Assembly (NCBI RefSeq): GCF_009917525.1
Contig: NZ_QZDU01000002.1
Coordinates: 496,001-560,000, forward strand
Direction of reading: 5' to 3'
DNA: 64,000 bases
Source of the DNA: Acutalibacter sp. 1XD8-36
GTDB lineage: Bacteria; Bacillota; Clostridia; Oscillospirales; Acutalibacteraceae
Shown: positions 1-64,000 of the stretch, piece after piece
Position numbering within the stretch: position 1 is the stretch's first letter
Layout of the letters: every line of letters begins with the position of its first letter
Translations under genes and position numbers: made by a program
The notes under the pieces: model-generated
The model's database searches: none
Told to the model about the DNA's origin: nothing
The model's input: the letters and a program-made list of their open reading frames with translations, nothing else

Positions 1-1175
1 TCCAGCATCTGGTCCGGGGTCATGAAGATATGGGCGTCGTCCTGGGTAAAGCAGCGCACACGGAACAGGCCGTGGAGGGTCCCGGAGAGCTCGTGGCGGT
101 GCACAAGGCCCAGTTCCCCCACCCGCATGGGCAGCTCCCTGTAGGAATGGGGCTCGTTAGCGTAGACAAGCATACCGCCGGGGCAGTTCATGGGCTTTAT
201 GCCGAAATTTGTCTCGTCGATAACTGTGGTGTACATATTGTCCTTATAGTGGTCCCAGTGGCCGCTGCGCTCCCAAAGCTGGCGGTTCAGCATGATGGGG
301 GTGCTTATCTCCATATAGCCGTACTTCTTATGGACCTCCCGCCAGTATTCTATCAGCTGGTTCTTCAGCACCATGCCCTTCGGCAGGAAGAAGGGGAAGC
401 CCGGGCCCTCGTCTCGGAGCATAAAGAGGCCCTGCTCCCGGCCTATTCTGCGGTGGTCCCGCTTCTTGGCCTCCTCCAGCATCTGTAAATGCTCCTCAAG
501 CTGGCTGGCCTTAGGGAAGGAGATGCCGTAAATTCTGGTGAGCATTTTCTTTGTGGAGTCCCCCCGCCAGTAGGCCCCGGTGATGGAGGTGAGCTTCACG
601 GCCTTCACCCCGCCTGTGCTCATAAGGTGGGGCCCGGCGCACAGGTCACAGAAGTCCCCCTGCTCATAGAAGCTTATATTCTCGCCGTTCCCGCTGTGCT
701 CCTCAATGAGCTCCTGCTTGTACTCCTGCCCGGACATCCTCTCAAGGGCGGCGGCAGGCTCCAGCTCAAAGCGGGTGAGTTCAGTATTCTCCTTGATTAT
801 CTTTTTAATCTCGTCCTCAATCCTGGGCAGGTCGTCCGGGGAGATGGACGCGGGCAGGTCAAAATCATAGTAGAAGCCGTTGTCAATAGCCGGGCCGATG
901 GCAAACTTCGTGCCTGGATACAGGCGGCCCACTGCCTGGGCCAAAATATGGGAGGTGGTGTGCCAGTAGGCCTTTTTGCCGTCCTTATCGTCGAAGGTGA
1001 GTATCTCCAGCCTGCAGTCCTCGGTAATGGGCGTGCGCAGGTCGCATACTACGTCGTCAACTCTCGCGGCGCAGGCAGACTTATACAGCCCCATGCCGAT
1101 GGACTTTGCCACCTCAGCGGGAGTCACCCCCCTCTCAAACTCCTTTGGCTGGCCCTTTAGGTCAATGGTAATCAT
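1..1175 (-). CDS. thrS: Threonyl-tRNA synthetase, N-terminal 391 codons (3' end outside window)
   Basis: Charges tRNA-Thr in the cytoplasm. I translated the minus strand directly. It begins MITIDLKGQPKEF (TGS domain), followed by the second editing-like domain with HTTSHILAQAV and an FCDLCAGPH zinc/editing motif. The class II catalytic core follows, with motif 2-like residues around KPMNCPGGM and FRVRCFTQDDAHIF. The gene runs off the left edge, so the anticodon-binding domain is not seen. The start is chosen because GAAAGGAG lies just upstream and the TGS domain begins there. A T-box leader precedes the gene, so it is expected to be induced when tRNA-Thr is uncharged. Confidence 0.97.
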   Translation of the reverse strand, partial: MITIDLKGQPKEFERGVTPAEVAKSIGMGLYKSACAARVDDVVCDLRTPITEDCRLEILTFDDKDGKKAYWHTTSHILAQAVGRLYPGTKFAIGPAIDNGFYYDFDLPASISPDDLPRIEDEIKKIIKENTELTRFELEPAAALERMSGQEYKQELIEEHSGNGENISFYEQGDFCDLCAGPHLMSTGGVKAVKLTSITGAYWRGDSTKKMLTRIYGISFPKASQLEEHLQMLEEAKKRDHRRIGREQGLFMLRDEGPGFPFFLPKGMVLKNQLIEYWREVHKKYGYMEISTPIMLNRQLWERSGHWDHYKDNMYTTVIDETNFGIKPMNCPGGMLVYANEPHSYRELPMRVGELGLVHRHELSGTLHGLFRVRCFTQDDAHIFMTPDQML

Positions 1176-1202
1176 AGCTTTTCTCCTTTCTGCCGGGACA
1201 GT

Positions 1203-1497
1203 AAAAAGCCGCCCCAGCGTAAGAGCCCGCATAAAGCAGGGCCCTCCCCTGGGGCGACGCAAGCCTTCACTGTGAAAAATTTAAGGCGCACCGCGGTTCC
1301 ACCCGGATTCAAGACTTTACCGGCGCAAAGTCTCCTCTAAGGCCTGTAACGGGGCCGTCCGTCTGTCCTTTCGGCAGCTGCTCCAAGGCGGTACCGTGAC
1401 CCTCCCCGCTGCCCGCGCTCCCAGCCCTTGGCGCGTGCTCTCTGGCGCGGTGAGAAATAGTTCCGGCGTCCTCTTCACTGCATTTTTATTACCTAAG
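1203..1497 (-). promoter_or_regulatory. T-box riboswitch leader of thrS, threonine type
   Basis: The conserved T-box sequence GGGTGGAACCGCGG lies at about 1291-1304 on the minus strand. It is followed by a GC-rich hairpin with arms at 1249-1258 and 1208-1217 and a run of T at 1203-1207, the terminator that competes with the antiterminator. The probable specifier codon is ACC (Thr), bases 1392 to 1390, followed six bases later by GAG. The leucine-type leader upstream of leuA has the same spacing. Uncharged tRNA-Thr would favour read-through into thrS. Confidence 0.93.
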
Positions 1498-1526
1498 ATT
1501 ATAGCGTTGCCGGCGGAAAATGTCAA
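1498..1526 (-). promoter_or_regulatory. Promoter of thrS T-box leader (TTGACA-17-TATAAT)
   Basis: The minus strand reads TTGACA at 1526-1521 and TATAAT at 1503-1498 with a 17-base spacer, a perfect sigma-A promoter. The -35 box overlaps the stop codon of the upstream methyltransferase gene. Confidence 0.9.
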
Positions 1527-2176
1527 GAGTTTTTGCGCTTTGGCAGAAGATAGTATCTGACGGAGAATCCCCGGCTGTCGTCAAAGGTCTCAAGCTTTAC
1601 CTTGAATCCCGCCTCCTCAAAAAGATACCCGGACACCGGGTGGTTATACACCGCCCAGATATCCCTGTTCCTCCTCTCCTGGCTCTCCAGCATAAATTCT
1701 ATTACCTTCTCAAATACCGGCGGGCCGAAGGGGTTAAAAAAGTAAAACAGGTCATAGTCGTCGTAGTCGCTGTACTCCATGGCGTTGCCATAGATGACCT
1801 GGGCGTTGAGCTTCAGCTTTTCCATGTTCCTGCGGCCTATTTTCAGCAGGTCCTGGTCCAATTCCAGGCCCGCTACTTTTTTATATCCCATCTGGGCGGC
1901 ACATTTCAGGCACATGCCCTTGCCGCAGCCCAGGTCGATAAAGCCGGTCTTCGCCGGTTCCAGGGGAACAGTGCCCAAAATCCGGCGCATTTCCTTCTCG
2001 TCGGTCATGCTGTAGCCGTGATAGTGCTCTACATTGCGCTGCAACTCCCCTACATATACCATGCTGAAGTCCAGGCCGCGAAGCTTCTCTCCTATGTAGT
2101 TGACGAAAAACTTCGCCCAGCGCCTTGTACGCACGGTGAACTTATAATTGCCTGTCGGTATACTTTGATTACCCAT
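1523..2176 (-). CDS. Class I SAM-dependent methyltransferase
   Basis: 217 residues. The SAM-binding motif I is FIDLGCGKGMCLK, followed by an acidic ribose-binding position in GLELDQDLL and a motif IV-like FNPFGPPVF, so a Rossmann-fold methyltransferase is clear. The substrate cannot be read from the sequence; NPF-type motifs occur in both small-molecule and protein methyltransferases. The start is supported by AGGAGG eleven bases upstream. It has its own promoter, divergent from the XRE regulator at 2332, and an inverted repeat lies between them, so it may be controlled by that regulator. Confidence 0.8.
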   Translation of the reverse strand: MGNQSIPTGNYKFTVRTRRWAKFFVNYIGEKLRGLDFSMVYVGELQRNVEHYHGYSMTDEKEMRRILGTVPLEPAKTGFIDLGCGKGMCLKCAAQMGYKKVAGLELDQDLLKIGRRNMEKLKLNAQVIYGNAMEYSDYDDYDLFYFFNPFGPPVFEKVIEFMLESQERRNRDIWAVYNHPVSGYLFEEAGFKVKLETFDDSRGFSVRYYLLPKRKNS

Positions 2177-2223
2177 TGCTTGTCAGCCTCCTCGTTTTCT
2201 TTGTGCCTAATCATTTCCCATTA

Positions 2224-2252
2224 AGTATACACCAGGCAATGGAAAAAGTCAA
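2224..2252 (-). promoter_or_regulatory. Promoter of methyltransferase gene (TTGACT-17-TATACT)
   Basis: The minus strand has TTGACT at 2252-2247 and TATACT at 2229-2224 with a 17-base spacer. It lies directly beside the inverted repeat at 2270-2315. Confidence 0.75.
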
Positions 2253-2269
2253 CTATTTCAGTATAAAAT

Positions 2270-2315
2270 CCTGTAATAGTGGAACAGAATCCTGTAGAGT
2301 GTCCACTATTACAGG
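2270..2315. promoter_or_regulatory. Perfect 14-bp inverted repeat, probable operator of the XRE regulator
   Basis: CCTGTAATAGTGGA at 2270-2283 is matched by its exact reverse complement at 2302-2315, with 18 bases between. The repeat lies between two divergent genes and just upstream of the XRE regulator's ribosome binding site, a typical autoregulatory operator position. Confidence 0.7.
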
Positions 2316-2331
2316 ACAAAGGAGCGGTAAA

Positions 2332-2634
2332 ATGTATATGCCTGAAATTGGGGAGAGAATAAAGCAGCTTCGCATGCAGAGAGGTATCTCCCAGGTACAG
2401 CTGGCCCAGCACCTGGGAATATCGAAATCTGTAGTGAGCTCCTATGAAAACGCCGTGCACTTCCCTCCGTATGATATACTTTTAAAGATGGCCTGGCTTT
2501 TCGGGGTGAGCACGGACTATATATTGGGGGCAGCGGGCAACCGTGCGCTTAATGTGGAGGGACTCACCGAGGTGCAGATTGAGGCGGTAATGAGGATAGT
2601 TGATGAGCTCAGGAGGGTAAACCGGGAGAAATGA
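2332..2634 (+). CDS. XRE-family HTH transcriptional regulator
   Basis: 100 residues. The first 60 form a classic HTH_3 domain: IGERIKQLRMQRGISQVQLA, then a recognition helix around ISKSVVSSYENA and the family's FGVSTDYILG ending. The C-terminal 35 residues are probably a short dimerisation helix. The ATG at 2332 is chosen because GGAG sits seven bases upstream; a longer in-frame extension would run through the operator. It is expected to repress itself and perhaps the divergent methyltransferase through the inverted repeat at 2270-2315. Confidence 0.85.
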   Translation: MYMPEIGERIKQLRMQRGISQVQLAQHLGISKSVVSSYENAVHFPPYDILLKMAWLFGVSTDYILGAAGNRALNVEGLTEVQIEAVMRIVDELRRVNREK

Positions 2635-2660
2635 AAAGGGAGCCTTCCGGCTCCCTTTTT
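2634..2660. terminator. Bidirectional intrinsic terminator
   Basis: Arms GGGAGCC (2638-2644) and GGCTCCC (2649-2655), flanked by A and T runs, between the convergent XRE gene and ABC exporter gene. Confidence 0.85.
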
Positions 2661-2676
2661 CCGTGCCATTTTTGAT

Positions 2677-4587
2677 TTACTCCAACTCAAACGCCCCGGT
2701 ATAAAGCTGATAATACTTGCCCTTCTGGGCAATGAGCTCCTCATGTGTCCCCCGCTCAATTATCCGCCCCAGCTCCAGCACCATAATGCTGTCGGAGTTC
2801 TGGACCGTACTGAGCCTGTGGGCGATAACAAACACCGTGCGCCCCTGCATAAGCCCATCCATGCCCCTCTGCACCAGCCGCTCCGTGCGGGTGTCGATGG
2901 ATGATGTAGCCTCGTCCAGCACCATGACCGGCGGGTCGGCAACTGCTGCCCGGGCGATACTCAGCAGCTGCCGCTGGCCCTGGGAGAGGCTGCCGCCGTC
3001 GCCGGTGAGCTCCGTGTCGTAGCCCTCGGGCAGGCGCCGGATAAAGCCGTCGGCGTTGGCCAGCTTTGCCGCGGCCTCTACTTCCTCATCTGTGGCGTTC
3101 AGCTTGCCGTAGCGGATATTCTCCCTCACAGTGCCGGTAAAGAGGTTGGTTTCCTGGAGCACCACTCCCAGGGAGCGGCGCAGGTCCGGCTTTCTTATCT
3201 TGTTGATATTTATTCCGTCATAGCGTATCTTTCCGTCAGCTATGTCGTAAAAGCGGTTGATAAGGTTTGTAATTGTGGTCTTTCCGGCCCCCGTAGCGCC
3301 GACAAATGCAATCTTCCTGCCGGGCTGGGCGTCGATGTCTATGTTGTGCAGGACCAGCTTCTCCTCGCTGTAGCCGAAGTCCACGTCCAGCAGCTCTACC
3401 TCGCCGGTGAGCCTTGTATAGGTAACGGTGCCGTCCTCCTTATGGGGGTGCTTCCAGGCCCAGGTGCCGGTGCGCTCGGGGGTCTCAGTGAGCACGCCGT
3501 CCACCTCTTTGGCGTTTACCAAAGTGACATAGCCCTCGTCCTGCTCGGGTGCCTCGTCCATCATCTCGAAGATTCGCTCTGCGCCCGCCAGGGCCATCAC
3601 CATCACATTGAACTGCTGGGCTATCTGTCCTATGGGCATTGTGAAGCTGCGGCTAAGCTGCAGGAACGCCGCTATACCTCCAAGGGTCAGGCCGCCCACG
3701 CCGCCTATAGCCAGGGCCCCGCCCGCTATTGCAATGAGCGCGTACTGCAAATGCCCCAGGTTGTTCATCACAGGGCCCATGATATTGGCAAAGCTGTTGG
3801 CCCGGGCCGAGTCGCTTCTGAGCTGGTCGTTCAGCCTGTCGAAATCGGCCTTGGCATGCTCCTCGTGGCAGAAGACCTTTATCACCTTCTGGCCGGTCAC
3901 CATCTCCTCAATGAAGCCGTTGATTGCGCCCAGGGACTTCTGCTGGCGCACAAAATACTTGCCGGACATGCCGCCTATCTTCCCGGTAAGCACCAGCATA
4001 AGGGCAACTATCACCAGCACCAGCACCGTCAGCGGTATGCTCGTGCTCACCATGGCGATGAATACCGACACCAGGGTTATCACCGTGTTAAACAGCTGGG
4101 GTATGCTCTGGGAAATAAGCATACGCAGGGTGTCCGTGTCGTTGGTGTACCGGCTCATAATATCGCCGTGGGTGTGGGTGTCGAAGTATTTTATAGGCAG
4201 GTGCTGCATATGGGAGAAGAGGTCGTCCCTTATGTCCTTCAGTATACCCTGGGAGACGTTCACCATCAGCCAGTTATATGTAAAAGTGGTGGCAACGCCT
4301 ATCAGGTATATCAGCGCCATAGTACCAATGGCCTTTAAAAGGCCGGTGAATACCGGGGTGTCCATAGCGAGCAGGGGCTCGATATGGTCGTCTATCAAAA
4401 CTTCTAAAAACAGGGAGCCCATGACCCCCGCAAGGGCACTGATAAGTATACAGACCAGCACCACTGCCATGCGTATCCTGTTGGGGGCGTCCATATAGCT
4501 GAGAAGTCGCTTGATGACCTTCCCCTGATTCTTCGGCTTTGGCCTGTTCTTGGCGTAGGCTGCGCCCATTGGTCCTCTAGGAGGCAT
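2677..4587 (-). CDS. Heterodimeric ABC exporter subunit, canonical ATPase half (BmrD/YheH-like)
   Basis: 636 residues: an N-terminal membrane domain with six predicted helices, then a nucleotide-binding domain. Walker A is GATGAGKTT, the signature LSQGQRQL and Walker B/catalytic Glu VLDEATSSID, so this half has a complete catalytic site. An insertion of about 50 residues between the two domains makes it longer than its partner, as in BmrD. The start at 4587 follows AAAGGAG and overlaps the partner gene by 11 bases. Probable multidrug or peptide efflux in the cytoplasmic membrane; the substrate is unknown. Transcribed with the MarR regulator. Confidence 0.9.
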   Translation of the reverse strand: MPPRGPMGAAYAKNRPKPKNQGKVIKRLLSYMDAPNRIRMAVVLVCILISALAGVMGSLFLEVLIDDHIEPLLAMDTPVFTGLLKAIGTMALIYLIGVATTFTYNWLMVNVSQGILKDIRDDLFSHMQHLPIKYFDTHTHGDIMSRYTNDTDTLRMLISQSIPQLFNTVITLVSVFIAMVSTSIPLTVLVLVIVALMLVLTGKIGGMSGKYFVRQQKSLGAINGFIEEMVTGQKVIKVFCHEEHAKADFDRLNDQLRSDSARANSFANIMGPVMNNLGHLQYALIAIAGGALAIGGVGGLTLGGIAAFLQLSRSFTMPIGQIAQQFNVMVMALAGAERIFEMMDEAPEQDEGYVTLVNAKEVDGVLTETPERTGTWAWKHPHKEDGTVTYTRLTGEVELLDVDFGYSEEKLVLHNIDIDAQPGRKIAFVGATGAGKTTITNLINRFYDIADGKIRYDGININKIRKPDLRRSLGVVLQETNLFTGTVRENIRYGKLNATDEEVEAAAKLANADGFIRRLPEGYDTELTGDGGSLSQGQRQLLSIARAAVADPPVMVLDEATSSIDTRTERLVQRGMDGLMQGRTVFVIAHRLSTVQNSDSIMVLELGRIIERGTHEELIAQKGKYYQLYTGAFELE

Positions 4588-6310
4588 TCGCGGTCTCTCC
4601 TTTCTGCTGGGATTCATAGACCTCCCTATAGATGGGGCTGGTCTCTAAAAGCTCCTCATGGGTGCCGGCGTCGGCAATCCTGCCGCCGTCCAGCACGATT
4701 ATCTGGTCGGCGTCCTGGACAGAGCTGACGCGCTGGGCGATAATGAGCTTGGTGGTGTCGGGTATCTCCTTTTTGAAGGCCTCCCGTATCAGCGCGTCGG
4801 TATGGGTGTCAACAGCGCTTGTGGAGTCGTCAAGTATAAGTATCTTCGGCTTCTTTAACAGCGCCCGGGCAATACACAGCCTCTGCTTCTGCCCGCCGGA
4901 CACATTGGTGCCCCCCTGCTCGATGTAGGTGTCGTAGCCGTCGGGGAACTCCATTATAAAGCCGTCGGCCTGGGCCAGCCTGCACACCCTCTGGATATCC
5001 TCGTCAGTAGCGTTTTCATCGCCCCATCTCAGGTTATCCTTTATGGTGCCTGAGAACAGCTCGTTCTTTTGCAGGACCATGGCGACTTCCTCACGAAGGG
5101 CCTCCACGTTATAGTCCCGCACATCCTCTCCGCCGACCAAGACCTGGCCGCTTATAACGTCGTAGAGCCTGGGTATCATCTGCACAAGGCTGGACTTGCC
5201 GCTGCCCGTGCCGCCCAGGATACCCACTGTCTGCCCGGACTTTATATCAAGGTTTATCCCCGACAAACAGGCGCGCCCTGAGCGCTTATAGTTGAAGTCC
5301 ACATCCTTAAACTGTATTGAGCCGTCCTTAACGGTGGTAAGGTTTTTCTCTCCGCTCAGTATATCGCTCTTCTCGTCCAAAATTTCCACCACGCGCGTGG
5401 CAGAGGCCCTGGACATGGTGCCCATTACCAGTATCATCGTGAGCATCATCAGGGCCATGAGCACCTGCATGGCGTAGCTCATCATGCTCATGAGCTGGCC
5501 GGTAGTCATACTTGAGCCGACTATCAGCTTCGCGCCAAACCACGATATCAGCAGGATTATTCCGTACATGCAGAACTGCATTAAGGGGGAGTTGAAGGCG
5601 AGAATCTTCTCCGCGAGGGCTGAATCATGGCGGAGCTTTTCGGAGGCATCCACAAACTTTTGGGTTTCGTGGTCCTCACGCACGAAGGCCTTTACCACCC
5701 TTATGCCCCTGAGGTTCTCCTGCACCACAGTGTTCATGCGGTCATAATGCTTGAACATGCGGGTAAATGCTGGGTGGGCCTTCATGGAGATAAAGGCGAG
5801 GCCCGCGCCCAGAACCGGTATTGCCGCCAGGAACAGCAGAGCCAGCCGGGCGTTCACCCAAAAGGCCATTATCATGGAGAAGATAAGGGTGGAGGGGGCA
5901 CGCACGGCAATGCGTATTAGCATCTGAAAGGTGTTCTGGATATTAGTCACGTCGGTGGTAAGCCTGGTGACGATACTGCCGGTTGAAAACTTGTCGATAT
6001 TGCTGAAGGAGTACTTCTGCACAGCATAGTACATATCCTGCCTTAGGTTCCTTGCAAAGCCGGTTGAGGCCCTGGCCCCGAAGAAGCCCGACAGCACCCC
6101 GAAGGCCAGGGACACTATGGCGCACAGCACCAAAAGCAGCCCTGTCTTCCAGATAACGCCCATATCCCCGGCGTTAATGCCGTTGTCTATAAGCCCCGCC
6201 ATGAGCACAGGGATTATGACCTCCATCACTACCTCCATTGCGGCGGTTAAAGGGGTCAGCACCGTGTCCCGTCTGTATTCCCGGATTGCCCGGGAAAGCT
6301 TGCGTATCAT
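4577..6310 (-). CDS. Heterodimeric ABC exporter subunit, degenerate ATPase half (BmrC/YheI-like)
   Basis: 577 residues: six-helix ABC membrane domain plus nucleotide-binding domain. Walker A is GGTGSGKSS and the signature VSGGQKQR. The residue after the Walker B aspartate is Asp rather than catalytic Glu (ILDDSTSAVD), the usual mark of the degenerate site in heterodimeric exporters. The start at 6310 (MIRKLSRAIREY) follows AAAGGA; a longer reading adds 17 residues without a good ribosome site. It pairs with the gene at 2677. Confidence 0.9.
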   Translation of the reverse strand: MIRKLSRAIREYRRDTVLTPLTAAMEVVMEVIIPVLMAGLIDNGINAGDMGVIWKTGLLLVLCAIVSLAFGVLSGFFGARASTGFARNLRQDMYYAVQKYSFSNIDKFSTGSIVTRLTTDVTNIQNTFQMLIRIAVRAPSTLIFSMIMAFWVNARLALLFLAAIPVLGAGLAFISMKAHPAFTRMFKHYDRMNTVVQENLRGIRVVKAFVREDHETQKFVDASEKLRHDSALAEKILAFNSPLMQFCMYGIILLISWFGAKLIVGSSMTTGQLMSMMSYAMQVLMALMMLTMILVMGTMSRASATRVVEILDEKSDILSGEKNLTTVKDGSIQFKDVDFNYKRSGRACLSGINLDIKSGQTVGILGGTGSGKSSLVQMIPRLYDVISGQVLVGGEDVRDYNVEALREEVAMVLQKNELFSGTIKDNLRWGDENATDEDIQRVCRLAQADGFIMEFPDGYDTYIEQGGTNVSGGQKQRLCIARALLKKPKILILDDSTSAVDTHTDALIREAFKKEIPDTTKLIIAQRVSSVQDADQIIVLDGGRIADAGTHEELLETSPIYREVYESQQKGETANAS

Positions 6311-6393
6311 TTTCGTTATCAGTCCTTTCCCATTGTATAAGTGCAGATACAGTAAATCCACTTTAAAGCCCTGGGTTTACTATACTATAGCGC

Positions 6394-6861
6394 TCAGCCC
6401 TCAAGGGACTTGCGTATCTTTTCACACAGGCCTATAAAGGTCTCCTTCTCCTCCGGCGTCAGCCCTGAGGAGAGCTTTGCCTCTATTGCGGCTATGGTCT
6501 GCTGAAATTTCTCCTGGCGGGCGACGGCCTTTTCCGTAAGCTCTATCTTCTTGAGCCTGGCGTCCCAGGGCACCGGGCTGCGGGTTATCATGCCGTCCTT
6601 CTCCATGGCCTGTAAAATGCCGGTCATGGTGGAGCGCCGCACGGAGAACTGCTGCTGCAGGTCCCGCTGAAAAATATCCTGGTCCCTATTGTCGTAAAGA
6701 AATCCTATGAGCCAGCCGTACACCCCCGCGCCGGAGCGCTCGCCGTCTTCGCCCACATACTGGTGGGTGAGCCAGCGTATCATATGGGACAGGCCGTTTA
6801 TCTGAAACCCTACCTCGTCCCTATGCTCCATCCGGTGCAGCTTGCCGCAGTCTTTTCCCAT
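6394..6861 (-). CDS. MarR-family transcriptional regulator
   Basis: 155 residues with a winged helix-turn-helix around FQRDLQQQFSVRRSTMTGIL and the wing DGMITRSPVPWDARLKKIEL. First gene of the operon with the two ABC exporter genes, so it is inferred to be the local repressor of efflux. The start follows GAGGAGGGAA. Repeated ACTGTTA elements lie between its promoter and its start. Confidence 0.92.
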   Translation of the reverse strand: MGKDCGKLHRMEHRDEVGFQINGLSHMIRWLTHQYVGEDGERSGAGVYGWLIGFLYDNRDQDIFQRDLQQQFSVRRSTMTGILQAMEKDGMITRSPVPWDARLKKIELTEKAVARQEKFQQTIAAIEAKLSSGLTPEEKETFIGLCEKIRKSLEG

Positions 6862-6892
6862 TTCCTCCCTCCTCTCTCTTAGGTAGTTAATG

Positions 6893-6940
6893 AACAGTTA
6901 GTTTTTGTACTGTTAGCAACCGAACTGTTAGCGTACTAAC
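6893..6940. promoter_or_regulatory. Repeated ACTGTTA/TAACAGT elements, probable MarR operators
   Basis: ACTGTTAGC occurs at 6909-6917 and 6924-6932 (15 bases apart) on the plus strand, with an inverted copy AACAGTTA at 6893-6900. GTTAG-CGTA-CTAAC at 6927-6940 is also palindromic. All lie just downstream of the promoter at 6941-6969. Confidence 0.65.
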
Positions 6941-6969
6941 ATTATACCCCTTGATTTTTAAAATGTCAA
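6941..6969 (-). promoter_or_regulatory. Promoter of the MarR-ABC exporter operon (TTGACA-17-TATAAT)
   Basis: Minus strand TTGACA at 6969-6964 and TATAAT at 6946-6941, spacer 17. Confidence 0.9.
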
Positions 6970-6994
6970 GGGGTTATCCGGAATTTTTCGATGA

Positions 6995-7032
6995 CAAAAG
7001 GGAGCCGGCTCAGTTAGCCCAGCTCCCTTCAA
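6995..7032 (-). terminator. Intrinsic terminator after nucleoside phosphorylase
   Basis: GGGAGC/GCTCCC arms at 7022-7027 and 7000-7005, with T-rich sequence on the minus-strand 3' side. Confidence 0.7.
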
Positions 7033-7104
7033 AAGACCGCCATTCTGTCAGTCCTGACTCTGTTATAATTATATTCAGTGCAGTTTTCACTTAATGCCCG
7101 GCAG

Positions 7105-7887
7105 TCACCTAATCGCCATCTCCACACAGGCCTCTATAAAATCGGCCTGCCTGCTCCTAAAATCCAGGTTCCCCCAGGCCCAGGGCGGGCTCTCCTGAGA
7201 GAGGGGGTGCTTATCCGAGGCCATTAAAGCCACAGCGCACCTCATACCAAAATAATTACAGACGCTGACAATAGCCGACGACTCCATATCCACCCCGGAG
7301 AAGCCCTTTTCACGCCAGAGGGCTTCCTTATAGTAGGTCTGCCGGTAAGGGGCGTCGGTGGTGACTGCATCCCGGTGCTTTACAGTAAAGCCCCTCTCTG
7401 TAAGGAAGTCAGCCGTGTAGTCGCCGGGCCAGGGGCTTTGGGGCACGGCGCACTCCTGCCCGAAGGAGTAATGGTGAGAGGTGCCCTCCTCAATAAGCAG
7501 CCGCTCCGGCAGCAGCACATCACAGACGTTCACATCCTCCCCAAAGGCCCCGCAGAGCCCCACCACCAGCAGCTCCTCCACCCCCAGGGCATGGACAGTC
7601 TCCACATAGCACCCGGCCTGGGGCGCGCCTCTGCCTCCGTCAAAGAAGCAGACGTCCTCATGGCCCTCAACTGTATAGGCAGGGCCGTGGGCAATGAATC
7701 CCGGCAGCGCCTCCATTATCAGTCTGGTCTTAAACCGCTCCTGCAAAACCGGCAGCCCTCTGCCCAGGCAGAAGGCCACCCCGCGCTTTGGCAGAGGGGA
7801 TACGCCGGTGGTAACATGTTTGCTTTCTGCGTGCTGCCTGGCAGTGAATACCGGCGGGGTTTTGTCCTCTTTAAAAAACCATTGCAT
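7105..7887 (-). CDS. Nucleoside phosphorylase (PNP/UDP family)
   Basis: 260 residues. The family signatures are the phosphate/ribose region VVGLCGAFG, TDAPYRQT, and the ribose-binding GVDMESSAI near the C-terminus. These enzymes split purine nucleosides or uridine with phosphate to base and ribose-1-phosphate in nucleotide salvage. Whether this one prefers uridine or purines cannot be read here; the overall layout resembles uridine phosphorylase. The start follows AAAGGAG. It lies just after the RHH regulator gene at 7903 and may share its transcript. Confidence 0.85.
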   Translation of the reverse strand: MQWFFKEDKTPPVFTARQHAESKHVTTGVSPLPKRGVAFCLGRGLPVLQERFKTRLIMEALPGFIAHGPAYTVEGHEDVCFFDGGRGAPQAGCYVETVHALGVEELLVVGLCGAFGEDVNVCDVLLPERLLIEEGTSHHYSFGQECAVPQSPWPGDYTADFLTERGFTVKHRDAVTTDAPYRQTYYKEALWREKGFSGVDMESSAIVSVCNYFGMRCAVALMASDKHPLSQESPPWAWGNLDFRSRQADFIEACVEMAIR

Positions 7888-7902
7888 TGTCCTTACACTC
7901 CT

Positions 7903-8316
7903 TTACAAGTCATAGTGCTCCCGGACCTCCGGCGTGCAGGAGACCTTGCCCCTGATACGTATGCCGCTTATAGCCGCGAAAAGCTTTTCCGGGGGTATGC
8001 CGGGGTCAATGCTCAGCACGCCGTAGCCGCTGATATTCCTGGGCTTCCCGGAGTCCAGGATATCGTCCACCTCCGGCTCCGTCAGCCTGGAGACGCCCAT
8101 AAACCAGTAGCCGCACTGAAGCTTTTTGCCGCTCTCCTCTGCGGCCCGCTGTATGTTCGGCTCGTTGCGCCCTATGGCCTCCCGGAGGGCCTGGTTTATA
8201 AAATCGCTTCGGTTGAAGTAATGGCCGTTATCCACTAAAAGGTCGATGGCGGCGAGAGTTGAAGTGTTGATATTCACGGAAACTTTTTCTGTAAGATTGC
8301 CGCTGCCTGTAGTCAT
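7903..8316 (-). CDS. CopG/NikR-like ribbon-helix-helix regulator with C-terminal domain
   Basis: 137 residues. Residues about 8-50 (EKVSVNINTSTLAAIDLL through FINQALREAI) form a ribbon-helix-helix DNA-binding motif. The 85-residue C-terminal part is not recognised; it has no visible NikR metal-ligand set. A perfect palindrome overlaps its promoter, so it is probably autoregulated, and the phosphorylase gene downstream may belong to the same regulon. Confidence 0.75.
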   Translation of the reverse strand: MTTGSGNLTEKVSVNINTSTLAAIDLLVDNGHYFNRSDFINQALREAIGRNEPNIQRAAEESGKKLQCGYWFMGVSRLTEPEVDDILDSGKPRNISGYGVLSIDPGIPPEKLFAAISGIRIRGKVSCTPEVREHYDL

Positions 8317-8346
8317 AATTACTGTCTCCCTTCCTGCAACATGCTC

Positions 8347-8374
8347 TTATTATGCTCCATCGGGAGCATAATAA
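8347..8374. promoter_or_regulatory. Perfect 28-bp palindrome, operator of the RHH regulator
   Basis: TTATTATGCTCC at 8347-8358, loop ATCG, then GGAGCATAATAA at 8363-8374: 12-base perfect arms ending on the -10 box of the regulator's own promoter. Confidence 0.8.
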
Positions 8375-8402
8375 TGATATCATAGCCGTGTCCCGCTGTC
8401 AA
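8374..8402 (-). promoter_or_regulatory. Promoter of RHH regulator (TTGACA-17-TATCAT)
   Basis: Minus strand TTGACA at 8402-8397 and TATCAT at 8379-8374, spacer 17, abutting the palindrome. Confidence 0.8.
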
Positions 8403-8412
8403 GAGGTTTTTC

Positions 8413-8441
8413 TTGCTTTTCCTGTGACTTTGCGTTACAAT
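8413..8441 (+). promoter_or_regulatory. Promoter of DUF4317 gene (TTGCTT-17-TACAAT)
   Basis: TTGCTT at 8413-8418 and TACAAT at 8436-8441, spacer 17, about 48 bases before the start codon. Confidence 0.65.
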
Positions 8442-8489
8442 GTACACGTCACTCTCTCAAAAAACATAAAATAAAGCGAGGATAAATAC

Positions 8490-9632
8490 ATGAACGAAAA
8501 AGAAATCGCGGAAATCCGCCGCAGGTTTAACCCCGAGCGCAGCAATATCACCGCCATACACGGCTGCTATGTCAGCGGGCAGGGGGAGATAGTCTCCCGC
8601 TTCGGGCAGTCCCTGGCAAGCGCCGCCCAGGAGGAGACAGAGAGCATTCTTTCCGTCTTAAAGCGCAGCCTATCCGGCACCCTTGGCAGGCAGCTGAACG
8701 ACATAGTCTTCGACACCCGGCAGGTGGTGGACAGCGAGGAGCACCGCCTCCTTATGGCCCTCAGAGACAGCGGCCTTAAAGACGAGGGCCTGACGGAGGC
8801 CTTCTATCAGCGGGTGATAGAGAGCCTTACCATGGAAGGACCCTATCTCATTCTCCTGGCCCATGACAAATACGACGTGCCCTATAAAGCCAGGGATGGC
8901 GCGCCAAATCCGGACGGCTCCTGCGATGTGTTCACCTATGTGCTTTGCAGCATATGCCCGGTGAAGGAGACAAAGCCCGCCCTTCGCTATGACGTGCCGG
9001 AGAGCGTAATCTGCAGCCGGGACGTGGACTGGCTCATATCTCCGCCGGAGCTGGGCTTTATGTTCCCCGCCTTTGACGACAGGGCCGCCAATATCTATAA
9101 CGCCCTGTACTACACCCGCAAGACCGACGACAACCATCCCGAGTTTATAGAGGGCTTCTTTAAGGTGGAGCCCTCCATGCCCGCCGATATGCAGCACGAG
9201 ACCTTCAAGGAAGTGCTTGCGGAGTCACTTGAGGAGGAGTGCAGCTATAACGTGGTGCAGGAGCTCCAGGGGCGGCTCACGGAGCTGGTGGAGGAGCATA
9301 AGGCCAGCAAGAACCCCGAACCCCTCACTGTCTCAAAAAATACGCTGGGCCGTATGCTCGAGGCCTGCGGCGTGGCACCGGAGAAGACCGAGGCCTTCAG
9401 GGAGAAATTCGACGAGGCCTTCGACGGCGGGGCGCTGAGCCCGGGAAACCTTATAAGTACCAAGGAAATGGTGATAGAGGCCCCAAACGTGACTATAAAG
9501 GTAGACCCGGAGTACGGCGACCTGATAGAGACCAGGACAATAGACGGCCGCAGGTACATAATGGTCCGCGTTGAGGGGGACATCGAGTTCAACGGCTTAA
9601 ATGTACAGTTCGAGAGCCCGGAGCAGGAGTGA
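8490..9632 (+). CDS. DUF4317 family protein
   Basis: 380 residues, soluble, no signal peptide or membrane segment. The start MNEKEIAEIRRRF, the central FTYVLCSICPVKETKPAL and DWLISPPELGFMFPAF stretches and the full length match my memory of DUF4317, a family common in Clostridia with no assigned function. It is convergent with rsmI (one base between the genes). No functional partner is evident. Confidence 0.8.
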   Translation: MNEKEIAEIRRRFNPERSNITAIHGCYVSGQGEIVSRFGQSLASAAQEETESILSVLKRSLSGTLGRQLNDIVFDTRQVVDSEEHRLLMALRDSGLKDEGLTEAFYQRVIESLTMEGPYLILLAHDKYDVPYKARDGAPNPDGSCDVFTYVLCSICPVKETKPALRYDVPESVICSRDVDWLISPPELGFMFPAFDDRAANIYNALYYTRKTDDNHPEFIEGFFKVEPSMPADMQHETFKEVLAESLEEECSYNVVQELQGRLTELVEEHKASKNPEPLTVSKNTLGRMLEACGVAPEKTEAFREKFDEAFDGGALSPGNLISTKEMVIEAPNVTIKVDPEYGDLIETRTIDGRRYIMVRVEGDIEFNGLNVQFESPEQE

Positions 9633-10478
9633 TTACTCCCGGGTCAGGGCCTTGTATATCTCCGCCTTGCGCAGGCCCGTATCCTTTGCGGCAAGCCTCG
9701 CGGCCTCCGAGGGGGGCGTGCCCTCCTCCATGAGCCCGCGGGCCATGCTTACCGCTTCCCCGATGGTATAGGCGGGCTCCTCCAATAGCGGTGGCTCTGC
9801 CCCGGCTATCACCAGCACATACTCCCCCCTGGGCTCGTGCTCCCTATAGTGGGCGGCGGCCTCCCTTAAAGTGGTGCGCCAGACCTCCTCGTGTACCTTT
9901 GTCAGCTCCCTTACAACGGCAATTTCCCTCTCCCCACCAAAGAGCTTCTCAAAATCAGAGAGCGTCCGCCGGAGCTTATGGGGGGCCTCATAAAATATCA
10001 TGGTGCGCAGCTCGCCTTTTACCTGCTCCATATGCAGGCGGCGGCTGCGCTTGTTCATGGAGAGAAAGCCTTCAAAGGTAAACCGTCCCGTCGGCAGGCC
10101 GCTTACCGCCAGGGCCGATACAGCCGCCGTAGGGCCGGGGACCACATAGACCGGGATACCCGCCTCCCTACAGGCGGCAATAAGGGTCTCGCCCGGGTCT
10201 GAGACAGCGGGCATTCCCGCGTCGGACACCAGGGCGCAGGTCTCGCCCTCCCGCAGGCGGGCTATTATGGTCTCCCCCCGGCTGAGCTTATTGTGCTCGA
10301 AATAGCTTATAAGGGGCTTATGCTGTATGTCAAAACGGTTGAGAAGCCCCAGGGTGACCCTGGTGTCCTCGGCGGCAATGAAGTCCGCCTCCAAAAGGGT
10401 CTCCCTGGCCCTGGGAGAAAAATCCCCCAAGTTTCCTATAGGTGTACCCACCACGTAAAGCGCGCCTTTTTCAAGCAT
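9633..10478 (-). CDS. rsmI: 16S rRNA 2'-O-ribose C1402 methyltransferase RsmI
   Basis: 281 residues. The tetrapyrrole-methylase fold is shown by LYVVGTPIGNLGDF at the N-terminus, AAEDTRVT, the SDAGMPAVSDPG SAM-binding loop and VVPGPTAAVSAL. It methylates the ribose of C1402 in the 16S rRNA decoding centre. The start at 10478 follows GAAAGGAG and overlaps the end of the trmN6-like gene by eight bases, so the two are translationally coupled. Confidence 0.95.
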   Translation of the reverse strand: MLEKGALYVVGTPIGNLGDFSPRARETLLEADFIAAEDTRVTLGLLNRFDIQHKPLISYFEHNKLSRGETIIARLREGETCALVSDAGMPAVSDPGETLIAACREAGIPVYVVPGPTAAVSALAVSGLPTGRFTFEGFLSMNKRSRRLHMEQVKGELRTMIFYEAPHKLRRTLSDFEKLFGGEREIAVVRELTKVHEEVWRTTLREAAAHYREHEPRGEYVLVIAGAEPPLLEEPAYTIGEAVSMARGLMEEGTPPSEAARLAAKDTGLRKAEIYKALTRE

Positions 10479-11226
10479 CTTCCTGCTCCTTTCCGCTGTT
10501 TTCATCTGTAAGATAATCTCCGTAAATTCGCCTCATCTCCTGGCTGTACCCGCCGCTGCTGTCCGTTATAAACAGGTTTTCCTGGACGCTGAGCCCGGGC
10601 CCGCCGCCCTTCCGGCATTCCAGCAGCAGGAGATACGGCTCCCTGCCAGGCCTCTGCTGCACCAGCCGCATACGCTTTGGCTCAAGGTCCCGCTCACGGA
10701 AGACAGCCATCGCCTCAGCCAGGCGCGACGCCGGCAGGCACAGGCAGAGCCTCCCGCCGTGCCTAAGGGAATAGCCTGCGGCGGCTGCCAGGTCAGCCAG
10801 CTGGAACGAGGCGCTGTGCCGCGCCCACTCCCTCTGTGGGTCCCTGCTGACGGCCCCGCTGCCCGGCGGGAAGTAGGGAGGGTTGCTTGCGGCAAGGTCC
10901 AGGGCCTGGTGGGGCAGCACCCTCCTATAGTCCCTGATATCCCCCTGCACAGGGGTGATTAGCCCCTCCATGCCGTTTTCCTTCACAGAGGCCCTCATAA
11001 GCTCCAGGGCCTCCCCCTGAACGTCCAGCGCCAGTATGGACTTTGGCTTCGCCCGGTACCCCCACAGCAGGGGTATTACCCCGCAGCCGCTGCCAAAATC
11101 CGCGCAGGCGCTGTTCCTTTTTGGCATGGAAAAATCAGCCAGCAGCAGGGTGTCTGTGCTGAAGCCGCACCCTTCTGCCGCAAGCACCTTTAGCCGCCGG
11201 CCCAGCGGCTCCCAGTGAGCGTCCAT
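10471..11226 (-). CDS. tRNA1(Val) (adenine(37)-N6)-methyltransferase-like protein
   Basis: 251 residues. SAM motif I ADFGSGCGVIPLL and the N6-adenine/amino-methyltransferase motif SNPPYFPPG place it in the TrmN6 (YfiC/YabB) family, which methylates A37 of tRNA-Val. The start MDAHWEPLG follows GAAAGGAG. It is fused in transcription with rsmI, the same order as yabB-yazA-yabC (rsmI) in Bacillus, lacking the GIY-YIG gene. Confidence 0.85.
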   Translation of the reverse strand: MDAHWEPLGRRLKVLAAEGCGFSTDTLLLADFSMPKRNSACADFGSGCGVIPLLWGYRAKPKSILALDVQGEALELMRASVKENGMEGLITPVQGDIRDYRRVLPHQALDLAASNPPYFPPGSGAVSRDPQREWARHSASFQLADLAAAAGYSLRHGGRLCLCLPASRLAEAMAVFRERDLEPKRMRLVQQRPGREPYLLLLECRKGGGPGLSVQENLFITDSSGGYSQEMRRIYGDYLTDENSGKEQEDA

Positions 11227-11256
11227 GTACACAGCTCCTTTCCGCAGTAATATCAC

Positions 11257-11296
11257 AAAAAAGCGAAGCCCAAGGTTTTCAGGCTTCGCTTCTTGT
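11257..11296 (-). terminator. Intrinsic terminator after ferredoxin gene
   Basis: AAGCGAAGCC / GGCTTCGCTT arms with a run of T on the minus-strand 3' side. Confidence 0.9.
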
Positions 11297-11311
11297 GGGT
11301 ATGTTTTGGCC

Positions 11312-11530
<219 letters not shown>

Positions 11531-11580
11531 TCATATTGTAACATATATCCGCAAAAATGCAAGAACTTTTTTATGCCAGC

Positions 11581-12444
11581 TTATTCTAAGTCTTTAAGCT
11601 GCTCCAGTTCCTTCCTGTCTATCTTTACGCGGCCGTCGCGCAGCAGCTTCACCTGGTCCACGGTGTATACCTTTGGCGCGGCGTCCGGGTCCTTGTCAAG
11701 GCGCACGGTGAGCTTTCTGGTGAGCAGGTTCTGGTCTATCACAACGCCCTTGCCGTCCGGCGTGGACACAATGGCGTTCACCTTCGGCGTGTTTTTCAGC
11801 AGGTCCTGATATGCCTCCTGCTCATACTTTAAGCAGCACATAAGCCTGCCGCAGGCCCCGGATATTTTAACAGGGTTTAAGGAGAGCCCCTGCTCCTTCG
11901 CCATTTTTATGGACACCGGCTGAAAGCCCCCCAGGAACGAGCCGCAGCAGAAGGGCCTACCGCATATGCCGATACCTCCCAGCATTTTCGCCTCGTCCCT
12001 CACGCCTATCTGCCTGAGCTCTATCCTTGTGCGGAACATCCCCGCCAAATCCTTCACAAGCTCCCTAAAGTCCACCCTGCCGTCGGCGGTGAAGTAAAAG
12101 AGTATCTTGCTATTGTCGAAGGTGTACTCCACATCCACCAGCTTCATCTCAAGCCCTCTGGCGGCTATGCGCTTCTCACAGGCCTTAAACGCCGATTTCT
12201 CCTTCCTGTGGTTCTCCTCCACCACCAGAAGGTCCTCCGGAGTCGCCGGGCGTATGAGCTTTCTGAGGGGCTGTATGATAGCCGAGTCCCGCACCTCCGT
12301 GTTCTCCATGGCGACCTCGCCGCACTCAACGCCCCTGGCGGTCTCCACTATAGCCATGCTGCCCTTTTTAAGCGTCTCCCCGCCCGGGTCGAAATAATAC
12401 ACTTTGCCGGTGCTCTTAAACCGCACCCCTATCACTTCTGCCAT
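11581..12444 (-). CDS. ricT: RicT/YaaT-like PSP1 domain protein
   Basis: 287 residues. The N-terminal VIGVRFKSTGKVYYFDPG and the cysteine-rich GGIGICGRPFCCGSFL and GACGRLMCCLKYE mark the PSP1 C-terminal domain. In Bacillus, RicT forms the RicAFT (Y) complex with two [4Fe-4S] clusters that stimulates RNase Y mRNA maturation. The cysteines expected to bind clusters are present. Directly after holB, as in many Firmicutes (holB-yaaT). Confidence 0.93.
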   Translation of the reverse strand: MAEVIGVRFKSTGKVYYFDPGGETLKKGSMAIVETARGVECGEVAMENTEVRDSAIIQPLRKLIRPATPEDLLVVEENHRKEKSAFKACEKRIAARGLEMKLVDVEYTFDNSKILFYFTADGRVDFRELVKDLAGMFRTRIELRQIGVRDEAKMLGGIGICGRPFCCGSFLGGFQPVSIKMAKEQGLSLNPVKISGACGRLMCCLKYEQEAYQDLLKNTPKVNAIVSTPDGKGVVIDQNLLTRKLTVRLDKDPDAAPKVYTVDQVKLLRDGRVKIDRKELEQLKDLE

Positions 12445-12471
12445 TTATCTTCTCCTAACATATCAGGTCTA

Positions 12472-13458
12472 TTAAACGTCCCCCTGCCGCAGGCCTGCAC
12501 AGTAAAATGTGAGCAGCAGGCCGGAATTTCCGTTGCGCCCCAGCATCTGCAAGGTCTCGTCGGTGAGCTCCTTCATAGCCATGAGCCGCCGCTGGGAAAA
12601 GCCCCGCAGGGCCTCCGCGGCCTCAGGCGCTCCGCCCAGCAGGGAGCTCCCGCCGGCGTTGAGAGTAAAGGCGTCCCGGAATATCAGGCTCAGCCTGCCG
12701 AGGGTTTCCCCGAAGAGAGCCCTGTCCCTCTGCAGCGGGGCCGCCGCCTTCAGGAGCCTGTGCCCCGGGCCGCTTATAGCCGAGACTATCTCACCGGCAA
12801 TCACAAACGCCCGGGTCGCTTCCGACCCATCCAGGGCCTCCTGCATCCGGCCCAGGTTCCCCCCCAGGCGTCTGGAGAGCTCCAGCGCCGCCTCCGGCTC
12901 CACCCCTTTTTTCCCGCGGAGCCAGTCTGCGGCCTCCTCTATCTCCGGCGGGTGCAGGTTAAATATCTGCGTCCGGGAGCGTATCGTGGGCAGGACTGCC
13001 TCAACTGTCGGGCAAAGCAGTATGAACACCGCGCTGTCCGGCGGCTCCTCTATAAGCTTCAGGAGCTTATTCTGGGCAGCTACAGCCGTATTTGAAGTGT
13101 TCCCCGAAAGCCGCACGATATAGACATTGTACGGCGCCTCCTCGGGCATCCGGTAGGCGTCCTCAAGCATGGCCCGCGCCGCGTCCACATTTAAATCCCC
13201 CGAGGCCCCGCCGCCCTCCACCGTTCTGATATCAGGATGGCTCCCGGCGTCCGCCCTTATACAGCTGGGGCATATCCCGCACGGCGCGTGTTCCCTGTCC
13301 CTGCACACAAGGGATTTTGCAATAAGGGCGGCGAGGGTCCTCTTGCCAGTTCCCCTCTCCCCCGCAAAAAGCAGGGCATGGGGAAAACGCCCGGCGGAAA
13401 AGGCTCGGGACAGGGCCTCTTTCACCGGGGCGTTTCCTAAAAATCCCGGAAATTCCAT
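12472..13458 (-). CDS. holB: DNA polymerase III subunit delta'
   Basis: 328 residues. AAA+ clamp-loader fold: Walker A-like FAGERGTGKRTLAALI, zinc module CRDREHAPCGICPSC and sensor 1 region LLKLIEEPPDSAVFIL. Subunit of the sliding-clamp loader. The start codon overlaps the stop of darA (TGATG), showing translational coupling. Confidence 0.93.
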   Translation of the reverse strand: MEFPGFLGNAPVKEALSRAFSAGRFPHALLFAGERGTGKRTLAALIAKSLVCRDREHAPCGICPSCIRADAGSHPDIRTVEGGGASGDLNVDAARAMLEDAYRMPEEAPYNVYIVRLSGNTSNTAVAAQNKLLKLIEEPPDSAVFILLCPTVEAVLPTIRSRTQIFNLHPPEIEEAADWLRGKKGVEPEAALELSRRLGGNLGRMQEALDGSEATRAFVIAGEIVSAISGPGHRLLKAAAPLQRDRALFGETLGRLSLIFRDAFTLNAGGSSLLGGAPEAAEALRGFSQRRLMAMKELTDETLQMLGRNGNSGLLLTFYCAGLRQGDV

Positions 13459-13781
13459 CAGACCTTCTCGAAACGGTCCACGTTCAGCACAAAGATTGTG
13501 GAGCCGCCCACAGTAACCTCAACCGGGAAGGAGGAGTACATGCCCACCTCCATTGTGGAGGAATGGGGTACAATCTGGGTGCGGCGGCTGCTGTACTTGG
13601 AGATTATGCCGATAACATCGTCCACCTTCTCGTCGTCCACGCCGGAGATAAAGGTGGTGTTGCCCGCCATCAGAAAGCCGCCGGTGGTGGCAAGCTTCGT
13701 GACGGAAAAGCCCTCACGGGTCAGGGCCGAGGACACGGCGCCGCTGTCGTCGTTGCTGACGATTGCAAGGATAAGTTTCAT
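13458..13781 (-). CDS. darA: Cyclic di-AMP receptor DarA/PstA
   Basis: 107 residues, PII-like. KLILAIVSNDDSGAVSSAL at the start, LATTGGFLMAGNTTFISGV and the C-terminal VGGSTIFVLNVDRFEKV are the family hallmarks. A trimeric receptor that binds c-di-AMP; its downstream role is not well defined in any organism. First gene of a darA-holB-ricT operon, the same neighbourhood as tmk-yaaQ-yaaR-holB-yaaT in Bacillus. Confidence 0.95.
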   Translation of the reverse strand: MKLILAIVSNDDSGAVSSALTREGFSVTKLATTGGFLMAGNTTFISGVDDEKVDDVIGIISKYSSRRTQIVPHSSTMEVGMYSSFPVEVTVGGSTIFVLNVDRFEKV

Positions 13782-13871
13782 AATAGAGCTCCCCTTTCTG
13801 GTATAGAGGTCATTTTCATCTATTTTACCATAAACCCGGGGGAAAATCTAGTCCCAATCAGAAATTTAACA

Positions 13872-14600
13872 TCAATTTACTCCGCAGGCAAGCAGCTCGG
13901 CCCTCTCCCTGCTCATCCCTGAGTATTTCACCATCAGCCCCACCACCTGCCGCTGGCGCTGGCGGGCCAGGTCCGGGTTTTCATTGAGGTCGTATACAGA
14001 GGGGGCGTTGGGTATGCCCGCAAGCAGGGTGGACTCATAATCCGTCATCTCAGATGGGGCCTTGTCAAAGTATGTGTAACTTGCCTCCCCCACGCTGTAG
14101 CAGCCGCTGCCAAAGTAAATGCTGTTTACATACAGCTCCAGTATCTCCTCCTTGGAGAGCCTGCTCTCCAGGGCCCAGGCCATGAACACCTCTGCGACCT
14201 TCCTGGTGAGCTCCTTCTCCTGGGTGAAGTACAAATTCTTCGCCAGCTGCTGTGTAATCGTGCTGCCGCCCTCCACAAAGGACATGGCCTTTATGTCATT
14301 ATACACCGCCCGGCCTATGGCTATATAGTCCACGCCGCCGTGCTCATAAAACCTATGGTCCTCAGCGGCGATAACCGCGTCCAGGTATGTGTCCGGCAGC
14401 TGTGATAACTCTGTAAAGCTGTCCTTTGAGCGTATCTCACCAACTGCCCTCATAATGGGCTTCTGTTCCAGGGCCCCGGTGTACATATAGTAGCCCCTAA
14501 GGGTAACGCCCCCGGCGGCCACAATACATACGGCAAAGAATATCAAAATTATATTGCGGGTTATTTTAAGTGCTGTGTGTTTCCTTTTTATTGCGGTCAT
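13872..14600 (-). CDS. Monofunctional peptidoglycan glycosyltransferase (GT51)
   Basis: 242 residues. One N-terminal membrane anchor (about residues 15-35), then the GT51 domain with catalytic AAEDHRFYEHGGVD and GGSTITQQLAKNLYF. It polymerises lipid II into glycan strands outside the membrane. There is no transpeptidase domain, so it resembles MtgA rather than a class A PBP. Confidence 0.92.
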   Translation of the reverse strand: MTAIKRKHTALKITRNIILIFFAVCIVAAGGVTLRGYYMYTGALEQKPIMRAVGEIRSKDSFTELSQLPDTYLDAVIAAEDHRFYEHGGVDYIAIGRAVYNDIKAMSFVEGGSTITQQLAKNLYFTQEKELTRKVAEVFMAWALESRLSKEEILELYVNSIYFGSGCYSVGEASYTYFDKAPSEMTDYESTLLAGIPNAPSVYDLNENPDLARQRQRQVVGLMVKYSGMSRERAELLACGVN

Positions 14601-14710
14601 TGCAAGGACTCCCTTCGCTTTTGATAGCCATATTCTATCAGGACTTCCTTGCGAAATTCTTACGGAAATTCTTTCGGATTGTTTGCCTCGTCTTACATTT
14701 TCTGTAAGGT

Positions 14711-15733
14711 TTACTTTTTCAGCAGGAAAATGCCCGCCTTCTTGCCGGAGACAAGTATATCATACCTCCCGGCAAGCATAAGCTCCGGAGTATTGTTCAG
14801 CGCCTGAAGTAACGCCTCCTTTGCCGCGGTCAGCAGGACAATACATCCCTCGGGCTTCAGGCATTGGGACATCCCCCTAAGCGCCCTTGAGTAAAACTCC
14901 TCAATGGACATGCCCACCTCCTGATATATCCCCCAGGGCGGGTCGGTTATAAACGCGTCCACTGTCCCGGGCCCAAAGGCCTCTGTGAGCTTTAGGGCGT
15001 CCTGTCTTTTTATATGCACATTCTCCCGGCGGGGAAGCTTCCGGCGGGACGAATCCACCATCCTGCTGTCTGTGTCAAAGGCAAAAGCCTCAGCGAAGGG
15101 GAATCGCTTGCACCTCTGGAGCGGTATGGCCCCGTGGCCGCAGAAGGGGTCAACAATTATGTCCCCTGGCTTTGGCTCCGAGAGCCAGCAGAGCATATAG
15201 CACAGCTCCGGGTGCAGCTCCCCGGGAGCGAGAAGCTTGTCATAGGCCTTATGCCGCGTGAGGCGTTTTAGGAACCACCCCTGTCCATCGGCCCGGACCA
15301 TGGCCCAGAACTCACTGTCCGGCAGGGAACGGTCGGGCTTCAGGCCGCTCTCAATGCGCAGCCTGTCCTCCACGGCGTTCCGGGCCTTTTTTGGCACGGA
15401 GATAAGCTGTCCGCAGCAGGAACTGACCAGCCGGAAGGTGCGGGCGCCCTTTGGATTGTCCCGGCAGGCAGGCCAGTCGGCGGGGAAGCCTGGCACAGCG
15501 CGGAGAAATCCCGCAAGGCCCTCGGGTGTGGGCGCAGCGGGAGCGGTGTACAGCACCCGGAAGATATTATTAAAGCAGAACAGATTCAAGTCGCTGTATG
15601 GCACGGAGGTGGTAAAGTCCACGGAGCCCCCGGACAGGATAGGGCCCTCCAAGTCTTTAAGCCTGCGGCCCAGTATTTTTGCGCAGAGCTCCTCCGCCCC
15701 GGGGACGCACAGGCCAAGATAGCGGTATTTCAT
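14711..15733 (-). CDS. RNA guanine-N2 methyltransferase-like protein (Trm-G10/RlmL group)
   Basis: 340 residues. The C-terminal half has the Rossmann motif VDPFCGHGAIPLQR and the amino-methyltransferase signature TDPPWGIYQ. The N-terminal half probably contains a divergent THUMP-like RNA-binding region but is not clearly recognisable. The target RNA is unknown. The start MKYRYLGLC follows AGGAGG seven bases upstream. Divergent from the MntR-like regulator. Confidence 0.75.
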   Translation of the reverse strand: MKYRYLGLCVPGAEELCAKILGRRLKDLEGPILSGGSVDFTTSVPYSDLNLFCFNNIFRVLYTAPAAPTPEGLAGFLRAVPGFPADWPACRDNPKGARTFRLVSSCCGQLISVPKKARNAVEDRLRIESGLKPDRSLPDSEFWAMVRADGQGWFLKRLTRHKAYDKLLAPGELHPELCYMLCWLSEPKPGDIIVDPFCGHGAIPLQRCKRFPFAEAFAFDTDSRMVDSSRRKLPRRENVHIKRQDALKLTEAFGPGTVDAFITDPPWGIYQEVGMSIEEFYSRALRGMSQCLKPEGCIVLLTAAKEALLQALNNTPELMLAGRYDILVSGKKAGIFLLKK

Positions 15734-15751
15734 ATGAAATCCTCCTGAAGC

Positions 15752-15780
15752 TTGAAATATGTATGGAGATATACTATAAT
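15752..15780 (+). promoter_or_regulatory. Promoter of MntR-like regulator (TTGAAA-17-TATAAT) with inverted repeat
   Basis: TTGAAA at 15752-15757 and TATAAT at 15775-15780, spacer 17. ATATACT at 15769-15775 and AGTATAT at 15787-15793 form an inverted repeat over the -10 box, a likely autoregulatory operator. Confidence 0.75.
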
Positions 15781-15809
15781 ATAGACAGTATATCACATAA
15801 GCGGAGAGG

Positions 15810-16187
15810 ATGGGAGCCCCAGTGAAAAAAATTCAGGAATCTGCGGAAAATTATCTTGAGACCATACTTATACTTCACGAGCGCATGGGCGCTGTGCGCT
15901 CCATAGACATAGCCTCTGAGATGGAATTCAGCAAGCCCAGCGTCAGCGTTGCCATGAAGCACCTGCGGGAGAGGGGCTGCATAACCGTGGACCAGGATGG
16001 GTATATCACCCTAACCGAGGAGGGCCGTTCCATAGCCGAAGGGGTGTACGAGCGGCACCTGCTTTTTACCCGCTGGCTCACCTCCCTTGGCGTGCCGGAG
16101 GACGTGGCTGCAGAGGACGCCTGCAGGATAGAGCATGTAATAAGCGAGGAGACCTTCAGGGCCATACAGAAGCACGTGGACGGATAA
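15810..16187 (+). CDS. DtxR/MntR-like metal-dependent transcriptional regulator
   Basis: 125 residues. The N-terminal SAENYLETILIL and the winged HTH (SIDIASEMEFSKPSVSVAM) are typical of MntR/IdeR. The dimerisation domain holds the metal-ligand region ERHLLFTRWL and AAEDACRIEHVISEE. There is no SH3 domain, as in MntR. It would sense Mn(II) or Fe(II). Two starts are possible: ATG 15810 sits very close to GGAGAGG, and GTG 15822 has GGAG five bases upstream and begins VKKIQESAENYL. Confidence 0.85.
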   Translation: MGAPVKKIQESAENYLETILILHERMGAVRSIDIASEMEFSKPSVSVAMKHLRERGCITVDQDGYITLTEEGRSIAEGVYERHLLFTRWLTSLGVPEDVAAEDACRIEHVISEETFRAIQKHVDG

Positions 16188-16240
16188 GGCCGCACCTCCT
16201 TTTGCGCCCGGGCATAGACTGGGGGGAAGGAGGTGAGCGC

Positions 16241-16807
16241 TTGCCTATAAGAGTTTTCATAGACCAAGGCCATAACCCCAGCGGCGTCAACGCCGGGGCT
16301 GAGGGCAACGGGCTTCGGGAGCAGGACGTGACCTATGTGGTGGGCCAGTCCCTTGCGGGAATGCTTCGGGACGACCCCCGCTTTGCCGTAAGGCTCTCAA
16401 GGAATACCCCCACAGAGAGCCTGGGCACCAGCAACAGCACAAGCCTTGCCGCCCGGGTGCGCATGGCAAACTCCTGGCCCGCCAACTATTTTATCAGCAT
16501 ACACTGCAACTCAAACCCTAACCCGGCTATCAACGGCTCCGAGGTATATGTGTACCAGGAGGGCACCCAGGCCTTCTGGCTTGGGCAGCACATTATACAG
16601 GGCCTTGTGCAGGAGGCCGGTACCAGGGATAACGGCGTGCGGGTGAATTCCTCGCTGTATGTGCTCAGAAGGACCACTATGCCCGCGGTGCTGGTGGAGC
16701 TTGGGTATCTGTCAAACCCCGGGGACGCCATGAAGCTGCGGGACGACCCAAGGTCCTTCGCCCGGGGCATCTATCAGGGTATGCTCAGCTATTTTGGGTT
16801 TACCTAA
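16241..16807 (+). CDS. N-acetylmuramoyl-L-alanine amidase (Amidase_3)
   Basis: 188 residues from a TTG start at 16241, chosen because AGGAGGTGA lies just before it and the fold begins there (VFIDQGHNP). Zinc ligand His is in GHNP, the second in FISIHCNSN, and the catalytic Glu in AVLVELGYLSN. It cleaves the amide between MurNAc and the stem peptide. No signal peptide is visible, so it is either released by mother-cell lysis, acts in sporulation, or uses another route out. Confidence 0.88.
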   Translation: MPIRVFIDQGHNPSGVNAGAEGNGLREQDVTYVVGQSLAGMLRDDPRFAVRLSRNTPTESLGTSNSTSLAARVRMANSWPANYFISIHCNSNPNPAINGSEVYVYQEGTQAFWLGQHIIQGLVQEAGTRDNGVRVNSSLYVLRRTTMPAVLVELGYLSNPGDAMKLRDDPRSFARGIYQGMLSYFGFT

Positions 16808-16818
16808 GGCACACAAAA

Positions 16819-16862
16819 TAAAAAGCTTATCCCCTCATCACTGGGGGGATAGGCTTTTTATT
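16819..16862 (+). terminator. Intrinsic terminator after amidase gene
   Basis: Arms AAGCTTATCCCC and GGGGATAGGCTT followed by a T run. Confidence 0.85.
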
Positions 16863-16888
16863 GGGAGTGACGAAAACTTATTGTCTCT

Positions 16889-17041
16889 TTAGCGGGCCAT
16901 GGGGGACAGCACCCAGAACATAGCCCGTTCCTTCTGGCCTGTCACCTGGAACGCGCCGGCCCTCTCCTGCACAAAGCGCTCATAATTTTCCACCTGGCGG
17001 CGGCTCATTGTATCGCGGATGATATTGTTGATTTTTTTCAT
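16889..17041 (-). CDS. Small protein, tandem paralogue 1 (50 aa)
   Basis: Read directly from the minus strand: 50 residues beginning MKKINNIIRDTMSRRQ and ending AMFWVLSPMAR. AAGGAG lies ten bases before the ATG. Its core (RRQ, then E, then YERFVQERAGAFQVTGQ, then KE-AMFW) is shared with the genes at 17117 and 17336. It is hydrophilic and probably helical, with no signal peptide or membrane segment. Function unknown; I do not recognise the family. Confidence 0.75.
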   Translation of the reverse strand: MKKINNIIRDTMSRRQVENYERFVQERAGAFQVTGQKERAMFWVLSPMAR

Positions 17042-17116
17042 GGTGGTTTCTCCTTTCAGGCTGTATATCTATTCTACTTCAGTTACTTTATTTTATCTTG
17101 ATTTCACTTGCGGCTT

Positions 17117-17272
17117 TCAGGCATTCATGGACCAGAACATGGCCTGTTCCTTCTGCCCTGTGATTTGGAAGACTCCGGCCTTCTCCTGGATGAATCGCTC
17201 ATAGCTCTCGCTCTGGCGGCGGGTAATGGACTCACGGATTCTCTCGATGATGTTCTTCTGATTGTATTTCAT
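17117..17272 (-). CDS. Small protein, tandem paralogue 2 (51 aa)
   Basis: 51 residues, MKYNQKNIIERIRES to the C-terminal AMFWSMNA. GGAGAG lies eight to nine bases upstream of the ATG. It shares the core (RRQSESYERFIQEKAGVFQI, TGQKEQAMFW) with the two neighbouring genes. Its own promoter-like TTTACA/TATAAA sequence lies at about 17285-17325. Conservation of protein sequence across diverged DNA argues that it is translated and under selection. Confidence 0.75.
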   Translation of the reverse strand: MKYNQKNIIERIRESITRRQSESYERFIQEKAGVFQITGQKEQAMFWSMNA

Positions 17273-17335
17273 AATTATCTCTCCTCTGGATTTATAAATA
17301 TTTTCTAAAATATGTGTAAACACTCTGTAAAGTTA

Positions 17336-17515
17336 CTACCGGGCCAGCAAGCCTTGACTCCAGAACATCGCCTGTTCCTTAGTCGCGGTTACCTGGAACA
17401 CTCCGGCCCTCTCCTGCATGAACTGCTCAAAGCTCTCGGCCTGACGGCGAGCCATATATATGTGGTTTAGGGCGTTCCTTCCGGTCTTCATGATGTTGTT
17501 AATGCTGTTCTTCAT
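17336..17515 (-). CDS. Small protein, tandem paralogue 3 (59 aa)
   Basis: 59 residues, MKNSINNIMKTGRNALNHIY at the start and AMFWSQGLLAR at the end. It carries an extra eight or nine residues before the shared core RRQAESFEQFMQERAGVFQV. GAGGAGAG precedes the ATG. It is the first gene of the array and lies behind two strong promoters. Function unknown. Confidence 0.75.
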   Translation of the reverse strand: MKNSINNIMKTGRNALNHIYMARRQAESFEQFMQERAGVFQVTATKEQAMFWSQGLLAR

Positions 17516-17565
17516 ATAAAACTCTCCTCTCAGTATTTGTGCTTTCCGTGTTTCTCTTGAGCTGT

Positions 17566-17605
17566 GGCTATATTATAAATCAAACACTTGTCGGGTTCAA
17601 CCCTC
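17566..17605 (-). promoter_or_regulatory. Proximal tandem promoter P1 of the small-protein array
   Basis: Minus strand TTGAAC, 17-base spacer, TATAAT followed by ATAG. The sequence around the -10 (GATTTATAATATAG) is nearly identical to that of P2. A 9-base inverted repeat (AACACTTGT at 17583-17591, ACAAGTGTT at 17615-17623) overlaps the spacer. Confidence 0.75.
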
Positions 17606-17669
17606 AATTCCGTAACAAGTGTTGAGTTTATAATTCTGTTCTCTGGAGCTTTCTGTCCCCGACCTTGTG

Positions 17670-17703
17670 ACTATATTATAAATCAAGTTTATAAAGTTGT
17701 CAA
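17670..17703 (-). promoter_or_regulatory. Distal tandem promoter P2 of the small-protein array
   Basis: Minus strand TTGACA at 17703-17698, 17-base spacer, TATAAT, then ATAGTCACA, the same context as P1. It reads towards the small genes. Confidence 0.8.
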
Positions 17704-17770
17704 GGGTTTTTATAAAGAAATTTTCAAAAATTTTTGTGAATTTATAAATACACAAAATATCCGTCTCCGC

Positions 17771-17799
17771 TTGACAATACCCTCCAGCCATGGTATACT
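17771..17799 (+). promoter_or_regulatory. Promoter of leuA T-box leader (TTGACA-17-TATACT)
   Basis: TTGACA at 17771-17776 and TATACT at 17794-17799, spacer 17. Confidence 0.88.
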
Positions 17800-17805
17800 G
17801 GTTGT

Positions 17806-18095
17806 GCATAATATCCTTAAAAACTGTGACGGGAAGAAATCGGCGCTTCCGGCCTTTCAGAGAGCCTGCGGACGGTGCGAGCAGGCAGCAGGACCGCCGC
17901 GTATACTGTTCCCCGAGTTGCCGCGCCCAACGCCCCTATGGGGTCAGTAAGTGCCGCCGTGTGGCGCCGTTACCCGCCCGGCCTTGTCAGAGGCACTGAG
18001 CAGTAAAAGCGGCCCGGCTGCTTTTACGAAATCCTGGGTGGTACCGCGAATTTTTCGCCCCGGGCGCTTTTTAAAAAGCGTTCGGGGCTTTTCAT
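17806..18095 (+). promoter_or_regulatory. T-box riboswitch leader of leuA, leucine type
   Basis: T-box sequence TGGGTGGTACCGCG at 18035-18048, followed by the terminator hairpin GCCCCGGGCGC / GCGTTCGGGGC and a T run at 18057-18095. A stem I AGAGAG motif lies at about 17861. The probable specifier is CTG (Leu) at 17906-17908, six bases before GAG, the same spacing as in the thrS leader. Uncharged tRNA-Leu would turn on leuA. Confidence 0.92.
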
Positions 18096-18148
18096 TTCCC
18101 CCGGCGAGCTACCAATCAATAATTATATAATAGAAAGAAGGATTTTAA

Positions 18149-19831
18149 ATGAACCTTGGCTACCGTAAATACAGACCCTTCGAGCCCATAAAGCTTCCCG
18201 GGCGCACCTGGCCCGACAAGGCCATCACCAAGGCCCCGGCCTGGTGCAGCGTTGACCTGCGGGACGGCAACCAGGCCCTTATCAATCCCATGAATCTGGA
18301 GCAGAAGCTGGAGTTTTTTCGCCTCTTATGCGATATCGGCTTTAAGGAGATAGAGATTGGCTTCCCCTCTGCCTCTGAAACAGAGTACGAGATACTGCGC
18401 ACCCTTATCGACCAGGGCCTTATCCCGGACGACGTAACTATCCAGGTGCTTGTCCAGGCGAGGGAACACCTTATCAGGAAGACCTTTGAGGCCATAGACG
18501 GCGCAAAGAATGTAATAGTCCACTTCTACAACTCCACCTCCACCCTCCAGCGCCGTGTTGTGTTCAATACCGATATGCAGGGGGTCATAGATATTGCCGT
18601 GAACGGCGCGAAGCTTATCCGCAAGCTCACGGAGGAAATCACAGCCAATTCTGATATAAATATAAGGTATGAGTATTCTCCCGAGAGCTTTTCCGGCACA
18701 GAGATGGACAACGCCGTGCTTATCTGCGACAGGGTGCTTGAGGAGCTGGGCGCTACCCCGGATAATAAGGTCATAATAAACCTTCCCAACACCGTGGAGA
18801 TGTGTACCCCCAACACCTACGCCGACCAGATAGAGTATTGCTGCAGTCACATGAAGCATAGGGACAGCGCCATTATAAGCCTGCACCCCCATAACGACCG
18901 GGGCACTGCCACCGCCGCCACAGAGCTTGGGATAATGGCCGGGGCCGAACGGGTGGAGGGCACCATCTTCGGCAACGGCGAGCGCACCGGCAACTCTGAT
19001 ATTATGAACCTTGCCATGAACATGTATTCACAGGGGGTAGACCCTGAGCTTGATTTCAGCCATATGAACCACATTAGAGAGGTTTACGAGCGCTGCACTG
19101 AGCTGAATGTACATCCCCGGCACCCCTACGCGGGCCAGCTTGTGTTCACAGCCTTCAGCGGCTCCCACCAGGACGCGATAAATAAGGGCGTTAACGCCAT
19201 GCAGAGGGAGCAGAACCCCTACTGGGAGGTGCCCTACCTGCCCATAGACCCTGCGGACCTGGGGCGCCAGTATGAGCCCATAGTGCGCATAAACAGCCAG
19301 TCCGGCAAGGGCGGCGCGGCCTTTGTAATGCACCAGAGCTTCGGCTATGTGCTGCCCAAGGCCATGCACCCGGAATTCGGCAGGCTTGTAAAAAAGTTCT
19401 GTGACGAGAAGGGCCGGGAGATAAGCGCCCAGGAGGTCTTTGATATCTTTAAGAACGAGTATCTTGACGTGCACGAGCCCTACGACCTTATCAGCTATAA
19501 AATATTCGAGGAGGACGGCGGCGACGGCAAGGTTATAGTGGACTTTGAGGGCACCATCCGCCACGACGAGATAACCCGGGCTGTCTCCGGCAAGGGCAAC
19601 GGCCCCATCGACGCCTTCTTCAGCGCCATAAAAGCCGTTGGCCTTGAGCACTACGAATTTGTCAGCTACAGTGAGCACGCCATCTCCGGGGGCGCCGACT
19701 CCCAGGCGGTCGCATATATTGAGCTTGAGCATGAGGGTGAGAGGCTGTTCGGCGTCGGCGTAGACAGCAATATCAGCATTGCCTCTATTAAGGGGATAAT
19801 CTGCGCCATTAACCGCAATCTTCGCTCATAA
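18149..19831 (+). CDS. leuA: 2-isopropylmalate synthase
   Basis: 560 residues, the long LeuA2 form. Catalytic TIM barrel with CSVDLRDGNQAL near the start, EIEIGFPSAS, the metal-binding HPHNDRGTATA and GERTGN. The C-terminal LeuA dimer/allosteric domain (about 440-560) contains GPIDAFFSAIKAVGL and GVGVDSNI. It condenses acetyl-CoA with 2-ketoisovalerate, the first step to leucine, with expected leucine feedback. Controlled by the T-box leader. Confidence 0.96.
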   Translation: MNLGYRKYRPFEPIKLPGRTWPDKAITKAPAWCSVDLRDGNQALINPMNLEQKLEFFRLLCDIGFKEIEIGFPSASETEYEILRTLIDQGLIPDDVTIQVLVQAREHLIRKTFEAIDGAKNVIVHFYNSTSTLQRRVVFNTDMQGVIDIAVNGAKLIRKLTEEITANSDINIRYEYSPESFSGTEMDNAVLICDRVLEELGATPDNKVIINLPNTVEMCTPNTYADQIEYCCSHMKHRDSAIISLHPHNDRGTATAATELGIMAGAERVEGTIFGNGERTGNSDIMNLAMNMYSQGVDPELDFSHMNHIREVYERCTELNVHPRHPYAGQLVFTAFSGSHQDAINKGVNAMQREQNPYWEVPYLPIDPADLGRQYEPIVRINSQSGKGGAAFVMHQSFGYVLPKAMHPEFGRLVKKFCDEKGREISAQEVFDIFKNEYLDVHEPYDLISYKIFEEDGGDGKVIVDFEGTIRHDEITRAVSGKGNGPIDAFFSAIKAVGLEHYEFVSYSEHAISGGADSQAVAYIELEHEGERLFGVGVDSNISIASIKGIICAINRNLRS

Positions 19832-19856
19832 AAATCTGCTTTGAGGGGAAATCTTA

Positions 19857-21302
19857 ATGGACAAGCAACTGACTATCTGGATAGTTATAGGGGTATACGC
19901 CATATTCATGCTGGCAGTAGGCATACTGTACTCCCGCAAGGGTACCGACATGGCCTCATTCACAGTGGGCGGAAGGAGCGCCGGGGCGTGGATATCCGCC
20001 CTCTCATACGGCACCGCCTATTTCTCGGCGGTAATGTTCATCGGCTACTCCGGGGGCTCCGGCTGGAGCTATGGGCTGTGGAGCGTGCTGGTGGGTATTG
20101 GCAACGCGGTGTTCGGCTCATTGCTGGCCTGGCTTGTCTTGGCAGACCGCACCCGGGAGTACACCAGGAAGCACGACATCCGGTCCATGCCCCAGCTATT
20201 TGAGACCCGCTTTAAGAGCTCCAAAATGCGGCTTTTCGCCTGCGTAGTCATCTTCGTCTTCTTAATCCCCTACTCGGCCTCAGTGTATAAGGGCCTCACC
20301 AGCGTCTGTTCGGTGATACTCGGCATAGATGAGCAGGTCTGCATGATAATAATTGCCATCGCCTCGGCGCTGCTGCTGGTGCTTGGCGGGTATATAGCCA
20401 CGCTGAAAGCCGACTTTGTCCAGGGCTTCGTGATGATGATAGGCGTTACGGCGCTGATAGTGCTGGTAGTGCTCTCCCCACAGGTGGGCGGGCTCAGCAG
20501 CGGGCTCTCAAATATGGCGGAGTACATGAGGTCCCACCAAATGCTGCCCCTTAGCGGCAGGCCCGCTGTGGCGCTTATCTCCACACTGCTCATGACAAGC
20601 TTCGGCACCTGGGGCCTGCCCCAGATGGTGCATAAATACTACGGCATCAGGGACAGGCAGGAGGTAAGGCGGGGCACCGTAATCTCCACCGTCTTCGCCC
20701 TCCTGGTTGCCGGCGGCGGGTACTTTATCGGCTCGCTGTCCCACCTGTTCTTTGGCGAAACCATGCCCCAGGGCGGCAAAGACTTCCTTGTGCCCCTTAT
20801 GCTGGACCAGGCCGGCCTGCCGGACCTGCTGGTGGGCGTGATACTGGTGCTGCTCATCTCGGCCTCGGTGTCCACCCTCTCCAGCATTACCCTCACGGCC
20901 TGCTCCACCGTGTCTATGGACCTGGTGAAGCCCACTGTCGCCAAGAAGATAAACGAGAAGGACCTTGCCGCCCTCACGCGTATCCTATGCCTTGTATTCG
21001 TGGTGGTAAGCTACTTCATCGCCAACTACCCCACACCCATACTTGAAATGATGTCCTATTCCTGGGGAATAATCTCCGGCTCCTTCCTAGCGCCCTACCT
21101 CCTCTCCCTATATTGGAAGGGCATTAACCGCGCCGGGGCCTGGGCCGGTATGCTGGGCGGCTTTCTGACCGCCTTCCTGCCTGCTGTAATATCCGGCTTC
21201 ACCACGCCGGACGGCCCTCTGTATGCCTGCCTTGCCATGGGGATATCCTTCGCCCTGTGCTTTGTGGTCAGCAAGCTTACTGCCGGTAGGCAGCCGGCAT
21301 AA
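19857..21302 (+). CDS. Sodium:solute symporter (SSS family)
   Basis: 481 residues with about 12-13 hydrophobic segments. FTVGGRSAGAWISALSYGTA near the N-terminus and QMVHKYYGIRD in the middle are typical of the SSS fold. The substrate is not readable from sequence. It starts 26 bases after leuA with GAGGGG before the ATG and may be co-transcribed, but a link to leucine metabolism is only positional. Confidence 0.88.
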   Translation: MDKQLTIWIVIGVYAIFMLAVGILYSRKGTDMASFTVGGRSAGAWISALSYGTAYFSAVMFIGYSGGSGWSYGLWSVLVGIGNAVFGSLLAWLVLADRTREYTRKHDIRSMPQLFETRFKSSKMRLFACVVIFVFLIPYSASVYKGLTSVCSVILGIDEQVCMIIIAIASALLLVLGGYIATLKADFVQGFVMMIGVTALIVLVVLSPQVGGLSSGLSNMAEYMRSHQMLPLSGRPAVALISTLLMTSFGTWGLPQMVHKYYGIRDRQEVRRGTVISTVFALLVAGGGYFIGSLSHLFFGETMPQGGKDFLVPLMLDQAGLPDLLVGVILVLLISASVSTLSSITLTACSTVSMDLVKPTVAKKINEKDLAALTRILCLVFVVVSYFIANYPTPILEMMSYSWGIISGSFLAPYLLSLYWKGINRAGAWAGMLGGFLTAFLPAVISGFTTPDGPLYACLAMGISFALCFVVSKLTAGRQPA

Positions 21303-21320
21303 ACAGTCAGCAGGATTCAG

Positions 21321-22469
21321 ATGGATACCCAAATGAAAGAAAAGATTACCCGCTTCATTAAGCAGGAGGCTGTACTCTGCGCCGCGCTTATCCTGGCCTC
21401 TGTCTCCATGCTTCTTGTGCCCCCTGACGGGGAATACATCAACTATATTGACTTCCGTACGCTGGCTGTCCTGTTCTGCCTCATGGGCGTCATGTCCGGG
21501 CTTCAGAAGACCGGACTGTTCCAGTGGGTAGCAGAAACCCTCCTCACAAGGGTCCGGCGCGCCTGGCAGCTTGTCATGATTTTGGTCCTGCTCTGCTTCT
21601 TCTCAAGCATGCTCATCACAAACGACGTGGCACTCATCACCTTCGTGCCCTTCACCCTCACCGTGCTTGGATTGGCAGGGCAGGAAATAAGGACGCGGCT
21701 GCTGGTCCCCACCGTAGTGCTCCAGACCATAGCCGCAAACCTTGGGAGTATGCTCACGCCTGTGGGCAACCCTCAAAACCTCTATCTCTACGGCAAGGCC
21801 GGTACAACGCTCTCCCAGTTTATTCTGCTCATGCTGCCGTACACCATAGCCTCCCTTTTGCTTCTTTCAGCCTGGAGCCTGATTCAATCCAGGGCACATA
21901 AAGCCCCGGTCGAGGTAGCCTTTGCCGAGAGGACAGCCCTCTCCGGCAAGCCGCTCTGTTTAGGGGTGTATGCCCTGTTATTCTTTATCGACCTGCTGGC
22001 CGTAGTTAGAGCCATCCCCTATCCCGCCGCACTGGGCCTCACCGTCATTGGACTCCTTTTGACAGACAGGGCCATATTTTCCCACATCGACTACAGCCTT
22101 CTCCTGACTTTCATAGGCTTTTTCATTTTCATCGGCAACATGGGCAGGCTGCCCCAGTTTGCCGGGCTTCTGCAAAAAATCGTCTCCGGAAACGAGGTGC
22201 TTGCGGGAATCGCCGCCAGCCAGGTCATCAGCAATGTCCCTGCAGCACTGCTGCTCTCCGGGTTCACGAAGGACTTCCCCTCCCTGATTATCGGCGTCAA
22301 TCTTGGCGGCCTGGGAACTCTTATAGCGTCTATGGCAAGTTTGATTTCCTATAAGCTTGTAGTGCGTAGGGAGAAGGGGGCAGTGGGGGCCTATTTTCGG
22401 TATTTTACAACGGCGAACCTCTGGTTTTTGGGTGCGCTGGTACTGTTCTGGGTTGTTTGGGGGCGGTAG
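21321..22469 (+). CDS. SLC13/ArsB-type (CitM family) membrane transporter
   Basis: 382 residues, about 10-11 membrane segments. Two repeated re-entrant loop motifs of the ion transporter superfamily are visible: LTPVGNPQN in the first half and VISNVPAALLLSG in the second. Such proteins move anions (dicarboxylates, citrate, arsenite). No ArsR or other arsenic gene is nearby, so arsenite is not favoured. It follows the SSS gene by 18 bases. Confidence 0.85.
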   Translation: MDTQMKEKITRFIKQEAVLCAALILASVSMLLVPPDGEYINYIDFRTLAVLFCLMGVMSGLQKTGLFQWVAETLLTRVRRAWQLVMILVLLCFFSSMLITNDVALITFVPFTLTVLGLAGQEIRTRLLVPTVVLQTIAANLGSMLTPVGNPQNLYLYGKAGTTLSQFILLMLPYTIASLLLLSAWSLIQSRAHKAPVEVAFAERTALSGKPLCLGVYALLFFIDLLAVVRAIPYPAALGLTVIGLLLTDRAIFSHIDYSLLLTFIGFFIFIGNMGRLPQFAGLLQKIVSGNEVLAGIAASQVISNVPAALLLSGFTKDFPSLIIGVNLGGLGTLIASMASLISYKLVVRREKGAVGAYFRYFTTANLWFLGALVLFWVVWGR

Positions 22470-22709
22470 TTGCAGCATACTGATAAGTAAATTTAGGGAT
22501 GTTTTTTAGCTGTATGCGGGGTTGTGGATTGTGTTGTTTTTGTCAGTATTGCTCCACGGCATGAATGTCTCAAAATGGCAATGTATGAACTTGCATCTTT
22601 GCCTGATTCGGTGTAATTGTCACGCCATGCCAGAAATTTCTTTGTGGTGGCTTTGTTGCTCCAATTATCCCTGGTTGCGAAATAAAGCACATCCTCGTAT
22701 AGGTACACA

Positions 22710-23327
22710 CTACATATTGTCCCGGCTTTTCATACGCTGTGCCGCGTCATAAAAGGTGGACTTCGGCACCCCGCAAGCTTCCGCGGCTTTGCGCAGACTT
22801 ATTTTCTTTTCCCGCCACGCCTGGTACAGCGCCGGGAAGCTCTCGGGCAGGGCCCTGGCCTGGGGGCCGAAGTGCACGCCTCTGGCCTTGGCTGCTGCTA
22901 TGCCCTCGGCCTGGCGGGCTCGTATATTCACCCGCTCGTTTTCCGCTACGAAGGACAGCACCTGGAGCACTATATCGCTGAGAAAGGAGCCAAGTAAATC
23001 CTTATCCCGGCGGGTATCGAGCAGGGGCATGTCCAAAACTACAATATCTATCCCCTTCTCTTTAGTGAGCACGCGCCACTGCTCCAGAATTTCTTCATAG
23101 TTCCGGCCCAGGCGGTCTATGCTCTTTATGTACAGCATATCGTCCCGCCGAAGCTTTTTTACCATTTTAAGGTAATTTGGGCGCTGGAAGTCCTTTCCGG
23201 ACTGCTTGTCCGAGTAGATATTTTTTTCGGGCACCTCTAAAGCCCTCATGGCGACGAGCTGGCGGTCATGGTTCTGTTCGGCGGTGGACACCCGCACATA
23301 CCCATAAATATTCCCTGTCATTTCCAT
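22710..23327 (-). CDS. Small serine recombinase (resolvase/invertase family)
   Basis: 205 residues. Resolvase catalytic domain with YVRVSTAEQNHDRQL (nucleophile Ser14), RPNYLKMVKKLRRDDMLYI and SIDRLGRNYEEI, then the long E helix. A C-terminal HTH_7 follows (KISLRKAAEACGVPKSTFYD). It could be a resolvase or invertase. It lies outside the element that splits spoIIID, 128 bases upstream of the spoIIID start and on the opposite strand. No paired inverted recombination sites were found by eye. AAGGAGGATGGAA precedes the ATG. Confidence 0.9.
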   Translation of the reverse strand: MEMTGNIYGYVRVSTAEQNHDRQLVAMRALEVPEKNIYSDKQSGKDFQRPNYLKMVKKLRRDDMLYIKSIDRLGRNYEEILEQWRVLTKEKGIDIVVLDMPLLDTRRDKDLLGSFLSDIVLQVLSFVAENERVNIRARQAEGIAAAKARGVHFGPQARALPESFPALYQAWREKKISLRKAAEACGVPKSTFYDAAQRMKSRDNM

Positions 23328-23400
23328 CCTCCTTATGTGGATTTTGGAATTTATTTTACAATAAATAAGGGCCTGACAGGTTTACTTTTACATCAGTTTC

Positions 23401-23429
23401 TCATATACCCGTCCGCTGGCGCATACATA
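23401..23429 (+). promoter_or_regulatory. Sigma-E-like promoter of spoIIID
   Basis: TCATATA at 23401-23407, a 14-base spacer and CATACATA at 23422-23429. This is close to the Bacillus sigma-E consensus (KMATATT, 14-15 bases, CATACANT). It lies 27 bases upstream of the spoIIID start, as expected for a mother-cell gene. Confidence 0.7.
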
Positions 23430-23455
23430 TATAGCACCGAAAGAAGGTGCCCTAT

Positions 23456-23608
23456 ATGTCAAACAATGTTATCGACGACCGCGCTACCAAGCTAGGGGAG
23501 TATATCGTAGAAAATAAGGCAACCGTCCGCTGCGCTGCCAAGCAGTTTGGGGTTAGTAAGAGTACGGTGCATATGGAAGAAACAAAACAGAACGGTTGCT
23601 ATGGCTAG
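23456..23608 (+). CDS. spoIIID: spoIIID, 5' part, interrupted after codon 39 by a mobile element
   Basis: Codons 1-38 plus the shared His39 encode the N-terminal half of SpoIIID, the mother-cell DNA-binding regulator of sporulation. DDRATKLGEYIVENKATVR and the HTH helix AKQFGVSKSTVH match the family. In the integrated state the frame continues into the element for 11 foreign codons (MEETKQNGCYG) and stops at 23606-23608, giving a 50-residue protein without the C-terminal basic helix. The missing half lies at 32601-32741 in the frame needed for exact rejoining. AGAAGGTG precedes the ATG. Confidence 0.92.
   Translation: MSNNVIDDRATKLGEYIVENKATVRCAAKQFGVSKSTVHMEETKQNGCYG
23570..23573 (+). other. 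attL: left attachment core of the spoIIID element
   Basis: GGTG-CATA-TGGAAG: spoIIID sequence on the left, element sequence on the right. The four bases CATA are shared with the right junction. Confidence 0.8.
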
Positions 23609-23624
23609 TGAAATAGTGGAAAGG

Positions 23625-23656
23625 CCAGTGTACACAGATGCAAGAGTGTACACTGG
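23625..23656. repeat. Perfect 11-bp inverted repeat near the left end of the element
   Basis: CCAGTGTACAC at 23625-23635 and GTGTACACTGG at 23646-23656, 10-base loop. It could be a terminator for the decayed minus-strand gene or a recombinase accessory site; the T run after it is weak. Confidence 0.6.
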
Positions 23657-23670
23657 CTCTTTCTGTTTCC

Positions 23671-24117
23671 CTAGTCTTTCAGCGCAGTGACCGGCACCAC
23701 AAACACCCGTCCGGCCGCTGGTACGCTGCGTTCGCCAATCCGCACGGCACACACATCGCGGCAGGATGCTGACCCTTGGGGGCGTCCTCTCGTACCGGGC
23801 CAGGGAGCGCAGAAGCTTGGATGTGTCCCTCTTGACGCCATCGATGCAGTACATGTCGTCGCCAACCACAGCGTTCAAATATCCCTTGGGCAACAATGCT
23901 GCCTGCTGGAATCGCTGGATTTGTAGAGAGACATGGGCCGCATACGCAACTTGCCATTGCGCCCCGCACCGTTGTGGTAGGATAAAGTCCAGGTTGTGCC
24001 GCACCATTTTTGCCCATCCGCACAGACGGCTCCGAAGGTGGATGGATACTCTTGTAGGGTCTTGTCGATCATGCGGGGGCGGTAATCTTGTCTTTTCACA
24101 GCACGGCTTCCGTACAT
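23671..24117 (-). pseudogene. Decayed element gene of unknown function, two frameshifts
   Basis: Three minus-strand frames join into one plausible protein of about 145 residues. It begins MYGSRAVKRQDYRPRM and runs to about 23885. It then continues in a second frame (LLPKGYLNAVVGDDMYCIDG to YERTPPRVSI) and ends in a third (CRDVCAVRIGER to VVPVTALKD). The switch points are about 23885 and 23765. The family is not recognised. The decay suggests it is dispensable to the element. Confidence 0.5.
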
Positions 24118-24206
24118 TCAGCTCAATTATTCAATTCTATTCAGAGAGTTTTGATTTTTTACCGTTAAGCCGAGTCTCATCAAAAAGCTGCTCCAAAAGC
24201 CCAAAC

Positions 24207-24269
24207 GTTACAAACTGTCGCACAGATGCTACCCACTGTAACAGGTTTGCTGGTATAATTCTTTATAAT
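24207..24269 (+). promoter_or_regulatory. Control region of the XRE-recombinase operon
   Basis: Two TATAAT boxes (24254-24259 and 24264-24269) precede the XRE gene, and GTTACA (24207-24212) with TGTAAC (24237-24242) forms an inverted pair just upstream. No strong -35 box is seen, so transcription may need help or be repressed at this site. Confidence 0.45.
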
Positions 24270-24288
24270 CAGCAAGGTGGTGTAGGCA

Positions 24289-24621
24289 ATGATCTTTGAC
24301 TTTCCAGAACGGTTCCGTTATCTCCGGCAGTCCAAAAATTTAGCCCAAAGCCAGCTAGCCAACCTAATCGGTGTAGACAGGAGTACCATCTCGTCCTACG
24401 AAAGTAACATCCGGCAGCCCTCGTTGGACACGCTTTCGCGGATTGCAGATGTGTTTGGCGTAAGCACAGACTATCTTTTGGGACGTACGGATTCCCTCGG
24501 GTTTGACTCCCTTGCGTTGAACGGAGAGGAAAAAGCCCTGGTCTATAAGCTTGCTTTCGCACTGTCGAAAAAGAACCTACAGCTTCGCCAGCTACAGGAG
24601 GAGGGGATACCCGATGCCTGA
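24289..24621 (+). CDS. XRE-family HTH regulator of the element
   Basis: 110 residues. The HTH_3 domain covers about 8-65 (FRYLRQSKNLAQSQLANLI, the recognition helix around DRSTISSYESN, then FGVSTDYLLG), followed by a helical tail. Its stop overlaps the start of the recombinase gene, so the two are coupled and the XRE protein probably controls recombinase expression, as phage-type repressors do. Confidence 0.85.
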   Translation: MIFDFPERFRYLRQSKNLAQSQLANLIGVDRSTISSYESNIRQPSLDTLSRIADVFGVSTDYLLGRTDSLGFDSLALNGEEKALVYKLAFALSKKNLQLRQLQEEGIPDA

Positions 24622-26416
24622 ACCCATCTGTTCCCCGAATCACGATACCTGGGAGAAACGCTTTATTCCCGCCAAACCGAAAGCCACTCTCAGGAACCGG
24701 CTTTTCCGTGTATGCGCGTATTGCCGCGTTTCTACCGACAACGACGCGCAGCTGTCTTCCTTTGAGCTTCAGCAGGCCCACTACCGCCAGCTGGCAGACC
24801 AGCGGCCCAACTGGAGTTTGCGGCATATTTACGCCGATGAGGGGATCTCCGGGGTCTCGCTGAAAAACCGCACGGCGTTTAACGACATGATCGCCGCCTG
24901 TGAAAAGGGAGAATATGACCTGATTGTAACAAAAAGCGTCTCCCGCTTTGCCAGGAACCTGGTGGACTGTATCTCTCTGGTCCGTAGGCTCAAGAACCTT
25001 GATCCGCCGGTGGGGGTATTTTTTGAAACGGATAATCTGAATACCATAGAAGAAAGTTCCGAATTTATGCTCACCTTTCTTGCCTCCTTTGCCCAGGAGG
25101 AATCCGTCAAAAAGCGGGAAGCCATGATCTGGTCCCTGTCCCAACGGTTCAAGGACTGCCAGCTGCTGGCCCCTCCTCTGCTTGGTTATGATAGGCAGCG
25201 GGACGCCGCTGGCCACTACATCAAGCATGCCCCGCTGGTCGTCAACGAGGCCGAGGCAAATGTGGTCCGCTTTATTTTCGACGCTTACCTGTATGGCTGG
25301 TCCCAGGCAGATATCGCCGCTTTTCTTACGGATATTGGATGCGGGACAAAAACCGGAAACACCGGCTGGAGCAACAGTTCGGTGGGCTACATCCTTTCCA
25401 ACGAACGCTACTGTGGCGATATCCTGACCTGGAAGACCTTTACCTCCGACCTGTTTAACCACAAGCGCAAAAAGAACCGCCAGGACGTGGATCAGTATTA
25501 CTACAGGGAGCAACACGAAGCAATCATTACAAGGGAAAAATTCGAGATGGCGCAGGCCCTCCTTGAAAGCAGGAAGCACAGTATGCGCGGCGGAATGCCT
25601 CCCCTCCATGTGATAGACGACGGCGTCTTTCGCGGTTTCGTTCCCATTAACCACCATTGGATCAATGACGACCCCGGGCTGTATTATGACTTGTCAAACA
25701 GCGTAAGCATACCGCGCAGGGAGATCCGCCTGCTCAAAAGTTCCTTTTCCCGGTTCGACCTCAAAGGCTATCAGGTGGTCAGGAGCCAGTTTACGCAGGC
25801 ACGATATGAGGGGCCGACGGTAACGATCGGGATAGACAAGATCATATTCAACCTGTTCTGTGTGAGGACGTTTTCCGACGTGGGCCATATCCAGCTGCTC
25901 CTGCATCCTTCCCAGCGGAAGATCGCCATACGGCCCTGTGACAAAGGGGCCGTACACTGCATCAAATGGCGCCCTGATGGGCATATGCCCTTGTATGCAA
26001 AAATTTTGCGCTGCCAGCATTTTGGCACGGCTCTCTTTCGCATGATGGAGTGGGACCCGAATTACTTATATAAGGTCCGGGGGACATGGGTGCAGCGGGA
26101 GCACAAGCAGATTATTGTTTATAATTTGGAAGACGCGGTGTCTGCCGTGCCGCTGTCTCCAACCAGCGGAGCCCGCTTGCGGCGCGCTGAGCTATACCCG
26201 GAAGCCTGGGAATACAGCTTTGGCGATGAGTTCTATGACCACATCCGCGAGAACGGCATCTTTTATATGGGGCAAAGCGCAGCGTGGCAAGCGGACAGGC
26301 CCAGCGTGCCTGCCCCGGGGGTCGAGCAATATAGAACGCCCACCGGCTGCGAGCTTCAAGCGTTGGCGGACAAACTCAAAAAGAAGGATGGTGTTGGAAA
26401 TGCCGGCACAGGATAA
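24614..26416 (+). CDS. Atypical large serine recombinase with a novel C-terminal domain
   Basis: 600 residues from ATG 24614 (AGGAGG upstream, overlapping the XRE stop). The resolvase domain has CAYCRVSTDNDAQLSSFELQ (nucleophile Ser40), YADEGISGVSLKNR and VSRFARNLVDCI. The recombinase domain follows to about residue 325 (GWSNSSVGYILSNERYCGD). The usual four-cysteine zinc ribbon and long coiled coil are not seen. Instead there is FRGFVPINHHWIND, and then a domain at about 375-520 (KGYQVVRSQFTQ, IIFNLFCVRTF, HIQLLLHPSQRK, EWDPNYLYKVRG) that recurs in the three genes after it. It may act on this element or be a nested passenger. Confidence 0.85.
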   Translation: MPEPICSPNHDTWEKRFIPAKPKATLRNRLFRVCAYCRVSTDNDAQLSSFELQQAHYRQLADQRPNWSLRHIYADEGISGVSLKNRTAFNDMIAACEKGEYDLIVTKSVSRFARNLVDCISLVRRLKNLDPPVGVFFETDNLNTIEESSEFMLTFLASFAQEESVKKREAMIWSLSQRFKDCQLLAPPLLGYDRQRDAAGHYIKHAPLVVNEAEANVVRFIFDAYLYGWSQADIAAFLTDIGCGTKTGNTGWSNSSVGYILSNERYCGDILTWKTFTSDLFNHKRKKNRQDVDQYYYREQHEAIITREKFEMAQALLESRKHSMRGGMPPLHVIDDGVFRGFVPINHHWINDDPGLYYDLSNSVSIPRREIRLLKSSFSRFDLKGYQVVRSQFTQARYEGPTVTIGIDKIIFNLFCVRTFSDVGHIQLLLHPSQRKIAIRPCDKGAVHCIKWRPDGHMPLYAKILRCQHFGTALFRMMEWDPNYLYKVRGTWVQREHKQIIVYNLEDAVSAVPLSPTSGARLRRAELYPEAWEYSFGDEFYDHIRENGIFYMGQSAAWQADRPSVPAPGVEQYRTPTGCELQALADKLKKKDGVGNAGTG

Positions 26417-26993
26417 GCTGGACCAGATATTCTGCCAAACAATGCTTGACGGGGAAGAAGAGATCGTACCGGACCTGGCGGGGTTCCAGGTCACAAAAGC
26501 GGAACTGTTCTCCCATACCCGCGAACCAGCGCTCACCATCTGGCCGGCGCGCATCCGTTTCAATATGTCCTGTCTCAGGCGGTTTCCGGGGGTAACGCAC
26601 ATACAGCTGCTGATACATCCGGAGCAAAAGCGGCTGATCATCCGGCCCTGTCCGCCCGAAACGCCGGACGCCCTGCGTTGGGCGAAAGGCGGCGGGGATA
26701 AGGAGCTTGTGAACCGGGATATGCTTTGCAGGATATTTGCCGCCAAAATATTCGACCTGATGGGCTGGGACAGTGAGTACAGGTATAAGATTATGGGGAA
26801 TCCCGCCGTCTATCAAAAGGAAGTACTGTTTCTATTCAAGCTGACCGACTTTGAACTGTTTGTGGGAGGAAAAAGGGGAAAGTCCTATCTTCCCGGCGAG
26901 TGGCGGGAGTATTTCGGCATCCCGGCAGAACGGCATGAAGACAGCTATAAAATCAACCTTGCTGATGGATATATTACCACAGGCCGCGTTTAG
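26400..26993 (+). CDS. Recombinase-associated protein A (stand-alone copy of the recombinase C-terminal domain)
   Basis: 197 residues from ATG 26400 (an alternative ATG at 26388 adds four), overlapping the recombinase end. Core matches to the recombinase tail: AGFQVTKAELFSHT, IRFNMSCLRRFPGVTHIQLL, IHPEQKRLIIRPC, LMGWDSEYRYKIMG. The C-terminal 50 residues (YLPGEWREYFGI) are similar to the recombinase's own end (YPEAWEYSFG). Function unknown; possible subunit or directionality factor of the recombinase. Confidence 0.75.
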   Translation: MPAQDKLDQIFCQTMLDGEEEIVPDLAGFQVTKAELFSHTREPALTIWPARIRFNMSCLRRFPGVTHIQLLIHPEQKRLIIRPCPPETPDALRWAKGGGDKELVNRDMLCRIFAAKIFDLMGWDSEYRYKIMGNPAVYQKEVLFLFKLTDFELFVGGKRGKSYLPGEWREYFGIPAERHEDSYKINLADGYITTGRV

Positions 26994-27002
26994 GAGGGAA
27001 AA

Positions 27003-27458
27003 ATGAATCAATTCAAGACCGAAGTAGAGCCAATTTCAATTGAGGGCTTTCAAGTAGTCAGCGGCGAGCTTTTCTCCCATGTCAGCAGTTGTGCTTCGCC
27101 GTCCTGCACCATTTGGAGTTCGGGGATAACCTTCAACAGGCTGGCGCTGACCGCGCTGAACTGCTGTGAGCGCATCCGCCTGGAGGTACATCCACAGAAG
27201 AAAAGCCTTTTGGCCGTCCCGGTGACCGTCAAAGACAAGGACAGCATCATATGGCGCAAAAACATTAAAGAGTACGCACCAAGACGCATGGAATCCGTCC
27301 GGTTCTCCTCACAAATCTATGAGATATGGGGCTGGGATACCAGCTGGGTCTACAGGGCCGTGGGACACGTTGTGACAGTGGAGAACAAGATCATGCTCCT
27401 CTTTGATTTCAGCGCCCCTGAGCAGTGGAAGGCCAAAGAGAAAAAGACGGCAAAATGA
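27003..27458 (+). CDS. Recombinase-associated protein B (same domain family)
   Basis: 151 residues, start after TAGGAGGG. It shares EGFQVVSGELFSHV, CTIW, ITFNRLAL, RIRLEVHPQKKSLL and WGWDTSWVYRAVG with the recombinase tail and protein A, in the same order and spacing. No catalytic or DNA-binding motif is recognisable. Confidence 0.75.
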   Translation: MNQFKTEVEPISIEGFQVVSGELFSHVSSCASPSCTIWSSGITFNRLALTALNCCERIRLEVHPQKKSLLAVPVTVKDKDSIIWRKNIKEYAPRRMESVRFSSQIYEIWGWDTSWVYRAVGHVVTVENKIMLLFDFSAPEQWKAKEKKTAK

Positions 27459-27799
27459 ATGGCGTATACATCTCTTTTTATTTGAAAGCGAACCGAATCC
27501 ATATTTTTGTGGAAGCCCTTCGCTCTATGGGCAGTCCTGAACGGATCCGCTTTCTTATCTCCAAGGATGGGCGGATCCTGCTGATCCAGCCTTATGGCAA
27601 AAGGGGTTTTACCTCGCATATGATCCCACGGGAAGTATATGATGGCAAGCGGCCGCTGGAAATATCCAGCTATAAACTGTGTACAATCCTGGCGGAGCTT
27701 CACGGCTGGGACCTGGGTTGTTCCTACCGTGTGCCTGGACGGATCGCGGCGGACACCCGTTCTGCGCTCTTCTTTTTGGATAAAGCCGAGGCTATCTGA
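27455..27799 (+). CDS. Recombinase-associated protein C (most diverged copy)
   Basis: 114 residues from ATG 27455, overlapping the stop of protein B by four bases (ATGA). It keeps RIRFLISKDGRILLIQP in place of the HP-K segment and LHGWDLGCSYRVPGR in place of the GWD-Y-G segment, but has lost the N-terminal QVV strand. Last gene of the XRE-recombinase-A-B-C operon. Confidence 0.7.
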   Translation: MNGVYISFYLKANRIHIFVEALRSMGSPERIRFLISKDGRILLIQPYGKRGFTSHMIPREVYDGKRPLEISSYKLCTILAELHGWDLGCSYRVPGRIAADTRSALFFLDKAEAI

Positions 27800-27997
27800 T
27801 AGCAAAACAGAACTTCTATTGTGGGTTATGAAGTGAAATGGCCTTCCCATATAGCGTGGCAGGAATTACTAAATAATGTGATATGTTATTTTCACAAGCG
27901 GCAAATGCTATGTAAGCACAATACATCCAATTACTATCCGGTACGTGTAAATTAGAAATGAACTGGCGTATTGATATATAATGCCAGTTCATTTTAT

Positions 27998-28792
27998 TTA
28001 TGCATACCTCTCAAAAGCCTGTGATTCCCAGCGAAAATCCTTTTTTAAAAGCGTTTTGAATTGATCAAAGGTTCTCGTTTTTTCTTGACTCGGTCCCTGC
28101 CGCCAAAAAGCTGGAAACAGGGGCATGAACTTATCAATGACGGTGATGACCGGCACGTTCCACACACTGGATTCTTCATTGTCGATCACAATCACCCGAT
28201 GGGGCTTATCAATTTCAATCCCATCTAACCTTGTTCCGCCGGAGAGCATCAGTCCATTATAGGCGTACAGTTTGCTCAACTGGCAAGAACCAATCTTCAT
28301 ATCCAGCATGATCCTCCGGCGCAGCGGCTCGTAAATGTCCTCTCGCACGAAAGAGATCTGCGCCTTGCGGCTCATGCTGTTGGAGCGCTCGAAAGCCAGA
28401 TACCGACAGGGTCCAGCGCCAAAATCCAGCACGATGCCCTCTGGCCGGAACATACTCTCTGCTTTCTTCTGTCGAACGGCATGACGGTTCTGCGCGGCAT
28501 TCCGGTCGAAGATATTGCTGAAATCTACGTAGCAAATCACGTCCGACAGGTCGCTGATGAGCGTGTCCTCCATCGGTAGCTGGTAGTTGTCTCCACGCAG
28601 AACACACATAGTCTGAAAGAGCAGCGCGCAGTCCTGTTGCTCATGGAGCGAGGAAAGTACCTTGCACTTCTCCGTTGCTTTAGCATTTAGAGTAAAGGCA
28701 TAGCCGCTCTCCGCACCTCCCTGAGCATAGGCCATGAGGGCGCTAGCAGAAAGTGAGTAGATTTTATACCTGACCTGTGGCACGGCAGTCAC
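27998..28792 (-). CDS. Unknown element protein, possibly truncated
   Basis: 264 residues from GTG 28792 with a weak ribosome site. Notable stretches: VRYKIYSLSASALMAYAQGG, VICYVDFSNIFDRN, GIVLDFGAGPCRYLAFERSN, SYNGLML-like LYAYNGLMLSGGTRLDGIEI and RVIVIDNEESSVW. It reads like the front of a larger protein, and the end (FRWESQAFERYA) may come from a rearrangement. I recall superficially similar sequences in clostridial mobile elements but cannot name the family, and no catalytic motif is claimed. Confidence 0.55.
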   Translation of the reverse strand: MTAVPQVRYKIYSLSASALMAYAQGGAESGYAFTLNAKATEKCKVLSSLHEQQDCALLFQTMCVLRGDNYQLPMEDTLISDLSDVICYVDFSNIFDRNAAQNRHAVRQKKAESMFRPEGIVLDFGAGPCRYLAFERSNSMSRKAQISFVREDIYEPLRRRIMLDMKIGSCQLSKLYAYNGLMLSGGTRLDGIEIDKPHRVIVIDNEESSVWNVPVITVIDKFMPLFPAFWRQGPSQEKTRTFDQFKTLLKKDFRWESQAFERYA

Positions 28793-28842
28793 CTCTTGCC
28801 CAAATTATACCAGAGTCCTTTCCGGTTTGCAATATGAATACT

Positions 28843-28880
28843 GCTCCCACTTTTTCAAGCTGGGAGCGTTTCTATTTTAC
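28843..28880 (+). terminator. Hairpin with CTCCCA/TGGGAG arms
   Basis: GCTCCCACTTTTTCAAGCTGGGAGC followed by a T-rich stretch, just upstream of the small gene at 28898. Confidence 0.5.
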
Positions 28881-28897
28881 CGAAAGGACTGATGTGT

Positions 28898-29155
28898 ATG
28901 CCAAAACCCATCGAAAAGCTTACCGTCATCGACGGCGAAACCCTACAGGACATGAGGTTTCAGCCGGGAAAGGGTGTCTTCTTCCAAAGCCGCAAAAGTA
29001 ATGGACAGCGGCTGGTGCAAGTCTTCTTTGTCTCTGCAAAGGACGTAAGTGCCGCAAGTGACGCAACTTTGAGTGGTGCCGGATTTACCGTCCCTTGCGA
29101 CCCTTACAATGCTGAACTCCCGGTATTCTCTAGGGGAAACGCCCATTCAGCGTGA
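28898..29155 (+). CDS. Small hypothetical element protein
   Basis: 85 residues, MPKPIEKLTVIDGETL at the start, GAAAGGA upstream. One motif-like stretch is FQPGKGVFFQSRKSNG. No known domain or membrane segment. It may be a fragment of a larger mobile-element gene, since the sequence turns GC-rich directly after the stop. Confidence 0.4.
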   Translation: MPKPIEKLTVIDGETLQDMRFQPGKGVFFQSRKSNGQRLVQVFFVSAKDVSAASDATLSGAGFTVPCDPYNAELPVFSRGNAHSA

Positions 29156-29438
29156 GCCGCTACTTTCGACCCTTGCGCCCCTGTGAGGCCACAGCAGGCC
29201 CGTGTTGGCGTTTTTCGGCGGCAGCTGGGTACGTCTCCACCACCAGGCCCTGAGAAGGGCGTTTTGGGGCAATTCTGGCCCCGTTTCGCGGCAAGGTTCA
29301 AAGGGGCCGGATTTCCCGGCAGGGGAGGGCCGTAAGGGCCTCCCGCTGGGGGGGCCTCCCGCTGGGGCAAGCAGAGCGCGTGGCTGTCCGCCCCGCACAA
29401 AAGAACCGGGCAGAAGCCCGTACCCACTTTAGAAAGGT
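29156..29438 (+). other. GC-rich non-coding stretch, possible oriT remnant
   Basis: 283 bases with no supported gene. It contains a perfect tandem duplication of a 16-base unit (GGGCCTCCCGCTGGGG at 29336-29351 and 29352-29367) and a GCCCGTACCC/GGGCAGAAGCCC hairpin-like region just before the MobC-like gene. A transfer origin normally lies here in mobilisable elements, but no nic site was identified. Confidence 0.4.
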
Positions 29439-29798
29439 ATGAAAGGCAATAGAAAACGAGCAGAAACTCTGACGATTCGTCTGACAAAAACAGAGAAAGA
29501 AATGATTCAAAAGAAAGCAAAGAAGGCTCAACTCAGCGTTACAGATTTTTTCGTTGCAACATCGTTGCGCACGGAGATTCACGTTGCCGAGAACATCAAG
29601 CCTCTGCTGATTGAGCTGAAAAGAATCGACAACAACATCAACCAAATCACCATGAAAATCAATGCGGGAGCGTTCCACTCCGCTGACTTTATGGAAGTCA
29701 TACAAGGCCAGCGGATGCTTTACCAGCAGCTCCCGCGCATAGGGGAGGTCGATGATGGCAACCATAAAATTTATCCAGGAGAGCCGCCAATCAATTAG
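29439..29798 (+). CDS. MobC-like relaxosome accessory protein
   Basis: 119 residues. N-terminal ribbon-helix-helix-like ETLTIRLTKTEKEMIQKKA, then a long helical region with LKRIDNNINQITMKIN, a hallmark of the MobC (plasmid mobilization relaxosome) family. It overlaps the start of the relaxase remnant at 29755, the normal mobC-mobA arrangement. It looks intact although its partner is broken. Confidence 0.8.
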   Translation: MKGNRKRAETLTIRLTKTEKEMIQKKAKKAQLSVTDFFVATSLRTEIHVAENIKPLLIELKRIDNNINQITMKINAGAFHSADFMEVIQGQRMLYQQLPRIGEVDDGNHKIYPGEPPIN

Positions 29799-29957
29799 TG
29801 CCATGAAAGGCGTGATTTCCTACTGCTTGCAGGAGAAAAAAGTTGCGGATGATGCCACTGGCCAGCGCATGGTCAGCGGCATTTTTGCGATGGCGAGAAC
29901 ACATTTGCGGAATTTTTGACTACAAAGACCGCCTATGGGAAGCAATCATTGGCCTGA
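29755..29957 (+). pseudogene. Relaxase (MobA/VirD2-type) remnant, frameshifted and truncated
   Basis: Begins MATIKFIQESRQSISAMKGV and continues ISYCLQEKK to RMVSGIF, matching the N-terminus of MobA-type relaxases. A frameshift at about 29885 then gives MARTHLRNF and a stop at 29917-29919. The shifted frame continues the family sequence (CDGENTFAEFLTTKTAYGKQ) to a stop at 29955-29957. The catalytic His triad and the rest of the protein are gone, so the element can no longer mobilise itself by this route. Confidence 0.8.
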
Positions 29958-30076
29958 CAGCCGGCATAATACCCAACTCCAATTAATTTACCCCAGCGGT
30001 TCGGTGCTATCACCGGGCCGCTTTTCATATATATTCACATCGAGAAGCTGAATCCAAAGGAGGCCTGGCAAACAAT

Positions 30077-30262
30077 TTGAGTAAAAAAAAGCTGAATTAC
30101 CGTTTTCATAATCCCAACCCCGACAGCCAAACGGCCAACTACATACTAAAGGTTTTCCTCGAATCGAACCGCCCAAAGGTTGAAAACGCGGTCCAACAGG
30201 CGGCGCAAGAAGTTCAGGCCGGGGAAGAAACGGAACATGAAGCCATTACCAGGGCAATGTGA
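30077..30262 (+). CDS. Small element protein with YRFHNPNP motif
   Basis: 61 residues from a TTG start (AAGGAGG about a dozen bases upstream). KKKLNYRFHNPNPDSQTANY followed by a short helical tail resembles small proteins I recall next to serine recombinases in clostridial mobile elements. Function unknown. Confidence 0.55.
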   Translation: MSKKKLNYRFHNPNPDSQTANYILKVFLESNRPKVENAVQQAAQEVQAGEETEHEAITRAM

Positions 30263-30320
30263 TTTTCTCTTGCTATTTTTCCGCCAATGCGGTACAATAG
30301 TCTTGAAAGGGGGCGGCCTT

Positions 30321-30620
30321 ATGCAAAAGGTTTATTCCATCCACGAAATCGAAAATATTCTCCACCCGGTTTTCGCTGGCTATGGCGTGCGGCGAGCGGT
30401 GCTGTTCGGCTCCTACGCAAAGGGACAGGCCACTCCCCGCAGTGACGTGGACATTCTGGTTGACAGCGGCCTGCGCGGGCTGGCGTTCTTTGGCCTGTTG
30501 GAAGGTGTTTCATCCACACTGAGCGTACCGGTTGACCTTATCGATGTTTCACAAATCGAGGAGGGCTCTCAAATTGATGCAGAGATACGGCAGACAGGGG
30601 TGCCGATTTATGGGCAGTAA
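30321..30620 (+). CDS. mntA: MNT-type nucleotidyltransferase antitoxin
   Basis: 99 residues. The minimal nucleotidyltransferase motif GS-x10-DxD is complete (GSYAKGQATPRSDVDILV). In MntA-HepT systems the antitoxin inactivates the HEPN toxin by adding AMP. AAAGGGGGCGG precedes the ATG. The stop overlaps the HEPN gene by 11 bases. Confidence 0.9.
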   Translation: MQKVYSIHEIENILHPVFAGYGVRRAVLFGSYAKGQATPRSDVDILVDSGLRGLAFFGLLEGVSSTLSVPVDLIDVSQIEEGSQIDAEIRQTGVPIYGQ

Positions 30621-30957
30621 GGATCTTGCGGTGCTGAGAAAAATCCTTCGGCATATCGAAAGCATTATGCGCTACTGTGCCGATTGCCGTACGCTGGAAG
30701 ATTTTTCATCCGACGCCATGCGCTTGGAGGCTACCGTCTTCAACCTGATGCAAATCGGCGAGCTTGCAAAGGAATCTCTGAGCGACGAGGCAAAGGCGCA
30801 GATTAAAACCATCCCCTGGCAGCAGATTTACGGCATGCGCAACCGGATTGTGCATGGCTATTCCGGGGTCAATATGCAAATCGTGTGGGACACCGTATCG
30901 GTAGACATTCCCATGCTTCATAAAGAATTAGAATCGATTATCAAAACAAATTCTTAA
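30610..30957 (+). CDS. hepT: HEPN-domain toxin (HepT-like)
   Basis: 115 residues, all-helical, with the HEPN RNase motif R-x4-H in MRNRIVHGYSG near the C-terminus. Partner of the MNT protein directly upstream. The pair is expected to act as a toxin-antitoxin module that stabilises the element, including any excised circle. Confidence 0.9.
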   Translation: MGSKDLAVLRKILRHIESIMRYCADCRTLEDFSSDAMRLEATVFNLMQIGELAKESLSDEAKAQIKTIPWQQIYGMRNRIVHGYSGVNMQIVWDTVSVDIPMLHKELESIIKTNS

Positions 30958-30962
30958 ATATG

Positions 30963-30998
30963 GCGGGGCCGAAAAAACGGCTCCGTCAATATTTTTTA
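30963..30998 (+). terminator. Intrinsic terminator after the MNT-HEPN pair
   Basis: GGGGCCG-A6-CGGCTCC hairpin followed by ATATTTTTTATT. Confidence 0.65.
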
Positions 30999-31027
30999 TT
31001 GCTTTCCTGAAAGAAGTGTGGTAAACT
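30999..31027 (+). promoter_or_regulatory. Promoter candidate of the SpoIVCA-like recombinase
   Basis: TTGCTT at 30999-31004 and TAAACT at 31022-31027, spacer 17. It resembles sigma-A; no convincing sigma-E or sigma-K promoter was seen by eye, so how excision might be timed is not explained by this sequence alone. Confidence 0.45.
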
Positions 31028-31069
31028 CAGTAGTAACAAAACGTTTAAAATGAATTAGTGAGGTGCCCC

Positions 31070-32605
31070 ATGAACATCGCTGCCTATTGCCGCGTCTCCA
31101 CCGACAAGGAGGACCAGCTTAACAGCCTAGAAGCCCAGAAAGAATTCTTCTCAGAATACACCAAGCGCACCGGCGACGCGCTTGTGCGCTTGTACGCCGA
31201 CGAGGGCATTTCCGGCACAAAGATCAAGAACCGCAAGGAGTTCCTGCGGATGATGGCGGATGCCGAGCACCATCTGTTCGACATGGTAGTGGTTAAGGAC
31301 ATCAGCCGCTTTGCCCGAAACACTGTGGACCTTCTCCAAAGCGTCCGCAGGCTGAAAGCCCTGGGCATCGAGACCCAGTTCCTCACTGCCAACATGACCA
31401 GCATGGGCAACAGCGAGTTCGTGCTAACTATCTTCGGCGCGCTGGCCCAAGAGGAGAGCGCCAACACCTCCAAGCGGGTAAAGTTCGGCAAGAAGATGAA
31501 CGCCGAAAAAGGCCGGGTTCCCAACATCGTCTACGGCTATGATAAGACCGCTGGGGACTATTTTAATCTGGCAATTAACCCAACAGAGGCTGACATTGTC
31601 TGCCAAATCTTCCATATGTACACTGAGGAAGGGGCGGGCGCGGCGAAAATCGCCAACACCCTCAACGAGCGCGGCCTGCGCACCAAGCGCAACTGCTCCT
31701 GGAGCCAGAACGCCATCTGCCGCATTTTGACCAATGAACTGTACATTGGTAAAATCATCAACGGCAAGCAGGAAGTTTCCGACTTCCTCACCGGCCAGCG
31801 AGCGGACAAGCCTGAGGATGACTGGATCGTGGTGGACAGGCCCGAACTGCAAATCATCTCCCCCGAAACCTTCCAGCAGGCCCAGGAGATTTTGGATTCC
31901 CGCCACAAGACTTTCCGCACCGACCACCAGCGCCAGAGCAACAAGCACCTGTTCTCCACCCTCATCAAGTGCAAGGAGTGCGGCTGGTCCTTCTACCGCA
32001 CCGTGCGCACCTACAAAAACACCTATGTGCGCTGGGTCTGCTCCGGCCACACCGGGCGGGGCGCGGATAGCTGCCCCAACGCCGTCACCGTGGACGAGGA
32101 CGAATTGACAGGCGCCTTGCAGGAATACTTCGCCCAGGTGCTGATGTCCAAGAAAAATATCATCCCCTATGTTGTCAAGGAGTTCCAGCGGGTTTACCGC
32201 ACTAAGGATGATAACCAGGAGTATGAAAAGGAATTGACCGCCCAACTTGCTAAGCTCCAAAAGACCCGCCAGAAGTACATGGATATGTACACCGATGACC
32301 TTATCAGCCGGGAGGAGCTGAACGAGAAGATAGGCGGCTCAAAGAAGGAAATCGAGCGCATTGAAAACGAGTTGAAAATCGTCGGCTACAATATCACCAA
32401 AGGCGACCAGTTGGAAAGCATCTTGCAAAACACCTTCAAGACCATCGAGGACATCACCGATGTGCACTCCATGACCAACGCTCAGCTCAAGCGGCTGATC
32501 CAGAAAATCGAGGTGGACAAGGACGGCAACGTGGACATCTACCTGCGGCTTCTAGGCGATTTAGGTCTGGAAGAAACCGTAGTGATTGCAGACAACCATA
32601 CATAA
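31070..32605 (+). CDS. SpoIVCA-like large serine recombinase, probable excisionase of the spoIIID element
   Basis: 511 residues from ATG 31070 (GAGGTG upstream). Resolvase domain with IAAYCRVSTDKEDQLNSLEA (Ser10 nucleophile), YADEGISGTKIKNRKEF and KDISRFARNTVDLL. Then the recombinase domain, a zinc ribbon (LIKCKECGWSF and later WVCSGH and SCPNA), a coiled coil (LAKLQKTRQKYMDMY to IERIENELK) and a C-terminal tail. Length and layout match SpoIVCA (about 500). It abuts attR, and its TAA stop (32603-32605) is completed by spoIIID DNA. In an excised circle the frame would extend 14 residues (YGRNKTERLLWLVK). Confidence 0.95.
   Translation: MNIAAYCRVSTDKEDQLNSLEAQKEFFSEYTKRTGDALVRLYADEGISGTKIKNRKEFLRMMADAEHHLFDMVVVKDISRFARNTVDLLQSVRRLKALGIETQFLTANMTSMGNSEFVLTIFGALAQEESANTSKRVKFGKKMNAEKGRVPNIVYGYDKTAGDYFNLAINPTEADIVCQIFHMYTEEGAGAAKIANTLNERGLRTKRNCSWSQNAICRILTNELYIGKIINGKQEVSDFLTGQRADKPEDDWIVVDRPELQIISPETFQQAQEILDSRHKTFRTDHQRQSNKHLFSTLIKCKECGWSFYRTVRTYKNTYVRWVCSGHTGRGADSCPNAVTVDEDELTGALQEYFAQVLMSKKNIIPYVVKEFQRVYRTKDDNQEYEKELTAQLAKLQKTRQKYMDMYTDDLISREELNEKIGGSKKEIERIENELKIVGYNITKGDQLESILQNTFKTIEDITDVHSMTNAQLKRLIQKIEVDKDGNVDIYLRLLGDLGLEETVVIADNHT
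32601..32604 (+). other. attR: right attachment core of the spoIIID element
   Basis: CCATA-CATA-AGGACG: element sequence on the left, spoIIID on the right. Joining the element ends across the core gives CCATA-CA-TATGG, a 5-base inverted repeat around a CA dinucleotide, a plausible serine-recombinase attP centre. Confidence 0.8.
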
Positions 32606-32741
32606 GGACGTCTCCCAGCGTCTAAAGTATATCGACCGGGGCCTCTATCGGGACGTAAAAAATATCCTGGCCGTGAACAAGGCCCAACGGCATATCCGCG
32701 GCGGGCTTGCCACCAAGAAAAAATATGAGTCGCTGAAATGA
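32601..32741 (+). CDS. spoIIID: spoIIID, 3' part (codons 39-84)
   Basis: Reads HKDVSQRLKYIDRGLYRDVK, NILAVNKAQRHIRGGLATKK, KYESLK and stop: the C-terminal half of SpoIIID, including the conserved VNKAxRHIRGGxATKxKY basic helix that contacts DNA. It has no start of its own and is silent until the element is removed. The frame fits exactly with the 5' part at 23456-23572. Confidence 0.92.
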   Translation, partial: HKDVSQRLKYIDRGLYRDVKNILAVNKAQRHIRGGLATKKKYESLK

Positions 32742-32744
32742 GCG

Positions 32745-32781
32745 GAAGGTCCGGCCCCTGCGGGGGCGGGACCTTTTTTGC
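32745..32781 (+). terminator. Intrinsic terminator after spoIIID
   Basis: AAGGTCCGGCCCC / GGGGCGGGACCTT arms with a T run; placed as the normal end of the spoIIID transcript. Confidence 0.85.
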
Positions 32782-32819
32782 TCGGCTTTCATTTATATAG
32801 GGGTTTTATTATTTGGGAA

Positions 32820-32848
32820 TTGACACCTTGTTCGCGGGGCGCTATAAT
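32820..32848 (+). promoter_or_regulatory. Promoter of the arabinan/galactan operon (TTGACA-17-TATAAT)
   Basis: TTGACA at 32820-32825 and TATAAT at 32843-32848, spacer 17. No obvious operator palindrome or catabolite site was recognised by eye. Confidence 0.88.
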
Positions 32849-32877
32849 GGTTTTATCAACCCCAAGGGAGGACAGCT

Positions 32878-34620
32878 ATGAGTTTTGAAGTGAGAGACCG
32901 TTTTTATATGGACGGCGAGCCCTTTAGGATAATTTCAGGGTCCATACACTATTTCCGTGTGGTACCCGAATACTGGCGTGACAGGCTTGAAAAGCTGAAG
33001 GCGCTGGGCTGTAATACCGTTGAGACCTACATACCCTGGAACATGCACGAGCCTCAAAAGGGTAAATTCCGCTTTGACGGAATGCTCGACGTGGAGCGCT
33101 TTGTAAAGCTGGCCCAGGAGCTTGGGCTCTATGTGATACTGCGGCCGTCGCCGTATATCTGCGCCGAGTGGGAGCTGGGCGGGCTGCCCCCCTGGCTGCT
33201 CAGTGAGGACGGTATGCGCTTTAGGGTGTACTACCCGCCGTACCTGAAGCATGTGCGGGATTACTATGAGGCCCTTATGAAGAGGCTCGTACCTTTGCAG
33301 ATAGATAATGGCGGGCCGGTCATAATGATGCAGGTAGAGAACGAGTACGGCTCCTATGCCAACGATAAGCAGTACATAGAGTGGCTCCGGGACCTGATGA
33401 GGGAACTGGGAGTGACCGTGCCCCTGTGCACCTCCGACGGCCCCACCCATGACATGCTGCACGGCGGCACAATGGACGGCGTCCTCGCCACAGCCAACTT
33501 TGGCTCCCGGGCCGAGGAAGCCTTTGGCTATCTCGCAAAGTTCCGCCCAAACACCCCTTTGATGTGCATGGAGTTCTGGATAGGCTGGTTTGACGCCTGG
33601 GGCAACGGCGGGCATATGAGGGGGGACCTGGAGGGGGCCTCAAAGGACCTGGATAAGCTTTTGGAGCTTGGCAATGTAAACTTCTACATGTTTGAGGGCG
33701 GTACAAACTTCGGCTTCATGAACGGCGCCAATTACTACGACCACCTCACCCCCGACACCACCTCCTACGACTACGACGCCATACTAACTGAGGATGGGCA
33801 GATAACTGAGAAGTACCGGCGTTTCAGGGAGGTCATCGGAAAATACCAGGACATCCCCGAGGTGGAGCTTACCACCGAGATAAAGCGCATGGACTACGGA
33901 GTTATACCTGTAAGCGGCAGAGTCGGCCTGTTCTCCGTTTTGGACAGCCTGAGCTCTCCTATAGAGAATACCTTCCCCCAGCCCATGGAGAAGCTGGGCC
34001 AGAGCTACGGCTACATACTATACCACACAGACCTGCGCACCGAGGAGCAGCTTCGCCGCCTGCGCCTTCACAGGGCAAACGACCGCGCCCAGGTGTTCGT
34101 GGACAAGAAGCCTGTTATCACCCTCATGGACAAGGAGCTCTTAGAAGAGCACGAGATGGACGTGAGCTTTAAGCGCGGCGCGGACATGGACATCCTGGTC
34201 GAGGACCTTGGGCGGGTGAACTTCGCCGTTAAGCTGGAGGAGCAGCGCAAGGGCATTGAAGGGGGCGTCTGGTTTAACGGGCACTGGCATAACGGCTGGA
34301 AGCAGTACCCCCTGCCTTTGGACGACCTCTCTAAGCTGGACTTTGCAAAAGGGTATCAGGAGGGCCTGCCCGCCTTCTACCGCTTCACCTTTGACATCGA
34401 GGAAACAGGCGACACCTTCCTTGACTTTGAGGGCTGGGGCAAGGGCGTGGCCTTTATGAACGGCGTAAACCTGGGCAGGTTCTGGGAGATAGGCCCTCAG
34501 AAGCGGCTGTACATCCCCGGACCCCTGCTGAAGGCCGGCACAAATGAGATTATACTTTTCGAGACTGAGGGCAAGGCCGGCGATTCCATCGCCCTTAGAG
34601 GGACTCCGGATATAGGTTAA
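32878..34620 (+). CDS. Beta-galactosidase, glycoside hydrolase family 35
   Basis: 580 residues, no signal peptide, so cytoplasmic. The GH35 barrel starts FRIISGSIHYFRVVPEYW. The acid/base Glu is in MQVENEYGS (about residue 156) and the nucleophile Glu in CMEFWIGWFDAWG (about 232). C-terminal beta domains follow (FEGWGKGVAFMNGVNLGRFW). It removes terminal galactose from imported oligosaccharides such as galactan or arabinogalactan side chains, fitting the arabinosidases downstream. GGGAGGA precedes the ATG. Confidence 0.95.
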   Translation: MSFEVRDRFYMDGEPFRIISGSIHYFRVVPEYWRDRLEKLKALGCNTVETYIPWNMHEPQKGKFRFDGMLDVERFVKLAQELGLYVILRPSPYICAEWELGGLPPWLLSEDGMRFRVYYPPYLKHVRDYYEALMKRLVPLQIDNGGPVIMMQVENEYGSYANDKQYIEWLRDLMRELGVTVPLCTSDGPTHDMLHGGTMDGVLATANFGSRAEEAFGYLAKFRPNTPLMCMEFWIGWFDAWGNGGHMRGDLEGASKDLDKLLELGNVNFYMFEGGTNFGFMNGANYYDHLTPDTTSYDYDAILTEDGQITEKYRRFREVIGKYQDIPEVELTTEIKRMDYGVIPVSGRVGLFSVLDSLSSPIENTFPQPMEKLGQSYGYILYHTDLRTEEQLRRLRLHRANDRAQVFVDKKPVITLMDKELLEEHEMDVSFKRGADMDILVEDLGRVNFAVKLEEQRKGIEGGVWFNGHWHNGWKQYPLPLDDLSKLDFAKGYQEGLPAFYRFTFDIEETGDTFLDFEGWGKGVAFMNGVNLGRFWEIGPQKRLYIPGPLLKAGTNEIILFETEGKAGDSIALRGTPDIG

Positions 34621-34659
34621 AGTCCCGCAATACTACGTGAATAAGAGGAATATGTCAGT

Positions 34660-34848
34660 ATGAATCCAGAAACTGAACTCCGGGAGGCCCCGGTCTTTAC
34701 GCCCCAGCCGCCACCGCCTGGGCTGGGCGTTCTGCGCACGATACTGCTGGTGCTTATGGTGCTGGTAGGCTTCGCCGAGGCCCTGCTTGCCTTGGCAGCA
34801 GCCCTGGGCATTTTCCAGGGCGCCGCAATCAGTGTCCCGCTGTTGTGA
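34660..34848 (+). CDS. Small single-pass membrane protein
   Basis: 62 residues. A proline-rich start (PVFTPQPPPPGLG) is followed by one long hydrophobic helix to the C-terminus (ILLVLMVLVGFAEALLALAA). Preceded by AAGAGGAA. It sits between GH35 and GH51 in the same direction. Function unknown. Confidence 0.6.
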   Translation: MNPETELREAPVFTPQPPPPGLGVLRTILLVLMVLVGFAEALLALAAALGIFQGAAISVPLL

Positions 34849-34891
34849 GATACGGGATATAGAGCCGATTGGAAAGGGAGGTACATAAAAG

Positions 34892-36367
34892 ATGTCAAAG
34901 GCAATAGTCAACGGAAACCGCTCCAAGGGGCGCATCAACAGGAATATCTACGGACATTTCGCCGAGCACCTTGGCCGGTGTATCTATAACGGCATTTATG
35001 TTGGGGAAAATTCAAGTATCCCCAATGTGAACGGTATGCGCACAGATATTGTAAACGCCCTTAAAGCCATGGGCATCCCGGTGCTCCGCTGGCCCGGAGG
35101 GTGCTTTGCAGACACCTACCACTGGCGGGACGGCATCGGCCCAAAGGACAGCCGCAAGAAGATAGTGAACACCAACTGGGGCGGGGTCACCGAGGACAAT
35201 TCCTTCGGCACCCATGAGTTTATGGAACTCTGCCGCCAGCTGAACTGCGAGCCGTATATCTCCGGCAACGTGGGCTCCGGCACAGTGCAGGAGTTCTCCG
35301 ACTGGGTTGAATACTGCAATATGGGCGGCCAGTCCCCAATGGCGGGGGAGCGCCGGGCTAACGGGCAGGACGCCCCCTGGAACGTGAAGTACTGGGGTAT
35401 CGGCAACGAGGCCTGGGGCTGCGGGGGAAATATGCGCCCGGAATTCTATGGAGACCTCTGCCGCCAATACTCCACCTATCTCCGCAATTACGACCCCGAG
35501 CATTCTATATATAAGATAGCCTCCGGCGCCAGCGAGGGTGACTATAGCTGGACAAAGACAGTTATGGAGCGGGCGGGGCGTTTCATCGACGCCGTAAGCC
35601 TGCATTACTACACCCGGCCCCGCACCAAGCGCTGGGAGGACAAGGGGCCTGCTACCGGCTTCCCCAGGGAGGAGTATTACTCCACGCTGTATAACACGCT
35701 CTACATGGAGGATCTGGTGGAAAACCACTCCCGCATTATAAAGCAGTATCAGGGAGACAGGCAGATTGGGCTCTGCGTGGACGAATGGGGCACTTGGTTT
35801 GACGTGGAGCCCGGCACAAACCCCGGCTTCCTGTATCAGCAGAACACAATGAGGGACGCCCTTGTAGCCGCCATAAACCTGAATATCTTTAATAACCACT
35901 GTGATACGGTCGTAATGTCTAATATCGCCCAAACTGTGAACGTGCTCCAGGCGGTGGTGCTCACCGAAGGGGACAAGCTGGTGCTGACCCCAACCTACCA
36001 TGTATTCGAGATGTATAAGGGCCATCAGGATGCGAGGCAGCTTGAGAGCTATGTTGAGACCGCTATGATAGGCGGCAGTCAAGTCCCTGACCTTCACATT
36101 TCTGCAAGCCAGCGGGACGACGGCACAGTGCTTGTGACCGTGGCAAACCTGGACGATAACAGCCCTGCGGAGCTGGACTGCGCCGTTACAGGCCTTGGGA
36201 AACTCCGCGAAGTCTCCGGGCGCGTGCTGTCCGGGGCCATAGGCGATTATAACGACTTTGACAGCGCTGATAATGTGAAGCCCGCCACTTTGACTGCCGG
36301 GCTCACCGGCGATGGCTTTAGGGCCACCCTGCCCGTCTGTTCGGTTGCGGCGTTCACACTTAAATGA
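34892..36367 (+). CDS. Alpha-L-arabinofuranosidase, glycoside hydrolase family 51
   Basis: 491 residues, no signal peptide. [20 protein letters not shown] at the start, [15 protein letters not shown], the acid/base region [14 protein letters not shown] and nucleophile region [12 protein letters not shown] are GH51 hallmarks. It releases L-arabinose from arabino-oligosaccharides in the cytoplasm. AAAGGGAGG precedes the ATG; the stop overlaps the next gene (ATGA). Confidence 0.96.
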
Positions 36368-36621
36368 CAGCGCCCCGCTGTAGGCGTTGCCTGTTAAATG
36401 AGCTGGACGGCGAGTATTTTAAATCTGTATACAAATATATAGACAGCCTGCCCCAGGAGCTAAAGGCCAGCCCGGAGATATACTCCCGCAGGCTCGGCGT
36501 CTGCCGGGCGTGCCCGGAACTGAAAAACGGCATGTGCGCCCAGTGCGGGTGCTTTGCAGAGGTCCGGGCAGCTAAACGGCATATGGCCTGCCCCATGGGG
36601 CGTTGGGAGCGGGAGATATAA
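36364..36621 (+). CDS. DUF6171-like small cysteine-rich protein
   Basis: 85 residues with four cysteine pairs: CRRC near the start, [15 protein letters not shown] and the late MACPMGRW, suggesting metal binding. It matches my memory of DUF6171, a clostridial family of unknown function. It overlaps the GH51 stop by four bases, so it is translationally coupled to the operon. Confidence 0.7.
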
Positions 36622-36646
36622 TATTAGCAAATAAGCGAGGCTTATT

Positions 36647-38680
36647 ATGGACAAAAGTAAATTCAGCAGACCTATAGATATAGGGAGGGTAAAGGTCACG
36701 GACCCCTTCTGGCACACCATACAGGAGACTGTGCGCCGGGAGGTGATACCCTACCAGTGGGATGCCCTTAACGACCGGGTTCCGGGCGCTGAGCCCAGCT
36801 TCTGTATGCACAACTTCCGTGCGGCGGCAAGGCTTATGGAGCGCAAATCCCAGCCGGGCTTTACCGAGCCCTCCTATACCTTCCGGGGCTTCCAGACCCT
36901 TCCTGAGGACAAGAACAATCCGGACCCGGATAAATTCTACGGCTTTGTGTTTCAGGACTCGGATTTTTACAAATGGGTGGAGGCCGCGGCCTACTCCCTA
37001 TGCAACCACCCGGACCCGGAGCTGGAGGCCACCGTGGACGGCGCTATCGACGTAATATGCGCGGCCCAGCACGACAGCGGGTATCTGGACACTTACTATA
37101 TTCTAAACGGAATGAACGGCTCCTTTACAAACCTTAAAGACCACCACGAGCTCTACTGCCTGGGCCACCTTGTGGAGAGCGCTGCGGCTTATTATATGGC
37201 TACCGGCAAGGACAGGCTGCTTGGGGCGGCAAAGAGGTATGCCGACTATGTGGGGGAGTGCTTCGGGCCTGAGGAAGGTAAGCGAAAGGGGTATCCGGGA
37301 CATGAGATAGCGGAGATGGCCCTTTTCCGGCTTTATGAGATCACCGGCGAGGAGAAGTATCTTGCCCTTGGCAAGTTCTTCCTGGACCAGCGGGGCACAG
37401 AGCCCAACTACTTCCTGGAGGAGGAGAGGCGCCGCGAGGGCCGCCACGAGCCAAAAGGGGACACGGCTCCCTATGCCTACTACCAGGCCCATAAGCCTGT
37501 GCGGGAGCAGGAGGAGGCTATGGGGCACGCGGTGCGGGCCGGGTATCTCTACTCCGGCATGGCAGACGGGGCAAGACTCACCGGGGACGATTCCATGCTG
37601 GCGGTATGTAACAGGCTCTGGGACAATATTGTGAAGAAAAAGCTATATATTACCGGCGGGATTGGCGGCACGGCAGTGGGCGAGGCATTTTCCTACCCCT
37701 ACGACCTGCCCAACGACACGGCTTATTCCGAGAGCTGTGCGGCAATCTCCCTGGCCTTTTTCGCAAGGCGTATGCTGGAGATAAACCCGGTCTCCCAGTA
37801 TGCCGATGTCATGGAGCTGGCTATGTACAACACCGTGCTCAGCGGTATGGCCCTGGACGGCAAGAGCTTCTTCTATGTGAACCCTCTGGAGGTGGACCCC
37901 GCAGCCTGTAAAGCCGATACCCGTCTTGAGCATGTGGAGCCGGTGCGCCAGAAGTGGTTTGGCTGCGCCTGCTGCCCGCCCAATATCGCTAGGATAGTCA
38001 CCTCTGCTGCGGCGTATGCCTTCACAGAGAGGGAGGACGCGGTCTTTACACACCTGTATATGGGCAGCGAGATAACCAAGAAAGTTGGTGGCGCTAAGCT
38101 CCGGCTGACCCTAGAGAGCAGTATCCCCTGGGAGGGCCGCGCCGCTATGACCGTACATACCGATACGCCCGCCATGTGCACCCTGGCCTTCCGGCTCCCG
38201 GGCTGGTGCAGGAAGCCTGCAGTCACCGGCCCTGAGGGTATGGAACGCTCTGAGAAAGACGGCTATATATACTTTACCGGCCTATGGCATGACGGCGACC
38301 GGGTAGAGCTCAATTTCCCCATGGATATCCGCCTGAGCTCAGCCGACCCCAGGGTCCGGGAGGACCTTGGCCGCGTGGCTGTCACCAGAGGACCTGTCTG
38401 CTACTGCCTTGAACAGGCCGACAACGGAGAGAATTTGCACCTACTGAGGGTGGACCCTGGCGCTATAGATAGGGCTATTGTGAGCGATATAGAGATTTGC
38501 GGGCAGAAAATGTGTGCCCTGGAGCTTGACGGTTACCGTCTTGAGCTGCCGGACGAGGGCTCTCCCCTCTACGCCGACTACGCCCCGCCAAGGGAATCCC
38601 CCGCCAAGCTGAAGTTCATCCCCTACTACGCCTGGGCCAACCGGGGCGAGGGTGAAATGAGCGTTTGGGTGCGGGTATAA
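36647..38680 (+). CDS. Beta-L-arabinofuranosidase, glycoside hydrolase family 127
   Basis: 677 residues. DPFWHTIQETVRREVIPYQW at the start, GHEIAEMALFRLYEITGEEK in the (alpha/alpha) barrel, YITGGIGG and the zinc/catalytic cysteine motif WFGCACCPPNIARIV match the HypBA1 group. It removes beta-linked L-arabinofuranose, as on hydroxyproline-rich plant glycoproteins or pectin side chains. No signal peptide. It complements the alpha-acting GH51 enzyme. Confidence 0.94.
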   Translation: MDKSKFSRPIDIGRVKVTDPFWHTIQETVRREVIPYQWDALNDRVPGAEPSFCMHNFRAAARLMERKSQPGFTEPSYTFRGFQTLPEDKNNPDPDKFYGFVFQDSDFYKWVEAAAYSLCNHPDPELEATVDGAIDVICAAQHDSGYLDTYYILNGMNGSFTNLKDHHELYCLGHLVESAAAYYMATGKDRLLGAAKRYADYVGECFGPEEGKRKGYPGHEIAEMALFRLYEITGEEKYLALGKFFLDQRGTEPNYFLEEERRREGRHEPKGDTAPYAYYQAHKPVREQEEAMGHAVRAGYLYSGMADGARLTGDDSMLAVCNRLWDNIVKKKLYITGGIGGTAVGEAFSYPYDLPNDTAYSESCAAISLAFFARRMLEINPVSQYADVMELAMYNTVLSGMALDGKSFFYVNPLEVDPAACKADTRLEHVEPVRQKWFGCACCPPNIARIVTSAAAYAFTEREDAVFTHLYMGSEITKKVGGAKLRLTLESSIPWEGRAAMTVHTDTPAMCTLAFRLPGWCRKPAVTGPEGMERSEKDGYIYFTGLWHDGDRVELNFPMDIRLSSADPRVREDLGRVAVTRGPVCYCLEQADNGENLHLLRVDPGAIDRAIVSDIEICGQKMCALELDGYRLELPDEGSPLYADYAPPRESPAKLKFIPYYAWANRGEGEMSVWVRV

Positions 38681-38694
38681 GTTAGGAGTATGCT

Positions 38695-39393
38695 ATGTTG
38701 GAGAAACTGAAGCAGGAGGTCTGTGAGGCAAATTTGCTGCTGCCAAAGCACGGCCTTGTTACCTTCACCTGGGGCAATGTGTCCGGTATAGACCGGGAGC
38801 GGGGCCTGATGGTGATAAAGCCCTCAGGGGTGGAGTATGACGGTATGACAACCGGGGATATGGTCGTAGTGGACTTGGAGAGCGGCGAGCGCATTGACGG
38901 CAGATGGAAGCCCTCAAGCGACACGGACACTCACCTGGCCTTATACCGTGCTTTCCCAAAGCTCGGGGGTATAGTCCACACCCACAGCCGCTGGGCCACC
39001 ACCTTCGCCCAGGCCGGAAGGTCCATTCCGGCTATGGGCACCACTCACGGCGACTACTTCTATGGGGATATCCCCTGCACAAGAAGAATGTCTCCGGAGG
39101 AGATTTGCGGCAGCTATGAACTGGAGACCGGCAATGTGATAATCGAGACGTTTCATAAGTGCGGCGCCGACCCCATGAGTATCCCCGGGGCACTGGTCCA
39201 CAGCCACGGCCCGTTCGCCTGGGGCAGTGACCCCAAAAACGCCGTGCACAACGCCGTGGTGATGGAGGAGGTCGCCTTTATGGACTGGCACGCCATAATG
39301 CTTGAGCCTGAATCCGTCCGAATGCAGCAGGAGCTTCTTGATAAGCACTACCTTCGCAAGCATGGGGCCAATGCCTACTATGGGCAGGGCTGA
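38695..39393 (+). CDS. araD: L-ribulose-5-phosphate 4-epimerase
   Basis: 232 residues. Class II aldolase/AraD fold: [24 protein letters not shown], the zinc ligands in [16 protein letters not shown] and the later [10 protein letters not shown]. It converts L-ribulose-5-phosphate to D-xylulose-5-phosphate, the last dedicated step of L-arabinose catabolism. araA and araB are not in the window. GGAG precedes the ATG. Confidence 0.96.
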
Positions 39394-39408
39394 CTGCCGG
39401 AAAGACAT

Positions 39409-39446
39409 AGAGAGCGCCCGGAGACATTTTCCGGGCGCTCTCTACT
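39409..39446. terminator. Bidirectional terminator between araD and the acetyltransferase gene
   Basis: AGAGAGCGCCCGG and CCGGGCGCTCTCT arms. Confidence 0.8.
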
Positions 39447-39461
39447 TATGTCAGAATGGGG

Positions 39462-40205
39462 CTATATCCACTTTGAGATGTCTGTTACAAAGGCGTAGGG
39501 ATTTATGCGCATCTCCATCAGCCCCACGGCAAGCAGGGCCCGGGCGTCTATAAGATATGCGTTTGCGTTCAGAAGCTTTCCCCTGATAATATCCGGCTCC
39601 TCTAAAATATCCCCTATCCTCTGGAATTCCTGCCCCCAGCCGAAGTCGTCGGCGCCCTGGTACTGCCGCTCCGCGCCGTTGACTATGTAGGTATTGGTAA
39701 AGCCGTACCTTATCCATGGCGGGCGAACTATATCCTCTATGCCGTGCATAAAAGTACATGCCTCCAGTATATCCCCAATGAACAGCAGCTTTCCCCCCAC
39801 TACCGCCAGCTGCATAAAAGGCGAGTGGGGCCCTACAGCGGTGTCGTCCATCCCATGCCCTACGGTGAGCCTGTGGGCCAGCGCCCCCCTGGCACAGACC
39901 GAGTGGGTTGGGTTTATGCTCCGCTCAACACCGGGCTGTCTCCAGAATACCCTAGGCAGGAGGCCTATGCATGGCGGAGTGGTCTCGCTGTCGAACACCC
40001 TATGCTCACCACTCACGTTTTCATAGGTCAGGGCCGGCATAAGCAACGTGCCGGATTCCCCTACCGACTCCTGCAAGGCCGCTATCACCTCCTCCGGGGT
40101 GAGCCTGGTTCCCAGGGCTTTCATAGACGAGTGCACCAGCACCGCGTCCCCTTCTTTAACGCCCAGCATCTGCAAATCCCGTATAAGCTGTTCTCTTTCT
40201 GTCAT
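39462..40205 (-). CDS. AAC(3)-type N-acetyltransferase family protein
   Basis: 247 residues. LVHSSMKALG near the start, GTLLMPALTYENVSG, NPTHSVCARG and the VGPHSPFMQL region are typical of the antibiotic NAT (AAC(3)/YokD) family. Members acetylate the 3-amino group of aminoglycosides, but many chromosomal members have other or unknown substrates, so resistance is not claimed. AAAGGAG precedes the ATG. Confidence 0.85.
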   Translation of the reverse strand: MTEREQLIRDLQMLGVKEGDAVLVHSSMKALGTRLTPEEVIAALQESVGESGTLLMPALTYENVSGEHRVFDSETTPPCIGLLPRVFWRQPGVERSINPTHSVCARGALAHRLTVGHGMDDTAVGPHSPFMQLAVVGGKLLFIGDILEACTFMHGIEDIVRPPWIRYGFTNTYIVNGAERQYQGADDFGWGQEFQRIGDILEEPDIIRGKLLNANAYLIDARALLAVGLMEMRINPYAFVTDISKWI

Positions 40206-40368
40206 GTGTACATCTCCTTTCTTTATTATTATGTTAAAATGCTAACATTTTGCTCAGACCAAAGTCAATAGCTGCGGCAAATTTCTGCGAAAAAAATTGG
40301 GGGCTGTTCAAAGGGGCTCCTTCGTGTTATAATGCTCACATAGTGAGGAAAAGATTGGAGGACACGCC

Positions 40369-41331
40369 ATGAACAAGAAAAGGTCAAAATACAGCCTGGG
40401 CCCTGTAGCGGGGCTCGTAGTTTTGATAGTTCTGTTCCTGCTCTCAAGCCGGATAAACCTTTCGGACGGCGGCGCCCCGGAGGGGATAAATTCGGTTCCC
40501 CTGCCGGACAGCTCAGCCGACCAGCCCTTGCAGGTCTACTTTCTGGACGTGGGCCAGGGAGACAGCGAGCTCATACGGATACCCGGGGAAACCGGATATT
40601 TCAATATGCTGCTAGACACCGGCGAATATGAGTACGCTGACGGCCTCACCGAATATTTGAAGGGCCTGGGTGTAGAGCGCATAGATGCGCTGGTCTGCTC
40701 TCACCCGCACACAGACCATATGGGCTGCATGGCACGGATAGTCCAGCGCTTTGACATTGGGGCCATATATATGCCCCTGCTCCCCGAGGACAGGGCTCCG
40801 ACTACCGCCGCCTATGAGAAACTGCTGGACGCCGCCCTGGACAAAGGGCTCACCATAAACCAGCTGCATGAGGACGCCATCATTGAGTCGCCCCCTGGCT
40901 CACAGTTCCAGGTAATGTCCCCAAGGATGGACGCAGACTGGGACGGGGCAAACAATTACTCGGCGGTGATACGCCTGGTCTACGGCGAAAGCTCCTTCCT
41001 GTTTACCGGGGACGCCGAGGAGGAGAGCGAGGAGATTATTTTGGAGGACGGCTATATGCTCAGCTCAGACGTGCTCAAATGCGGGCACCACGGCTCCAGT
41101 TCCTCTACTTCAGATGAATTTTTGGAGGCGGTGGACCCCCTCTACGCCGTTATAAGCTGTGAGACAGGAAACCGCTACGGCCACCCTCACCGGGAGACCG
41201 TAGAGAAGCTGGACAGGGAAAAAATAATTACCTACCGCACCGATAAGGACGGCACCATACTTGCCGAGAGCATGGGTGACAGGATAACCTTCACCACCGG
41301 CCTGGACTCTGTACAGGGAAGGGACGGCTGA
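40369..41331 (+). CDS. ComEC/Rec2-type metallo-beta-lactamase-fold hydrolase, membrane anchored
   Basis: 320 residues. One N-terminal hydrophobic anchor (about 14-30), then an MBL domain with VYFLDVGQGDSELI, metal-binding CSHPHTDHMG, FLFTGDAEEESE and CGHHGSSSST. It resembles the C-terminal nuclease-like domain of ComEC and stand-alone relatives. Probable substrate nucleic acid or phosphodiesters outside the membrane; not proven. GGAGGA precedes the ATG. Confidence 0.85.
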   Translation: MNKKRSKYSLGPVAGLVVLIVLFLLSSRINLSDGGAPEGINSVPLPDSSADQPLQVYFLDVGQGDSELIRIPGETGYFNMLLDTGEYEYADGLTEYLKGLGVERIDALVCSHPHTDHMGCMARIVQRFDIGAIYMPLLPEDRAPTTAAYEKLLDAALDKGLTINQLHEDAIIESPPGSQFQVMSPRMDADWDGANNYSAVIRLVYGESSFLFTGDAEEESEEIILEDGYMLSSDVLKCGHHGSSSSTSDEFLEAVDPLYAVISCETGNRYGHPHRETVEKLDREKIITYRTDKDGTILAESMGDRITFTTGLDSVQGRDG

Positions 41332-41335
41332 TATA

Positions 41336-42118
41336 ATGGCAGCGGAATTTGAGCAAAATTTTGACAGGGAGGCCAGGGACTACGACTCGGCCCGTCCGGA
41401 GTACCCTCCGGAGCTCTATAGGGATATTTTTTCCTATCATGCCTTGGGCAAGAGCAGCCGGGTCTTGGAGATAGGGCTTGGCACCGGGAAGGCCTCCGGG
41501 CCTATACTTGATACTGGCTGTGATTTAGTTGGCCTTGAGCCGGGAAAAAACCTTGCGTCTCTTGCAAAAAAGCGGCTGGCACTCTATGATAACCTCACTC
41601 TCCGGGAGCTGACCCTTCAGGATTTTGACTGCCCGGGGGATACCTTCGAGCTTATATACGCCGCCACAGCCTTTCACTGGCTCCCGGAGGAGTACGGCTA
41701 TAGGCGGGTATATGAGCTGTTGCGCCCAGGCGGCGCCTTTGCCCGCTTCGCATACCACGCTGGGCCGGACAGGGTTCGCCATGAGCTCACCGGGGAGGTC
41801 TATGAGCTCTACCGCCGGTATATGCACGGCGGCAAGGGGGAGTACCGCCCGCTGACCGAATCAGATGGTGAAAGGCTGCTGGCAATCCCAAAGAGGTATG
41901 ACTTTATAGATACGGAGTTTCACCTGTACGAGTTCAGGAAAGACTTCACGGCAGAGGACTATATGGGCCTTTTACGCACCTACCCCGACCATATGGCCCT
42001 GGACCCCAATGACCGCCAGGGGCTTTTCGGCGGGATATATGACGCGATACTGCGCCACGGCGGAATAATGACAGTGTACTATACTGTGGACCTGGAGCTG
42101 GCTAGAAGGCCGGAGTAA
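41336..42118 (+). CDS. Class I SAM-dependent methyltransferase
   Basis: 260 residues. DREARDYDSARPEYPPELY at the start, motif I VLEIGLGTGKASGPIL, ELIYAATAFHWL and LRPGGAFARF are typical of the methyltransf_11/25 group that acts on small molecules. It begins four bases after the MBL gene with a weak ribosome site. Substrate unknown. Confidence 0.85.
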   Translation: MAAEFEQNFDREARDYDSARPEYPPELYRDIFSYHALGKSSRVLEIGLGTGKASGPILDTGCDLVGLEPGKNLASLAKKRLALYDNLTLRELTLQDFDCPGDTFELIYAATAFHWLPEEYGYRRVYELLRPGGAFARFAYHAGPDRVRHELTGEVYELYRRYMHGGKGEYRPLTESDGERLLAIPKRYDFIDTEFHLYEFRKDFTAEDYMGLLRTYPDHMALDPNDRQGLFGGIYDAILRHGGIMTVYYTVDLELARRPE

Positions 42119-42133
42119 GCGGCGAAATGGACC

Positions 42134-42162
42134 TTGCATTTTCCCTGTACATGTGGTATAAT
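42134..42162 (+). promoter_or_regulatory. Promoter of a short RNA (TTGCAT-17-TATAAT)
   Basis: TTGCAT at 42134-42139, TATAAT at 42157-42162, spacer 17. It drives a transcript with no open frame that ends at the 42209-42248 terminator. Confidence 0.7.
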
Positions 42163-42168
42163 TTGAAT

Positions 42169-42248
42169 GACCAAAACACAGGTGGTCATAGTCGTTCATC
42201 GAAACACGAAGACCGGGGAGGTGGCGCCTTCCCCGGTCTTCTCTTTTT
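42169..42248 (+). ncRNA. Candidate antitoxin RNA of a type I toxin-antitoxin locus
   Basis: About 80 bases from the predicted start to a strong terminator (GAAGACCGGGGAGG / CCTTCCCCGGTCTTC, then T5). It contains a TGACC/GGTCA stem and no ribosome site with an open frame. It is convergent with the 28-codon hydrophobic gene at 42257 and would overlap that gene's 3' end. Confidence 0.55.
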
Positions 42249-42256
42249 AGAACCGC

Positions 42257-42343
42257 TTACCCTTTGTGAGCGTCAATCCACTGGCAGATATAGTATGCGA
42301 TGATTCCCGCCAGTATGCTCAGGATAAAGTCACAGGTGGACAT
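42257..42343 (-). CDS. 28-residue hydrophobic peptide, probable type I toxin
   Basis: Read directly from the minus strand: MSTCDFILSILAGIIAYYIC followed by QWIDAHKG. One membrane helix and a short charged tail, with a very strong ribosome site (GGGGAGGTGA) seven or eight bases before the ATG. It resembles the short membrane toxins and small clostridial peptides of the Fst/TxpA-like kind. Its own promoter (TATAAT-containing) lies at about 42380-42400. Confidence 0.65.
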   Translation of the reverse strand: MSTCDFILSILAGIIAYYICQWIDAHKG

Positions 42344-42449
42344 ATTTCGTTCACCTCCCCTGCTTACATGTATAGTAGGGTAAGCAATACTATTATAACA
42401 GGCCGTTCGACATTTTTCTATAATATTTTTGCAAAGGAGCCAAACTCAA

Positions 42450-43112
42450 ATGCTAACTGAAAAGAAAAGAGAATTCATCCAGTTCATGCTCTCTGCAGAC
42501 GTATTGCGCTTCGGGGAGTTTGTCACAAAGTCCGGGAGGAATACCCAGTACTTTGTCAATACCGGCATGTACCGCACTGGGGCCCAGCTGTCGCGGCTCG
42601 GGGAGTATTATGCTGCCATGGTGGCAGACACCGTGGGCGGGGAGTTCGACGCCATGTTCGGCCCTGCTTATAAGGGGATACCCTTAGCGGCGGCCTGCGC
42701 ATCTTCCCTCTGGCGGGAGCACGGTATTGATAAGCCCTACTTCTTCAACCGCAAGGAGGTAAAAGACCACGGCGAGGGAGGCAGCACCGTAGGCTATAAG
42801 CCTAAGGACGGCGACAGGGTTATAATCATCGAGGACGTTATCACCGCCGGGACAGCCGTTAGGGAGAGCATGTCCATACTGAAGGCCTGCGGTGACATTA
42901 CTGTGCCGGATATTTTCATCAGCGTGGACCGCTGCGAGGTGGGCCAGACACCTGGCAAAACCGCCATCATGGAGGTCGAGGAGGAGTTCGGCGCCAAGGT
43001 GCACCCCATCGTCACCGTCCTGGACGTATACGACTATCTCAAGGAGAACGGCGACCCGGCCCTCTGCAAGGCCATGGAGGGCTATATGGACCGCTACTGT
43101 ATACTGAGATAA
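42450..43112 (+). CDS. pyrE: Orotate phosphoribosyltransferase
   Basis: 220 residues. FGPAYKGIPLAAACAS, FFNRKEVKDHGEGG (catalytic Lys region) and the PRPP loop VIIIEDVITAGTAVRES are diagnostic. It makes OMP from orotate and PRPP in pyrimidine synthesis. The ATG at 42450 follows AAAGGAG. It stands apart from other pyr genes. Confidence 0.96.
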   Translation: MLTEKKREFIQFMLSADVLRFGEFVTKSGRNTQYFVNTGMYRTGAQLSRLGEYYAAMVADTVGGEFDAMFGPAYKGIPLAAACASSLWREHGIDKPYFFNRKEVKDHGEGGSTVGYKPKDGDRVIIIEDVITAGTAVRESMSILKACGDITVPDIFISVDRCEVGQTPGKTAIMEVEEEFGAKVHPIVTVLDVYDYLKENGDPALCKAMEGYMDRYCILR

Positions 43113-43116
43113 ATAT

Positions 43117-43845
43117 ATGCCAAGGTTTTTTATACAGGACACCCCATCAGGAGAATATCTGCTCTCAGGGGAGCCCGGACGTCACGGGGCCAAGGTCCTG
43201 CGCCTTAGGCCCGGGGAGGAAGTCACCCTCTGCGACGGAAGGGGGGCCGACTATATCTGCACCGTCCGGGAGAATACTGGTGAAAGCCTCCTTTTGGACG
43301 TGGGCAAATCTGTCACAAGCCGGGGAGAGCCCCGAGTTAAAATAACCGTTTGCCAGTGCCTGCCTAAGGGTGACAAGCTGGAGACAGTGGTTCAGAAGGC
43401 CGTGGAGCTGGGGGCCTATGAGCTCTGGCCTGTTGAGAGCCGGTACTGTGTGGTAAAATGGGACCAAAAGTCCCAGGAGAAAAAGCTTGCCCGCCTGCAG
43501 AAGATAGCGCTTGAAGCCGCCATGCAGAGCGGCCGGGGGATAGTACCCAAGGTGCTGGAGCCTGCGGGGTTAGGGCCTGCGCTGGAAAGGGCGAGGACAG
43601 AGGGGGACGTGCTGTTCCTCTATGAGCGGGCTGCCAACAGTCTGCGCGGGTGTCTTAAAAATACCGGGGACAGACTGTTCCTGTTCGTAGGGCCAGAGGG
43701 CGGGTTCTCCGAGGAGGAAGCCGCCCTTGCTGAAAAACTGGGGGCCAGGATTACCAGCCTCGGCCCCAGGATACTTCGCACGGAGACTGCTCCCATTGCG
43801 GCCCTTGCCGCCATATTCTACGAGAAAGGGGACATGGAGCTATGA
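43117..43845 (+). CDS. rsmE: 16S rRNA m3U1498 methyltransferase
   Basis: 242 residues, SPOUT fold. Start MPRFFIQDTPSGEY, VCQCLPKGDKLETVVQKAVELG, and the knot motif LFVGPEGGFSEEEAAL with GPRILRTETAPIAAL near the end. It methylates U1498 of 16S rRNA. Its stop overlaps the next gene by four bases (ATGA). Confidence 0.95.
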   Translation: MPRFFIQDTPSGEYLLSGEPGRHGAKVLRLRPGEEVTLCDGRGADYICTVRENTGESLLLDVGKSVTSRGEPRVKITVCQCLPKGDKLETVVQKAVELGAYELWPVESRYCVVKWDQKSQEKKLARLQKIALEAAMQSGRGIVPKVLEPAGLGPALERARTEGDVLFLYERAANSLRGCLKNTGDRLFLFVGPEGGFSEEEAALAEKLGARITSLGPRILRTETAPIAALAAIFYEKGDMEL

Positions 43846-44570
43846 GCGGTACTGTCCTTGTGACCGGGGCCTCCGGGGGCATCGGCAGGGCTATTGCCCT
43901 TGCCTTCGGGCATGCCGGCTGCCGGGTCGCCCTGCACTATAACGCACACAGTGAGCCTGCTATAGAGACGGCTAAGCTCATAGTCAAACAGGGCGGCACA
44001 GCAGAGGCTTTTGGGGCGGACCTCACTGATGAGGCCCAGGTGGAGAGGCTGTTCAGAGAGTGTGAAAGCTCGCTCGGTAAGGTGTCCGTGCTGGTGAACA
44101 ACGCCGGGATGTGCTGGCAGGGGCTTTTCACGGATATGACCCTTTCACAGTGGCAGCAGGTTATGGACGTAAATCTCACCAGCATGTTCCTCTGCTGCCA
44201 GAGAGCTCTGCCGCCTATGATAAGGGATAAATCCGGGTGCATAATAAACATCAGCTCAATGTGGGGCCAGCAGGGTGCAGCCTGCGAGGCGGCGTACTCG
44301 GCTTCAAAGGCCGCTGTAATTGGGCTCACCCAGGCGCTGGCTATGGAGGAGGGCCCCTCCGGTATCAGGGTCAACTGCATAGCCCCCGGGGTGATAGACA
44401 CGCCTATGAACTCTCACCTCTCAGACGGAGACATTGAGGCCCTCAGGGAGGAGACCCCACTTATGCGCATAGGCTCCCCTGAGGATGTAGCCAGGGCGGC
44501 GGTGTACCTTGCCGGGGCTGAGTTTGTCACGGGACAGGTGCTGGGGGTAAACGGCGGGTTTGTAATGTAG
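43842..44570 (+). CDS. Short-chain dehydrogenase/reductase (FabG-like)
   Basis: 242 residues. NAD(P)-binding TGASGGIGRAIA, NNAGM, catalytic Ser in INISSMWG and YSASK, and the tail VLGVNGGFVM like FabG. It could be 3-oxoacyl-ACP reductase or another SDR; it is not in a fatty-acid operon but coupled to rsmE. Confidence 0.88.
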   Translation: MSGTVLVTGASGGIGRAIALAFGHAGCRVALHYNAHSEPAIETAKLIVKQGGTAEAFGADLTDEAQVERLFRECESSLGKVSVLVNNAGMCWQGLFTDMTLSQWQQVMDVNLTSMFLCCQRALPPMIRDKSGCIINISSMWGQQGAACEAAYSASKAAVIGLTQALAMEEGPSGIRVNCIAPGVIDTPMNSHLSDGDIEALREETPLMRIGSPEDVARAAVYLAGAEFVTGQVLGVNGGFVM

Positions 44571-44723
44571 GAATATATTTTTTGTATACACTAACATGTA
44601 TATATATTGGCATATTGTTTACACTTCGCTGTTGACTTTTCACCAAAAAAATGGTAATCTTATAGTAAATAACCGGCGAAAAGCCTTTGTATGCACCTGC
44701 CGGGGAGAAAGGGACGATTCAGC

Positions 44724-46421
44724 ATGACAGAGTTTGAGAGATGGCTCGGTATGGACCTTGACGACAAGGACCTCACCGCCGAGCTGGAGTCCGTGAAGGA
44801 TAAGCCCGAGGAGATAAACGACCGTTTTTACAGGGACCTGGAGTTCGGCACCGGCGGGCTTAGAGGCGTAATCGGCGCCGGCACCAACCGTATGAATGTC
44901 TATACCGTGCGCAAGGCCACCCAGGGCATGGCAAACTATCTTCTGGAGCATGCCGGCGGCAAGCCCCAGTCCGTAGCCATTGCCCACGACAGCCGGATAA
45001 AGGGAGTTGCCTTTGCCCAGCAGTCAGCCGCCGTGCTTGCCGCCAACGGCATAAAGGCGTACCTGTACCCACAGCTTATGCCTACCCCGGCCCTGAGCTT
45101 TGCCGTGCGGCACCTGAAGTGCGACGCGGGTATCTGCGTTACTGCCAGCCATAACCCCGCAAAGTACAACGGCTATAAGGCCTACGGCTCCGACGGCTGC
45201 CAGGTCACGGCTGATATGGCCGACGGCATTATGAACGAGATAAATTCCCTGGACATATTCACCGGCGTTAAGAGGATGGATTTCCAGGAGGGCATAGATA
45301 AGGGGCTTATTGAGTATATCGGCGAAGAGACCGTGGACGCGTTTATCGACAGCGTATACGCCGAAAACCTCTCAGTGGACGCCTCCAACCTGAAGCTGGT
45401 GTATACGCCTCTCAACGGCTCCGGCCTAATGTGCGTCAAGCGCATCTTAGACAGGATTGGCGTAAAAGACGTAACTGTCGTCCCTGAGCAGGAGCAGCCT
45501 GACGGCAGCTTCCCCACCTGCCCCTATCCGAATCCCGAGATACGCGAGGCGCTGCAGAAGGGCCTGGAGCTCTGCGAAAAGGTCCAGCCCGACCTGCTCT
45601 TAGCCACCGACCCCGACTGTGACCGTGTTGGTATCGCTGTCAATCAAAATGGCGAGTACGTGCTCATGACCGGCAACGAGGTCGGTATCATGCTCTTAGA
45701 CTTCATTGCCCGGGTGAAGAAGGAGCAGGGCAAGCTTCCCGCCCATCCTGTAGCCGTCACCACCATTGTGAGCACCGACATGGTGGACCCCATCGCCAGG
45801 GATTACGGCGTGGAACTCAGACGCTGCCTCACCGGTTTTAAATATATCGGTGACATTATTGCCGAGCTTGAGGAGAAGGAGGGCAATGCCGACAGCTACC
45901 TGCTGGGCTTCGAGGAAAGCTACGGCTATCTCTCCGGCGGCTATGTGCGGGATAAGGACGCCGTTGACGGCAGTATGCTCATCTGTCAGATGGCTGCCTA
46001 CTATAAGGGCAAGGGTATGACTCTTGTGGACGCCATGAACGCCCTTTATGAGAAGTACGGCTACTATAAAAACGACCTGATGAACTTCGCCTTCGAGGGC
46101 GAGGACGGTATGAAGACCATGAACGGCATTATGGATAAACTCCGCAACGACCCGCCTGCTGAGATAGCCGGTGTGAAGGTCGCGGGCCGCAGCGACTATA
46201 AGGAGTCCCGGTCCTACGGAGACAATGAGGGCGTGATAGACCTGCCCAAGTCCAACGTGCTGGAGTACCGTTTGGAGGACGGCTGCAAGCTGATAGTGCG
46301 CCCCTCCGGCACCGAGCCGAAGATTAAGATATACCTCTCCGGCAAGGGTGCCACCCGTGGGGACAGCGAAGCAGTTATACAGAAGATGAAGGACGCTGTG
46401 CCCGCCCTTCTTGGTATCTAA
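44724..46421 (+). CDS. Phosphoglucomutase/phosphomannomutase
   Basis: 565 residues. FGTGGLRGVIGAGTNRMNVY, the phosphoserine loop CVTASHNPAKYNGYK, metal-binding ATDPDCDRVG, the sugar-binding GFEESYGYLSGG and the phosphate-binding RPSGTEPKIKIYLS are all present. It interconverts glucose-1-P and glucose-6-P (PgcA type). The start MTEFERW follows GGAGAAAGGG. Preceded by a TTGACT-containing promoter region at about 44633. Confidence 0.95.
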   Translation: MTEFERWLGMDLDDKDLTAELESVKDKPEEINDRFYRDLEFGTGGLRGVIGAGTNRMNVYTVRKATQGMANYLLEHAGGKPQSVAIAHDSRIKGVAFAQQSAAVLAANGIKAYLYPQLMPTPALSFAVRHLKCDAGICVTASHNPAKYNGYKAYGSDGCQVTADMADGIMNEINSLDIFTGVKRMDFQEGIDKGLIEYIGEETVDAFIDSVYAENLSVDASNLKLVYTPLNGSGLMCVKRILDRIGVKDVTVVPEQEQPDGSFPTCPYPNPEIREALQKGLELCEKVQPDLLLATDPDCDRVGIAVNQNGEYVLMTGNEVGIMLLDFIARVKKEQGKLPAHPVAVTTIVSTDMVDPIARDYGVELRRCLTGFKYIGDIIAELEEKEGNADSYLLGFEESYGYLSGGYVRDKDAVDGSMLICQMAAYYKGKGMTLVDAMNALYEKYGYYKNDLMNFAFEGEDGMKTMNGIMDKLRNDPPAEIAGVKVAGRSDYKESRSYGDNEGVIDLPKSNVLEYRLEDGCKLIVRPSGTEPKIKIYLSGKGATRGDSEAVIQKMKDAVPALLGI

Positions 46422-46429
46422 AATGAATC

Positions 46430-46470
46430 TTACGCCCGCTGAGAAGCAGACGCTTTTCGGCGGGCGTTTA
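46430..46470 (+). terminator. Terminator-like hairpin after phosphoglucomutase
   Basis: ACGCCCGC / GCGGGCGT arms followed by TTTA. Confidence 0.65.
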
Positions 46471-46549
46471 CTATATTCCTGAAAATAACACAGTAAAAAG
46501 TGTATGGCAGACCGTTATGGTCTGCCTATGATTTTTTGTGGTGCATAAT

Positions 46550-46747
46550 CTATCTCCGACGGTCCAGGCTGTTGAACTGATGTGCATTGCCGGTGGTAAA
46601 CCGGCCCTGGAGCATGAGCTTGTCGTCCAGCACCCTCTTCTTTCTGCGCCGCTTTACACCGTAGAATATATACCAGCAAACGAGCGCCACAGCCACTACA
46701 GCCACGATGAACAGGATATTGTAGAGCACATTAGTGTTGGGGTCCAT
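46550..46747 (-). CDS. Small membrane protein, tandem set member 3
   Basis: 65 residues. One N-terminal membrane helix (ILFIVAVVAVALVCWYIFYG), then a highly basic stop-transfer (KRRRKKR) and a soluble tail ending DRRR. Same design as the two genes upstream. The ribosome site is weak. Function unknown. Confidence 0.65.
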   Translation of the reverse strand: MDPNTNVLYNILFIVAVVAVALVCWYIFYGVKRRRKKRVLDDKLMLQGRFTTGNAHQFNSLDRRR

Positions 46748-46759
46748 ATATGCTTCTTC

Positions 46760-46951
46760 TCAACGTATGCGCCTGGACATGCCGTCCACGGAGGTGGTGG
46801 CCTTGAAATGAGCCATCTGCTCAAGGCCGCCTATGGCCTTGTCCTCGCCTCTCCTTTTACGGCCGTATACCAGCCAAAGTACTACTGCGCCCGCCGCTAT
46901 AATAGCGGTAAGTATCAGCGCTCCGAAAATGAATGATAATAGCCCTGTCAT
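46760..46951 (-). CDS. Small membrane protein, tandem set member 2
   Basis: 63 residues: membrane helix (FIFGALILTAIIAAGAVVLW), basic GRKRRGEDK, and a soluble tail with FKATTSVDGMSRRIR. AAAGGAGGT precedes the ATG. Function unknown. Confidence 0.7.
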   Translation of the reverse strand: MTGLLSFIFGALILTAIIAAGAVVLWLVYGRKRRGEDKAIGGLEQMAHFKATTSVDGMSRRIR

Positions 46952-46978
46952 GTTCCCGACCTCCTTTAATTACTCGTT

Positions 46979-47182
46979 TTAGCGGAATTTCCGAGGTTGG
47001 GCATTCCTGGCGGCGTCAAGGGTGTGCAAAAAGGCCGTTGTCTCAAAAAGTTTCTCGTTTTTCTTTTTGTTCTCCTTCTTCCCGCCAAATGCCAAGTGTA
47101 TAAGCAGCCCGCCCCCTATGAAAGGTACTACAGCTATAATCACATGAAAAATGATGTTTAAAATGTCTTCTAACCCTAGCAT
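46979..47182 (-). CDS. Small membrane protein, tandem set member 1
   Basis: 67 residues: membrane helix (IIFHVIIAVVPFIGGGLLIH), lysine-rich GGKKENKKKNEK, and a soluble tail ending AQPRKFR. AAAGGAGGT precedes the ATG. The three genes share layout, size and basic C-termini more than sequence identity. Confidence 0.7.
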   Translation of the reverse strand: MLGLEDILNIIFHVIIAVVPFIGGGLLIHLAFGGKKENKKKNEKLFETTAFLHTLDAARNAQPRKFR

Positions 47183-47229
47183 ATCCTTGACCTCCTTTGA
47201 GTGTCATAGGTCCAGTCCTTCAATGTTTT

Positions 47230-47358
47230 CTATAGGTTCTCGATTATCCTATCCAGTTTCGCGGCCTACCTGGCCTCGCCGGGCTCATCTCTGTGCTCCC
47301 TCACAGCATCCTGGGCAAACCGGATGAACGCCTTAAACTGGCTGTCTGTTCGGCCCAC
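47230..47358 (-). pseudogene. Small TDSQFKAF-type protein with two in-frame amber codons
   Basis: The minus strand from GTG 47358 reads MGRTDSQFKAFIRFAQDAVR and EHRDEPGEAR, then TAG (47268-47266), AAKLDRIIENL, then TAG (47232-47230) and KTLKDW. The small clostridial proteins I recall have Gln at about these places, so CAG to TAG changes are likely and the gene is probably dead. A promoter (TTGACT-18-TATAAT, 47417-47388) precedes it. It may be the lost first gene of the membrane-protein set. Confidence 0.45.
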
Positions 47359-47441
47359 TTTTGAGCCCTCCCTTCATTTACATGTATATTATACCACCAT
47401 AATATGTGAAAAGTCAATGGTAAAACTGCACAAATCATGGC

Positions 47442-48095
47442 TCATTTCTCCATCTTCCGGCCCACCACCGGCGCCGCCAGATACTTGTTGAATATTGGCA
47501 GCAGCGGCCCTGTACCGAAGGCCATCATCAGCGTGCCGATACCTATTGCGGCCCCGCAGGCAAAGCCGGTGCCAACACATATCACATCTATCAGTATACG
47601 CCACCAGCGGAAGGGTATCTTGGTGCGCTCGGGTACAATATAGCTTATGCAGTCGTAGGGGGCCATGCCCAGGTCGCAGGTCACGTAGAAAGAGCAGCCC
47701 ACAAGCTGCATGAGCACACCCAGCACCGTCAGCAGTACCCGGGAGATTATCCCCATCTCAGAGGCGGGGGGCAGGATATTTGCAAGCAGCCCGCTCATAA
47801 TGTCCGCCGAGAAGCCCACCAGCAGCATATTACCTATGGTGCCTATGCCAAGCTTGGAGCGGTCCACAAAAACTATCATTATCAGCAGTATGGCGTTGAA
47901 TATTGCCTGCCAGACCCCGAAGCTCAGATTTAGCTTTGAGCTGACACCCAGGTTCAGGGTGGAGAACGGGTCCGAGCCCATCGCGGCGTGCATGAAGAAG
48001 CCAACCCCCATGCCCATGATTATAACGGCTATCAGCATGATTATAGTGCGCCTTACCATCTGCTGTCCCCGAAAGCGCTCAAATAATTTATCCAT
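47442..48095 (-). CDS. YczE/YitT-type integral membrane protein
   Basis: 217 residues, about five membrane helices. GVGFFMHAAMGSDPFSTLNLG near the N-terminus and CDLGMAPYDCISYIVPE in the middle resemble the YczE/YyaS group. Role unknown. The start MDKLFERF lies four bases after the DegV stop, so it is co-transcribed with degV and probably xylB. Confidence 0.75.
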   Translation of the reverse strand: MDKLFERFRGQQMVRRTIIMLIAVIIMGMGVGFFMHAAMGSDPFSTLNLGVSSKLNLSFGVWQAIFNAILLIMIVFVDRSKLGIGTIGNMLLVGFSADIMSGLLANILPPASEMGIISRVLLTVLGVLMQLVGCSFYVTCDLGMAPYDCISYIVPERTKIPFRWWRILIDVICVGTGFACGAAIGIGTLMMAFGTGPLLPIFNKYLAAPVVGRKMEK

Positions 48096-48099
48096 CGGC

Positions 48100-48975
48100 T
48101 CAGCCCTCCGTCTCAAAGAGTATTCCCAGGGTCCCCGGACCGCAGTGGCTGGCGATGGTGCAGCTGGCTTTTGTAGAGTGTATCTCCTTAAAGTCCATTG
48201 TGGAGCGTATAGTCTCCCGCACCAGCTCCTCAAGCTCCGGCTCTATGCTGGAATAGGTAATAAAGATATGGTCCCGCTTTATGTTCGGGTACTGTGCAAG
48301 CTTATCCTTCACATAGCTCACAAGCACCTTTTTAAGGTTTCCCCTGTACTTTTTCCCCACGTGCATACTGCCGTCGGTATTGTCTACCTCTATGCAGGGT
48401 TTCAGGCTCAGAAGGTTTGCGCTCACCGCCGCCACTGTTGAGCAGCGCCCTCCGGCTCTCATAAAATCCAGGGTATCCAGGATAAAACTGGCGTGTACAT
48501 TCCCCCGATTTGCCTGAAGTTTCTCCGCTATCTCTGCGGCGGGCAGCCCGGCTGCTATCATGTCCCCTGCGTCTATCACCTGCAGGGCTATGGCTGTGGA
48601 CAGGTTGAAGCTGTCTATGGGATACACCCTTCCGGGCGCCCCGGACTCCATGAGCTCCTGGGCGGCTAAAACACAGTTCTTATGGGCACTAGATATGGCC
48701 CCGCCCAGGTTAAGGTGTATCACCTCATACCCCTCGTTCACCCAGTCTTTAAAGTAGTCCACATACTCCCCGATATTTATAGCCGCCGTGCGGGGCAGGG
48801 CTTTGCGGTCGTAATATGCCGCGAATATCTCCTTGACGGTGATATCCACGTTGTCCTGGTAGTCCTTTTCGTCCAGGATAATATGGAACGGGTAGTAGCT
48901 CACATTATACCTGGCCTTCAGCTCCTCACCCATATCACAGGTGCTGTCGGCGCTTAAAATAATCTTATCCGCCAT
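48100..48975 (-). CDS. DegV family fatty-acid-binding protein
   Basis: 291 residues. ILSADSTCDMGEELKARYNV at the start, LPRTAAINIGEYVDYF, HLNLGGAISSAHKNC and GRCSTVAAVSANLLSLKPCI match DegV/FakB proteins, which bind fatty acids and can present them to FakA kinase. No fakA is in the window. The start follows GGAGG; the gene follows xylB. Confidence 0.9.
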   Translation of the reverse strand: MADKIILSADSTCDMGEELKARYNVSYYPFHIILDEKDYQDNVDITVKEIFAAYYDRKALPRTAAINIGEYVDYFKDWVNEGYEVIHLNLGGAISSAHKNCVLAAQELMESGAPGRVYPIDSFNLSTAIALQVIDAGDMIAAGLPAAEIAEKLQANRGNVHASFILDTLDFMRAGGRCSTVAAVSANLLSLKPCIEVDNTDGSMHVGKKYRGNLKKVLVSYVKDKLAQYPNIKRDHIFITYSSIEPELEELVRETIRSTMDFKEIHSTKASCTIASHCGPGTLGILFETEG

Positions 48976-48988
48976 CAATAGCCTCCTC

Positions 48989-50518
48989 CTACAGCTCAAG
49001 CTCTGCCAGCTGCTTATAGTTCTCCTTCAGCGCCGGATACAGCCCGGTGTATATCCTATAGAACTTCTCATATTTCTCCACGTTCCCGGCTATGGGCTCC
49101 TGGGGCGGGTTTACATCTATGAGCATATCACAGGCCTCCTGCACCGACGGATATAGGCCTGCGCCAACGCCGGCAAGGATAGCCGCGCCAAGGGCAGGCC
49201 CCTCCTTGGATTTCACCGTCTGCACCGGGCAGTTGTACACATCCGAGAGCATCTGCCGCCAGAATGGGGATGTCCCGCCGCCTCCGCAGGCCAGCATCCG
49301 GCTTGTGGCAACCCCCATTTCCCTCAGTACCTCCAGGCTGTCCCGCTGGGAGAAGGCCACGCCCTCCATTACGGCCCGCAGCAGGTCGCTGCGCACATGC
49401 ATGGCTGAGAGTCCGAAGAACACCCCACGGCAGTCCGGGTCCAGGTGAGGAGTGCGCTCACCCATAAGGTATGGCAGGTAGAAAAGCTTGTTGCAGCCCA
49501 CCGGGGAGAGCTCCGCCTGCCTGTCTAAAAGCACGTAGGGGTCAATGGAAAGCCCCTGGGCAGATACTATCTCCGAATAGCAGAAGTTGTCCCTAAACCA
49601 CTTTAAAGAGAGCCCTGCCCCCTGGGTCACGCCCATAACGTGCCAGGCTCCGGGCACTGCACAGCAGAATGTGTGTACGCGCCCTTTGGGGTCGATGGAT
49701 ATTTTGTCCGTATGGGCGAAGACCACCCCGGAGGTCCCCAGGGTCGTGAAGGCCTTGCCGTCCCGCACCACTCCTGTGCCTACAGCAGCAGCAGAATTGT
49801 CTCCGGCGCCGCCCACCACAGGGGTGCCCGGGCGTAAACCCGTGAACTTAGCCGCCTCTGCGGTTACCTCCCCGGTGACCTCCGGGGACTCGTAGACTTT
49901 AGCGAGAAGCGCCGGGTCTATGTCAAGCTTTGTTAGGACCTCCTCGCTCCAGCAGCGCTTCGGCACATCTAAAAGCTGCATACCCGAGGCGTCGGAGACC
50001 TCCGTGGCAAAGACCCCGGTGAGCATATAGCGCACATAGTCCTTAGGAAGTAAGATATGGGCGCACCGGCTGTAGATTTCCGGCTCGTTCTCCCTCACCC
50101 AGAGCAGCTTTGCGGCGGTAAAGCCGGTAAGGGCCGGGTTAGCTGTTATCTCTATAAGCCTCTCCCTTCCAACGCGCCCGGTTATCTCCTCACACTGCCT
50201 GCCGCTTCGCTGGTCGCACCAGATTATGGAGCGCCTGAGGACCCTCCCATCCCTGTCCAGCATAACCAGGCCGTGCATCTGTCCGGAGAGGCCCACACCC
50301 TTTATGTCCCCGGGGTCAACCTTCGACTCGGCTATCACCTGTCCGATAGTAGTGGCCGCCGCCCTCCACCAGTCCTCCGGGTCCTGCTCAGCCCAGCCGT
50401 TTTCCGGCTGATATAGGGGGTACTCAACTGTGGCGCTGGCCGCGATATGTCCCTCCCTGTCGAAAAGCACGGTCTTTGTGCCGCTGGTGCCCAGGTCCAC
50501 GCCTATGATATATTCCAT
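48989..50518 (-). CDS. xylB: Xylulokinase
   Basis: 509 residues, FGGY kinase. GVDLGTSGTKTVLFDREG, GLSGQMHGLVMLD, IIWCDQRSGRQ, GGAGDNSAAAVGTG and the C-terminal LACGGGGTSPFWRQMLSDV are typical of XylB. It phosphorylates D-xylulose. It would feed the same product as araD into the pentose phosphate pathway. AAAGGAG precedes the ATG. Confidence 0.93.
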   Translation of the reverse strand: MEYIIGVDLGTSGTKTVLFDREGHIAASATVEYPLYQPENGWAEQDPEDWWRAAATTIGQVIAESKVDPGDIKGVGLSGQMHGLVMLDRDGRVLRRSIIWCDQRSGRQCEEITGRVGRERLIEITANPALTGFTAAKLLWVRENEPEIYSRCAHILLPKDYVRYMLTGVFATEVSDASGMQLLDVPKRCWSEEVLTKLDIDPALLAKVYESPEVTGEVTAEAAKFTGLRPGTPVVGGAGDNSAAAVGTGVVRDGKAFTTLGTSGVVFAHTDKISIDPKGRVHTFCCAVPGAWHVMGVTQGAGLSLKWFRDNFCYSEIVSAQGLSIDPYVLLDRQAELSPVGCNKLFYLPYLMGERTPHLDPDCRGVFFGLSAMHVRSDLLRAVMEGVAFSQRDSLEVLREMGVATSRMLACGGGGTSPFWRQMLSDVYNCPVQTVKSKEGPALGAAILAGVGAGLYPSVQEACDMLIDVNPPQEPIAGNVEKYEKFYRIYTGLYPALKENYKQLAELEL

Positions 50519-50667
50519 ATTTACATCTCCTTTACTGTTACTGCACTATGTATCTAACCAATATAATGTATCATTTTTGGCGGGATGTCAAGGGTCAGTT
50601 TAGGCTTGCGCAAAAATAATGTTTGTGGTATATTTATATATAAGGCTTTAAGGAAGGAGCAAAGAGC

Positions 50668-52119
50668 ATGAAAATATATGACGCCGTAGTCATAGGCGCC
50701 GGGGTCACCGGCTGTGCTGTGGCAAGGGAGCTCTCCCGGCACGAGGGCCGCTTCCTTGTGGCGGAACGGGCTCCGGACGTGTGTGAGGGCACCAGCAAGG
50801 CCAACTCCGCCATAATCCACGCAGGCTTTGATGCCGAGCCCGGGACCCTGAAGGCTGAGATGAACGTCCGGGGCAACCTGATGATGGACAGGCTCTCAAA
50901 GGAGCTTGACATACCCTTTAAGCGCATAGGCGCCTTAGTGGTCTGCCTTAGGGAGGAGGAGCTGCCAAAGCTCCGGGAGCTCTATGACCGCGGGATAGTG
51001 AACGGAGTACCCGGGCTCTCACTGCTCTCAGGAGACGAGGCAAGGGCCATAGAGCCCAACCTTACCGGCGAGGTCTGCGGGGCCCTATTAGCCAAGAGCT
51101 CGGGCGTTGTCTGCCCCTTCGAGCTGACCCTGGGCCTGGGGGAGAGCGCCGCCATAAATGGCGTGGAGTTCCGCTTTGATACCAAGGTATCCGGCCTTAG
51201 GTGGGATGGCGAGCTCTGGGCCGTTGAAACCAGAAGCGGGGATATCCTGGCTAAAACGGTGGTGAACGCCGCAGGGGTGTATGCCGGGGAACTGCATAAT
51301 ATGGTGTGTGAGGATAAGCTGCACATCACCCCCCGCAAAGGAGAATACTGCCTGCTGGACAAAACCGCAGGGGGACATGTCTCCCATACGGTATTCCAGC
51401 TTCCGGGGAAGCTTGGCAAGGGTGTGCTTGTGAGCCCTACCGTCCACGGCAACCTGCTTGTGGGCCCCACCGCCATGGACGTGGACGACCCCGAGACCGC
51501 CGCCACTACCGCCGGCGGCCTTAAAGAAGTTGCTGAGAAGTCCGGCTGGGCGGTGAAAAACGTGCCCATGCGCCAGGTGATAACCTCCTTTATGGGCCTG
51601 CGGGCCCATGAGGATAAGGACGATTTCATCCTGGGCGAGTCTGTTGAAGGCTTCTTCGACGCGGCAGGGATAGAGTCGCCAGGCCTCACCAGCGCCCCTG
51701 CTATCGGGGAGCATATAGCAAAGCTTATAGCAGAAAAACTGGGGCTTAAGCCTAACAGGAGCTTTGAGCCTATAAGAAGGGGCGTACCAAAGGTTGCGGA
51801 AATGCCCATAGCTGAACGGGCGGCGCTCATTGAGAAGGATCCCCGGTACGGCAATATAATCTGCCGCTGTGAGGAAGTCTCCGAGGGGGAGATACTGGAC
51901 GCTGTAAAGGGCGTGCTGGGGGCAAAGACCTTGGACGGCGTAAAGCGCCGCACCAGGGCGGGTATGGGCCGCTGTCAGGCGGGCTTCTGCTCCCCCAGGG
52001 TCATGGAGATACTCTCTAGGGAGCTGTCCCTTGACCTTACAGAAATACGCAAATCCGGCAAGGACTCCCAAATCGTACTGGACAAAACCCGGAAGGAGGT
52101 GAGCCCGGATGGAGCATGA
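50668..52119 (+). CDS. FAD-dependent glycerol-3-phosphate dehydrogenase-like oxidoreductase (GlpA-like) with BFD-type Fe-S domain
   Basis: 483 residues. N-terminal FAD-binding VVIGAGVTGCAVAREL, GTSKANSAIIHAGFDAEPGT and VVNAAGVYAGEL are DAO/GlpA-like. The last 90 residues contain the BFD-like [2Fe-2S] cysteines (IICRCEEVSEGEI, GRCQAGFCSPRVMEIL). With the next two genes it forms the clostridial GlpA-GlpB-DUF1667 set, probably oxidising glycerol-3-phosphate. GGAAGGAG precedes the ATG. Confidence 0.88.
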   Translation: MKIYDAVVIGAGVTGCAVARELSRHEGRFLVAERAPDVCEGTSKANSAIIHAGFDAEPGTLKAEMNVRGNLMMDRLSKELDIPFKRIGALVVCLREEELPKLRELYDRGIVNGVPGLSLLSGDEARAIEPNLTGEVCGALLAKSSGVVCPFELTLGLGESAAINGVEFRFDTKVSGLRWDGELWAVETRSGDILAKTVVNAAGVYAGELHNMVCEDKLHITPRKGEYCLLDKTAGGHVSHTVFQLPGKLGKGVLVSPTVHGNLLVGPTAMDVDDPETAATTAGGLKEVAEKSGWAVKNVPMRQVITSFMGLRAHEDKDDFILGESVEGFFDAAGIESPGLTSAPAIGEHIAKLIAEKLGLKPNRSFEPIRRGVPKVAEMPIAERAALIEKDPRYGNIICRCEEVSEGEILDAVKGVLGAKTLDGVKRRTRAGMGRCQAGFCSPRVMEILSRELSLDLTEIRKSGKDSQIVLDKTRKEVSPDGA

Positions 52120-53374
52120 CATTGTCATAATCGGCGGGGGCCCCGCCGGGTTAGCCGCGGCAATAGCGGCTAAAGAGGCCGGGGCTGATGACGTCCTCAT
52201 ACTGGAGAGGGAAAAGGAGCTGGGGGGAATACTCAACCAGTGTATACACAACGGCTTCGGCCTGCACACCTTTAAGGAGGAGCTGACCGGCCCCGAATAC
52301 GCCGCCAGATATATTGAAAAAGCCAGAGAGCTAAAAATACCCTGCCTGCTGAGCACTACAGTCGTTGACCTGCAGCGGGAGGGCGGCGGGGTGACCGTCA
52401 CCTCCGTCAGCCGCCAGGACGGCCTCCTGCAGACCCGCGCCAAGGCCGTTATACTGGCAATGGGCTGCCGGGAGCGTCCCAGAGGGGCCCTGAACATCCC
52501 CGGCACCAGGCCCGCGGGTATATTCTCAGCGGGTACGGCCCAGAGGCTTGTAAACCTGGAGGGCTATATGCCCGGCAGACGGGTGGTTATCCTGGGCAGC
52601 GGGGATATCGGGCTTATAATGGCAAGGCGCATGACCTTGGAGGGGGCAAAGGTTCTCTGTGTGGCGGAGCTGCAGCCCTACTCCGGCGGGCTCAAGCGCA
52701 ACATTGTCCAGTGTCTGGATGACTACGGCATTCCCCTGAAGCTCAGCCATACGGTGGTCGATATCCGGGGCAAGGAGCGGGTCTCCGGCGTAACTATTGC
52801 CAAAGTAGGGCAGGACCTGAAGCCCATCCCCGACACAGAAGAGGAGTTTGAATGTGACACCCTGCTGCTCTCTGTGGGGCTCCTGCCTGAAAACGAACTG
52901 TCCCGCGCCGTTGGGGTAGAGCTGGCCCCTGTGACCGGCGGGCCCATAGTCAACGAGAGCCTGGAGACAAATATACCCGGGGTCTTCGCCTGCGGGAACG
53001 TGCTCCATGTCCATGACCTGGTGGACTATGTGTCTCAGGAAGCGGCCCAGGCCGGCAGGAATGCCGCAGGGTACGTACTGGGCAGGCGGGCCTCAGGCGG
53101 TGAGGGGATACCCCTTGTCCCGGCGGGAGCCGTGCGCTACACGGTGCCCTGCACGGTGGACCCTGCAAGGATGGACAGCGAGGCCGTGGTCCGCTTCAGG
53201 GTGGGCCGGAACATGAGAAGGGCTGTTGTCACCCTTAAGGCCGGGGATAAAGAGCTCCTTCGGAAAAAGCGCCCGGTGATGGCCCCAGGAGAGATGGAAC
53301 AGCTGATAATTAAGAGAGACTGGCTTACCGGCAGTGAGGAATCCCTTACGCTGGAAGCCCGGGAGGAGGAATAG
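52109..53374 (+). CDS. FAD/NAD(P)-dependent oxidoreductase (GlpB-like partner)
   Basis: 421 residues. Two dinucleotide folds: IVIIGGGPAGLAAAIAAKEA and VVILGSGDIGLIMARRM. CRERPRGALNIPGTRPAG and GVFACGNVLHVHDLVDYVSQ are typical of the partner subunit found beside GlpA-like proteins. It probably passes electrons between the dehydrogenase and NAD(P) or another carrier. It overlaps the previous gene by 11 bases; GAAGGAGGTG precedes the ATG. Confidence 0.88.
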   Translation: MEHDIVIIGGGPAGLAAAIAAKEAGADDVLILEREKELGGILNQCIHNGFGLHTFKEELTGPEYAARYIEKARELKIPCLLSTTVVDLQREGGGVTVTSVSRQDGLLQTRAKAVILAMGCRERPRGALNIPGTRPAGIFSAGTAQRLVNLEGYMPGRRVVILGSGDIGLIMARRMTLEGAKVLCVAELQPYSGGLKRNIVQCLDDYGIPLKLSHTVVDIRGKERVSGVTIAKVGQDLKPIPDTEEEFECDTLLLSVGLLPENELSRAVGVELAPVTGGPIVNESLETNIPGVFACGNVLHVHDLVDYVSQEAAQAGRNAAGYVLGRRASGGEGIPLVPAGAVRYTVPCTVDPARMDSEAVVRFRVGRNMRRAVVTLKAGDKELLRKKRPVMAPGEMEQLIIKRDWLTGSEESLTLEAREEE

Positions 53375-53376
53375 TC

Positions 53377-53745
53377 ATGGCCTTTGTTGAGCTTACCTGT
53401 ATAAGCTGTCCACTGGGCTGCCCTTTGAGCGTGGAAACGGATGATGAAGGCCGTGTGCTCTCCGTCACCGGCAACACCTGCAGGAGAGGCGAGGAGTACG
53501 GCAGAAAGGAGGTCACAGCCCCCACCCGCACTGTGACCTCTACGGTCCGGCTGACTGGAGGCGGCTCCCCTGTGGTATCCGTGCGCACCAGCGAGGATAT
53601 ACCCAAGGGGAAGATATTTGACGTGATGGCCTCGATACGCTCAGCCTCTGTAGCGGCTCCCGTACACATAGGCGATGTGGTGATACCCAACATAGCCGGT
53701 ACAGGCGTGGACCTGATAGCCACAACTGAAAGGGAGGCGGTATAG
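53377..53745 (+). CDS. DUF1667 cysteine-rich protein
   Basis: 122 residues. CISCPLGCPL and the later GNTCRRGEEYG place four cysteines as in DUF1667, the third member of the GlpA-like/GlpB-like set. Probably an Fe-S or zinc-binding electron-transfer subunit; not proven. GGAGGA precedes the ATG. Its last base is shared with the start of the next gene. Confidence 0.88.
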   Translation: MAFVELTCISCPLGCPLSVETDDEGRVLSVTGNTCRRGEEYGRKEVTAPTRTVTSTVRLTGGGSPVVSVRTSEDIPKGKIFDVMASIRSASVAAPVHIGDVVIPNIAGTGVDLIATTEREAV

Positions 53746-54464
53746 TGCTTGATAAAGCTATAACCACCCTCCTCTTTGACCTGGACGGCACCCTGCTGCC
53801 TATGGAGCTTAAAAGCTTTACTGACGCCTATTTTAAGCTCCTGGCGGCTAAGGCCGCTCCCTATGGCTACGAGCCAAAGGCTCTTGTGGCGGCAGTCTGG
53901 AGGGGCACCAAGGCCATGATACAAAACGACGGCTCCCGGCCCAATGAGCAGCGCTTCTGGGAGGTATTCGCCGGGGAGCTTGGTGATAAAATACTGGAGC
54001 TGCGCCCGGTATTCGATAAGTTCTATGCCGGGGAGTTCAACGGAGCTAAAACAGCCACCAGGGAGAATCCCCTTGCCAGGAAGGCGGTCGAGGGGGCTAA
54101 AGCCGCCGGGTACACAGTGATACTGGCGACGAACCCATTGTTTCCTGCCGTGGGCGTGGCGACACGGCTCGGCTGGCTGGGTCTTGCCCCGGAGGATTTC
54201 GCCTGTGTTACCAGCTATGAAAACTGCTCCTACTGCAAGCCCAGCCCCATGTACTATACCCAGCTGCTAAATTGGGTCGGCAAGGCCCCTTCAGAGTGCC
54301 TGATGATAGGCAACGACGTAAGGGAGGACGCCTTTGCAGCCATAGAAGCCGGGCTTAGCGCCTACCTTATCACCGACTGCCTGGAGAATGCCGGTAATGA
54401 CGACTTCAGCTCCATACCCCACGGCAGCTTTGCCGGATTCATGAAATTTGCCGGACTGGAATAA
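53745..54464 (+). CDS. HAD-superfamily hydrolase
   Basis: 239 residues from GTG 53745. Motif I LLFDLDGTLLP, motif II ILATNP and motif IV MIGNDVREDAFAA. Phosphatase of unknown substrate, coupled to the GlpA-like operon; glycerol-3-phosphate or a related phospho-compound is possible by context only. Confidence 0.85.
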   Translation: MLDKAITTLLFDLDGTLLPMELKSFTDAYFKLLAAKAAPYGYEPKALVAAVWRGTKAMIQNDGSRPNEQRFWEVFAGELGDKILELRPVFDKFYAGEFNGAKTATRENPLARKAVEGAKAAGYTVILATNPLFPAVGVATRLGWLGLAPEDFACVTSYENCSYCKPSPMYYTQLLNWVGKAPSECLMIGNDVREDAFAAIEAGLSAYLITDCLENAGNDDFSSIPHGSFAGFMKFAGLE

Positions 54465-54519
54465 ACCCGGGCCGCGCTTAAATAATATACTTATTAAACA
54501 CACTTAGGAGGTAACTAAA

Positions 54520-54828
54520 ATGGCAGTTCTAACACTTACAAAGGAAAATTTCGAGACAGAGGCTCTGAAGTCCGACATCCCCGTTCTGGTGGATTTCTGG
54601 GCGGATTGGTGCGGCCCCTGCCGGATGTTCTCCCCCATTGTTGACGAGTTTGCAGAGGAGAACGAGGGCAAGGTCAAAGTAGGCAAGGTAAACGTGGACG
54701 AGCAGCCCGAGCTCGCGGGACAGTACGGCGTTATGAGTATTCCCACAGCCATACTGTTTAGGGGCGGTGAGATAGCCGCCACATTGGTGGGCCTGCAGTC
54801 CAAGTCTGCTTTGGAGGAGCTTATTTGA
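54520..54828 (+). CDS. trxA: Thioredoxin
   Basis: 102 residues with the active site DWCGPCRMF and cis-proline region SIPTAILFRGG. AGGAGGT precedes the ATG. Forms an operon with trxB three bases downstream. Confidence 0.97.
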   Translation: MAVLTLTKENFETEALKSDIPVLVDFWADWCGPCRMFSPIVDEFAEENEGKVKVGKVNVDEQPELAGQYGVMSIPTAILFRGGEIAATLVGLQSKSALEELI

Positions 54829-54831
54829 GCC

Positions 54832-55749
54832 GTGGAAGATATCTTTGACCTGATGATAATCGGCGGCGGCCCCGCCGGGTATACCGCCGCCTTATACGGC
54901 GCCCGGGCCGGGCTCACCGTCGGGCTCATAGAAAAGCTCGCCCCCGGCGGGCAGATGGGCACGACAGATATGGTAGACAACTACCCCGGCTTTCCCGACG
55001 GCATAAACGGCTTCGAGCTCGCCATGAATATGAAGGCTGGAGCGGAGCGCTTCGGGGCAAGGACTATCTCAGCGCAGGTCACCGGCCTGGAGCTCTCGGG
55101 GGATGTCAAGATTCTGCGCACTCCCAAGGAGGACTATAATGCCCGGACAGTTATACTTGCCACCGGCGCACAGCCCAGGGAGCTGGGCCTGCCCAATGAG
55201 CGTGAGCTGCGGGGCCGGGGAGTTTCATACTGCGCAACCTGCGACGGCATGTTCTACCGAGGCAAGACTGTTGCCGTGGTCGGTGGAGGCAATACCGCCG
55301 TGGCAGACGCTCTGTACCTCTCCAGGATATGCGAGAAGGTTTACCTCATACACCGCCGGGATAAGCTGCGCGCCCCTCAGGTACAGCAGCAAAACCTTGA
55401 GAAGGCTGGGAACGTAGAGTTTATATGGAACAGTGTGGTAAAGGAGATGCGCTTTGAGCAGCGCCTCACCGGACTGACAGCAGAGCATAAGGAGACCGGC
55501 GGGCTCCGGGAGCTGGAATGCGCCGGTGTGTTCATCGCGGTAGGCCAGGTGCCTGAAACTGAGCTCTTTAAGGACCAGGTGGAGCTGGACAGTTCCGGCT
55601 ATGTAGTGGCCGGAGAGGACTGCCGCACAAGTATCCCCGGGGTTTTTGCCGCGGGGGACCTTCGGGCAAAACCCCTCCGGCAGATAGTCACCGCCGCCTC
55701 GGACGGGGCCGTTGCCGCTACAGCTGCCCAGGAGTTTCTTGATATGTGA
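54832..55749 (+). CDS. trxB: Thioredoxin reductase
   Basis: 305 residues from GTG 54832. FAD-binding LMIIGGGPAGYTAALYGARA, redox-active YCATCDGMFY, NADPH-binding AVVGGGNTAVADAL and the C-terminal GVFAAGDLRAKPLRQIVTAA. It reduces thioredoxin with NADPH. The last 32 bases overlap the convergent gene at 55718. Confidence 0.97.
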   Translation: MEDIFDLMIIGGGPAGYTAALYGARAGLTVGLIEKLAPGGQMGTTDMVDNYPGFPDGINGFELAMNMKAGAERFGARTISAQVTGLELSGDVKILRTPKEDYNARTVILATGAQPRELGLPNERELRGRGVSYCATCDGMFYRGKTVAVVGGGNTAVADALYLSRICEKVYLIHRRDKLRAPQVQQQNLEKAGNVEFIWNSVVKEMRFEQRLTGLTAEHKETGGLRELECAGVFIAVGQVPETELFKDQVELDSSGYVVAGEDCRTSIPGVFAAGDLRAKPLRQIVTAASDGAVAATAAQEFLDM

Positions 55750-56353
55750 AAAACTGATTTACTCCAAAAACCGCCCTATACTGTGCCAGGCGCTTCTCCT
55801 TACTTACTCCCCTCAGGGCGTTTGGCGAGGGCGAGTACAGGACAGTTACAGGATATTTAACCTGATTTATAACCACATACCCACGCTTGGGGTCCTCAGG
55901 ACTCCAGGCGTGGCGTTTTTTATCGGCAATTTTGCTCACCTGCCTTGCTACAAATATGCTTGTATAAATCAGCTCCTCTATATTTGGGTAGTTCCGCAGA
56001 AGTTTATTAAGGTCTTTTAGCTCTATTATTTCAAGGGATGCGTCGTCCGATTTGCCGTCTTTGTGAATACATTTTTCTACGATATCCGTTATCCCCGCAT
56101 TAAGCTCTTTGAGCAGCCGCTTGCGTTGGTCAACTGCTTTCTTTGTGTTTTCATAACTCAGCTTAACTTGAGTGACCTCAGACATTAGGCTCCAGAAGCC
56201 GTTATCCCTGGAGCCGTAGTAAAAGTCGACGTCCCGGGGATACAGCCGTTTTTCCCCCGAAACGCAGAATCTAAAGGGCGGTATTGTGCCTATAATCAGT
56301 TTTGAGGCGTTTTCTGGAATATATTCCCTATAAGGATGTATTGAACACTCCAT
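55718..56353 (-). CDS. Uracil-DNA glycosylase superfamily-like protein
   Basis: 211 residues. LIIGTIPPFRF resembles the first active-site motif, FYYGSRDNGFWSLM the region after it, and TVLYSPSPNALRG the second motif of Mug/UDG-type proteins. It could be a DNA-repair glycosylase or a non-catalytic relative. The start MECSIHPYREY follows GGGGGTG. It overlaps the trxB 3' end on the other strand. Confidence 0.65.
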   Translation of the reverse strand: MECSIHPYREYIPENASKLIIGTIPPFRFCVSGEKRLYPRDVDFYYGSRDNGFWSLMSEVTQVKLSYENTKKAVDQRKRLLKELNAGITDIVEKCIHKDGKSDDASLEIIELKDLNKLLRNYPNIEELIYTSIFVARQVSKIADKKRHAWSPEDPKRGYVVINQVKYPVTVLYSPSPNALRGVSKEKRLAQYRAVFGVNQFFTYQETPGQL

Positions 56354-56400
56354 ATATTCACCCCCGTTCAGCTCTATTATAAATCCTGAAAACTGTAAAA

Positions 56401-56437
56401 GCAAGGGGAGACAGCTTCCTTATGAAGCCTCTCCCCT
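56401..56437 (-). terminator. Terminator of the GerQ-like/cortex hydrolase pair
   Basis: AAGGGGAG / CTCCCCTT arms, with T-rich sequence after on the minus strand. Confidence 0.65.
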
Positions 56438-56444
56438 TATGCTA

Positions 56445-56867
56445 TCACCTATGCATATTACTGTTATTATTTCCCGGCAGCAGGTTGTAGTTCTGCCGCG
56501 GACGGTCGTTGGGCATGTAGAAATATACGAACTTAATGGAGAATATGTCGCAGATAATGAAATTATTCGCCGCCTCGTCATATAAGGTCACAAAGCTCCG
56601 GCCCACAAAATAGAGCATCCCCTGTTTGCGGGTGATTATCCCGGTGCCAATGAGGAACTCTATAACAACAAAGTTCCCTATATTTTGGGCCAGTATCATC
56701 TGCATGGACCCGCGCATTTCCTCGGAGTCGAAGTCCTCCTGCACCGGGTGCTCGAAATTGTCCATTGCCGCGGCGCCGTCGGCCTCTGCCATATAGTCTG
56801 CCCGGCTCATTAGCCTCCGCATTGCGGCTGAGTTCCTGCCGCACTCACGTCTCTGATTCCCTGTCAT
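56445..56867 (-). CDS. GerQ-like spore coat protein (tentative)
   Basis: 140 residues, with no motif I recognise in the first half. The second half (NIGNFVVIEFLIGTG, GMLYFVGRSFVTLYDEAANN, CDIFSIKFVYF) resembles in layout the C-terminal domain of GerQ, the coat protein that holds CwlJ in the spore. The gene upstream in the operon is a CwlJ/SleB-type hydrolase, as in the cwlJ-gerQ operon of some Bacillus. AAGGGAGG precedes MTGNQ. The similarity is by eye, so the call is cautious. Confidence 0.5.
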   Translation of the reverse strand: MTGNQRRECGRNSAAMRRLMSRADYMAEADGAAAMDNFEHPVQEDFDSEEMRGSMQMILAQNIGNFVVIEFLIGTGIITRKQGMLYFVGRSFVTLYDEAANNFIICDIFSIKFVYFYMPNDRPRQNYNLLPGNNNSNMHR

Positions 56868-56899
56868 AAGCTGCCTCCCTTTCAATGTAAAGAATATTA

Positions 56900-57334
56900 T
56901 CAGGTGTCCGCGTAGCTCTCCGTGGGGTTATAAAAGCAGTGGTCCCCCAGGCGTATCACGAACCTCCCCACCTGCGAGGGGAAGTTCTCCCTGCAGGTGG
57001 GCTTATAGGGGTTGAAATACCAAAGGGCAAAGCCCAGGTTTGTCAGCCGGTTTCCTGCCATGGCCCAGTCTGCAATGCTGTAGTGCACATCGGTGGGCCG
57101 CATATTATAGATGTTCTGCATGTTGTACTGCCCGCCAACAGTCTCCATCACGCAGGTAAACTGTCTGGGCTGATAGATGACCTGCCGCACGGTAAGGAGC
57201 CTGCCGTATTCGCCGTAGGTCACCTGCACCCGGTTCATCACCACACAGGCCACGGCCTGCATCCCGGTATCCCCCTCGCCGCCCGCCTCGCACTCGATTA
57301 TCCGTGCCAGCAGCTCTCTGTCAGAAAACGCCAC
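56900..57334 (-). CDS. Spore cortex-lytic hydrolase (CwlJ/SleB-type)
   Basis: 144 residues, hydrolase_2 domain only. LLARIIECEAGGEGDTGMQA with the catalytic Glu, CVVMNRVQVTYGEYG, VIYQPRQFTCVM and NPYKPTCRENFP near the C-terminus. No signal peptide and no peptidoglycan-binding domain, as in CwlJ, which is made in the mother cell and placed in the coat. Degrades spore cortex during germination. Confidence 0.88.
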   Translation of the reverse strand: MAFSDRELLARIIECEAGGEGDTGMQAVACVVMNRVQVTYGEYGRLLTVRQVIYQPRQFTCVMETVGGQYNMQNIYNMRPTDVHYSIADWAMAGNRLTNLGFALWYFNPYKPTCRENFPSQVGRFVIRLGDHCFYNPTESYADT

Positions 57335-57407
57335 GTCCCTTCCTCCTTATGTTTGTGGTTATTTATATGAGGAATACTATGGGGATATGACTGGTAGCGG
57401 CGTGTTA

Positions 57408-57524
57408 TTACAGTATAAGTGGCGCAGGGGCCTCAGGGTACCCATAAAGGACAAGGGCTATTAGTATAAGCAGCATTATCAGGATAGGAAGCAGGCGTTT
57501 TACAGTTTGCATTTGAGCGCTCAT
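57408..57524 (-). CDS. Possible 38-residue single-pass membrane peptide
   Basis: Reads MSAQMQTVKRLLPILIMLLI and LIALVLYGYPEAPAPLIL. A single hydrophobic helix with a proline-rich tail; the ribosome site is poor. Doubtful. The remaining sequence between 57336 and 57630 shows nothing else. Confidence 0.3.
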   Translation of the reverse strand: MSAQMQTVKRLLPILIMLLILIALVLYGYPEAPAPLIL

Positions 57525-57629
57525 CTCCAGGCAGGTTATAACTATAAATATATAGTGTATTAGAACTATATAAGTATAGCATAGATAAAACCTGCCTGTC
57601 AAGGTAAAATACCTATTGAGGTGAGGCAT

Positions 57630-57824
57630 ATGCCGGAAGAGATAAGGATAACAAAAAAGCGTCCCCGGCGTGGGGACGACGGTCATAAGATAGTATCAGT
57701 ACGCATGAAGGACGAGACCATTGAACGTCTGGACGGCCTGGCTGAAAAGACCAACCGCTCCCGCAACGAGCTTATCAACATGCTGCTGGAGTCGGCGCTG
57801 GATATTGTGAAGGTGGAGGAGTAG
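57630..57824 (+). CDS. Ribbon-helix-helix (CopG/Arc) protein
   Basis: 64 residues. KIVSVRMKDETIERLDGLAE and NRSRNELINMLLESAL form an RHH fold preceded by a basic tail. GAGGTGAGG precedes the ATG. No toxin gene is adjacent, so it is more likely a transcription regulator than an antitoxin. Confidence 0.8.
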   Translation: MPEEIRITKKRPRRGDDGHKIVSVRMKDETIERLDGLAEKTNRSRNELINMLLESALDIVKVEE

Positions 57825-57849
57825 AAAGGATAAGCGGGACGAATATGCA

Positions 57850-57882
57850 AAAGGGCTTTCCCTATAGGGAGAGCCCTTTTTT
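57850..57882 (+). terminator. Intrinsic terminator after the RHH gene
   Basis: AAGGGCTTTCCC / GGGAGAGCCCTT arms, T6. Confidence 0.85.
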
Positions 57883-57893
57883 CGCGAAGCTCT

Positions 57894-58775
57894 TTACTTT
57901 TCCCTCACCGGCATCCATACCTCCCAGGTATACCCGGGAGCTGAGACATCCCCAGCCGGATACACCTCCAGGTTGGGGACAGCCTCGTCCCGGCGGTAGC
58001 CGCTGGAGGGAAACCACTGGGTCAGTATCCGGGCATAGGCCTCAGGCACGTGGGGGTAGCCGGTAGGGCCGCCCACAGTAAAGACCGCCCATGTAGCGGC
58101 GGGCACAGTCTCCAGGTCCATACCCTCCGGGCGTACACCTCTGTACTGGGCCCCTATTACAGCTCTCATCCTGCCGCCCTCGGTTTTGAAGCTGTACGCC
58201 GCCACCTGGCAGAAAGGCTCGCTGTAAAGGCACCCCTGCCCGCCGTCACCGTAGAGCCGTGGGTCATACTCCTCCATAAACCGGCGCCAGAGAGGGGTCA
58301 GGGTCTCCCCGTTCCCACAGTCCGGGTCCTCAAGCCCCGAGAGGCCCACAATTTGGAAGCTGCCCATCTGCTGGATACGAAATTCCATCGCGCTCACTCC
58401 TTTGATAGTCAGTAGAAAAGAGATAGGCGGATAGGTTTTAAGGGGCGTGCCCATATGCCGGGCCATTGTGGGACTAACTCCATGGAGCTCTTTAAAGGCA
58501 CGGGCAAAGGCTGTGGGGGAATTGTAGCCGTACCCGAGAGCTATGTCTATAACCCTCTCCCTGCTATGCTGCAGGTCGAAAGCCGCCTGAGACAGCCTTC
58601 TCCGCCGGATATACTCTGATACCGGCATTCCGGCCATAAATGAGAATATCCGGGAGAATTCATAGACCGAGCAGCCGACCATCCGAGCCATGTCTCCATA
58701 GGATATATCCCCGGAAAGGTTCTCCTCCAGGTACTCCATCACGCCGTTCATACCTCTGAGCCAGTCCACCGCCAT
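57894..58775 (-). CDS. AraC-family regulator with GyrI-like effector domain
   Basis: 293 residues. The N-terminal 100 residues hold the two AraC HTHs (ISYGDMARMVGCSVYEFSRI and VIDIALGYGYNSPTAFARAF). The C-terminal 155 residues are a GyrI-like/SOUL-type ligand-binding domain (AATWAVFTVGGPTG). This is the BmrR/Rob-like design that senses small molecules. It is monocistronic; the target is unknown. Confidence 0.9.
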   Translation of the reverse strand: MAVDWLRGMNGVMEYLEENLSGDISYGDMARMVGCSVYEFSRIFSFMAGMPVSEYIRRRRLSQAAFDLQHSRERVIDIALGYGYNSPTAFARAFKELHGVSPTMARHMGTPLKTYPPISFLLTIKGVSAMEFRIQQMGSFQIVGLSGLEDPDCGNGETLTPLWRRFMEEYDPRLYGDGGQGCLYSEPFCQVAAYSFKTEGGRMRAVIGAQYRGVRPEGMDLETVPAATWAVFTVGGPTGYPHVPEAYARILTQWFPSSGYRRDEAVPNLEVYPAGDVSAPGYTWEVWMPVREK

Positions 58776-58849
58776 CCCTCCTCTCTGCCGTCTATTTTAA
58801 TGCAGAGAGCGGCGCTTTTCTCCACATTCCTTGCAAAAATGGGATAGGT

Positions 58850-59422
58850 TTATTTTATGACCTCAATATTATCCTTAACATAAATTACCCCGGAAACCAC
58901 CGTCACCACAGCCACCGCCCAGCAGAGCGCCTGGATTATTAAGGAGACCGCCATGGCGTCGGAGCCTCTGGCAATGGCAGTCAGGCCGTAGTACAGCAGT
59001 ATCGTAGACATCTGCAGTACGGTCTTCACCTTGCCCCACATATTCGCTGCTATCACCTTGCTTTTGGAGGCGGCAACCATGCGTATGCCCGCCACGGCAA
59101 ACTCCCGAAATAGGGTCAGGGCCAGCACTATCGGGCTGCACACACCGTCCACCACCATGTAGATAAGCGCGGCTGTTGTAAGCATTTTGTCCGCCAAAGG
59201 GTCGGCAAAGCGTCCGAAGTCCGTCTCCAGGTGGTATTTCCTGGCTATCTTGCCGTCCAGCAGGTCGGTTATGGAGGCCAGGGCGAAGATTATTCCGGCA
59301 ACAAGGCCGAATATTTGATTGAAATCCTGTGTGCCGAATTTCGTCATAGCCGCGAACACCATAAAGAAGGGCACCAGCGCGCACCGCAGAAGTGTAAGCT
59401 TATTGGGTAGATTCATTTTCAT
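58850..59422 (-). CDS. pgsA: CDP-diacylglycerol--glycerol-3-phosphate 3-phosphatidyltransferase
   Basis: 190 residues, about five membrane helices. The CDP-alcohol phosphatidyltransferase motif is complete (DLLDGKIARKYHLETDFGRF, then ADPLADK). It makes phosphatidylglycerophosphate. The start MKMNLPNKL follows AGGAG. Downstream of rimO, a common Firmicute pairing. Confidence 0.96.
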   Translation of the reverse strand: MKMNLPNKLTLLRCALVPFFMVFAAMTKFGTQDFNQIFGLVAGIIFALASITDLLDGKIARKYHLETDFGRFADPLADKMLTTAALIYMVVDGVCSPIVLALTLFREFAVAGIRMVAASKSKVIAANMWGKVKTVLQMSTILLYYGLTAIARGSDAMAVSLIIQALCWAVAVVTVVSGVIYVKDNIEVIK

Positions 59423-59444
59423 ATGAGGCCAGCTCCTTTTAGTT

Positions 59445-60782
59445 TTAGACATTCAGTTCCAGAGAGCCTGTCAAATCGCCCTCCATGCAGTCCTCTATCT
59501 TCACCTGCACAAAGCTTCCAAGCGTGGGGCGCTTCTCTGGGGCTGTGAAGAATATCTTGCCGTCCACATCCGGCGCGTCCATATATGAGCGTCCAAACCA
59601 GCACTCGGCGTAGCGGTCAAAGCCCTCCACCAGCAACTCCACAGTCTTGCCGATAAGGGCCTCCCCCTTCTCCCCGGTTATGTCCATCTGCTGCTCCGCG
59701 ATTATCCCCGCTCTCCTCTCCTTTTCCTCCTGGTCCAGCTGGTCCGGAAGGGAGGCGGCGGGGGTGCCCTCCTCCCGGGAGTAGGTAAAGCAGCCCAAGC
59801 GGTCAAACTTTACTGTCTTTACAAATTCTGAAAGCTGGGTGAAATCCTCCTCTGTCTCCCCGGGGAAGCCGGTTATAAGTGTGGTGCGGAGTATCACGCC
59901 GGGGACTTTTGAGCGTATCTTCTCAATAAGCGCCTCCAGGGACTCCCTGTCCCCACGGCGGTTCATGGCCCTCAGCACCTTGCCGGAGCAGTGCTGAAGG
60001 GGAAGGTCTATATAAGGCAGTACCTTTTCTTCATCTGCCATCACCTCCAAAAGCTCATCGGTTATGGCATCGGGATAGCAGTACAGCACTCTCAGCCACT
60101 TTATGCCCTCTATCCCGGATAAGCGCTTTAAGAGCTTTGCAAGAGAGTATTCGCCATAGAGGTCAATGCCATAGCGGGTGGTATCCTGGGCGATTAGCAC
60201 CAGCTCCTTCGCCCCATTCCGGGCCAGAGCCCTGGCCTCCTGCTCAATGTCCTCCACTGTCCTGCTGCGGTAGCCTCCGCGGATATATGGTATTGCGCAG
60301 TAGGAGCAGCGGTTGTCACAGCCCTCGGCTATTTTCAGATAGGCCGACCAGCTGGGTGTGGTGAGCTCCCTGTCACCGCTAAGAGGCAGCTTTTCCTTTT
60401 CAGGGAAGGCCTCTATCGGGCCGGACTCCAGCATATCCCTCAGGTACTTGGCAGGGTCCTCGTTGGCCCCTATGCCCAGGACTCCGTCCAGCTCCGGCAG
60501 CTCCTTCCTAATCTCCCCCTGAAAGCGCTCCGCAAGGCAGCCTGTTGCCACAAGCTTTTTAATGCGGCCCTCCTTTTTAAGCATGCCCAGCTCCAGTATC
60601 TCGTCGATGGACTCCTTCTGGGCGCTCTCAATAAAGCCACAGGTGTTCACAATAGCAACATCAGCCATGGCAACATCGTCCACCAGCTCATATCCCGCCG
60701 CTTTCAGCTTTGCCATAAGCAGCTCGCCGTCCACTTGGTTCTTTGCGCACCCCAGGCTTATCATACCTACTTTTACTGCCAT
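59445..60782 (-). CDS. rimO: Ribosomal protein S12 methylthiotransferase
   Basis: 445 residues. MTTase N-terminal domain with GMISLGCAKNQVDGE and IVNTCGFIESAQKES, the radical SAM triad in GCDNRCSYCAIPYIRGGYRS and a C-terminal TRAM domain. It adds a methylthio group to the S12 aspartate. Opens the rimO-pgsA pair; GGGAGGA precedes the ATG. Confidence 0.96.
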   Translation of the reverse strand: MAVKVGMISLGCAKNQVDGELLMAKLKAAGYELVDDVAMADVAIVNTCGFIESAQKESIDEILELGMLKKEGRIKKLVATGCLAERFQGEIRKELPELDGVLGIGANEDPAKYLRDMLESGPIEAFPEKEKLPLSGDRELTTPSWSAYLKIAEGCDNRCSYCAIPYIRGGYRSRTVEDIEQEARALARNGAKELVLIAQDTTRYGIDLYGEYSLAKLLKRLSGIEGIKWLRVLYCYPDAITDELLEVMADEEKVLPYIDLPLQHCSGKVLRAMNRRGDRESLEALIEKIRSKVPGVILRTTLITGFPGETEEDFTQLSEFVKTVKFDRLGCFTYSREEGTPAASLPDQLDQEEKERRAGIIAEQQMDITGEKGEALIGKTVELLVEGFDRYAECWFGRSYMDAPDVDGKIFFTAPEKRPTLGSFVQVKIEDCMEGDLTGSLELNV

Positions 60783-60798
60783 CTTCTTTATCCTCCCT

Positions 60799-61299
60799 CT
60801 ATTTTACCATTCTGCGTACTGCCGCGAAAAATTCATCGGTATAGTCCCCTGCAAGTATCTCGCGGACCTTTGCTTTCTGCTCCCATTCATCTATGGGCAC
60901 CCATTTTGCGCCGTCCACCTCATGGGGCTGTAATATCAGTTCCTCTGCAGGGACATCCCTTACGAGGCCATACACGTCCATGAAGAAGCCCTCGGCCTTC
61001 CGGCGGCTGAGAAATACCAGCTCCTCCGGCAGGGCGCTCATGCCTGTTTCCTCTAAAAGCTCCCTCACAGCGGCGCTAAGGCTTGTCTCTCCTGAAAGCA
61101 CCCCGCCTCCGGGGTTTTCCCATACTCCGGGATAAACGCTTTTCTCCATGCTCCTAAGGGTGCAGAGCACCTCTCTACGGCTGTTCACCACTGTGACAGT
61201 CACAGACAGATGGTAGTCCCCGGGGGCCTGCACGCCGCCCCGTTCCAGAGTCCGCCCGGTAAGCTCTCCGTTTTCATCGTATATGTCCCAAAGCTCCAT
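60799..61299 (-). CDS. NUDIX hydrolase (Idi-like)
   Basis: 166 residues. ELWDIYDENGELTGRTLERG at the start resembles type 1 isopentenyl-diphosphate isomerase relatives. The Nudix box (GGGVLSGETSLSAAVRELLE, then ETGM) is complete. Substrate unknown. GGGAGG precedes the ATG. Confidence 0.9.
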   Translation of the reverse strand: MELWDIYDENGELTGRTLERGGVQAPGDYHLSVTVTVVNSRREVLCTLRSMEKSVYPGVWENPGGGVLSGETSLSAAVRELLEETGMSALPEELVFLSRRKAEGFFMDVYGLVRDVPAEELILQPHEVDGAKWVPIDEWEQKAKVREILAGDYTDEFFAAVRRMVK

Positions 61300-61309
61300 A
61301 TGTACCTCC

Positions 61310-61729
61310 CTACTGAGCCAAAAGCTCCCTGGCCCCCTGTACCGCAAGCCTCACGTATTCACCCAGCGGCAGCTCACGCACGCCAACCACCGTTACCGAA
61401 CAGCGGCTCACCGGTATCAACAGCTTCTGGGCGCGGCTCTCTGAGACCGCTGCCGCCATAGCGGGGGTTATCTCTCCTAAAAGAGCGTTGGCTGTGATTA
61501 TTCCTGTGGGGCCCATTATTATGTCCGCGTCCCGGCAGCAGACGGCTACAGGATTCTCCCCTGTGGCCCCCGCGTCAGCCCCGGCCTTGAGCATGGCGGC
61601 GGTGGCGGCTGAGTTTGTGCCCACGGCTATTATTTCCCCGGGCACATCCTCTGCCTTCAGGCCTGCAACTATAGCTGAGCCCATGCGCCCGCCCTGGCCG
61701 TCTATCACCACTATCCTTTTCTCTCTCAT
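61310..61729 (-). CDS. DUF3842 family protein
   Basis: 139 residues. RIVVIDGQGGRMGSAIVAGL, AVGTNSAATAAMLKAGAD and ADIIMGPTGIITANALLGEI match DUF3842, a small clostridial Rossmann-like family with no known function. It overlaps the BrkB gene by four bases. Confidence 0.85.
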   Translation of the reverse strand: MREKRIVVIDGQGGRMGSAIVAGLKAEDVPGEIIAVGTNSAATAAMLKAGADAGATGENPVAVCCRDADIIMGPTGIITANALLGEITPAMAAAVSESRAQKLLIPVSRCSVTVVGVRELPLGEYVRLAVQGARELLAQ

Positions 61730-62616
61730 TCTTCCTCCTGTTTCCCTCCTGCCGTTTGGACGGTCCCGGCCTCAGGCTTCTCCCTGCCGGCCAGCAGCTT
61801 TTTCAAGTCCTCGCCCACACCGCTCCGCTCCAGCCACATACTCACCTCGCCTCCAAGGAAAAGGATGTACATGCAGAAGAACAGCCAGAACATCATTATC
61901 ACCAGGGTAGCCAGACTGCCGTAAATGGAGAAATTGGAGAAATTCTCAACAAACAGCGAGAAAAAGTACGAAAACAGCACCCATCCCGCCGCACCGAATA
62001 CCGCTCCCAAAAGATTGTGCCGGAACTTTGCCCGGCGGCGTGGCACAAAGGTATATAACAGGGTAAAGAATATAAAGAGCATTACAAAGCTCACCAGTGA
62101 TTTAAAGTTTATGAGCAGGGCGGCTACAACAGGCCAGCGGTCCTGGATAGCCCGGTAGATGGTGGAGCCAAAGACCAGTAGGACCGCCGCCGCTATGAGC
62201 ACCACCGCCAGCATAACCACGTATACCACTGCCATCACCCTGAGAAGGATATAATTGCGGGGCTGCTCCGCCTCGTAGATATGGTCCAGCCCCTTAATTA
62301 TAGCGACCATGCCCATGGAGGAGGACCACACCGCTGCTATCACCGCCACCGGCAGCACCCCGGAGGCCTCAATGGGGCTGGGGATTATCTCTCCCAGGGC
62401 CGCGGAAAAGGCGTCGGGCAGCAGGTTCAGCGCGGCCTCTATCATTGTGACCCCTGAGGAGAAGTGTATGCGCTGCATGAGTGTCAGCAGAAACGCTAAG
62501 AAGGGCAAAAAGGAGGTGATTAGAAAAAAGGCGCTGTGTGCCGCAGAGGAATCTATGCGGTCCTCGGTTATGCGGCCCATAAACCAGAGCACCTGCTTTT
62601 TGATAAATGCCAGCAT
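61726..62616 (-). CDS. YihY/BrkB family membrane protein
   Basis: 296 residues, six membrane helices. SSAAHSAFFLITSFLPFLAF, AAVWSSSMGMVAIIKGLDHI and LLGAVFGAAGWVLFSYFFSL are family regions. Role uncertain (once called ribonuclease BN or virulence factor; neither applies safely). The ATG at 62616 is chosen because GGGAGGTG lies nine bases upstream; an in-frame GTG at 62628 overlaps that site. Confidence 0.9.
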   Translation of the reverse strand: MLAFIKKQVLWFMGRITEDRIDSSAAHSAFFLITSFLPFLAFLLTLMQRIHFSSGVTMIEAALNLLPDAFSAALGEIIPSPIEASGVLPVAVIAAVWSSSMGMVAIIKGLDHIYEAEQPRNYILLRVMAVVYVVMLAVVLIAAAVLLVFGSTIYRAIQDRWPVVAALLINFKSLVSFVMLFIFFTLLYTFVPRRRAKFRHNLLGAVFGAAGWVLFSYFFSLFVENFSNFSIYGSLATLVIMMFWLFFCMYILFLGGEVSMWLERSGVGEDLKKLLAGREKPEAGTVQTAGGKQEEE

Positions 62617-62674
62617 AGTGTCATGCACCTCCCTGCCCGAAGCTTCCGATAATTAGCGTAATAATGTATTGAGT

Positions 62675-62704
62675 ATTATACCATAAGCGCACCGGGGCGG
62701 TCAA
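62675..62704 (-). promoter_or_regulatory. Promoter of the brkB-pgsA operon (TTGACC-18-TATAAT)
   Basis: Minus strand TTGACC at 62704-62699 and TATAAT at 62680-62675, spacer 18. Confidence 0.75.
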
Positions 62705-62737
62705 GTCCGCCCCTATATGGGCAGCGGCAGAAAAAGA

Positions 62738-62766
62738 TTGATTATCCCCCACGCTTCTGCTACAAT
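62738..62766 (+). promoter_or_regulatory. Promoter of the phosphohexomutase gene (TTGATT-17-TACAAT)
   Basis: TTGATT at 62738-62743 and TACAAT at 62761-62766, spacer 17. Confidence 0.7.
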
Positions 62767-62798
62767 ACTCTTAGTTAAAAATAAAGGAGTTGGTCGTA

Positions 62799-64000
62799 TT
62801 GGATTATATGCGCCTGAAAAGCGGTACTGATGTGCGGGGAGCAGCCATAGAGACAGCGGAGGGCGGACCGGTAACGCTGACCGATGAAGCGGTTATTGAT
62901 ATTGCCCGGGCATTCTTAGTCTGGTGTGAAAAGCACCTGGATATACCTGCGAATAAGCTGAAGCTGGCGGTTGGCCGGGACTCAAGGCTATCCGGGCCAA
63001 GGATAGCCGGCGCCCTTAGGGAGGCCCTTGTCCCCTATGGCGTCACCTGCTTCGACTGCGGGCTGGCCTCAACGCCGTCCATGTTCATGGCAACTATAGA
63101 CATCCCATGCGACTGTGCCGTACAGATAACCGCCAGCCACCATCCCTTCCACAGAAACGGCCTGAAATTCTTCACAAAGAATGGCGGCCTGGACAGCCCG
63201 GAGCTTGCGGAGGTATTGACTCTGGCTGGAGAGGGGGCATGTCCCCATAAATTTGAGGGAGGAAGCTGGCAGGAGTCCAACCATATGGAGCAGTACGCCG
63301 CTCATTTGCGGGAACTGATAGAGAAGGGGATAAATGCTCCCAATTACTACCGACCCCTTGAGGGCTTCCACATAACCGTGGACGCTGGCAACGGCGCGGG
63401 CGGTTTCTATGTAGAAAAAGTGCTGGCCCCACTGGGCGCAGATATCAGCGGCAGCCAGTTTCTGGAGCCAGATGGCAGCTTCCCCAATCATATCCCAAAT
63501 CCGGAGGATACGGAAGCCATGGGCTTTGCCTCCAGGGCAGTTATAGAGTCCGGCGCAGACTTAGGTATAATCTTTGATACCGATGTGGACCGTGCAGGCG
63601 TAGTTGACCGCCACGGCAGGGAGATAAACCGCAACAGGCTTGTAGCCCTGGCCTCAGCCATAGCTTTGGAGGGGGCCCCGGGCGGCACCATAGTCACCGA
63701 CTCCATTACTTCCGACGGCCTTCGTGAGTATATAGAGGGCACCCTCAGGGGCAGGCACCACCGGTTCCAGAGGGGATATAAGAACGTGATAAATGAGGCT
63801 TTAAGACTCAATGGCGAAGGAGTAAACTGTCCTCTTGCCATTGAGACAAGCGGGCACGCGGCCCTTAGGGAAAACTACTTCCTGGACGACGGCGCGTATC
63901 TTGTAACGAAGATAATCATAAAACTTGCGGAGCTGCGCCGGGAAGGGCGGGAGCTTGAAGACATGCTCAGCGAGCTCCGGGAGCCCGCCGAGGCCCTTGA
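62799..64000 (+). CDS. Phosphohexomutase (PMM/PGM family), 3' end outside window
   Basis: At least 400 codons, translated directly. RLKSGTDVRGAAIE at the start, LAVGRDSRLSGPRIAGAL, the phosphoserine loop VQITASHHPFHRNGLKFFTK and metal-binding GIIFDTDVDRAGVVD. The sugar-binding segment CPLAIETSGHAALRENY differs from the GFEESYGYLSG form in the mutase at 44724, so substrate choice probably differs. TTG 62799 is the likely start because GGAG lies nine bases upstream; ATG 62808 is the alternative. Confidence 0.9.
   Translation, partial: MDYMRLKSGTDVRGAAIETAEGGPVTLTDEAVIDIARAFLVWCEKHLDIPANKLKLAVGRDSRLSGPRIAGALREALVPYGVTCFDCGLASTPSMFMATIDIPCDCAVQITASHHPFHRNGLKFFTKNGGLDSPELAEVLTLAGEGACPHKFEGGSWQESNHMEQYAAHLRELIEKGINAPNYYRPLEGFHITVDAGNGAGGFYVEKVLAPLGADISGSQFLEPDGSFPNHIPNPEDTEAMGFASRAVIESGADLGIIFDTDVDRAGVVDRHGREINRNRLVALASAIALEGAPGGTIVTDSITSDGLREYIEGTLRGRHHRFQRGYKNVINEALRLNGEGVNCPLAIETSGHAALRENYFLDDGAYLVTKIIIKLAELRREGRELEDMLSELREPAEAL

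Follow-up and report, generated by a model that had tools for sequence, protein, structure and literature searches.

Does the interruption of spoIIID in Acutalibacter sp. 1XD8-36 mark a lost gene, or is the gene rebuilt in the mother cell? Its two parts are separated by 9,031 bp in the window, which here means the whole stretch of 64,000 nucleotides that was analysed. We consider it highly probable that this segment is an integrated mobile element with codons 39-40 of spoIIID as its attachment site, and that the gene split by this excisable element is rejoined by DNA excision in the mother cell. The developmental character of the excision is what we infer, and it is strongly supported by comparative data. 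The sequence-only reading had interpreted the locus as a developmental spoIIID switch, and the present analysis supports such a putative switch.

The split gene and its attachment site

The 5' half of spoIIID (23456..23572, forward strand) comprises codons 1-39, from ATG to CAT, and the 3' half (32601..32741, forward strand) starts at CAT 32601-32603. Both halves were assigned by profile match and joined translation. The SpoIIID model TIGR02844 matched the 5' part alone with E 8.7e-13 (model 3-41) and the 3' part alone with E 3.2e-16 (model 34-79). Joining the parts in silico gave an 84-codon spoIIID, which could be aligned without gaps to the uninterrupted gene of the congener G010 (L022) over 255/255 bp with 90.6% identity. 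The profile matches and the joined frame thus bear out the proposed end at codon 39 and resumption at CAT 32601, and the comparison with G010 confirms that exact removal of 9,031 bp restores the gene, in sequence only. The PF12116 profile search of the genome (completeness 99.5%) showed only the two spoIIID parts above the cut-off and five weaker matches below it. A second intact spoIIID, which the sequence-only reading had named as a possible objection, was not found anywhere in this genome; the split coding region is therefore that of a sporulation gene without another copy. The other objection, that the two parts belong to different genes, does not hold either, as congeners carry both in one uninterrupted protein chain. 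A sigma-E-type promoter motif, TCATATA-N14-CATACATA, lies before spoIIID (23401..23429, forward strand); it was found by pattern match to the sigma-E consensus of B. subtilis.

Junction comparison placed the element at 23570..32600. According to junction and attP dyad analysis, attL, the spoIIID/element junction, covers 23545..23611 with its CA core at 23570-23571, and attR, the element/spoIIID junction, covers 32561..32625 with its CA core at 32601-32602. The crossover lay at the CA core within a dyad attP in 26/26 complete elements (3.0-34.4 kb), with a mean of 20.5/40 matching arm positions versus 10.1 after shuffling. The CATA that the sequence-only reading saw at both junctions is present in the window, but across the 26 complete elements CA alone is invariant and the third base is T or C. 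The crossover is therefore most simply placed at 23570-23571 / 32601-32602. An intact site-specific recombinase is encoded at the attachment site, as in other sporulation-gene-intervening elements. A skin element proper is inserted in sigK, whereas the window element sits in spoIIID.

Genes of the element

The large serine recombinase at the 3' half (31070..32605, forward strand, 511 aa) was assigned by domain search and by its relatives, and carries resolvase, recombinase and zinc-ribbon domains. Its stop codon lies within the spoIIID 3' half, which provides CAT-ACA-TAA, a point overlooked in the sequence-only reading. SprA structures were among its PDB matches (9dxd, E 2e-10), although they are distant. 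The promoter in the window is weak: a sigma-A-like site, TTGCTT-17-TAAACT (30999..31027, forward strand), was found by pattern match and missed by a stricter scan. Sigma-A-like sites tend to occur in the upstream regions of the recombinases. Sigma-E control of the recombinase was rejected because only 4/78 upstream regions had a sigma-E-type motif; random stretches had it in 36/1600.

A small gene (30077..30262, forward strand), recognised by profile match, starts with TTG and encodes 61 aa. It was spotted by listing the ORFs of the smallest elements and then confirmed by HMM; BLASTP at 1e-6 gave no shared small ORF among the matches listed. Most elements encode this protein of about 59 aa (81/94 loci at E<=0.1), and it was not found in 13/94. 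The 81 include the weak matches G056, G038 and G139 (E 0.004-0.09), and 78 remain at 1e-6. Some places among the 94 loci were counted by two routes (G002/L077, G020/L078, G008/L079, G123/L091), and the coordinates of G743 are those of the genome of L101. Twenty-three candidates were judged from the table, and G743 and G809 were read individually. The protein, a single helix, had no credible counterpart in the Pfam, NCBIfam and PHROGs databases, and a profile search of the PDB gave none either (best E 0.16). By guilt by association, we regard it as a candidate recombination directionality factor. A sigma-E-type motif (B. subtilis consensus) preceded 59/67 copies of the gene versus 2.0 after shuffling, and was missing from 8/67; 11 matches without a nearby start codon and one with <100 nt upstream were left out of this count. 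The motif of the window copy, found by pattern match, is TGCTATC-N14-CATATATA (30005..30033, forward strand).

The forward strand of the element further encodes an Xre/Cro-type HTH regulator (24289..24621, HTH_3 E 1.1e-18), a second large serine recombinase with Resolvase and Recombinase domains and without a zinc-ribbon match (24614..26416), and three small ORFs with no family above cut-off within 26406..27799 (26406-26993, 27003-27458, 27425-27799). A 264-aa ORF on the reverse strand (27998..28792) has no Pfam match. A MobC/NikA-like mobilisation protein (29439..29798, forward strand; NikA-like E 3.1e-18, MobC 1.8e-5) is followed by a 55-aa ORF without a Pfam match (29752..29919, forward strand). 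This ORF looks like a broken relaxase start, since by eye it resembles the start of a 455-aa Relaxase ORF in the relative G008. An MNT-type nucleotidyltransferase (30297..30620, forward strand, NTP_transf_2 E 1.7e-9) and a HepT-like (HEPN) ribonuclease (30610..30957, forward strand, HepT-like E 5.1e-21) form a probable toxin-antitoxin pair. No Pfam family of phage structural or lysis genes was found among the 12 element ORFs scanned, which sets the element apart from a temperate prophage. The 55-aa fragment is all that the window element has of a relaxase of its own, so it does not qualify as an integrative mobilisable element.

Spread across Clostridia and rival explanations

Relatives of the recombinase lay directly before a spoIIID 3' half in 75 of the best 80 of 128 matches. 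These loci came mostly from Oscillospiraceae and Lachnospiraceae records, and the insertion point was identical in other genera and families. Both spoIIID halves and no full-length match were found in 18/20 genomes behind such loci. The insertion is more widespread than the sequence-only reading assumed. All halves of the 35 split spoIIID genes examined were open, and the median dN/dS was 0.19 for the N half (85 pairs) and 0.27 for the C half (57 pairs), which indicates that both halves are under purifying selection. G026 and G224 carry a 5' fragment beside an intact spoIIID, with the recombinase truncated or absent in that stretch.

Four viral contigs have a related recombinase beside an unsplit attP, and the unsplit site was seen in such related contigs only. 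The contig MT838016.1 ('Bacteriophage sp.') carries a recombinase and then the spoIIID 3' half. SpoIIID has been listed among the sporulation genes of gut phages (PMC10294663). Some of the related elements are apparently phages. Pattern scans of viral contigs for attP gave further matches; those listed were rejected as chance because no recombinase was found at these loci at E 1e-30.

It might be argued that the insertion is an ordinary integrative element or prophage at a conserved spoIIID site, which exits at random or under stress, leaves sporulation poor and has no developmental coupling. MobC and the broken relaxase of the window element would suit such an element, as would the phage-type genes of L231, the off-site insertions of related elements (L080, L095) and the sequence of the element itself, which shows 97.4% identity between congeners that share 84% in spoIIID. 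However, a sigma-E-type motif before the small gene would then be of no obvious use, and constraint on the halves of 35 split genes speaks against it; we consider this explanation improbable. It is much less probable still that spoIIID is dead and the insertion a mark of sporulation loss. Loss of spoIIID is common, since 120/392 genomes of the class show no match, and in R. torques the 3' half alone was found. Against a dead gene stand the low dN/dS of both halves, the intact recombinases, the preserved promoter motif and frame, and SpoIVA, which is intact in this genome (sigK and spoIVA were the sporulation genes checked besides spoIIID). Finally, each half has an open frame and a possible start codon, and the halves might work as separate polypeptides or be joined as RNA or protein while the element stays in the DNA. 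The upstream stretch of the 3' frame is unconserved and made of the recombinase end, and intact relatives have a single chain, so that this idea is hardly credible. Excision in the mother cell is strongly supported, as the putative switch, by the recurrent insertion, the constrained halves, the recombinase family that lies beside spoIIID almost without exception, the small gene with its sigma-E-type motif and the viral attP.

Proposed switch and known systems

With the element integrated, the cell would be without full-length SpoIIID. In the mother cell, sigma-E may activate both the small gene and the spoIIID 5' half. The recombinase, produced constitutively, would be redirected to attL x attR by the small protein as directionality factor. 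Excision would release the element as a circle and rebuild spoIIID, but in the mother cell alone; in the forespore the element would stay in place and so be inherited. The rejoined SpoIIID would act on later genes, probably including sigK. In this genome sigK is also split, by a separate skin-like element, and therefore two excisions would be needed. Related elements would use the same spoIIID site across Clostridia. We think it rather likely that, throughout the class, codons 39-40 serve as the attachment site of a family of phages and small elements whose excision factor is driven by the mother-cell sigma factor of the host, and that the mother-cell programme of some gut Clostridia, namely this genome and the congeners G003 and G020, then requires two serial excisions, spoIIID and then sigK. 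If the switch is true, mother-cell DNA surgery would be a recurrent trait of commensal spore formers, some annotated spoIIID losses would be switches, and some contigs regarded as phage may owe their spoIIID sequence to a prophage border. The loci also offer a set of serine integrases with one common conserved site, together with candidate directionality factors.

Developmental excisions in the literature, as far as the excerpts cited here cover it, concern sigK, spsM, spoVFB, gerE and yabG, plus vrin. The sequence-only reading knew of no described spoIIID element, and our literature search likewise gave no report among the matches listed. The element described here targets the regulator that stands above sigK. 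Its insertion point is shared across many genera and several Clostridia families, and a compact gene pair (recombinase and ~59-aa protein) accompanies the insertion. B. subtilis skin and SP-beta in spsM also rebuild a split gene mother-cell-specifically, as we propose here, but their targets differ from spoIIID (excerpts of PMC4191935 and PMC6957869); SP-beta is a real phage with the recombinase SprA and the factor SprB in the same excerpts. Like the window element, gin in gerE of Bacillus cereus ATCC10987 is a non-phage insertion that encodes at least two serine recombinases and splits a small gene for a mother-cell regulator, but it differs in its target, its 28.6 kb and its three recombinases, and comes from one genome (excerpt of PMC5595907). 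Yin in yabG (Clostridium botulinum) and vfbin in spoVFB are likewise intervening elements with a recombinase. Their targets are others, and yin, which has a predicted directionality factor and whose circle was seen, is reported there as unique to one strain (excerpt of PMC10747680).

The sequence-only reading placed the recombinase as in the sigK skin element. This agrees with C. difficile, where a large serine recombinase stands immediately before the 3' half (excerpt of PMC5025042), but not with B. subtilis, where spoIVCA adjoins the 5' part (excerpt of PMC10747680). The split gene in C. difficile is also a regulator of the mother-cell line, although it is sigK and not spoIIID. The C. difficile factor CD1234 requires SpoIIID besides sigma-E, which is impossible here and counts against the proposed switch. 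So do the weak recombinase promoter and the TTG start of the small gene in the window, the loci without the small gene or its motif, the lone 3' half in R. torques and the off-site insertions; nor is any strain of the source organism, to our knowledge, known to sporulate. C. difficile skin combines a constitutive recombinase with a sigma-A promoter (here a weak sigma-A-like site) and a small sigma-E-dependent directionality factor, to which our candidate is likened by description (PMC5025042, in the part cited). A constitutive recombinase with a mother-cell directionality factor, as predicted here, matches this logic.

Interrupted spoIIID gene and its joined frame

The spoIIID gene of the window genome was interrupted after codon 39 by an element of 9,031 bp. 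The 5' part (23456-23572) ended with this codon, CAT, and the gene restarted in frame at CAT 32601-32603. Each part matched the SpoIIID model separately. A second intact spoIIID was looked for, but apart from the two parts nothing in this genome, which was rated 99.5% complete, matched above the family cut-off. The parts joined by script gave 84 codons, and the joined DNA aligned without gaps to the uninterrupted spoIIID of congener G010 (L022) at 90.6% identity (255/255 bp). At the sequence level, removal of the element thus restores the gene, as the sequence-only reading had proposed when it described a skin-like developmental switch; its description of the split gene was confirmed as a whole. 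The two parts are one gene in relatives such as G010, and full-length spoIIID was found in 22 of the 29 genus genomes.

Directly upstream of spoIIID, outside the element, lies a divergent small resolvase/invertase gene (22710-23327, minus strand). Within the element, the C-terminal part of a second recombinase and the ORFs after it (24614-27458) resemble repeats of one domain and clustered together; a weak DUF6128 match was seen at 26406-26993.

Recurrence of the split and conservation of the halves

Six of the 29 genus genomes (the window genome, G002, G003, G008, G013 and G020) had only two partial spoIIID matches, located on two separate contigs in G013. G001 had a single fragment at a contig edge, and G026, counted among the full-length genomes, carried an additional 5' fragment. 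The elements of the window genome and G002 were 97.4% identical over about 9 kb, whereas their best spoIIID stretch was 84% identical, which points to horizontal transfer. In the family sample, 395 genomes were searched and 337 had a match; 14 of these showed at least two partial matches without a full-length one. The corresponding counts were 14 of 272 for the class sample (392 genomes) and 23 of 264 for the family to which G743 belongs (396 genomes). Ten family-sample cases from outside the genus were searched again: nine had both halves readable, all broken at the same codon, and in G336 the 3' half alone was readable. Both halves were readable in 10 of the 13 other class-sample cases, from seven families, as told by family code, besides that of the window. 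In some of them, grouped here by the spoIIID break (G538, G476 and G747), HKDV was still present in the 5' half, so the crossover may sit a few bases further on there. The halves were 64.7 kb apart in the single-contig genome G538. Large elements (G008, L041/L042; G038, G056, G139, G212) carried nucleotide-sugar and glycosyltransferase-like genes, and a Pfam scan of the G008 element alone also gave flagellin and relaxase.

The large serine recombinase (31070-32605) adjoins the 3' half. An alignment of five congeneric recombinases retrieved 128 relatives in genome contigs. Among the best 80 of these 128 (76-98% identity), the spoIIID 3' half started at most 80 bp past the alignment end in 66 and at most 160 bp past it in 9 more. 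Of the five others, L090 and L125 ended at a contig edge, L125 still reaching the initial codons of the 3' half, and L092 ran on into other sequence. In L080 and L095, a recombinase of this type and the matching attP arms apparently sit at other sites, which looks like off-site insertion. Twenty genomes behind these loci, none titled as a metagenome assembly, were searched for spoIIID. In 18, including congener G008 (L079), both halves were present and a full-length match was absent. Ruminococcus torques showed the 3' half alone, and the search of the Christensenella genome of L080 gave no match. L146 showed two 3'-half matches (2238-2363 and 4870-4995) after one recombinase, perhaps from a second or decayed insertion.

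Every half of 35 split genes remained open and conserved within the part of the sequence examined. Between split genes, 85 non-independent pairs with dS 0.1-1.5 gave a median Nei-Gojobori dN/dS of 0.19 in the N half; in the C half, 57 likewise non-independent pairs gave 0.27. G026 and G224 each carry a 5' fragment next to an intact spoIIID; the recombinase was cut after about 52 residues in the former and undetectable in the stretch in the latter. These cases, although only two, fit the view that the split would be kept only while the recombinase works.

The window genome, whose SpoIVA was intact, also had a split sigK. Its N part (C21:114958-115296) and C part (C21:100634-100984) were about 14 kb apart (L230, C21:99800-116000), and a 636-aa large serine recombinase ended adjoining the C part, so that the sequence indicates a second, skin-like element. 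Both sigK parts were found in G000 (the window genome), G003, G007, G012 and G020, and a full-length match in G002 and G008. Both element kinds were present in G000, G003 and G020. The differing distribution of the two splits among congeners indicates that the element kinds occur independently.

Attachment site and relatives in viral contigs

The right and left element ends together formed a dyad centred on CA, with the core CCATA-CA-TATGG. CA was present at both core copies in 26/26 complete elements, followed in the right copy by T or C at position three, and the 40-base arms had a mean of 20.5 matching positions compared with 10.1 after shuffling. Large serine integrases are expected to have attachment sites that look like such a dyad. 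The recombinase frame extends into the crossover, and host spoIIID supplies its stop codon when the element is integrated.

Eleven recombinase relatives were found in viral contigs. In four (L231-L234), at 70-72% identity, an unsplit attP came after the recombinase; the molecule was therefore not integrated there, and free forms exist for the element class, as judged from these contigs and not from the window's own element. L232-L234 were identical across a 4-kb stretch, so the four contigs represent two distinct cases. L231 carried DNA polymerase, helicase, ligase, endolysin and tail-like genes. The genes of L232 (amidase, DNA-polymerase-III-type domain, ribonucleotide reductase) are only suggestive of a phage. 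In L242 (MT838016.1, 6.4 kb, human faeces, named Bacteriophage sp.), a 58%-identical recombinase was followed by the spoIIID 3' half; this order resembles a chromosomal border more than a gene carried by a phage.

Small gene, promoters and comparison with skin

The smallest elements shared a protein of about 59 aa (core KLNYRFHNPN...KVE), a candidate recombination directionality factor encoded at 30077-30262 in the window. Of 94 loci, 81 matched its profile at E<=0.1, and 78 of these reached 1e-6. Several of the 13 remaining loci have little sequence upstream of the recombinase; L109, L142 and L148 had no small gene by profile despite 4.7-9.3 kb of sequence. The gene was present in both viral cases, with the N14 motif, and twice in one element (L147). 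It was looked for in the sigK element of the window genome and not found. No credible match was obtained in Pfam, NCBIfam or PHROGs, and AlphaFold2 modelled a single long helix (residues 16-60, mean pLDDT 83.9).

A degenerate sigma-E-type pattern (…TA…, N13-15, CATA), modelled on the B. subtilis consensus, occurred at most 100 nt upstream of the small gene in 59 of 67 copies, against 2.0 in shuffled sequence, 4/78 recombinase upstream regions and 36/1600 random stretches of the same loci. The non-redundant regions gave 39/46. In 38 regions aligned at a 14-base spacer, T preceded CATA in 35 and G followed it in 31, both positions outside the bases fixed by the search pattern; the spacer was flat. 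The spoIIID promoter motif of the window (23401-23429) had the same architecture. Recombinases tended to sigma-A-like sites (58/78 at >=9 of 12 positions; shuffled 24%); that of the window recombinase was weak and was missed by a stricter scan.

Elements described in the PMC literature, as far as it was covered, target sigK, spsM, spoVFB, gerE and yabG. No spoIIID element was found among the entries listed in this survey of the PMC library. One passage lists spoIIID among sporulation genes of gut phages (PMC10294663), and according to another (PMC5027557) it is encoded by a C. pasteurianum prophage; neither passage mentions a split host gene. We believe that developmental excision of the element from spoIIID, which sequence comparison strongly supports, is the best explanation. 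Experiments on the C. difficile skin established a constitutive recombinase and a mother-cell directionality factor (PMC5025042). The spoIIID elements appear to have an equal arrangement, with a sigma-A-like site for the recombinase and a sigma-E-type one for the small gene. One necessary difference is that the C. difficile factor requires SpoIIID too, which would be impossible for the factor of spoIIID elements.
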